Positions 1 to 64,000 of a stretch of DNA of 64,000 bases are shown one piece after another. The notes below the pieces were generated by a model, which worked only from the letters and a program-made list of their open reading frames with translations, searched no databases and had not been told where the DNA came from. The translations under genes and the position numbers were made by a program. Every line of letters begins with the position of its first letter. Positions within the stretch are counted from its first letter, which is position 1. The DNA comes from Antedon mediterranea (lineage: Eukaryota > Echinodermata > Crinoidea > Comatulida > Antedonidae): the NCBI RefSeq assembly GCF_964355755.1, contig NC_092674.1:1679001-1743000 (forward strand). Direction: 5' to 3'.

Positions 1-1050
1 GCTTTTAAATTCTAGCCAGCTTAGCCTTATCATATGTACAGTAGCTACTGTGTTTTTGGTGCCAATATTATGCCAATCATCTGCATCTCTTACAGTACTT
101 GTCATTCCCTTCAGTTGCCTTCCTTCAATTCAAGCTCTATAATTTTTGGGTCATCTTTGGGGTCATCTTCCACATATTTATAATACTCCTCCATCGTTTA
201 ATGTTAAAGTGTTAAGTTCGTCCTCCACCAATGTGCTAAAACAAGAGTCCTAAATTGGAAACTTTTAGCCAAAAAAGGATTTTCCTTTTATATGTCATTG
301 TCAGCTACAGTAAAAATTGTATTCAAATTTTAACCTATCCTGAGCTACAAAAACATTATTTACCAAACAAAGTACCGTAATGAATGTGAAATAATTGTCT
401 CCCCGAAGCAATTCAGATTTAAACTACTGTATAATATCAGAAAACCCTCAACTCCCCAGGAATAAATACCAATGTAAAATGCTTGGAATTAAATTTCTAT
501 ACAAAGTTTGAACTTGAGAACAGAGCGAACTATCAAGTTGCAACTTAAGATGAATAGCGGACTTAAAAGTCCCCTTTGGGTTGTACCATTCTTTTGTTGT
601 TTACCCACCTGTACAATAAATGGTATATTCAAAGTAAATTCATATTTTGATTATAATTAGGACTTCCGTTGAGACATTACTCAGTCTATATGCCTATCAA
701 ACAAACCCAAGTATCAATTACTGATTTTTGTATTATTTACGAAACCATTACTGCACATTTGTAAGATAGAACGTTGATAATATGAACAGAGCTGTAGGTC
801 ATTATAACACTTGGGTATTAACCGTTAACAGAGAAATAGAAATACAACAAAGACATGTTAAGTTTAAGTTGGGTACAGTATACTTAACAGACTTGCAGGC
901 TATCTACAGACTTTTTTAATATTGTAAGTAAGGGCAAAAAATATACCCCATTTGTTTTTGCCTTAAAATATTATTTTATCTGTAGATAGTGTTAAACATC
1001 ACTTAATATCTTAACTCCCCAGATATGCGAGCTACCTTGGCAATATAATT
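1..1050. other. intergenic, no gene recognised
   Basis: AT-rich sequence with stops in all frames and no recognisable domain, RNA gene or strong repeat on either strand. Confidence 0.5.
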
Positions 1051-1264
1051 GTCGTATTCGATTGGGAACTTTCGTTGTCAACGTAAAGATCATTCGTTGA
1101 GTACTTTTTGTATTCGAATTGTAAATTTGTGCTCAACAGAAAGTCATTCGAATAGAAAACGTTGACAACGAAAGCTTTTTCGTTAAGAACAATCTCAACG
1201 CTCAAAATACTCCGTTAAAAAGTACTCAACGGAAAAACTACTCAACGGTCCACTCGAATACGAC
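1051..1264. mobile_element. foldback/MITE-like element
   Basis: The ends are inverted copies of GTCGTATTCGA (1051-1061 and 1254-1264). A second nested inverted pair is built on TTTCGTTGTCAACG near 1068 and CGTTGACAACGAAAG near 1160. Short motifs such as AGTACT and TCAACG recur inside. There is no coding capacity. The structure fits a small non-autonomous inverted-repeat element; the superfamily is not determined. Confidence 0.55.
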
Positions 1265-2740
1265 AAATGTTAATAATGTACAGTATATTCAACAGAACAT
1301 GAGGAAGCTCTTTGGCCCAACCTCAAGTTCTCATGCCACGCACCTAATATTTTGGTTTTTTATCAATCTCAAATTTTTCTTTCAAATTACTTGAAAACTT
1401 CATAATCATATTCTATTCTAATTGTTTATCACCAATCCTACAATGTAAACTTAAAAGTACTGTATGTGTGTTAATGAATTAAATTAGGAACGTTTCAAGC
1501 CAACATTTCAGCTCTGGACGTTTCATCGCAATTTAGCAATAATTATTTTTTAGGATTGGAGACAGGGGGATGGCATCTTAATTGAGAAATCTCAAGTCAG
1601 CAGAAACCTCAATCTTGACAGCATGTTCACAACATTTAATCTTTAATTTTACCTACCGGTACCTGTGGAATGAGTCTACAGGTCGAGTCTTTATTCATCT
1701 ATACTTTAGTTGATGGTTTAAATTTTTGTAAAAAAAACTTTAATTCTACTAGGCTAGTAGGCCTAGCTACTAAACTATTATCACGATCCATTCATGCATA
1801 GACCATACCATTAATTATTTATTAAGTCAGATCATGCTAAAAATATAATTAATATGCTAATAACATATACTAGGCCTATAATACTCAATAGGCCTATATA
1901 ATTATAGCCTAGCTAGCCTATAATGTAGCTAGGAGCACGAAATAGGAATCGATTCGCGTATAGACGTATAATATTGGAATCAGCACATACGTTAAAGGGT
2001 AGATCTAATACTGTACCGAAGCCCACACTCGACTGAGTACTTTCCTTTTTTAGCACAACCACAGCAGGGGGAAACTACCTACCGACCACCAAAAGGCAGT
2101 TCAGTAGGCTAAGCAGGACTCCGGGCCCTGTTAGTTAGAGAGCGTATATATAATAATCAGTATCATCACACTTACTTGAACATTTTCTGTCATACATTTT
2201 GCTTTACATTGACTTGACAAAATCCCTCCATATGAGCAAGAAATACATAAAATGAATAAAGAACAAACAGCTAAAATATTTATATCCATTGTGAACTCTG
2301 TAAATATGCAAAATCGGCCGAAAACTACATTATTTCACTTTTTAGCAGGCAGTGTACCGCGCATACCTCTACAGTCGACACTCTACAAGTAAATCTGAAA
2401 TCTAATGAAGCGTGACGAATGGACCAACTTACAGAGGTTTGTCCTTATTGGTTGTAATTAATGAGTGCATCTACTTTTATTGTTTATGAAAGAGGGCGGC
2501 TTTCTTGTAGCAATCTAATATCGCAACCAATGATTTTAAACTTCTTTTTTTCAATTAATTTCAACATAGTCTTTTGTTTTACTAAAATTTCGAGTTTACA
2601 TTCCAAAATAAGTCCACTCTTTAGTTTTCAAAAGTAATCCTGAAAAGATCAGCATCTTGGAAAAAAGCTCATCTTGAAAAGAAGCCCACACAACAAGAGT
2701 ACTAAAATTAAAAAAGGTCATGGGCTTCTTATCGAGATTT
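1265..2740. other. intergenic, no gene recognised
   Basis: AT-rich, with many short TAGGCCTA-type motifs around 1740-1930. No ORF with a recognisable domain. A promoter for an unseen transcript cannot be excluded. Confidence 0.45.
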
Positions 2741-3235
2741 TACAGTAGTAAATATATATTATATTTATAACTTTTTACTATGTCAACATTTTGGCATAGC
2801 TATGTCGAAATTTTTGATTCAACAAAAATGAAGATTATTATTGAAAAATAAAATAAAAATTGAATTTATGCTGAAATTAATAAAAGAGAATACATCAAAA
2901 CAAAAGATTATTGTTACATATATTTATTGTTTTTACTTAAAATACATACATATAATACAGTTTAAAATGGTATTTTGATCACAAACATGCCAAAATGGCA
3001 GGTACTGTCTAAAAAATCCCATTAGAGTATTGCGGTGGTAATAGCAAATTACAACATTTACAGCATTCATTTCGATAAGAAGCTGCTTTTCTTTTACTCA
3101 CTATTATGTCAAATTGAAAAAAACAAAAACTATGTCAAATTTTGACACGGCTAATAAAGTATGGTTCTTCTTCTCTATATTTTTTGACAAAAATGAAATT
3201 GTTGAACAATAGAATAAAATAACTAGATTTGAACT
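2741..3235. repeat. dispersed repeat, two diverged units
   Basis: 2930-3230 is clearly related, in the same orientation, to 11550-11850; both share TACAGTTTAAAATGGTATTT and ACAGCATTCATTTCGA. The preceding stretch 2770-2945 matches 11740-11935, around ATATTTATTGTTTTTACTT. The two parts of the repeat therefore occur in different order at the two sites. Non-coding; family unknown. Confidence 0.55.
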
Positions 3236-3621
3236 CGTCACGATGGACGAGTTAAGTTATCCGCCACGCAAATACCACGTGCACGCCATACGTTAGAATA
3301 TTGCGCACAGAAAAACGATTATGCCATGGTGACCTGAAGAAAATAAAATGTTGTTAGTGTGCTCTTCATTTGTGTCTAAGTATATATACAGTATACACTT
3401 TATACTGTATACATACTACATACAGTGCAGCATAGATAAAAATAACATCATAACAGAAAGTTAGCAAAGTTTCAATTCAAAATGTTATTTCGTTTTCGAC
3501 CTATGTTAAAAACGCGAAACTCATAAAATCGAACATAAGTCGCGTTGCGCAATTGTAAACGTCATGAAAATGTTAGCTGCACAACTTCACGTGAATGAGT
3601 TATCCCACCTAGTGCGGATAA

Positions 3622-4452
3622 CTAAAAAGAAGAAGATGATGATGATGTGTGTATTTTCAAATGTGTTTTAATATTCCCATTCCGGTTAAATTTCTTCCCA
3701 CAATGTTCACATTCATATGCTGTCTCTTCTGTGTGTATTCTTAAATGTGTTTTTAAATTCCCACTTTCTCTGAATTTCTTTCCACAATGCTCACATTCAT
3801 ATGGCGTCTCTCCTGTGTGTATTCTCAAATGTGTTTTTATATTCCCACTGTCTCTGAATTTCTTCCCACAATGTTCACATGCATATGGTGTTTCTCCTGT
3901 GTGTATTCTCAAATGCATTTTCAAATCCCCATTTTGTTCAAATTCCTTCCCACAATGTTCACATTCATATGGTGTCTCTCTCCTGTGTGTATTTTCAAAT
4001 GCATTTTAAATCCCCATTTTGTTCAAATTCCTTCCCACAATGTTCACATTCATATGGTGTCTCTCTCCTGTGTGTATTTTCAAATGCATTTTAAATCCCC
4101 ACTTTTTCAAAATTTCTTCCCACAATGTTCACATTCATATGGTGTCTCTCCTGTGTGTATTCTCAAATGCATTTTTAAATCCCTGTTTTGTTTAAATTTC
4201 TTCCCACAATGTTCACATTCATATGGTGTCTCTCCTGTGTGTATTTTCAAATGCGTGTTCAAATTTTCACTATTTTTAAATTTCTTCCCACAATGTTCAC
4301 ATTCATATGGTGTCTCTCCTGTGTGTATTTTCAAATGCGTGTTCAAATTTTCACTATTTTTAAATTTCTTCCCACAATGTTCACATTCATATGGTGTCTC
4401 TCCTGTGTGCATTTTTAAATCCCCATTTTGTTTAAATTTCTTCCCACAATGT
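3622..4452 (-). pseudogene. frame-broken C2H2 zinc-finger tail of the 4453-6873 gene
   Basis: Minus-strand DNA continues the 84-bp finger repeat of the adjacent gene, but the frame is lost. A 2-bp deletion near 4455 ends the upstream ORF. The resumed frame (4107-4460) has a finger missing three linker-side residues, then meets a TGA near 4107. Two consecutive units (around 3970-4030 and 4060-4095) each carry the same 1-bp deletion in the ATTTTTAAATCCCC segment and the same 2-bp CT insertion in the linker codons. A last open stretch (3622-3924) keeps about three good fingers and ends in a serine run. This is most simply a decayed 3' end of the array. Assembly error in a repeat is an alternative, but the shared lesions argue for real mutation. 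Confidence 0.75.
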
Positions 4453-6873
4453 TCATTCATATGGTGTCTCTCCTGTGTGTATTTTCAAATGCGTGTTCAA
4501 ATTCCGACTATTTTTAAATTTCTTCCCACAATGTTCACATTCATATGGTGTCTCTCCTGTGTGCATTCTCAAATGCATTTTCAAATACCCACTCTTTTTA
4601 AATTTCTTCCCACAATGTTCACATTCATATGATGTCTCTCCTGTGTGTATTCTCAAATGTCTTTTCAAATTCCCATTCCGGTTGAATTCCTTCCCACAAT
4701 GTTCACATTCATATGGTGTCTCTCCTGTGTGTATTTTCAAATGCATTTTTAAATCCCCATGTTGTTTAAATTCCTTCCCACAATGTTCACATTCATATGG
4801 TGTTTCTCCTGTGTGTATTCTCAAATGCGTGTTCAAATTCCCACTATTTTTGAATTTCTTTCCACAATGTTCACATTCATATGGTGTCTCTCCTGTGTGT
4901 ATTCTCAAATGCATTTTCAAATCCCCATTTTGTTTGAATTTCTTCCCACAATATTCACATTCATATGGTGTCTCTCCTGTGTGTATTCTCAAATGTGCTT
5001 TCAAACTCCCAATCTGGTTGAATTTCTTCCCACAATGCTCACATTGATATGGTGTCTCTCCTGTGTGTATTCTTAAATGTGTTTTCAAACTCCCATTCCG
5101 GTTGAATTTCTTCCCACAATACTCACATTCATATGGTGTCTCTCCTGTGTGTATTCTCAAATGTGTTTTTAAATTCGCACTTTCTCTGAATTTCTTCCCA
5201 CAATGTTCACATTCATATGGTGTTTCTCCTGTGTGTATTCTCAAATGAATTTTCAAATCCCCATTTTGTTTAAATGTCTTCCCACAATGTTCACATTCAT
5301 ATGGTGTCTCTCCTGTGTGTATTCTCAAATGTCTTTTCAAACTCCCATTCCGGTTGAATTTCTTCCCACAATGCTCACATTCATATGGTGTCTCTCCTGT
5401 GTGTATTCTCAAATGTGTTTTCAAACTCCCATTTCGTTTGAATTTCTTTCCACAATGTTCACATTCATATGGTGTCTCTCCTGTGTGTATTCTCAAATGT
5501 GCTTTCAAACTCCCATTTCGTTTGAATTTCTTTCCATAATGTTCACATTCATATGGTGTCTCTCCTGTGTGTATTCTCAAATGTGTTTTCAAATTCCCAC
5601 TTGCTTTAAATTTCTTCCCACAATGTTTACATTCATATGGTGTTTCTCCTGTGTGTATTCTCAAATGCTTCTTCAAATTCCAACTTTCTCTGAATTTCTT
5701 CCCACAACAATGTTCACATTCGTATGGTGTCTCTCCTGTACGTATTCTCGAATGTCTTTTCAAATGCCCACTTACTTTAAATTTCTTCCCACAACGCTCA
5801 CATTGATATGGTGTGTCTCCCGTGTGTATTTTCAAATGTGTTTTCAAACGCACACTTTGTTTAAATTTCTTCCCACAATGTTCACATTCATATGGTGTCT
5901 CTCCTGTGTGTATTCTCAAATGAGTTTCCAAATGCTCATTCCGGTTAAATTTCTTCCCACAATGTTCACATTCATATGGTGTCTCTCCTGTGTGTATTCT
6001 CAGATGTCTTTTCAAACTCCAAATTTGTTTAAATGTCTTCCCACAATGTTCACATTGATATGGTGTCTCTCCTGTGTGTATTCTCAAATGAGTTTCCAAA
6101 TGCTCATTCCGGTTAAATTTCTTCCCACAATGTTCACATTCATATGGTTTCTCTCCTGTGTGTATTCTCAAATGTCTTTTCAAATGCGAACTTGCTTTAC
6201 ATTTCTTCCCACAATGTTCACATTCATATGGCGTCTCTCCTGTGTGTATTCTCAAATGTATTTTCAAATTCCCAATCTGGTAGAATTTCTTCCCACAATG
6301 CTCACATTGATATGGTGTCTCTCCCGTGTGTATTTTCAAATGTGTTTTCAAACGCACACTTTGTTTAAATTTTTTCCCACAATGTTCACATTCATATGGT
6401 GTCTCTCCTGTGTGTATTCTCAGATGTGTTTTCAAACTCCCACTTTGTTTAAATTTCTTTCCACATTGTTCACATTCATATGGTGTCTGTCCTGTGTGTA
6501 TTCTCAAATGTGTTTTCAAATTCCAACTTACTTTAAATTTCTTTCCACAATGCTCACATTCATATGGTGTTTCTCCTGTGTGTATTCTCAAATGTCTTTT
6601 CAAATGCCCACTATCTTTAAATTTCATCCCACAATGTTCACATTCATATGGTGTCTCTCCTGTGTGTATTCTCAAATGTGTTTTCAAATTCCCACTATTT
6701 TTAAATTTCTTCCCACAACGTTCACATTCATATGGTGTCTCTCCCGTGTGTATTCTCAAATGGGTTACACATTTGTTAAACTCTTCTGTCCGAGAATGTG
6801 TATGTATTCCTAAATGTAACTTTAAATCATTGAACTCAAATTTATCTCCACAGTGCTCACATTTAAATTTCAT
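4453..6873 (-). CDS. polydactyl C2H2 zinc-finger protein, 806 aa
   Basis: Single-exon ORF. The N-terminus holds a short-looped zinc finger (CX2CX11HX3H, residues 5-24) shared with the paralogue at 17591. About 27 C2H2 fingers of 28 residues follow, joined by a near-invariant TGETPYECEHCGKKF linker and frame. Such arrays bind DNA; no KRAB, BTB, SCAN or SET domain is present. Within fingers, variation is concentrated at the helix contact positions (-1, 3 and 6), for example KQNGDLKMH, NRNEHLETH and KVSWNLKTH. Three fingers are damaged: one ends HSRIR (last His lost), one has an extra Cys (CEHCCG) and one reads CEHYG (Cys lost). The start is fixed by the conserved MK-[F/Y]-KCEHCGDKF opening. The ORF ends early at a 2-bp deletion, and the array continues out of frame to 3622. 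The target sequence is unknown; transcription or transposon control is inference. Confidence 0.85.
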   Translation of the reverse strand: MKFKCEHCGDKFEFNDLKLHLGIHTHSRTEEFNKCVTHLRIHTGETPYECERCGKKFKNSGNLKTHLRIHTGETPYECEHCGMKFKDSGHLKRHLRIHTGETPYECEHCGKKFKVSWNLKTHLRIHTGQTPYECEQCGKKFKQSGSLKTHLRIHTGETPYECEHCGKKFKQSVRLKTHLKIHTGETPYQCEHCGKKFYQIGNLKIHLRIHTGETPYECEHCGKKCKASSHLKRHLRIHTGEKPYECEHCGKKFNRNEHLETHLRIHTGETPYQCEHCGKTFKQIWSLKRHLRIHTGETPYECEHCGKKFNRNEHLETHLRIHTGETPYECEHCGKKFKQSVRLKTHLKIHTGDTPYQCERCGKKFKVSGHLKRHSRIRTGETPYECEHCCGKKFRESWNLKKHLRIHTGETPYECKHCGKKFKASGNLKTHLRIHTGETPYECEHYGKKFKRNGSLKAHLRIHTGETPYECEHCGKKFKRNGSLKTHLRIHTGETPYECEHCGKKFNRNGSLKRHLRIHTGETPYECEHCGKTFKQNGDLKIHLRIHTGETPYECEHCGKKFRESANLKTHLRIHTGETPYECEYCGKKFNRNGSLKTHLRIHTGETPYQCEHCGKKFNQIGSLKAHLRIHTGETPYECEYCGKKFKQNGDLKMHLRIHTGETPYECEHCGKKFKNSGNLNTHLRIHTGETPYECEHCGKEFKQHGDLKMHLKIHTGETPYECEHCGKEFNRNGNLKRHLRIHTGETSYECEHCGKKFKKSGYLKMHLRMHTGETPYECEHCGKKFKNSRNLNTHLKIHTGETPYE

Positions 6874-7337
6874 GTTTGTTGGTTTTACTGTACTAGCAAC
6901 ATATTAATTATTATACACGCGAGTCATACAGTACTTGACATATTATCTCTAGGAACTAGTCATATACCTAGGCATAGAGTACTACTTCGTAAAGGCTATA
7001 TATAGTAGATCCTAGTTTACTACTACTACTACTAGAAGTACAGGCCTAGCCTACTAGTACAGTACTACTCCGCCGATCAGACTCCTGCCGCCGTTAACCC
7101 TCCGGGGCGGTAGGCCAGGCCTAGGTAGGCTAGCTAGCTAGACCTGTGTTTTATGATAACAATGATATCAAGTACACGTTTACTAACATGCTCTAGTAGT
7201 AAATTTATATATATATATATACATATATAAACATTCTGTATATTCTTTCTTAGCTTTCCAGAAACAATTTAAAATCAATTAAACTACTGTTATTAGACTT
7301 TTCATTGGTTCTGAATTAAACGCGTCAATTGTTCCTC
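6874..7337. other. presumed 5' flank of the minus-strand zinc-finger gene
   Basis: Rich in CTAGTAGTA and AGGCCTAGG motifs, with a short GC-rich patch near 7080-7110 and an AT dinucleotide run near 7206-7230. Promoter function is inferred only from position upstream of the ATG at 6873. Confidence 0.35.
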
Positions 7338-9660
7338 AATTAGTCCAGATCCCTATGTATTTTCGTGTGCAGATCATGGGGAAAGTGTAAACATTGTGTT
7401 TTATGAATATTTCAATCATGCTGGTTATAAAAACCCATGTTGTCAAATTTCTAAAATTCATCTTTGACCTCTGACCTCAATTTGAATGTTTTGACCCATT
7501 GAAAACAAAATGATCATATCTTTGCAACGCTTAGATTAAATGAAATAATTTTAGTGTCAAATTATTTGGGAGATGCATATTAATATTCGTTCTAATGAAA
7601 AAGTTTGTCCAAAAATGGCTGGAAGTATGATTTTTGGCATATTTGACCTTTGACCTACATATCATATAACTCCGTAACTAATAGTTGGACAAACTTTAAA
7701 TAGGGCTCAAATTAATCTGAAGGTATATGTTTCTATTCAGTCTAATAAGAACTTTTAAAAGAAAATGACCCGAAATATTTTTATTGACCTTTGACCTGTA
7801 CTGGTAGTACATATTTCTATAATCTCAAAAACTATTGGCCGTAAAATGGTTGTTTTTGTGAAATGGTTCGAACAATTTACATTTATATGTTTATAATAAC
7901 AACATTTTATAGAAATGTTAAAGAATTTTATTTATGATCACTAACTTTGTAATTTATTAACATCACTAGCATTTGTTATAATATTAAAATGTGTCATATT
8001 TGCTGATTTTACGCACTTCACATGAATTTATCAGAAAATATGTGTATTTAATATAATGTTGTTTTTTTTTTATATAAAGACAATTTAATTATCTATCAAA
8101 TAAGACTATTTTCAAATTATTATGGCTAAAACTTAATTAGATACAGGCAAAAAAGTGTATTTTTACTTATGTGAACAGCGCCCTCAATCTTCATTTTTTC
8201 CCAAAAAATACCACATTTTTATGTGGTTTCATAAACTTAGCTGGTTGTAACTTTTTAAAAGATTTGTTGTCAGTGACGTGTAACTTACATACACCTTCTA
8301 CCATATACTAAGTAAGTTTCTGAGATAAAATGAAAACAATGTTTTTATAGCTTGATATTTTTCCTGAGGTTATTACATGGTGCATGCTAAAAATATTTTG
8401 ATTTTGTGCTAAAAATCCATCTTTTTGGTCCAGTACAAACAATCTTGTACAGCCATTCTTACACAAACAGCATATTTTATTGGAAAGATAATCATAATAT
8501 CTATCCAATAAAATATGAATTTTGTGTATTATATCTGCTAGATAGCTTTTATTAAACCAAAAAGATGGACTTTTAGCTCAAAATTAAAATTTTTTTTTTG
8601 TGTGTATCATGTAATAACCTCAACAAAAATATCAAGCTATCGGAATATTTTTCTCATTTTTTTCAGAAACTGACCTAGTACGTTATAAAAGAGGTATGTA
8701 AATTAGAGGTTACTTTAAAAAGTCTTTAAAACAAAGTTATAACCTGTTTAGTTCAGGAAAACACATAAAAATGTGGTATTTTTTGGGAAAAAATGAAGAT
8801 TGAGGGCGCTGTTCACACAAGTAAAAATACACTTTTTTGCCTGTATCTAATTAAGTTTTAGCCATAATAATTTGAAAATAGTCTTATTTGATAGACAATT
8901 AAATTTTCTTTATATAAAAAAAAAAAAACTTTATATTAAATACACATAATTCTGATAAATTCATGTGAAGTGCTTAAAATCAGCAAATATAACACATTTT
9001 AATATTATAACAAATGCTAGTGATGTTAATAAATTATAAAGTTAGTGATCATAAATAGAATTCTTTTACATTTCTATAAAATGTTGTTATTATACAACAT
9101 ATAAATGTAAATTGTTCAAACCATTTCACAAAAACAACCATTTTACGGCCAATAGTTTTTGAGATTATAGAAATATGTACTACCAGTACAGGTCAAAGGT
9201 CAATAAAAATATTTCGGGTCATTTTCTTGTAAAAGTTCTTATTAGACTGAATAGAAACATATACGTTCAGATTAATTTGAGCCCTATTTAAAGTTTGTCC
9301 AACTATTAGTTACGGAGTTATATGATATGTAGGTCAAAGGTCAAATATGCCAAAAATCATACTTCCAGCCATTTTTGGACAAACTTTTCCATTAGAACGA
9401 ATATTAATATGCATCTCCCAAATAATTTGACACTAAAATTATTTAATGTAATCTTAGCGTTGCAAAGATATGGTCATTTTGTTTTCAATGGGTCAAAACA
9501 TTCAAATTGAGGTCAGAGGTCAAAGATGAATTTTAGAAATTTGACAACATGGGTTTTTATAATCAGCATGATTCAAATATTCATAAAACACAATGTTTAC
9601 ACTTTCCCCATGATCTGCACACGAAGGCACTTTTTTTGACATAGGGATCTGGACTAAATT
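7338..9660. repeat. 2.3-kb near-perfect palindrome (long inverted repeat)
   Basis: Two arms of about 1.16 kb meet at a centre near 8493/8494 with essentially no spacer. Checkpoints: AGATCATGGGG at 7371 pairs with CCCCATGATCT ending at 9616. AATTAGTCCAGATCC near 7338 pairs with its complement ending at 9660. The GAACAGCGCCCTCAATCTTC segment near 8174 has its complement near 8796. Arms differ by scattered substitutions and small indels. Each arm carries three TGACCTTTGACC-type motifs (near 7470, 7643 and 7789, mirrored near 9510, 9332 and 9190). The short ORFs inside are not conserved between arms. A foldback transposon or arm-duplication palindrome are the main options; a transcript would form a long hairpin. 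Confidence 0.9.
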
Positions 9661-10281
9661 GTCATCAGCAGGCAGCGCATGCAGCAGCAGATTCCCGCAG
9701 CAGCCACCGCCCGCCGACACGATGATCGCCCCACCACCCCCCACAACTGAAACACAAATCGCTTATCACAGAGGGCGGTCTTCTTCAATTTCGGAATAAA
9801 CCTAATCAGTATTTTGACAGTTTTCTCCATAAATAAAACGTACAATTAATTAACTACACCTATCACAATAACAAACATTAAATATAAATTTACAAATTTA
9901 CAAACATTAATAAAAGGATTACAAAAGTACTATGTTTTAAATATTTTAGTAAAGGCATTTTTTGGATACGTAATTATAAAAACACGTTTCTTTTATTAGA
10001 CGTTACGAACATTTCTATTGTCCTCCTAGCCTTTATTTTTTGAAAACGTTTTAAACACCATATTTGTAAAACTTTTCTTGAATCAAGATCAACATTTAAT
10101 TTTTTTCATTATGTCTTTTCAAAGTTTATAAAACTATTTCTAAGACGTCTTCTTAAAAGTTTTAATTTGATTTGTCTTAAAAAAGGTTTAAATCAAGTTA
10201 TCTAAACTTTTTGTCTTAAAAGTCCATGTCCTTTCAATGTCTTACAAACCTTCAAAAACGTTTTTAAAGACCATGTAAACA
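9661..10281. other. intergenic, no gene recognised
   Basis: A GC-richer patch at 9661-9750, containing GCAGC repeats, borders the palindrome. The remainder is AT-rich, with no supported coding or RNA feature. Confidence 0.4.
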
Positions 10282-10906
10282 AAGCCCGTAGCCAGCGAAC
10301 GAGGGTTTGAAAGAAGCACCTTTTTTTCCTACAGTGCCTCCTTCACACCAGAGACCAGCAGTGAAAGTTCTAGTAAATGACTTATTATAATTTTTTGGCT
10401 AATCCTGTCTGAGCCATCAGGCAAATTATTTAGGTATAAACATTTTTCTTCAGTTACTTTATTCTCCAGACTCTTGCACTCCCCTTTTGAAATAAATGCT
10501 AAATAAGTCAGTAAAACCACAATTTCCAAAAAATAAATTTCAATTATCCACTATAAACTGTAAAACAGTGTTGCTTAAACCACACTCCAGAAAAGAAAAT
10601 ATCGAAATTTGGCCAATTATTACGGACATGGGAAACTTGAAGATATACCTTCTCATGATGCACAAGCAATCTAAACAGTCAGAAATTCATTCTGAGCATG
10701 TTAGAAACATAATTATATCTACATATAATATATCTGTGCGCGGTATTGTTGACTGCTAGTTAATTGTACGCTGCGGTCTGTCAATTTACATATAGGCTCT
10801 TGATAATGATGAAATTGGATCTAAATTTTAATTTTTTGGCAAAAAAAACATTTAGTATGAAATTAAGGGTGTTCCCCCTGTGTCCGCCCCTGCTGGCTAC
10901 GGGCTT
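10282..10906. mobile_element. non-autonomous element with GTAGCCAG termini
   Basis: Perfect 15-bp terminal inverted repeats, AAGCCCGTAGCCAGC at 10282-10296 and its complement at 10892-10906. The interior has no recognisable transposase. The same terminal motif recurs at 29758, 60561, 61588 and 63898, so this is a dispersed family. Confidence 0.6.
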
Positions 10907-10959
10907 GTGTTTAAAAGGTTACACTATAACGTTTTATTTATTTACACTATTGGTATGTC

Positions 10960-11300
10960 AAGATTTACATGTATTTGGGACGTTTCTGAAACATATTACA
11001 AACGTTAGAATCAAGAGCATGAGAGGAGTGAAGAGAGAATGGTTAAGAGAATATGTCGATGAGTTTATGTGGCCTACGGCAAGAATTTAGGTTGACAACA
11101 TCTGCAGGATCCATTGCATTTTATAAATTTTCATAAATCATCATTTTATTCCACCAGTAAAAGTTTCATGTCAAACCACGATGAACTAATATAACAATGA
11201 TAAGTTTAATATGTACGGTAATTTATATTTTATTATGTGAATAAATATACAATACTAAAATACTGATTATTGAGGAATAGCAAAACTAATTTTGAATTAA
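10960..11300. repeat. diverged duplicate of 12080-12990, possible transposase relic
   Basis: Direct-orientation similarity to 12080-12990, for example AAGAGCATGAGAGGAGTGAA, ATCCATTGCATTTTAT and TACGGTAATTTATAT in both. Here the plus strand can be read as RIKSMRGVKREWLREYVDEF (11010-11070). This resembles the C-terminal YVDEFMW-type motif of ISXO2/Merlin-like DDE transposases. That family link is a weak pattern match over a short peptide. Confidence 0.4.
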
Positions 11301-11549
11301 TTTTATTTATGTTTTAATGTTCTATAATACTGTAAAATTGGATCGAAACAAACAAATTATTTACATGAAAAAAATGTAATTTAAAGCAAAATATAGTAAA
11401 CTTGGCAGCCAGCCAGTTTTTGGTCTATTTTAACCAATGTCTTTTTTTTTTCTTCTGCAGAAGTGACTAACTTAACTAGTAGGCCCTATAGGAACAATCT
11501 GATTTAATGCCAGATAACTTGTGATGTAGATATAATGTATGATCAAGTT

Positions 11550-11935
11550 AATATTGTAGTACATACATTTAATACAGTTTAAAATGGTATTTTTTATTAT
11601 TAAATTGGCAGGTAAATTTCTAAAAAATCCTAATTGTAGTAGCAATTCACATTTACAGCATTCATTTCGAAAAGAAGTCCCTTTTCTTTTACTTACTATT
11701 AAGTCAAATTTTTGAGATAGTAAATTGAAAAAACAAAATCTATGTCAACATTTCAACAAAGCTAATGCTAATGTTTATTTTTTTCTATATTTTTTAAATG
11801 AAATTTATTATTGAACAATAAAATAATAATATAATTGATTGCCGAGATTAATTTATTTTTTAAGTGAAAAGAAAACAAACAAAACAAAAGATTTAGGCCT
11901 ATTGTTAAAAATATTTATTGTTTTTACTTGAAAGA
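11550..11935. repeat. dispersed repeat, second copy
   Basis: Same family as 2741-3235 (shared TACAGTTTAAAATGGTATTT and ACAGCATTCATTTCGA). Non-coding. Confidence 0.55.
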
Positions 11936-12168
11936 CGACATCAGAACTCTGTAACAGGGACACAGCCAGCAAAGCATTTTTCTTCAGTTGCTTACTCTCT
12001 TGCACTTTTCTTCAGTTGCTTACTCTCTTGCACTTTTCCTATTTGCAGGAAAAAGAACCCCTACAAAAATCCTGGCTACGGTTAGAAAGGTTACACTATA
12101 CTATGGAAGTAAGGATTTTAAACGTTTATTTTCAAACGCTAGAACCAAGAGCATGAGAGGAGTGAAGA

Positions 12169-12815
12169 TGGTTTGGAGAATAAGTGGATGAGGTGTCTTA
12201 TACGTTAGCTTGACAACATCTTGACAGCAGAATGCTTTGGAGAATAAGTGGATGAGGTGTCTTATACGTTAGCTTGACAACATCTTGACAGCAGAATGCT
12301 TTGGAGAATAAGTGGATGAGGTGTCTTATACGTTAGCTTGACAACATCTTGACAGCAGAATGCTTTGGAGAATAAGTGGATGAGGTGTCTTATACGTTAG
12401 CTTGACAACATCTTGACAGCAGAATGCTTTGGAGAATAAGTGGATGAGGTGTCTTATACGTTAGCTTGACAACATCTTGACAGCAGAATGCTTTGGAGAA
12501 TAAGTGGATGAGGTGTCTTATACGTTAGCTTGACAACATCTTGACAGCAGAATGCTTTGGAGAATAAGTGGATGAGGTGTCTTATACGTTAGCTTGACAA
12601 CATCTTGACAGCAGAATGCTTTGGAGAATAAGTGGATGAGGTGTCTTATACGTTAGCTTGACAACATCTTGACAGCAGAATGCTTTGGAGAATAAGTGGA
12701 TGAGGTGTCTTATACGTTAGCTTGACAACATCTTGACAGCAGAATGCTTTGGAGAATAAGTGGATGAGGTGTCTTATACGTTAGCTTGACAACATCTTGA
12801 CAGCAGAATCCATTG
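12169..12815. repeat. 64-bp tandem array, about 10 units
   Basis: A 64-bp unit (for example 12181-12244, containing GGATGAGGTGTCTTATACG) repeats about 9.8 times with no variation that I can see. The unit lies inside the duplicate of 10960-11300, which has only one diverged copy of the corresponding segment. The array therefore arose after that duplication and is recent or strongly homogenised. Confidence 0.95.
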
Positions 12816-14059
12816 CATTTTATTACTTCTTTTTTTTTAACAGATAATAAATCGTCATCATTTTATTCCAACAGTAAAAGTTTTAGGTCAAACAACGATT
12901 AACTAATTCAACAATGAGAATTTACGGTAATTTATATTTCATTATTTTTTATACTGATACGGATGTATACAAAAACTAATTTATTTGTTGTTGTTATGTC
13001 ATTTTATTCTTTGTACTTTAAATGCTGTCCTGTACATTATGCTCCTCTCCCTCGGGAGACTGTTTATGTTGACTAAACTAAATAACGTTGTACAATCAAC
13101 CGTTACTTTGCTGATTACAGTAACGTTCCCATGTTGTATTTTTGTTAGCATTAGTAATGCCGTTATTTAACGTTGGGCCGACATCATTTTGATTCAATGG
13201 TTATGGGAAACGTTGTATTGTATACTAATCCTTGTTTTTACAAATACTGTACTGTAAATAGCTGGATTTAAATATTTTTTTTTTTCGCGCCTTGCCATGC
13301 CCCGCTTAAGGTACAAATTTGTCTTAGGATTTTACTTTCTTAGTGGTTTAATTCAAATAATAGATACAACGTACAGTTAACAAATTTAGAGTTAAAATAC
13401 AAGACGAAAGAGAAATATTGGTCTTGGGTTCGTTATCTTAGGTTTCGTGACACCCTACAGTTAACATTACTCTTATACGCACTACTGTAAATGTAAAACC
13501 TAACTCATAAAACAACGGATCCCACCAAAATTGCCGTTTACTTGCTATCTGGGAATGCGATACAATTAATTAAATTGTGTTCTGATGTAAATATATTTTT
13601 TCAAATATATCCATAGTACTTCATTCTAATAGTAATTGAATAACAAGTGCTTTCGATTTATTTATAATTTACATTTTATTTATATCTAGTAGTGCTTATA
13701 GAATAATATATAATATAATTGGGATATTTTATAATGCTCAATACTGGCTTCTAGGTAGCTTACACAAGAATGTTCATGTCTTAGCATTGCAGCCTGCATG
13801 AATTATTACAGTTCAGAAAAATGTACAACATTTAAATGGACAAATTTCAGAATGTTTGTGTCTGAACAACTGATATTCTTTTTTTCCGTAACCACAACTT
13901 GAAAACGAGTCTAAATTGCCGATTTAAATAAAACAATTTTGCATGTATAGAATTCAAATCCTTAACAACTGTGTCCTCATGCATGCCTCTTCCAAACAGC
14001 ATTAAGCCATGTGCTATTTGATTGTACATATTTGAATTATGTTATGTCTGTTAGTTGGC
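12816..14059. other. intergenic and probable 3' UTR of the CARF-like gene
   Basis: 12816-12990 completes the duplicated segment. The rest is AT-rich with no recognised gene. TTTATT (AATAAA on the minus strand) near 13666-13680 could serve the minus-strand gene ending at 14060. Confidence 0.35.
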
Positions 14060-17000
14060 CTACTGATTAGTAAAAGGGATGGCTTCTTTTGAAGAAATGT
14101 CATTTTTTGTGTAAGAATTTGAGCAATGTAGAGCTATTGGTGTTGCCACGACGATGTCATTGTTGCTCGGTGGTGCCATGTAGCTTGGCATTAGTTGAAC
14201 TGAATTGTTTGAAAGCTGCTCTTGTGGATTTTGCGAAAAAAGTTGGGAATTTTGTTTTTGTGATTGAGAAGTATGTAGACTTATTGGTTGTTGTAGATTG
14301 TTAATTTGATGATTTTGTAGTAGTGATTGCTGGTTGTTTTGCTGTTGCGGCATCATATCCACTATTTCTTGAAACATGTCAGGCATTGATGTTATGTTGT
14401 CAAAACTTTTTGGACCACTATCATCTCTATTTGTGAAAGATTGCGTAGTCAAAGATTGCAATACCTCTGCAGCTGCTAAATCCGTATTTATCATATCCAT
14501 CTCTTCTGAATTTTTACAAATTCCATCTTCATTTAAATCCCTATGGGAACCAGCATGTGAATCTTGTGTTGAAATACATGGAATCGGTTTCCTAGGTAAT
14601 GAAGATTTTTTATCCAATTTCTCATGGAACTGTTTACGAATATTTTCAATCTGTTGCAGCAATTCTGTCAATAATTGGACATCCTGGCATTTTTGTGTCA
14701 GATTCTTAATTTCCTTCAACTCAGACCGTACATTCGAAGCTGTATTGCTCAACAAACGAACATGTTTAGGCGATGAAGGACGCTCAGTTTCATCCTGTGA
14801 TTGTGCTTTCTGTGCATTCACAGCAAGGTAAATGTGATTTCGCACCGTTTTCTCATCTGGGTAATATGACCTGTCATAGCTCAAACCAAATAAATAACGT
14901 TTACCCTTTTTTGCACATTCTAATTCAACAAGCTGGTTAATATGATGCTGAACATTTTTAATGGCGGTAATCCCCTCGTTGACTAAATTCTGTATGCACG
15001 TCACCACAAACGGGTTTATTTTACACAATTTATTATTCATACCGATGTCGTGTCCAGAGTGTACTTTTGGATAAGGTAATCGTAAGTAATACCGCTTAAG
15101 GTACTTTACTTTCCCAGATTTCATTTCATTCTGCAAACGATTAATTATTTTTTCTCTTGCCTTTCTTTTTGCATGATCGGTTGAATCCTCTGCAAATGTA
15201 GGCTGTAAAACATCAAAATGTGTAACTATTATCTGTGTAACGTCTATAATTAATTAAACTCTAATTTGGTGACATTAAAGATGTATTCAGGTAAATTTTT
15301 TTTTTCCGATCCAGGTTTATTATTATTTATTACGTGACATTAAAATGGCATATTGAAAAACAAATTTAGGAGGAATATATATCTTTAAAAAGTGATTTAC
15401 AGTACCTTATATTCAGCAAATATCCATAACTCTTTCAGTTCAATAACAGCTTTACAATCTTTTTTAATTGACTTTCTTTTTCTTCTTTTTTTCTTTGATG
15501 ATTCGTTATCAACAATCTACAAAAATAAATATTCCGTTTTACTACACATATTATTACAGGGTATACAGAGTACAGTTTCTACTTTCCTTCTGTATTTTTT
15601 ACCAAAGTGATAAATTTAATGACATACAGTATAAATTTTATCCACCCCAACAACCCAAAATTTGATCTCAGATATTGAATGAGAATTCCATAATATTAGC
15701 TGTATGTAATTATATTATTATGGAAATAAAGATTCAGAGTCAACCACTCCACAACAATAAATTATTACTTTGCTGCAATGTCTTTTTCTACTGCTGCCAC
15801 AAGCATCTGTTGGTTCCTGCTCTTCCACTTCTAAGGCATCTGTTTCAATCACATCTACGGCATCGTCACTTGTTTTATTAGGATCCTTTTTTACCCGTCG
15901 TGTACTTTTAAATGAGCAAACTCGTCTCTCGTAAGCTTGTATGATAAATGGCATGCCAAGATTTGGTAGTTTTAACCACCCATTTCGACTCTGCCATAAT
16001 ATTCGACACTGAGCTGAAAAAAAACCACACCATCATTTCAAAATAAATAAGGACTTACTAGCCCCTAGTAGTAGTTAGTACTCTTGATTAAATATATAAT
16101 AATATTAATTAATACATAAATAAGTAAGTTTAGCTTTATCAGTAATATAGCAGAAATGTTAAAAAAATAACATTATCCTACACTAAAACTCTACTAACAC
16201 TATCAAACTAGGATTAGGCCTCTGTAATGTATGTAGTAGGCCTACCACGTTCTAGATAGCCATCATTATACTATTAGTTTACTAAAAAGTACTAGACTAG
16301 GCCTATATAGGCCTATATATATACAGTTTTATATAACACCTAAATAAATTCCTGTCATTTGATTGGACGAATGTGGGTCACATGGCGTGCAATAGTACGC
16401 ACTATTCAACGATCGTTAAATAGTACTTTTTGAAAATAACTAGAATTTATTTAGATGTTATATAAAACAAATAATGAATGTTTTGTATTCGTGTAATGGT
16501 ACAAATAATGGCACTTGGTGAATGATGAAAGGTTATATCAACTCGGCTTTGCCTCATTGATATAACCTTTCATCATTCACCTCGTGCCATTATTTGTACC
16601 ATTGCACTCATAAACATTCATTATTTGTATAATAGGCGCACCTATAATAGGCTTTAGGCCTATAGTAGAGTATTATGTATAATTACTATTAATTAGGCCC
16701 TTAACTAGTTATATTTTAACCTACTCTCTAATGCTCCAGGGCATTTCTGCCCACTTTGTTTTGATCGTACGTCTGTTTGCGGTTTTGCAGTATCTTCGTC
16801 AGGGCTACGATTATCATTTACATCTGCTAGGCTCTTTCCTGGTTCAAATTCTCGTAGTCGGAGCTGGGTTGTAAGGCCACTTCGCCTCCACGAGTCTCGA
16901 ATGCTAAAGCCAACCCCTCCAGCTCGCTTGTAATCTTCCAAAAAGGTATACAAAATCTCACTTCCTTCAACATAACCAATAACAAAATCTCCATCTTCTT

Positions 17001-17196
17001 CTTTTTCTTTTAAATACTCATTAAATACATGTTTCACTCGTTCATTTATTTGTTCTAGGCCTTCGTTTTCCACTCTTTCTTCGCTTGGTGAAACATTCAT
17101 TATTCCCGGAAATGTAAAATATGACGTCCAGCACGCCCTCATTTTTGGTTTGAAAAAGGAGGATCGGAGCGGATTATTGATTGAAAATGAAAACAT
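14060..17196 (-). CDS. CARF/ALS2CR8-domain protein, 4 exons, about 656 aa
   Basis: Exons 17196-16725, 16013-15769, 15516-15406 and 15202-14060 have GT-AG borders and compatible phases, and sum to 1,971 nt in frame. Exon 1 has GVGFSIRDSWRR; exon 2 opens with RILWQSRNGW then PFIIQAYERRVCSF; exon 3 is a lysine/arginine-rich stretch. Exon 4 holds NPFVVTCIQNLVNEGI and the YYPDEKTVRNHIYLA motif. These match the layout of the domain in calcium-responsive transcription factor (CARF/ALS2CR8) and its many invertebrate relatives. The last 200 residues are Q/N/S-rich and probably disordered, as in activation domains. The first ATG (17196) is used; 17100 (MNVSPSEE) is an alternative start. Intron 1 holds two inverted-repeat elements. 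A nuclear DNA-binding role is inferred from the family. Confidence 0.75.
16326..16468. mobile_element. MITE-like element in intron 1 of the CARF-like gene
   Basis: Terminal inverted repeats GTTTTATATAACACCTAA at the left and its near-complement ending TATAAAAC at 16468. The internal sequence (CATGGCGTG, CGATCGTTAAATAGT) recurs in opposite orientation at 49160-49255. Non-coding. Confidence 0.65.
16468..16627. repeat. 160-bp hairpin palindrome
   Basis: Arms of about 70 bp pair almost fully: CAAATAATGAATG at 16468 with CATTCATTATTTG ending at 16627, and GAATGATGAAAGGTTATATC with its complement near 16560. The loop is only about 16 nt. It abuts the preceding MITE and may be part of one composite foldback element. 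It would form a stable stem if transcribed. Confidence 0.75.
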
Positions 17197-17590
17197 ACAA
17201 TTAAAAATGTTGAAATAGATTTAGGCTTAGCTAGTAGTATCATTCAAGCTTTTCTCAATATATATATCCTTGTTAAAATGAGGGCATTTTATGACTGTGT
17301 AGTAGTTAATATTACTAATAAGCTTAGGCCTACTAGTTGATCCAGCTAGTACTACCACTGGGCCTACTTTCTAGGTGAGAAGGGTACTATCAGGATAGGC
17401 ATTAGACTTGGCCTGAATTGAAAACCAGCCAACCCAACCTGTGGACCGGGTCGGTTCGTACTCAGTTGCTTTGTAAAATTATTATTGCATATGAAACGAA
17501 ATCGCAATAGGCTCCAAGTATAGGCCTGAATACCATCACATTCACAGCATTACAAAACAAAAACATACCTAGGCCTATAAAAACAATAAC
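17197..17590. promoter_or_regulatory. divergent intergenic region, CARF-like gene / zinc-finger gene
   Basis: 394 bp separate the minus-strand ATG at 17196 from the plus-strand ATG at 17591. It holds AGGCCTA-type motifs and a possible splice acceptor (TTCACAG near 17540) just before the zinc-finger ATG. A shared promoter is inferred from geometry only. Confidence 0.35.
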
Positions 17591-19720
17591 ATGAAATATA
17601 AATGTGAACACTGTGGAGATAAATTTGATTTCAGTGATTTGAAGTTACATTTAGGAATACATACACAGTCTCAGACAGAAGAGTTCAACAAATGTTCACG
17701 CCGTGTATATACATTTTATAAAGATGATATCGACTTGCATGGGCAAACACCATATGAATGTGAACTGTGTGGTAAGGAATTCAACCAGAATGGGAAATTA
17801 AAAAGGCATTTGAGAACACACACAGGAGAGACACCATATGAATGTGAACATTGTGGGAAAAAATTTACCCAAAATGGAGCTTTGAAAATACATTTGAGAA
17901 TTCACACAGGAGAGACACCATATGAATGTGAACATTGTGGAAAGAAATTTACACAAAATGGGATATTGAAAATACATTTGAGAATTCACACAGGAGAGAC
18001 ACCATATGAATGTGAACATTGTGGAAAGAAATTTAGAAAAAGTGGGGATTTGAAAAGACATTTGAGAATACACACAGGAGAGACACCATATGAATGTGAG
18101 CATTGTGGGAAGAAATTCAAAGACAGTGGGCATTTAAAAGCACATTTGAGAATTCACACAGGAGAGACACCATATGAATGTGAACATTGTGGGAAGAAAT
18201 TTAGAATAAGTGGGAGTTTAAAAATGCATTTGAGAATACACACAGGAGAGACACCATATGAATGTGAACATTGTGGGAAGAAATTTAAACGAAATGCGAA
18301 TTTAAAAACACATTTGAAAATACATACAGGAGAGACACCATATGAATGTGAGCATTGTGGGAAGAAATTTAGAATAAGTGGGAGTTTGAAAATGCATTTG
18401 AAAATACACACAGGAGAGACACCATATGAATGTGAACATTGTGGGAAGAAATTTAAACAAAATGGGAATTTTAAAACACATTTGAAAATACACACAGGAG
18501 AGACACCATATGAATGTGAACATTGCGGAAAGAAATTTAGAACAAATGGGGAATTGAAAATGCATTTGAGAATACACACAGGAGAGACACCATATGAATG
18601 TGAACATTGTGGGAAGAAATTTAAACAAAATGGGAATTTCAAAACACATTTGAAAATACACACAGTAGAGACACCATATGAATGTGGACATTGTGGGAAG
18701 AAATTCAAAAAGAGTGGGTATTTGAAAATGCATTTGATAAAACACAGAGGAGAAACACCATATGAATGTGATCATTGTGGAAAGAAATTTAAAAAGAGTG
18801 GGTATTTGAAAATGCATTTGAGAATACACACTGGAGAGACACCATATGAATGTGAACATTGTGGGAAGAAATTTAAAAAGAATGGGCATTTAAAAAAACA
18901 TTTGAGAATACACACAGAAGAGACACCATATGAATGTGCACATTGTGGGAAGAAATTTAGAAAACGTGGGGATTTGAAAATGCATTTGATAATACACACA
19001 GGAGAGACACCATATGAATGTGAACACTGTGGGAAGAAATTTAAACAAAATGGAAATTTGAAAATGCATTTGAGAATACACACAGGAGAGACACCATATC
19101 AATGCGAAAATTGTGGGAAGAAATTTAAACAAAACGGGGATTTGAAAACGCATTTGAGAATACACACAGGAGAGACACCATATGAATGTGAACATTGTGG
19201 GAAGAAATTTAAACAAAATGGGACTTTGAAAACACATTTGAGAATACACACAGGAAAGACATCATATGAATGTGAACATTGTGGGAAGAAATTCAAAAAG
19301 AGTGGGTATTTGAAAATGCATTTGATAATACACACAGGAGAGACACCATATGAATGTGAACATTGTGGGAAGAAATTTAGAAGAAGTGGGGAATTGAAAA
19401 CACATTTGAGAATACACACAGGAAAGACATCATATGAATGTGAACATTGTGGGAAGAAATTTAGAAGAAGTGGGGAATTGAAAATGCATTTGAGAATACA
19501 CACAGGAGAGACACCATATGAATGTGAACATTGTGGGAAGAAATTTAAACAAAATGGGACTTTAAAAACACATTTGAGAATACACACAGGAAAGACATCA
19601 TATGAATGTGAACATTGTGGGAAGAAATTCAAAAAGAGTGGGTATTTGAAAATGCATTTGATAATACACACAGGAGAGACATCACATGATTTTGTACCAA
19701 ATGTTTTAATAGATGTTTAA
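17591..19720 (+). CDS. polydactyl C2H2 zinc-finger protein, 709 aa
   Basis: Intact single-exon paralogue of the gene at 4453-6873, with the same N-terminal short-looped finger (CX2CX11HX3H) and the EEFNKC motif. 23 canonical 28-residue C2H2 fingers run from about residue 57 to 700. Linkers are TGETPYECEHCGKKF with a few TGKTSYE variants. All canonical fingers appear to keep both Cys and both His. Helix positions -1, 3 and 6 vary (QNGNLKT, ISGSLKM, KSGYLKM, DSGHLKA, RSGELKT) while the framework is nearly fixed. Fingers 19-20 and 23-24 are practically identical, including their unusual TGKTSYE linkers, so the 3' end expanded recently. The protein ends in a short finger-free tail (SHDFVPNVLIDV). 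Sequence-specific nuclear DNA or RNA binding is expected; targets are unknown and no effector domain is visible. Confidence 0.92.
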   Translation: MKYKCEHCGDKFDFSDLKLHLGIHTQSQTEEFNKCSRRVYTFYKDDIDLHGQTPYECELCGKEFNQNGKLKRHLRTHTGETPYECEHCGKKFTQNGALKIHLRIHTGETPYECEHCGKKFTQNGILKIHLRIHTGETPYECEHCGKKFRKSGDLKRHLRIHTGETPYECEHCGKKFKDSGHLKAHLRIHTGETPYECEHCGKKFRISGSLKMHLRIHTGETPYECEHCGKKFKRNANLKTHLKIHTGETPYECEHCGKKFRISGSLKMHLKIHTGETPYECEHCGKKFKQNGNFKTHLKIHTGETPYECEHCGKKFRTNGELKMHLRIHTGETPYECEHCGKKFKQNGNFKTHLKIHTVETPYECGHCGKKFKKSGYLKMHLIKHRGETPYECDHCGKKFKKSGYLKMHLRIHTGETPYECEHCGKKFKKNGHLKKHLRIHTEETPYECAHCGKKFRKRGDLKMHLIIHTGETPYECEHCGKKFKQNGNLKMHLRIHTGETPYQCENCGKKFKQNGDLKTHLRIHTGETPYECEHCGKKFKQNGTLKTHLRIHTGKTSYECEHCGKKFKKSGYLKMHLIIHTGETPYECEHCGKKFRRSGELKTHLRIHTGKTSYECEHCGKKFRRSGELKMHLRIHTGETPYECEHCGKKFKQNGTLKTHLRIHTGKTSYECEHCGKKFKKSGYLKMHLIIHTGETSHDFVPNVLIDV

Positions 19721-20202
19721 AAAAATACCAAGTTTACTGTACAATAATATATACAACACACATAGAAGGAATTACTGATAGCAGCCATGTTATTTCTTTA
19801 ACAGTTAATAAATAATTTGCATATTTATTATTACAATATTTGTTTTCATAATTCTGGAATTATGATAACCTGGTCAATTACTTAAAACGTGCAGACAAAT
19901 TACCCCCTGGACAACTACCACACAGAAAACTGGACAACTACACCCAGGGCAACTTATCCCCTGGTGATGGCTATCCAAATAGAGTAGTTTTGTCTTCAGT
20001 GCTTGCTTAAATAGTTTAGTAGTCTGTTTTTAAAATGTTCATTATATACCTTGGTGATTTACTTTTAATCATTAGAAATGGGTATTTTTTTAAACATGTA
20101 ATCATTAAAACTAACATAAAGTAACTCATCTTTGCACTAGTTTTAACAAATAAAAGCAAAATAATATTGTTAACATAATAAAATTATTAATAAGCAAAAT
20201 TC
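19721..20202 (+). other. 3' UTR and polyadenylation region of the zinc-finger gene
   Basis: AATAAA occurs within TTAATAAATAATTTGC near 19806-19815, about 90 nt after the stop, a good position for polyadenylation. The remainder is AT-rich with nothing recognised. Confidence 0.5.
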
Positions 20203-20571
20203 TTTAGTGTACATTGATCTATGTAACACATAGCAATATATGATGTACAGTATGGTGGCTATTTGAGGGGAATACCTTTAGTGTACATTGATCTATGTAA
20301 CACATAGCAATATATGATGTACAGTATGGTGGCTATGTGAGGGGAATACCTTTAGTGTACATTGATCTATGTAACACATAGCAATATATGATGTACAGTA
20401 TGGTGGCTATGTGAGTGGAATACCTTTAGTGTACATTGATCTATGTAACACATAGCAATATATGATGTACAGTATGGTGGCTATGTGAGGGGAATACCTT
20501 TAGTGTACATTGATCTATGTAACACATAGCAATATATGATGTACAGTATGGTGGCTATGTGAGGGGAATAC
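20203..20571. repeat. 74-bp tandem array, about 5 units
   Basis: The unit contains TACATTGATCTATGTAACAC and ATGGTGGCTATGTGAGGGGA. Copies are nearly identical (TTTGAGG versus TGTGAGG, GAGTGG versus GAGGGG). Located between the zinc-finger gene and the 3' end of the ABCC4-like gene. Confidence 0.95.
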
Positions 20572-20762
20572 TGAAAATGGTTGTACAATAACTGAAATAT
20601 CGTAAATACACTTGCGTGTCAGCTTTTTTATATTGAATGCAGAAAACAACACATACATAACAATTCAGTTATCTTTACAATTCAAGAGAAAATGTGGGAA
20701 TTCGGGAGCACGATGTTAGGCCAGGAGACGAGTCTAAATACGGGAGTATCAGTACAATAGTA

Positions 20763-44233
<23,471 letters not shown>

Positions 44234-44969
44234 CCTGCTGGTTTGTGGTGGCTCGCTTTCAGTTCATTCAGAGATGGACACTCTGGGCTTGAAAAACATT
44301 CTGAAAAACGACACTTCTTCTAACATAATAAGACCACTTATTCTACCCTACATGTAGGCCTAGCCTAGTACAGTCTTCTACAATCTAAAAACTTTAATTT
44401 ATTTGACAATTAATTTACCATGCTTTAAACTAGAACCCAGTAATATTTTGGTTTCTCTTTTTCCTTCCTCCTTCTCGCCTGAATACCCAAACTAAACGTC
44501 GCGCGATATATACTTGGAATACTACCGATACACAAAAACACCACCGCCAGGTAATTACATAAGGTGTAGAGGGCGCGATAACTGCTGTGATTATTATATT
44601 CTTTGGTATTATGGATGGGGATTCGGTAAGTTTCATTGTATTTTGGTAGAAGTACTCATCTCGGGGATTATTAATTGAAAGAGCTCTTTTCGGTAAGTAG
44701 TTTTAAAATTGTGTTTAATTTTGATTTTGTTAAATTAATTATTATTATTATCTCGTGTATTTTAACATGTTTCATTGCAATGATATATTTTAAAATATTA
44801 TTTTTCAAAATTTACATTAGTTAGGGTTACGTTTTGTTTAAGCTTTATATTAGGCATGGATTTTCAAATAATAAATAATCAATTAAACAATATACCATAT
44901 TTTATACATCCTAAATTTCGTCAAACAGTAAACATATTAATATGGAAACATTTCTTTTTAGTTAGAGGA
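44234..44969 (+). promoter_or_regulatory. head-to-head promoter region and SMCO4-like 5' exon/intron
   Basis: The minus-strand ABCC4-like ATG (44233) and the plus-strand SMCO4-like ATG (44970) diverge. Candidate plus-strand donors GATTCGGTAAG (near 44625) and TTTTCGGTAAGTAG (near 44690), and an acceptor TTTCTTTTTAG ending at 44961, suggest a non-coding first exon. The GC-richer patch at 44490-44580 (GTCGCGCGATATA, GAGGGCGCGATAA) is the likely shared promoter. Confidence 0.5.
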
Positions 44970-45149
44970 ATGGCTGTAAGAACAAGAAAAATGAAATCAA
45001 AAACAAAAGAGACACGGAAAGCAAAACGGGAAAGAAAGTTGGACAATTTGCAAAATAAGGACAATGTTTTGCGAGTAGTCTTACCAGCATGTGTTATTTT
45101 TTGGACTATATTAACTATATTAGTCTACCTAAGAACAAGACGTTTTTAG
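44970..45149 (+). CDS. SMCO4: SMCO4-like small single-pass membrane protein, 59 aa
   Basis: The ATG follows an acceptor at 44961, and the ORF is 59 codons, the same length as vertebrate SMCO4 (single-pass membrane and coiled-coil domain-containing 4). Residues 1-33 are charged (KSKTKETRKAKRERK), matching the K-K-E-T-x-K-x-K-K-E-R-K pattern of the family. Residues about 37-54 form one membrane span opening with RVVLP (family: TVVLP), then a short RTRRF tail. An upstream in-frame ATG at 44856 would add 38 residues but lies before the acceptor and is probably intronic. Function is unknown in the family. Part of its upstream region is duplicated at 42003-42357. Confidence 0.8.
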   Translation: MAVRTRKMKSKTKETRKAKRERKLDNLQNKDNVLRVVLPACVIFWTILTILVYLRTRRF

Positions 45150-46124
45150 TACACAGATGGGCATATCGACCCATTCATTATATTTTTTAGCGAATTTAAA
45201 AACGCACCAAGGAAATGCAATGTCAGATATCTCCGAGTACTACACCGTTTTCATATAAAATGGGATGGAATAAGTTACGAAGAATGGAAGGCAAAATCAC
45301 AGCAGTAGATCACTGGAAAAACTATCAAATAAGTTTGAATCTTAGTTGAAGACAGCAAAAGACGCAACAGGATTACTGTATCTAAACTATTTATCTTTTT
45401 TAATTTTCAATAACAATTTATTTCAAATTTAAAAGAAAAAATAACTTAGGACGTATAATTGTAAATAACTGTTGAAATCGCGCCCAGGGCACATCAATTG
45501 CAGTGTGTTACAGGTACAACGAATGGCATTATGTTAATAATTGACTATTTCAAACAAACGCTGGTGGTCGTCCGCTGTACGTGGTGTGGATGATGCAGTC
45601 TACGTGGCGGCGCGGCCGGTTGTTGTGTATTCACGTTTCTTGATTCGTACGTACGTGCGCGTTGCCGCATTAAATACGCGCGCGTATTTCACACAAACAA
45701 CATACGTCAAAAGTGTGTGTGTGCGCCGCCGAGGTTGTGCGTACGACGTCATAAGCCGCTTCAACGACGATTATTTGAACGATGTCACGGATAATTATGC
45801 AACGTTTTCTCGTACAAGAGATTACCACACGAAAGATAAAAAAAACACGTGACTACAGAAGAATATAAATACAGTAGTACAATGAATCGTAATTTATTCA
45901 TCTCGACAACATTTTAATTAATTATTTTTTAATTTACAAAGTGAAAAACTGAAATAAAAAAAGTATTCATTAGCTACAATCACAATTAACTACAGTACTT
46001 TACATATATACAACTGTTTTTATTTATATTACTGTATTTTACTTTATTACATACATTATTGTGATGAGGTTATATTTCTGGATTTTGAAATGTTATACAT
46101 TTAAAAGTAAATTAATTAAAGGAA
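45150..46124. other. 3' flanks of SMCO4-like and DZIP1
   Basis: 45580-45800 is strikingly CpG-rich (GTGGCGGCGCGGCCGG, TACGCGCGCGTATTTC) and crossed by a 103-codon ORF with no recognisable domain; I do not call it a gene. TTTATT at about 46018 and 46053 gives minus-strand AATAAA signals roughly 350-380 nt after the DZIP1 stop. Confidence 0.4.
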
Positions 46125-46428
46125 TGTCAAAGGTCACCAAGACCTGGATTATTATCAATATCCTAAGTTATAAGGTCACGGACACCTAGATCGTTATCGT
46201 CCTAGGTTAAAGGTCATGGACACCTAGATTATCATCATCATAGGTTAAAGGTCTCAGATACCTAGCTTATCATCATCCTAGGTTAAAGGTCACTGAGACC
46301 TAGATCATCATCATCCTAGGTTAAAGGTCACAGACACCTAGCTTATCATCATCCTAGGTTAAAGGTCACAGACACCTAGCTTATCATCATCCTAGGTTAA
46401 AGGTCACTGAGACCTAGATCATCATCGT
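46125..46428. repeat. 38-bp minisatellite overlapping the DZIP1 stop codon
   Basis: About seven to eight units of CCTAGGTTAAAGGTCACTGA plus GACCTAGATCATCATCAT, with variants AGACACCTAGCTTATC. The outermost unit is DZIP1 coding sequence itself: on the minus strand it encodes DDDLGLSDL and the stop (46397-46425). The array extends from the last codons into the 3' UTR. Confidence 0.93.
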
Positions 46429-49400
46429 CATCATCGTCCCAGTCCGTGACCGACACTAACGAACTCTTGGCCGTACTGCCTTCACCGTGTGTACTAACTT
46501 TATCTCCACCTGAAAAAAAAAAGCATTTCAATTGGTGACGTCTGTAGTAACACAGTTATTTGATGTCAAAGGGACACTTGCGTTTAATAAAACTACATCT
46601 GTGTTGTTTACCTGTGTTCTCAATTAATCATTTGTAATTACTCACTTATATCTTTGTTTATCTGTTTAAAAATTATAATTTTAGACTCACCTTTTGAAGA
46701 TGATCCCCACATGCTTGTACCAAATGTGTTACTGGAAATATCTGTATCTCCCATCTGCTTCTTTCCACCATTGAATTGCCCTGTTCTAGGCCTAGAAAAT
46801 AAGACATGTAAACGAATAAAAAACACAAAATAAATGACACAAAGAAATAAAATAAACAAAGGCAAAAGAAAGAAAAAAACTGGTTTTGAAAAAAAATAGA
46901 GAAAAAATATACAGCAAAAGATAGAATCCAGTGACTCAAAATTTACAAAATTAGATTGAATAAACTTACGCTGCTTGTGGTTTTGATTTTGGAACAACCT
47001 TTTCACTTTCCTCAATGGAAGAAAGCAGAAAGCTATCCTCATCGTCACTATCAAACTTATCAGGTATCGTCTACAAATTATGAACATATTTGAAATGGTA
47101 AAAATAAATGTATTTGTAAGCATTGTAGTTTTCTAGGAATGTAGATCTGTAGGTAGTTCAGGTAAGCCTAGGTTCGCTTAACCGGCATAAATTTTCGTGC
47201 TAGAAAAGCGAGAACCAGCCAAAAAAATTCCAAATTTTACCGCTTTAAATTGCCATTTATTGACGGATGATATTTTTGGTTTTATATATTTTGGCAAATT
47301 TCCAAGGATAACCATAAGCAAATTCATTCACTATCCTTCTTAAAGGTGGCAATCCTATTCACAAGACAAACATACACAAGATGCTGTACATAAACAAAGT
47401 TTTATTACAAGTCTTTGGGAGTGGAGTTGCAAATTGTTATTAGAAAAAATCCTGACAGGACTTGAACCTATGACATTTCACTCCCCCACATCTAGTGCTA
47501 AACAAAGTTCACGTTTCTATTACTTACTGGTATTTGTGGTGATGGTGTTCTACTTGCATCTCCTGTAACTGGTGGTCCGAGTCGGTCTGCACCGGCCGTT
47601 CCACTCATATCAACTCCTCCTACTGGCTTTGTGTTGCCTTTTCGTCCACTCAATTGGAACTCTATACTTCTAGCTAGTTGATTGACATTTTGACCTCTCT
47701 TTAAGATAAATAATATTTTGTTGTATTATGGTGGTATATAGAATTACCAAAGATTACCAAAATAGAACAATCCAACCACACAACATACATTCTTTTAAAC
47801 CGATGCTGTTTTAAACAAGTGAGTTTTAGATGAATGACCACAAAATAAAAAAAAATGATAACTGATTTTATGAATGAATTAAGTAGTTTACTTTCACAAA
47901 GTTTGCTGTATTCTGTCCCCCAGTGTCACTTAAACTATCCAATGTCAAGTCAGGTGACTAATGAATATTCATGCAATTAAAATTATAACCAATTAGATTA
48001 ATGTGAATGGTATGAAATGCAGGTTAAAAAAATAATAAGGTTTTTGTTAAGTAAGTACTGTAAGTACAAGAAGTGCTTAACATTTAATATTATTGCAGTG
48101 AACTACGACCTATGTCATTGGTTGACCTAGAATCAACGAAAACTGTGTCATGGAATCGAGCGCGTGAGTGAGAAAGCATGTCACAATGTCCTTGCATACA
48201 TAATCGCACATGATGTAAATAGTTCTTAGATATTAAAAATCAAAAGATACTTTAATATTTACCTGAATAAATTGTGGTGAGGGACTCTGTCTGACAGCTG
48301 ACTTAGGCCTAGATTTACCCCCAACGGTCTCTGTCTTACTTGGACTTATTTCATTCAGTTCACTGACCTCGTCTGAATCCCAATCATCACCATCCATCGA
48401 TGTTATCTTGTCCTCGTCCTCACTGGGGGAAAACAATTCAGAAATGCTTTGTTTGTTTATTTGTTTTATTGTTTCTCAGCACGCACACATAACATTTACA
48501 GAATTAAAAAAAACAAAATTACACTAGTAAAAAAAAGGTGTGCAAAAGGAGGCCAAAATAAGCTTGGAGACAAACTTTAAGTCATGGCCACCAGATTAAA
48601 ATAAAAAAAATAAATAAATAAAATATTGAAGGTATAGTAGTTCAGTTTACAAGAACAACATTTAATTTTACTATGAAAATCAGAATCGCTAACACTCAAA
48701 TTATAACAATTAAACAACTAAAAAATAAAAGATAACAAACAAAATACCTTGAAAAACTTTCTTCTAACACTCTTCTGTCCTGTGGAACGCTGTTGCTACC
48801 GCCTACATCTGATGTACGGGGAGCAACGGGTGGAGGCTGCATACTCCTAGAAACAACAGGGGGTGCTGTGTGTTTTGTCTTTGGCACCCCATACATGCCA
48901 TGGCTGTCTAAAGGCTTTGTTCTTGGTAGTGAAGCTGTGTTGGATAGTCTTGGATTATATTTGGCAATTGGAGATGGCGATCTTGGGGGCAGACTAACAG
49001 CTGTACAGTAAAAACAATTTGTTTATTCAATAAACATTCTCCACACATATTATATTAAAAATAATTATTATATTAACACGTTCATTAGAAATTTAAAAAA
49101 GCATGCATGGAAGGAAACCTATATAATATTTTCCAAACACAAAAAAAAAATTTTTTTTTATACACAAAACGATCGTTTAATAGTGCATACTATTTCACGC
49201 CATGTGACCCCCAATCGTCCAATCAAATGACAGGAATTTATTTAGGTGTTACATAATAATTAATAAAACATAGTATATGTGGAAAGAAACAATGTCAACA
49301 TTTAACGTTTTAAAAAGTAAAAAAGACGTACTTGATTTAGGTCTGCTCATTGAAGATTTCTTTCCTTTTCTTTGATTTTTCGTCATTTCATCTAATTCTC

Positions 49401-52400
49401 GTCGACACTTTTCACGGATGTCGTAGAACTTTGGATATTTTTTTGCAAGTTGCTGTCTTTCTCGTTTTAAGTTTTGTAGTTTATTTTCTAATGAATGTGA
49501 GGAAATTCCCTCAACATTCTGAAGTAATGGAATAAATAAAATGAGAAATCAATGTAAACTATTGCAATGAAGTCCTCTTCAGTGTTCGTTTGTGCAAAAG
49601 CACAATTTAATATACGGTCATGATATATATAAAATAATATTTAGGGTTGAAAATAAAACCGTTGACGGAAGAAGCTACCCTATATAAAGAATAAATAATA
49701 AAGAATACCTTGCCTACTCCTTTTTTCTGTAGATTTTTGGTAAGTTCGTTGTCGAGCGTTAACTTCATCCCATCAAGTATCCTCGTTCTGTTTGGATGTG
49801 AATCTATCAACAAATCAAAATTAATAATCAATTCCAAAATTAATTAGCTACTACATATTTTTAGTGAAAAAAAACCGTTAATTACAAATATAAAATAAAT
49901 TTTAATCAACAGAGCAAGCATATTAAAATAGTGTAAAATGAACAGAGACTTGAAGCAAATGTAGCAAGGATAACAACAAGTACAAATGCATAATTATAAG
50001 AGACAATTATTGAGAAACAAAATTAAAAAGTTATCTCAGATACAAAATGTATATTAATATTATGATATCAATATTATTATTAGATCAATTTTGTTATGAT
50101 ATCAATATTGTTTTTAATATGTTTATTATGATATCAACATTTTTTTTCTGATATCAATGTTTTTTAACATATCAATATTGTTGTTATGATATCAACATTT
50201 TTTTTAATACGTTTATTAAGATATAAGTTTTCCTCTCATATCAATTTGTTGTTTATGATATTGTTATTATTATTATTATTTGTTGTTTATGATATTGTTA
50301 TTATTATATAAATGTTGTTAGTATAATCATTCTCATTCACCAACGAAAACATAATCTACCTAAAGTCATTCTTTGTTTTTTCTGTTGCAAAGAAACTGCT
50401 GTGCTCTCATCTTCTGAAGAAAAGCAGACAAAATACAGAAAACACAAACATTTAATACAAAATTATATACAAAAAATTAAAGAATGCAACAATAACAAGT
50501 AGGCTGGCATTTATCAATCTTTTGCTTAAGTCAAGATACTGTAAGTAAGTGCTTAAGTTAAAACTGGGGCTTTATTTATCAAACCAGGTTGTTTCATCAT
50601 ATGAAATGGACTTTGTCATTAAAGACTTAAAAAATAAACTTAAATTTACTTGAAATTAACTTAAGCAAAATCATTGACTTAAAACAAAGTTAAGATGATA
50701 GTTTTGCTAAGCATGAAAGAGAATTACAGTTCAATTGTAATTTAAATGTATTCTTAAAAGTCAATGAAAAAAAAGAAAATATATAAATTAGAGTCAGATA
50801 AATCTCCAGTTTCATAATACTTCACATAAACAAAAGAATGCTAACAGTGGTGTGTTACATACATTTAAAGTGGAAGAGGGATGGGGTGGGGGAGGAGTAG
50901 TAATATGTTAACAATGGACAGTGTAAATCCAAATAAATAAATAACATTGTTAAAACAATTTTACACTGTCAAGTTTTTCTGCACATGAATTGTAACAATA
51001 GTTTTTTAGCTCTAGCTCTCTACTAAAATAAAAAGATTTACAACCCAACACCATAAACAAAATAAATAAGAGGAAAGAAAGCAAAGCAAGAGTCTAGCTC
51101 TCCACTGAAATAAAAGAATTCACAATCCAACACCATAAACAAAATAATATATAAGAGGAAGGAAAGCAGAGACGCAAAAGTCTAGCTCTCCACTGAAATA
51201 AAAAGATTTACAACCCAACACCATAAACAAAATAATATATAAGAGGAAAGATAGCAAAGCAAGAGTCTAGCTCTCCACTGAAATAAAAAGATTTACAACC
51301 CAACACCATAAACAAAATAATATATAAGAGGAAAGAAAGCAGAGAAGCAAGAGTCTAGCTCTCCACTGAAATAAAAAGATTTACAACCCAACATCATAAA
51401 CAAAATAATATATAAGAGGAAAGAAAGCAGAGAAGCAAGAGTCTAGCTCTCCACTAAAATAAAAAGATTTACAACCCAACATCATAAACAAAATAATATA
51501 TAAGAGGAAAGATAGCAAAGCAAGAGTGTCTAGCTCTCCACTGAAATAAAAGAATTCACAATCCAACATCATAAACAAAATAATATATAAAAGGAAAGAA
51601 AGCAGAGAAGCAAGAGTCTAGCTCTCCACTGAAATAAAAAGATTTACAACCCAACACCATAAACAAAATAATATATAAGAGGAAAAAAGCAGAGAAGCAA
51701 GAGTCTAGCTCTCCACTGAAATAAAAAGATTTACAACCCAACACCATAAACAAAATAATATATAAGAGGAAAGAAAGCAGAGAAGCAAGAGTCTAGCTCT
51801 CCACTGAAATAAAAAGATTTACAACCCAACACCATAAACAAAATAATATATAAGAGGAAAAAAGCAGAGAAGCAAGGCAGGCAGAAGAAGACTTTACATA
51901 AGCAGCCTCACCATCTTCATCATCTTGGGTTGCAAGCATCGAATCTTCTAATGTGGTACCAAGCAATTCAGGGGAATCAAGCGCATCTTCCGCTGCTTTT
52001 AGTTTTAGGGTTTAAACATGTTTTCTGGTATTAATATATTTTAAAAAGCATTTTTTAAGTGTACGGTTGTACAGCATTATAAAGCTAGTTTGGAGAAGTC
52101 ATCAAAAACATCACTAAAGTTATGTTATTTTAGTTCAATAAAAAAATTAAAATTCAACATGTAATAATATATTTGGAATCAGATTAGCTTATTTATAATA
52201 TAATTTTATTCGTTTTTTTCAAAATATTTTCAAAATCAAACCTGCATTTAAGTAGCAAACAACATTTTTACAATCAAGATTTTTAACAAATAAATAAAAT
52301 TAATTATTTTTACCTGAATCATCATCATCCTCTGTCTCATCTTCTGTTTCACTTGGCGCTTGAGTGTTGATGACTGGAGGTGGTGATAGAGTATGCCTTT

Positions 52401-55400
52401 CGATGTCCTTCGGTTGTGACATCTAGGTAATTATTTTCAATTATGGTTAGTACACAACTTAACGTATTTATGTATACAACATATTATGCTGTATATAACT
52501 TTCTTAATACTATGATGAAATGAAAAAATGACAAACATGTGAAGAATTTTATAAAAATGACATAAATCAGGAAATGTACAAACTAATTTTGCGTTAAAGA
52601 TTGAATGAGATTGATAACATCACGTACATCGAATTTGGTTACCTAATACTGTACCACAAATGAAAATAAAGACAACAATGAATCAATTGAATATCAAAAA
52701 AAATAAAATTGAAAAAATAATAATTTACAGTTAAAAAATAACTGGGTTTACCTTTGACCTTTTCCCCCGACTTGCCTCCACTTCCACTTTTAAAGTTTGA
52801 ACTTGATCAACTGCTTGTTTCTAAAAATATGAAAACAACATTTTAAGAATAAAATATTAAAAAAAAAGTTGATTAATATTAACTGATTTTTGGAAAATGT
52901 TTCGGACCATTTTTTTCTGCAGTTGCGTGATTTCAGCTTCTTTAACCTTCAGTTCTTTCTCTTGTTGTTTGGATTTCTGAAAAAAAAAAAAACAACAATT
53001 TAATGGAAATCCTGAAACATTATATTCACTTAAGCGAAATACTTAATATTTAATTTATTAAAAAATGCTTCCAGAAATGGAGATACATCCAACTTACAAA
53101 GCAAAAAATTAATATATACAAAACAAAACGAAAAAAATTTAAATCTGAGAACACCCTCAATAAGAGTATCAGATAATTATAAGTGTAGGATAACTTAACA
53201 GTTGTAACAATTTCACAATCATTACAATTACAATTACAATTACAATTCAGTTGTTTGTTTGTATTTCAAGGAAAATATCAATATGTAATTGGTGAACACT
53301 GGGATATTAAAATTTCAATTAGACTTCAGAAAATACCTTTTTCATGGAGAGCATCTGTTGTTCATAACGATTTTTTATCTCGTCTTTACTGCCCTCTCTT
53401 TCTAAATCCATCATTGTCTGAGCGTCTTCCAACGCCCTCTCTAAGTCATTTATTTTGTTTCGATATAATTCTTTCACTTCTTTATTTTTTTCTTTCCAAT
53501 TCTTTTCCTGTTTTTTCATTTCTTTATGCATGCTACTTTTCATCAAATTCACCTATCATAAACATAACCATTTACATTATTAACAAAGCATGTGTTAAGC
53601 TCTCTCTACACTATCAAACTTTATGTGACAAGAAAATGTGATGTGTTCATATATAGACATGGTGATGATGTCATATCACTACCATATTTGGGCAAATCAC
53701 ACTTATCAAACTAGTTTGATAGTGTAGACAAAGCTTACTATGGAGCCTATAGAATTGCAACTTGAAGGTCTTTATTCAAAATAGTTATTTTAGAGTCATA
53801 ATTATTCTATCAAAAAATAAGTACTATTAACTGTCTTACTTCTTCTAGTTGCTTCTTCAATTGATCAAACTCTTCCTGTTGTTCATCTAATTTTGTTTTA
53901 TATTCAGCAATGTCATCGTCATCTTGTAATGTTCCTAGCATTGATGCTTTACCTACAGTGAAAATAAATGAAAATATAAAATTGAAAAAAAGTGGTCTCT
54001 CCGGATAATGTGAAATGCCTCCAAAACATTGCAAGACCATCGGTACAATATTCTGCTATGGCAAGCCAAGTATGCCAAAATTCATCAATTCATACCAGTG
54101 AAATGCCTCAAAAACATTGCAATAGGTAAAATATTTTGCTATGGCAATCCAAGTGTGCCAAAATTCCTTAAGTAATACCATTCAACATCAATTCATTCAT
54201 ATCAATTAAAACCATTCAGTACGATATTCTTCCTCTGATATATTTTTTTTTAGAAAACAACCTATACTTATTAATAGCATTGATTGTTTCATACAGCTTG
54301 TTGTCAACTCCTACTCAAGTGTACAGTCTGGTTCACTGTTGACGTCTTCATATTGTTGTCAACTCCTAAAGTGTACAGTCTGGTTCACTGTTGACGTGTT
54401 CATATTGTTGTCAACTCCTAAAGTGTACAGTCTGGTTCACTGTTGACGTGTTCATATTGTTGTCAACTCCTAAAGTGTACAGTCTGGTTCACTGTTGATG
54501 TGTTCATATTGTTGTCAACTCCTAAAGTGTACAGTCTGGTTCACTGTTGACGTGTTCATATTGTTGTCAACTCCTAAAGTGTACAGTCTGGTTCACTGTT
54601 GATGTGTTCATACAGCTTGTTGTCAACTCCTACTCAAGTGTACAGTCTGGTTCACTGTTGACGTGTTCATATTGTTGTCAACTCCTAAAGTGTACAGTCT
54701 GGTTCACTGTTGACGTGTTCATATTGTTGTCAACTCCTACTCAAGTGTACAGTCTGGTTCACTGTTGATGTGTTCATATTGTTGTCAACTCCTAAAGTGT
54801 ACAGTCTGGTTCACTGTTGACGTGTTCATATTGTTGTCAACTCCTAAAGTGTACAGTCTGGTTCACTGTTGACGTGTTCATATTGTTGTCAACTCCTCAA
54901 GTGTACAGTCTGGTTCACTGTTGACGTGTTCATATTGTTGTCAACTCCTAAAGTGTACAGTCTGGTTCACTGTTGACGTGTTCATATTGTTGTCAACTCC
55001 TAAAGTGTACAGTCTGGTTCACTGTTGACGTGTTCATATTGTTGTCAACTCCTAAAGTGTACAGTCTGGTTCACTGTTGATGTGTTCATATTGTTGTCAA
55101 CTCCTAAAGTGTACAGTCTGGTTCACTGTTGACGTGTTCATATTGTTGTCAACTCCTAAAGTGTACAGTCTGGTTCACTGTTGATGTGTTCATACAGCTT
55201 GTTGTCAACTCCTACTCAAGTGTACAGTCTGGTTCACTGTTGACGTGTTCATATTGTTGTCAACTCCTAAAGTGTACAGTCTGGTTCACTGTTGACGTGT
55301 TCATATTGTTGTCAACTCCTACTCAAGTGTACAGTCTGGTTCACTGTTGATGTGTTCATATTGTTGTCAACTCCTAAAGTGTACAGTCTGGTTCACTGTT

Positions 55401-58400
55401 GATGTGTTCATATTGTTGTCAACTCCTAAAGTGTACAGTCTGGTTCACTGTTGACGTGTTCATATTGTTGTCAACTCCTAAAGTGTACAGTCTGGTTCAC
55501 TGTTGATGTGTTCATACAGCTTGTTGTCAACTCCTACTCAAGTGTACAGTCTGGTTCACTGTTGACGTGTTCATATTGTTGTCAACTCCTAAAGTGTACA
55601 GTCTGGTTCACTGTTGATGTGTTCATACAGCTTGTTGTCAACTCCTCAAGTGTACAGTCTGGTTCACTGTTGATGTGTTCATATTGTTGTCAACTCCTAA
55701 AGTGTACAGTCTGGTTCACTGTTGATGTGTTCATATTGTTGTCAACTCCTAAAGTGTACAGTCTGGTTCACTGTTGACGTGTTCATATTGTTGTCAACTC
55801 CTCAAGTGTACAGTCTGGTTCACTGTTGACGTGTTCATATTGTTGTCAACTCCTAAAGTGTACAGTCTGGTTCACTGTTGATGTGTTCATATTGTTGTCA
55901 ACTCCTAAAGTGTACAGTCTGGTTCACTGTTGACGTGTTCATATTGTTGTCAACTCCTAAAGTGTACAGTCTGGTTCACTGTTGATGTGTTCATATTGTT
56001 GTCAACTCCTAAAGTGTACAGTCTGGTTCACTGTTGACGTGTTTATATTGTTGTCGTACAAATCTATTATTACTTACCATGTCTTTGCTGCAGCTCCACT
56101 AAAGCATGCTGGGATTCAGAGTATTTTGCGTTTATTTCTTTCAACTCAGTCATAAACATGTCACGTAAGCTGTTTATTTCATGCTGAAATAAAAAAAAAA
56201 CAAACAAAAAAAATGGTCATGAAAAATGTCTGCCCCTATGCTGGTGAACACTGCTTTCTGTGGCATGGATATTGACTTATAGAAGTCATAGACTTCATTT
56301 ACACTTATGATTGGGTACTACGCCGGCCCAGGTCCAAATTAATTGTTTGGGCCTGATCCAGCGTGTTTACACTTGCTTTCCAAACTATGGCCCTAAAGAT
56401 TAATCTACTGCATTTTCTCAAGTCATTGGTCACGGTTCACTGCATAAGCCTGGTCTAAACGTAAAAGTCGCTCCTGGACCTACTCGAGAGGTGGTCCAGA
56501 TCGGCATTCGGCCCTGGGCTGGTAAAAATCGTAAGTGTAAATGGGTCTAATATACCATTAAGGCCATTCTTTTTCATGTCAGAACATAATAAGTATTACA
56601 GAAAAAAAGTGGATGATGTGCTTGAGTATCTATACAATCATAATTCACAATCAATTCTATTGAGGTTCTTTTACCTTTTGGGCTTCCATTTGCTCCTGTC
56701 TAATGGCATCTAATTGCCGTATCTGTGCCTCCTCTTGTTTAGAATTCTCAAAGGCCACCTAGCAGAAAAATGTTACAACAATGTTAACAATACTCATGTT
56801 ATGTATAGAAAACTGTAGGAAATGAATTTGCAAAAGGCTTGGGAATACGGTCTAGGAGATTTAGGGAAGCAATGGTATTTTATATATACTGTATTACCTT
56901 TTCAGCAACTTTTTCTTGGTAATTTTTCTTCTCTTCTTCCAACTGATGTTGTGTCATCTTCAATTTGTCTTTTAATTCATTTAATTCAATTTCTTGTTTT
57001 TCGCTAATTTGTTTAAATTTTGATTGTATTGATGATCCAGATTCAGGATGTTTGCGTTCGACGTGAGACTGAAGATAACCGACATGAACAAATGCTTTTG
57101 GACAGTAGAGGCACTATATAGAAAGAAAATCAGTAAATAAATACAGGGATTTAAAATAAAAAATTATATTTATGTTTTTAAAAATCACACACACAAAAAG
57201 AAAACTAAAGCTGTGTCTACACTATTAAACTTTATGCGACAAAAAAATGTGATGTGCCCAAATATGGACATGCTGATGTCATATCACTACTGTACCATAT
57301 TTGGACATACCACTACCATGTTAGGTACATCACACATAACACTAGTTTGATAGTGTAGAAAGAGCTTAAGTAAACATTTATTACATTCAAAAAAGGTTAC
57401 TTAATCTTACACTGATTTTAATTTTGAATTTTCAAAAAATCTCAAATGCAACTTTAAACTGTAGAGGGCAGTCTAACTAATTGTCTTTGCTCTGAAAACT
57501 TACTTTATGATAGTTGTTTTCATTGGACTGTATAAAGCTTTGTTGGCTTGCTAACATTTTTTTGCGTCGTTTATTTTCTTGCTTAACTTGTTTAAGTTCT
57601 TCTGTTTGTTTGCTTATTTTCATTGTGACGTTGCTGTGAGCTTCAACCATTTTTGCGAGTTTCTGTTCTAAAGTACTGACAACACTTCCAAGATGCTCCT
57701 GAGAAATCTAAAATTAAGCAATTGAAAAAAGGAGGCAATACCCAGAGTCAATCCTTTCTTTCTAAAGCTCTGTCTCTACATTATCAAACTTTATGTGACA
57801 AAAAATGTGATCACATCACACTTTTTTGTCAAACTAGATTGATAGTGTAGACAGAGCTTAACAGCATTTTTCCATACATACTCAATAATAAATCTTTTTA
57901 GCTGAGACATTATGTCCAAGAATAATATTATTAAACAGGAAAGGATTACAACTCATGTACAAGTGCACGATAATGTGATTTTTTTCTGCAAGTAAGTTGA
58001 TCACTCACATAGGCAGATTCTAGTCTATGACGAGGAGCTTACACATTACCTAATCTGCACCTCAGATTCTAACAAAAAATACACTATATTAAAAATGTAC
58101 ATACCATTAAATATTCAATGATCATCTGAGCTAATTTGAATAATTTCACAAAGGTCGAGTCAACTGAACGGAGGTCAAGCTCCTGGTCAATGTTACAATA
58201 TGTCACATGCTGTATATTCTGCTGCAGAACGCTCCAATCAGCATCAGCTTTAATTCGATCAACATCCACAGCAGCTGTGTATTAAAAAAGTTAAAGTTTA
58301 TATATTATAATACTTTGTTACGTTGTTGTACGGCCTTGTGGAAAAAAAACCTTTCTGGTGAACGAGTTTTTTTATTGCTAGATTTTATTATTATTATTAT

Positions 58401-59059
58401 CATTATGATTCAGTGTTTTTGAAGCTGGATGAGATGTTTCAGTTAATTTTATGCCGTTTTACATTATTCTCAGAATTCCCTTGATTAAATTTTAATTGCA
58501 GAAAATAGATTAGTTACTACACTATTTTATATAACAGTCAGTTCTTTACATTCATGCTGTCCAGCCCATAGCCCAGTTTTTGGTGTGTTTTTTAAAATAG
58601 GTATTTTACTTTTTCACGCAAAAATCCTCTTTATGAGCTAGACTGGTTAAGTTAGGCCTATTTACCACACCTTCTTTTGGTGGTTGAGGGTCTCCTCCCC
58701 CTGGTTATGGCCTTGCTATTGTTCCCTTCACAAACCATCCAAAGCCCTGGAACATTCATTATACAGTTAAAAACAATTGCAAAACAAGTTTTAAAATATT
58801 ATTACTCTACAGTAAACTTTTCAAAAACCTTTGATACTTTTTTAAATATAAGCACAAAGGTTTTCAGATAGTTGACTCATACTCTATGGTTCTGGCTGTT
58901 GTTATTATTACCTATTTTACGCCAATCTAAACGCTCAGTCCTACGTGAAAACCGGAAGCTTCTTCGATTACCAGGCCCTTGAATTGAAGACTGCTGCTGC
59001 TGACTATTGGTGGTGGTGTGTGGAAAACCATTGCTTGAAGTATAGTATTCACTTTGCAT
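46397..59059 (-). CDS. DZIP1: DZIP1/Iguana homologue, about 22 coding exons
   Basis: DZIP1 acts at the basal body and transition zone in ciliogenesis and Hedgehog signalling. Exons (approximate): 59059-58912, 58274-58105, 57709-57512, 57114-56899, 56759-56675, 56184-56080, 53953-53840, 53552-53337, 52978-52893, 52820-52753, 52423-52317, 51990-51912, 50413-50358, 49803-49711, 49519-49334, 49001-48751, 48423-48265, 47959-47893, 47700-47530, 47070-46970, 46793-46692, 46509-46397. The protein is roughly 970 residues; vertebrate DZIP1 has about 870. Order: conserved N-terminal domain, one C2H2 finger, long coiled coil, Ser/Pro-rich acidic tail. The first true ATG is at 59059 (MQSEYYTSS), in an exon with an acceptor near 59103. 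Family assignment rests on the N-terminal domain and the finger; DZIP1L is the other vertebrate paralogue. Confidence 0.9.
49160..49255. mobile_element. MITE fragment related to 16326-16468
   Basis: Inverse-orientation relative of the element in the CARF-like intron: CGATCGTTTAATAGTGCATA, CACGCCATGTGACCC and AATTTATTTAGGTGTTA. Lies in a DZIP1 intron. Confidence 0.65.
50040..50320. repeat. AT-rich ATGATATCAATATTG microsatellite-like repeat
   Basis: Irregular repeats of ATGATATCAATATTG/TTGTT and GATATTGTTATTATTATTAT in a DZIP1 intron. Confidence 0.7.
50505..50720. repeat. dispersed GGCATTTATCAAT repeat
   Basis: Second copy of the repeat at 22029-22150, here with extended ACTTAAG-rich flanks. 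Confidence 0.45.
51009..51875. repeat. 85-88-bp tandem array, about 10 units
   Basis: Units contain TCTAGCTCTCCACTGAAATA, AGATTTACAACCCAACA and AATAATATATAAGAGGAAAG. Variation includes AAAAAGATTTACAACC/AAAGAATTCACAATCC and GATAGCAAAGCAAG/GAAAGCAGAGAAGCAAG. In a DZIP1 intron, ending about 40 bp before an exon. Confidence 0.96.
53594..53737. mobile_element. MITE, AAGCTCTGTCTACAC family, copy 8
   Basis: TTAAGCTCTCTCTACACTAT at left, TAGTGTAGACAAAGCTTA at right; in a DZIP1 intron. Confidence 0.8.
54295..56055. repeat. 52-bp tandem array with higher-order structure, about 33 units
   Basis: The unit contains GTGTACAGTCTGGTTCACTG and TTGTTGTCAACTCCTAAA. Length variants are ACTCCTACTCAAG, ACTCCTCAAG and CATACAGCTTGTTGTC. 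Blocks 54547-54768 and 55129-55350 encode the same 73-codon artefactual peptide, and 55451 onward repeats much of it. In the DZIP1 intron between coiled-coil exons. Confidence 0.97.
56287..56556. mobile_element. MITE with AGACTTCATTTACACTTA termini
   Basis: AGACTTCATTTACACTTATG at left and its near-complement TAAGTGTAAATGGGTCT at right. GC-richer interior (CGCCGGCCCAGGTCC / GGCCCTGGGCTGG also near-inverted). Non-coding, in a DZIP1 intron. Confidence 0.7.
56899..57114 (-). other. DZIP1 single C2H2 zinc finger and start of coiled coil
   Basis: CLYCPKAFVHVGYLQSH then VERKHPES gives CX2CX12HX4H, identical in spacing to the Iguana finger. KQEIELNELKDKLKMTQHQL follows as the start of the coiled coil. 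Confidence 0.92.
57205..57369. mobile_element. MITE, AAGCTCTGTCTACAC family, copy 9
   Basis: TAAAGCTGTGTCTACACTAT at left, TAGTGTAGAAAGAGCTTAA at right; in a DZIP1 intron. Confidence 0.8.
57762..57862. mobile_element. MITE, AAGCTCTGTCTACAC family, copy 10 (internally deleted)
   Basis: CTAAAGCTCTGTCTCTACAT at left and GATAGTGTAGACAGAGCTTA at right, with only about 60 bp between. Confidence 0.8.
58105..59059 (-). other. DZIP1 N-terminal conserved domain (exons 1-2)
   Basis: RRTERLDWRKI joins AVDVDRIKADADWSVLQQNI, then TYCNIDQELD and FVKLFKLAQMIIEYLM. This is the hallmark of the Dzip-like N-terminal domain that precedes the zinc finger in DZIP1 and DZIP1L. The exon junction (phase 1, I|G to A) restores the expected reading. 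Confidence 0.9.
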
Positions 59060-60073
59060 GTCGATACATTCCTTTTGGTTCAACTTTCTTGATTGAATGC
59101 TGAGAATTAATTATTATTTTAATATAATGATGGCATATAATACTAATGCACTGTTAGTAATGTTACAGTATGTTTTGTAAGTGATGCTAATTCAAGTCTC
59201 AATTAAATAAATCTCTCTTTCTTTCTTCAATACTCAACGATTTTTAATTAAGTATATTTGTATTTAAGTTTTATATATTTTAAATATAAATGTTGTACAT
59301 TTTTTTATTTTTCATTTTTGGAAAAGAATTTCAGATTTTATTTGACCAAATAAACGCTGAGTAGCAAAAAGAATTGGTAGCTAGCGCCTCATGCATAGTG
59401 ACTGCTGGAGAGAGAGAGACACGGATGTATACGTTCAAAGTTTTTTTATGATCAAAAGCATTCGATTCTGGAATACGACGGCAAGCAATTTAACTTTAAA
59501 CTTCAATTTAACTAGTTTTTGAAAAGATTTAAGCTTTTTGATTTGAAATAATATTATTATTATTATATACTTTATATAGCCTAACCCAGGCCTAGGCCTA
59601 TATAGGCTATCATTAATTAAGCAATTCCAATTCCTGAAACAGGTGGTAAGTAAGATGTGTTGCTTGTGGGTATCTGGTGGTGTTTAGTAGGACCAGTCCT
59701 AAAACTAAACTGCCCTAAACCGCCTAGGCTACACTGTCTTCTACCTAGCCTAGCTACGTGTAGTACGGGGCCTAGAAGGGAATCCGTAGAGTAGGCCTCT
59801 ATCTAGGCTAGCTAGGCCTAGGCTAGGCTAGCCAGTTAAGCTTTTTACCTTTTTAGCCGGAGGGAGGCGAGCCTAGGCCTAGCCTTCATAAATAAACAAC
59901 GTTTCTTACATAAATTAAGAAACACTCCAGCACACATTAAGGTTTAACATACATTTTAAATTCGAAAAAAACTAAAAATACCTTTTAACTGCCTAACAAC
60001 AAAAGTTGTTTATAACAAAAACTCAAAACTATGTTGATGTTTTGCGCCCTCTATTGAAAATACAATTGAGTCT
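59060..60073 (-). other. DZIP1 5' UTR exons, first intron and promoter-proximal region
   Basis: A plausible acceptor TTCTCAG lies just above 59103. A plausible non-coding first exon ends near 59983 at AAAAGGTATTT. 59580-59900 is dense in AGGCCTAGG-type palindromic motifs. No other gene recognised. Confidence 0.4.
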
Positions 60074-60150
60074 GGTGACTACTTCTTCGCATGCAGCTAA
60101 AGTAAAATGACGTCACGTTAAAGTGGGTCGTCACAGAGTCTCATGCATAT
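60074..60150. promoter_or_regulatory. 77-bp inverted-pair element, left copy, with CRE
   Basis: Matches 61800-61876 in inverse orientation at about 75 of 77 positions. Holds a perfect TGACGTCA cAMP-response-type palindrome (60108-60115) and CTCATGCATAT. It sits just upstream of the inferred DZIP1 first exon. Confidence 0.65.
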
Positions 60151-60560
60151 TAATGAAGCAAACTTGCTGAGAGTTTTTTCACACACGCGACGCGAGATTT
60201 ATCGAAAAATATTAATTGTTTTCACTGCTGTGGATAATAAATAATATACTTTAATTTTAACATGACAGGAGAGCCTATATACTTCCAGTGCGAATAAAAA
60301 ATAATAATAATGTACAATATTAGTCACGTATTTTCAAATGCTGCAAGACATGAGACCCGAAATAGGCTAGGCCTAGGCCTCCTACTGTAGTGGCAGCGCA
60401 GTGCATACCTGAGAGCTAGGGTGGGTGGGAAGTTAGCTATACCGGGTTAGTGTACATCTGCACGATGCCACGCGGTAACGATGAAGGGGAGGATATGGAT
60501 GGCCTGATAGTGGGCAGTGTATACTGTATTTTAATTTAGTTAGGCCGCTAGTGAGTGGAG
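60151..60560. other. intergenic, no gene recognised
   Basis: AT-rich with one GC-richer patch at 60440-60500. No supported coding or RNA feature. Confidence 0.4.
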
Positions 60561-61588
60561 GGCCGTAGCCAGGATCTGTCAAGGGGGGGTTCGGACACTA
60601 AATATTTGGGTCAACCCCCAGCCTGATGCGAAGCGAATTTGGTTAAATGACACCCCTAGATGGCCGGAAAAGACACTCGTATACACCTATATAACCAATG
60701 AGCAAAAAGATCGTACTTTTTTCCTCCTCCTCAAACACGTCGATAATTTAAATGACGATAACTATTTGTTGCCGTACGTTAGATGCGCGTGCTCTGTGCG
60801 GAACCGCCGATTGTTTGATCATTTACTCCGTATTTTGTTTTGCGTTCAAGTTCAATGTGAACGTATATCTAGGAGCCGCCCCGAAAAAAGCACACTGGGT
60901 GAAGGCAAATGCTATTTGCTAGCTCTATCTATAATATTTATTTACAGCAATTTGTTGAGGAATATAAATATGTAAATAGGTGATATTGATACATTTTAGT
61001 ACGTATCGGCTGGTGGTCTAGAAAAAAATAATCGGATGCCATAATGTGAACTACAGTACTTGATACCATAGATAGTGTAAAATATTAATATTCACTATAA
61101 TCCTCTATGATACATTATACTTCATAGTCACACATAAATATTGATGTACGTCGGAAGGCTATATACTTTATGCATGCTGCCTCTGACTGCCAGTGATCTA
61201 AACAATAGGTACGCAGTTGTCTGGTGGTGTCCTTTGTACGAATCGTTCGTGCGCCAGCTCGCTATGGGACGCGTCAATATCATGTTACATGCAGGGACCA
61301 AACATTTATTTTTCAGGTTAAAATCGGCAATTCATTTGCAGCTTTTAGAAATTTACAGACACGTATCACTAGTTGACGCTCATACAGAGAAGAAGGTTCA
61401 CGAACAAGTTTACGAATTTTTCAATTTACAAACAACTTTTTGTACTGTGAGGCACGTATTTGGAGGATTTTTGGAGATGAGGGTGAGGTATTGGGCATGT
61501 CGGGGATGGGGGTTCGCAGTTGGTTAAGGGGGTTCGCTGTAAAGGGGGGTTTCGCCCGAACCATAAAAACTTCCCCTGGCTACGGGCC
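60561..61588. mobile_element. 1-kb element with GGCCGTAGCCAGG termini
   Basis: GGCCGTAGCCAGG at 60561-60573 and its near-complement CCTGGCTACGGGCC ending at 61588; G-runs next to both ends (GGGGGGGTTCGG, GGGGGGTTTCGCCCG). Internal ORFs of 69-128 codons show no recognisable transposase. Non-autonomous member of the family at 10282-10906. Confidence 0.65.
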
Positions 61589-61799
61589 TGGAGTAGGTAT
61601 CATAGAAAGTCTGTCTAGGCCTAGGCATCTAAGCCAAATGGGTCGAATAAACAACTATATTTAATCTGCTTCTTTGTTATCAGGAACAATATCGGATTAT
61701 TTTCTGTACCACCGATCGCACCATCATTAATATCACTCTGAAAACATTTTGTAAAATCATGATGAGCGCACAAGAAGCAGAGACAAAACATTCTTTTGC

Positions 61800-61876
61800 A
61801 TATGCATGAGACTCTGTGACGACACGCTTTAACGTGACGTCATTTTACTTTAGCTGCATGCGAAGAAGTAGTCACC
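61800..61876. promoter_or_regulatory. 77-bp inverted-pair element, right copy, with CRE
   Basis: Inverse copy of 60074-60150; TGACGTCA at 61835-61842. Followed at 61910-61980 by a CpG-rich stretch (ACGTCGCGACGTCAGCACGA). Promoter function is inference. Confidence 0.6.
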
Positions 61877-62021
61877 ATTGAGTCTCTCTTCTTCTTGAAT
61901 TGAAAAGAGAGTGACGCTAAATACGTCGCGACGTCAGCACGACGCGTTGACGAGACGTCGTCGAGCGTTTGGAGTTACAGTCGTTCGTATACACATCGCA
62001 AGATTAGAAAAAGTTATTAGA

Positions 62022-62215
62022 ATTAGAGAAGAAATTAAACAGAATGGAGAGTTGAAAATACATTCAATGAGAATATGCACAGAAGAGACACCATAATTGT
62101 GAACAATGTGGGAATAAATTCAACCAGAAAAGGAGTTGAAGATACATTTGAAAATACACACAGGAGAGACACCATGAATGTGAACATTGTGCAGATGGAG
62201 CGTTGAAAAAATACA
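62022..62215 (+). pseudogene. C2H2 zinc-finger gene relic
   Basis: Decayed fingers of the same family as the genes at 4453 and 17591. IKQNGELKIH is followed by EETP, then a stop; in shifted frames come EQCGNKFNQK, ATACACACAGGAGAGACACC and HECEHC. Several indels and stops within 190 bp; no long ORF. Confidence 0.85.
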
Positions 62216-62644
62216 AACATGTCCGAAGATCCGATCGTGATTAATCGTTCTGGAGAATGTGATCCAAAAAGTGGCGCGCTCGAGTTCCCGTTTATTATTA
62301 GCTTATTCTATTTTGGTACCACTGATTTAAATTGCCTTGATCTGATTGGTGCATTCTTTTCCATACAAAGGGGAACCAAAGGCCCTTTCTTTTTATTAGA
62401 GTGTGTGTCAACCGTGATCTGGATTGAATATTGAAAACACAATTACAAAAGCAGTAGTTCATAGCTATTGATACGATAAATCCAAATATAAAAGGTTGAA
62501 TAGTTAGTTAGATAGCGTGCGTCAATGAGAACAATAGTGTTGCTATTTTTGTTATGGTTTATCGAATCAAGGAAGTAACCACAATATTTTAAAACGTATA
62601 TAGAAAACTTGTTGGATAAAAAACACCAAAAACGTATTAGAATT
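62216..62644. other. 5' flank of the secreted-protein gene
   Basis: AT-rich, no coding feature recognised. Presumed promoter and 5' UTR of the gene starting at 62645. Confidence 0.35.
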
Positions 62645-63601
62645 ATGTTTCTTCGTAAAGTAATATTATTTTTTATATCCACACAGGTGTATGCACAAAA
62701 TGGTAAGTAAAATTGTAGTGTGGACGTACGTACATGCTTATTGTATGGATACTTTTTTGTTCTACTGAATACCAAGTCTGATCATCATAAACAGCAGGGC
62801 TTACAAACTTTTCTTACTTCTACCGCGCAAAGTACCCGAGTTTGTTTGTTTGGACCCGTAGGTGGTTGTAAATCATCACCAACTCCTGGGTATATAATGT
62901 ATATAATAAATAAATTTATTTGTTGCCTAGTGAAGATGACACGCCACTAATGTTAATTCTAAAGATATCAACAGTCACCCATGACCTATAGGCATGATAG
63001 ATAAATAAGCCAACCAGAGGTGGCTAAAGCAACATGGCTGACTCAAAGAGCTAGTCCTACATAACTTAGGTCTAAGTTGCTTGCATGGTAAGGGTTATAA
63101 TATATAGCTTATACGACCCTTCTTTACTTTCTGTGCAGCAAGACTTTACTATGACATGACTGGACGAGTAGCTTATGATATTTATAATAGTAATACGCCT
63201 ACCTTGTCGGTTAACATTAGAATTACATTTTTATTTTTTTCATAAAGCAAAGTTACTAAACGTGGATTTGTTTTGCCCTCGTGCAACAATTGATAGTTCG
63301 TCAGCTGAGGAAGTAATTATTATAGGTTATACACAAAATGTATCAAAACCTGTTAATCTGACGGTTAGTCGACTTCAGAATCAAGCAGTTCAAACTGTCA
63401 TCTCAGAAAATGGCGTTGCAGAAACAGGAAGCACAAACTTTCCCGCCGGAACGCAGACGACAGTAGGAGCAGACGGCGATTTTCTGTCAGTTCGTATTCC
63501 CGGCACCGTGGACACAAAAGACAAAATAGGAGGATTTTATTTTCGTGTTGATAACCGAGTTGGTTCTGGTTATACGGGAGTTGTTTTACAATCATCTTCA
63601 G
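62645..63601 (+). CDS. secreted or type-I membrane protein, first two coding exons (partial)
   Basis: Exon 62645-62702 encodes MFLRKVILFFISTQVYAQN, a classic signal peptide (basic n-region, hydrophobic core, AxA-like VYA cleavage site), ending phase 1 at GGTAAGT. The next exon, 63248-63601, has a good polypyrimidine acceptor (TTTTTTTCATAAAG), matches phase 1 and encodes about 118 residues. These read AKLLNVDLFCPRATIDSSSA, later NVSKPVNLTVSRL and IPGTVDTKDKIGGFYFRVDN. It ends phase 1 at CAGGTATA. Symmetric 1-1 phase and two N-linked glycosylation motifs (NVS, NLT) fit an extracellular module. I do not recognise the domain; an Ig-like or receptor ectodomain is possible. The gene continues beyond the window. 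Confidence 0.65.
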
Positions 63602-63897
63602 GTATATAATTTAAAATCTAATATAACTTTGAATTCAATTTCATTTCGATAATAAATATTCAATCATGAGAAGGAAAATATATGCAATTTACTTTTAAAT
63701 AATGTGTAAATACCTGTTTATTAAAGAATGATACTTTTTTTTCGATGAAATAAAAGTGGGAAGAACCCACAAAAGACAAAAACAAATGAGGTGGGAAATA
63801 TTTTAATTTTTTGTTAAAATCTCAGATATGTTGGACGAAAGCCTTGTTGGAAAATACAAGTTATGCAAATCATTGACAAATTAAAAGCATTTCCAGG
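63602..63897 (+). other. intron of the secreted-protein gene (start)
   Basis: AT-rich, nothing else recognised. Confidence 0.4.
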
Positions 63898-64000
63898 GCC
63901 GTAGCCAGCATGAAACGTCTGAAATCTCCAACACAGATCGTCATATTTTATATTTAATAATTATATTTAAACCATTTTTGCCTCGTCTGTTTTTTAAAAT
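63898..64000. mobile_element. GGCCGTAGCCAG element, left end, cut by window edge
   Basis: GGCCGTAGCCAGC at 63898 matches the termini at 10282 and 60561. The other end is outside the window. Confidence 0.45.

Follow-up and report, generated by a model that had tools for sequence, protein, structure and literature searches.

A polydactyl C2H2 zinc-finger gene family in Antedon mediterranea with a shortened start finger and positive selection at DNA-contact positions

Genes A and B, two zinc-finger genes in the 64,000-nucleotide stretch of Antedon mediterranea DNA analysed here (the window), come from a polydactyl C2H2 family whose members number about 100 or more. Helix positions −1, 3 and 6 of their fingers evolve under positive selection, and the finger framework and the start module are constrained. 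New members arise through duplication in tandem and in blocks, and duplications inside the finger arrays reshape these. What is new is the Antedon family itself and the use of a shortened finger as its common start module.

Results

Genes A and B

Gene B lies in a single open frame (17573–19720, plus strand) with its first Met at 17591 and 23 canonical modules (Table 1). The open frame of gene A runs on the minus strand from 6903, through a first Met at 6873, to a stop at 4453; its 27 modules are ~28 residues each, two without a ligand and one with an extra Cys. Gene A fingers run on in other frames to 3622, and the stop at 4453 is therefore read as a frameshift-created one in a decaying 3' array. 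Both genes begin with MK[FY]KCEHCGDKF[ED]F[NS]DLKLHLGIHT, in which 11 residues, instead of 12, separate the Cys from the His, and continue in arrays whose linker is mostly TGETP. The odd common N-terminal finger and the ~28-residue modules with a TGETP linker, both described in the first-pass annotation, are thus upheld in each gene. The two genes are sister members of the family and local inverted duplicates, and they pair in the start-region tree with a support of 0.79. Several fingers within A and within B match fingers of the same gene at 81–84 of 84 positions, evidence of internal duplication.

The Pfam matches listed for A and B are all to C2H2-type families or to other small families that bind zinc, and the start modules contain no Pfam match to KRAB, ZAD, SCAN, BTB or SET. 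The early observation that neither gene carries KRAB, SET or BTB therefore stands. SET is absent from a coding exon that begins at the short finger, and a genome-wide search for KRAB gave no match, with control genomes that were uninformative. Searches of the assembly for COX1 and RAG1 were likewise negative.

Table 1. Features of genes A and B (window positions) and genomic clusters of the family
Feature	Sequence	Position	Strand	Basis
Coding exon of gene A (short N-terminal finger and 27 canonical-type finger modules)	window	4453..6873	minus	ORF + Pfam
Gene A family-defining N-terminal finger, C-X2-C-X11-H-X3-H	window	6802..6873	minus	
Gene A array of 28-residue fingers, TGETP linkers	window	4456..6732	minus	
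Gene A 3' finger-array remnant, several small frameshifts and stops	window	3622..4452	minus	
Coding exon of gene B (short N-terminal finger, short linker and 23 canonical fingers)	window	17591..19720	plus	
Gene B family-defining N-terminal finger	window	17591..17662	plus	
Gene B array of 28-residue fingers	window	17753..19690	plus	
Family clusters	C1	4.97-5.40 and 8.03-8.52 Mb		
Family clusters	C2	32.87 and 34.77 Mb		
Family clusters	C5	2.92, 9.24 and 10.53-10.60 Mb		
Family clusters	C7	7.9 and 22.8 Mb		
Family cluster	C8	23.1 Mb		
Family cluster	C9	0.26 Mb		
Family clusters	C11	1.36 and 17.46 Mb		

Distribution of the family

A search of the 354-Mb genome with the 54-residue start of gene B finds the signature at 104 places (E ≤ 1.1e-4, counted from the match list), which refutes the possibility that the pair has no further relatives. 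Together with the missing KRAB, SET and BTB domains, this count supports a large family, independently expanded as was proposed. The loci lie mostly in same-strand tandem clusters, and the clades of the start-region tree follow these clusters. Most members carry 5 to 54 canonical fingers after a variable linker. Among the 86 genes read, 74 have at least five canonical fingers and 53 at least ten; these counts refer to the stretch read and are lower bounds for some arrays. The 8.17–8.43 Mb region of C1 holds about six copies of a block of four genes, and these copies differ by less than 1–2% in places.

Some C1 loci depart from the usual layout. Five of them (L046, L047, L048, L051 and L082, at 8.23–8.51 Mb) hold 12–27 copies of a degenerate 25-residue module, YECEHEKEGNRNLKKHLSTNTGETP, which has lost its second Cys and second His and lies in frame between the start finger and the canonical array; its omega is 0.60 (0.40–0.95, 25 pairs). 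Four others (L085, L086, L087 and L091, at 8.25–8.42 Mb) have a 112-residue open reading frame consisting of the start module and linker, with no canonical fingers. They are either truncated genes or finger-less variants, and their sister copies L089 and L090 carry six fingers.

The start module

The start finger has 24 residues, one fewer than a canonical C2H2 finger, and the missing residue falls between the conserved Phe and Leu, where the recognition helix begins. In the alignment of the 86 N-termini read, numbered without the start Met, K3, C4, E5, C7, L16 and H19 are invariant and most other positions nearly so. Three lines of evidence describe this module. First, the position of the start Met is fixed across the family and the sequence upstream is unconserved; in L030–L032 an in-frame stop adjoins the Met with no splice acceptor between them, so translation starts at the Met of the short finger. 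Second, among 49 distinct DNA versions pS is 0.36 and pN 0.12 (omega 0.33), which argues that purifying selection, not recent origin, keeps the module uniform. The stretch between the module and the canonical fingers, by contrast, shows free variation in length and in sequence. Third, the module resembles a classical finger: in PDB profile searches it matches classical C2H2 fingers, and the alignments have a gap of one residue. Pfam searches of start modules alone return weak zinc-finger matches, all below cut-off, and an AlphaFold model of the start region, made from the A and B sequences alone, has a weak beta-beta-alpha trace (pLDDT 53).

Two loci carry unusual versions of the module. L005, in a related cluster at 20.2–20.4 Mb of C6, has a start version with part of the finger missing, and L098, at 0.277 Mb of C9, is a divergent gene with a start-type finger inside a longer N-terminus, possibly near the ancestral form.

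Variation and selection in the fingers

Across 1046 fingers from 80 family genes, entropy peaks at helix positions −1, 3 and 6 (3.13, 2.98 and 3.24 bits), where the first-pass annotation had placed the variation. Positions 2 (2.58 bits), 1 and 10 vary too. The annotation had also called the framework nearly fixed. This holds for the protein, in which most framework positions have an entropy below 1.2 bits, but not for the DNA: within A and within B, pS is ~0.16–0.17 against a pN of 0.04, so selection maintains the framework, and its uniformity is not just a matter of recent origin.

Counting tests of selection give the same contrast between contact and framework positions in each comparison. 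Nearest-neighbour finger pairs have an omega of 1.37–1.91 at −1, 3 and 6, where the confidence intervals exclude 1, against 0.38–0.43 for the framework. In 30 disjoint paralogue pairs, contact omega is 1.34 (95% CI 1.10–1.62) with the contact positions' own dS, a value only modestly above 1 that depends on few synonymous changes (54.7), and 1.86 (1.54–2.19) with pooled dS, against a framework value of 0.31. Both estimates are given because position 10, between the two His, looks high with its own dS in the nearest-neighbour finger pairs but not against framework dS (pN 0.027, pS 0.034). For A and B alone, contact omega is 1.35 and framework omega 0.29 (Fisher p=3e-4 for the contrast). The proposition that contact positions have no nonsynonymous excess is accordingly refuted.

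Discussion

Comparison with known zinc-finger systems

Lineage-specific polydactyl ZNF families under contact-residue selection are already known, and positive selection at −1, 3 and 6 has been described in poly-ZF expansions (PMC2604467). The Antedon genes, presumably lineage-specific too, are of this kind, with at least five tandem C2H2 fingers in most genes read (27 in A, 23 in B), clustered duplication and contact dN/dS above 1. They are less usual in one respect: the module by which the family is defined is a finger itself, in modified form.

The pattern was initially likened to PRDM9 and to KRAB zinc-finger genes, and only the second likeness is close. KRAB zinc-finger genes share the clustered duplication, long arrays and contact-residue selection (PMC2604467), although the Antedon genes have no KRAB domain. 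The FiNZ-ZNF genes of cyprinid fish are also close: they number in the hundreds, stand in tandem, encode many C2H2 fingers behind a short conserved N-terminal module and have contact residues under positive selection (PMC10547256). However, FiNZ is an acidic 28-residue sequence in its own exon, without similarity to known domains (PMC10547256), whereas the Antedon module, a C2H2 finger that has been shortened, shares its exon with the array; as judged by module type and exon layout, it is not a separate upstream exon of the FiNZ type. Insect ZAD zinc-finger genes likewise place a zinc-binding N-terminal module before a C2H2 array, but ZAD is a longer C4 domain and has no match in the Antedon start modules. 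PRDM9 is a poor match. Its near-identical tandem fingers are also diversified at −1, 3 and 6, yet it carries KRAB and SET domains and usually exists as a single gene, unlike a family of ~100 genes without SET.

Proposed function and alternatives

The genes have one main coding exon, which supplies a near-invariant shortened C2H2 finger, a variable linker and then, in most members, the canonical array. We propose that the arrays read long DNA sites and, to judge from KRAB-ZNF and FiNZ-ZNF genes, that selection favours new sites, which are most likely to lie in transposons. The start module may be a shared protein-contact module for dimerisation or co-repressor recruitment, with a role like that of KRAB, ZAD or FiNZ elsewhere; its shortened helix start and the low variation there suggest that it is not a direct base reader. 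This account of a lineage-specific, contact-selected family, with likely transposon sites and a start finger as partner module, concerns a family known from one genome and draws on analogy, and we consider it somewhat probable as a whole. It is possible, but rather doubtful, that the family evolved independently as a ZNF system of genome defence and that the effector common to its members is a shortened C2H2 finger taken over from the array, in place of a distinct domain like KRAB, ZAD or FiNZ. Should the start finger be the recruiting module, it would show a repressor domain arising from an ordinary finger. The family also adds another independent lineage for testing whether transposon conflict drives ZNF expansion.

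FiNZ-ZNF genes repress transposons (PMC10547256). According to Wells et al., the ZNFs of zebrafish, sea urchin, octopus and rice weevil have a predicted preference for TEs, and among animals the number of ZNFs follows that of retroelements (PMC10547256); the Antedon family is thus an expected kind of finding. A correspondence between predicted motifs and the repeats of the window, suggested at first pass, did not emerge: under a coarse, generic recognition code, the real motifs score below the mean of finger-order shuffles, a null on the window that says little either way. No target is therefore claimed, and transposon recognition is put forward by analogy with the KRAB and FiNZ systems.

The family may instead diversify for host-gene regulation or for heterochromatin or satellite functions, as fly ZAD-ZNFs do, with the start finger as a dimerisation module. 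The genomic pattern of clusters, conserved N-terminal zinc module and variable arrays is the same, and by its sequence the Antedon start module belongs to the zinc fingers. TEs do not seem to be targets of fly ZAD-ZNFs (PMC10547256), which counts against TE targeting as a universal rule. The young duplicate blocks and continuing positive selection suit an arms race better, although they are not decisive, and we judge the host-function explanation unlikely.

Transposon-site diversification must also be weighed against relaxed constraint, under which contact variation would reflect tandem-repeat recombination in a partly decaying family, with no adaptive diversification. The decaying 3' array of gene A and the members without canonical fingers are consistent with such decay, and single-position omega with own dS in the nearest-neighbour finger pairs is only 1.17–1.60 at −1 and 1.25–1.78 at 6, with few synonymous changes each. 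Relaxation alone, however, gives an omega of at most 1. The joint omega at −1, 3 and 6 exceeds 1, its confidence intervals do not reach down to 1 in either of the two designs or with pooled dS, and setting kappa to 2 as a transition correction raises it. Relaxed constraint is already disfavoured and seems quite improbable.

Least credible is a ubiquitin-binding start finger. UBZ3-type fingers have the C-X2-C-X11-H-X3-H spacing, and UBZ fingers need an Asp between their two His; the Antedon start finger has the same spacing and an acidic D-L-K before its first His, but the Asp is replaced by Gly in 82 of the 86 members, the UBZ Pfam match reaches 13.1 bits against a cut-off of 25.6 in one of four start modules tested, and the PDB profile matches are classical C2H2 fingers, so this highly improbable identity is rejected.

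Other elements in the window

Rfam has no match within the window. Between the two zinc-finger genes, a minus-strand open reading frame (14060–15253) encodes an ALS2CR8 (CARF-like) domain (E=2.8e-9), and minus-strand exons at 20763–26155 look like those of a putative MRP-type ABC transporter, to judge from the open reading frame translations. Upstream of gene B lies a short hairpin (16486–16612), whose 56-nt arms are separated by 15 nt. Just upstream of gene A is a near-perfect 2.26-kb palindrome (7362–9625), whose two 1.13-kb arms are mostly 94–98% complementary but have diverged more in the centre. Its copies, several tens in number and about 89–100% identical, are spread over many chromosomes, which points to a young foldback-type or MITE-like element.
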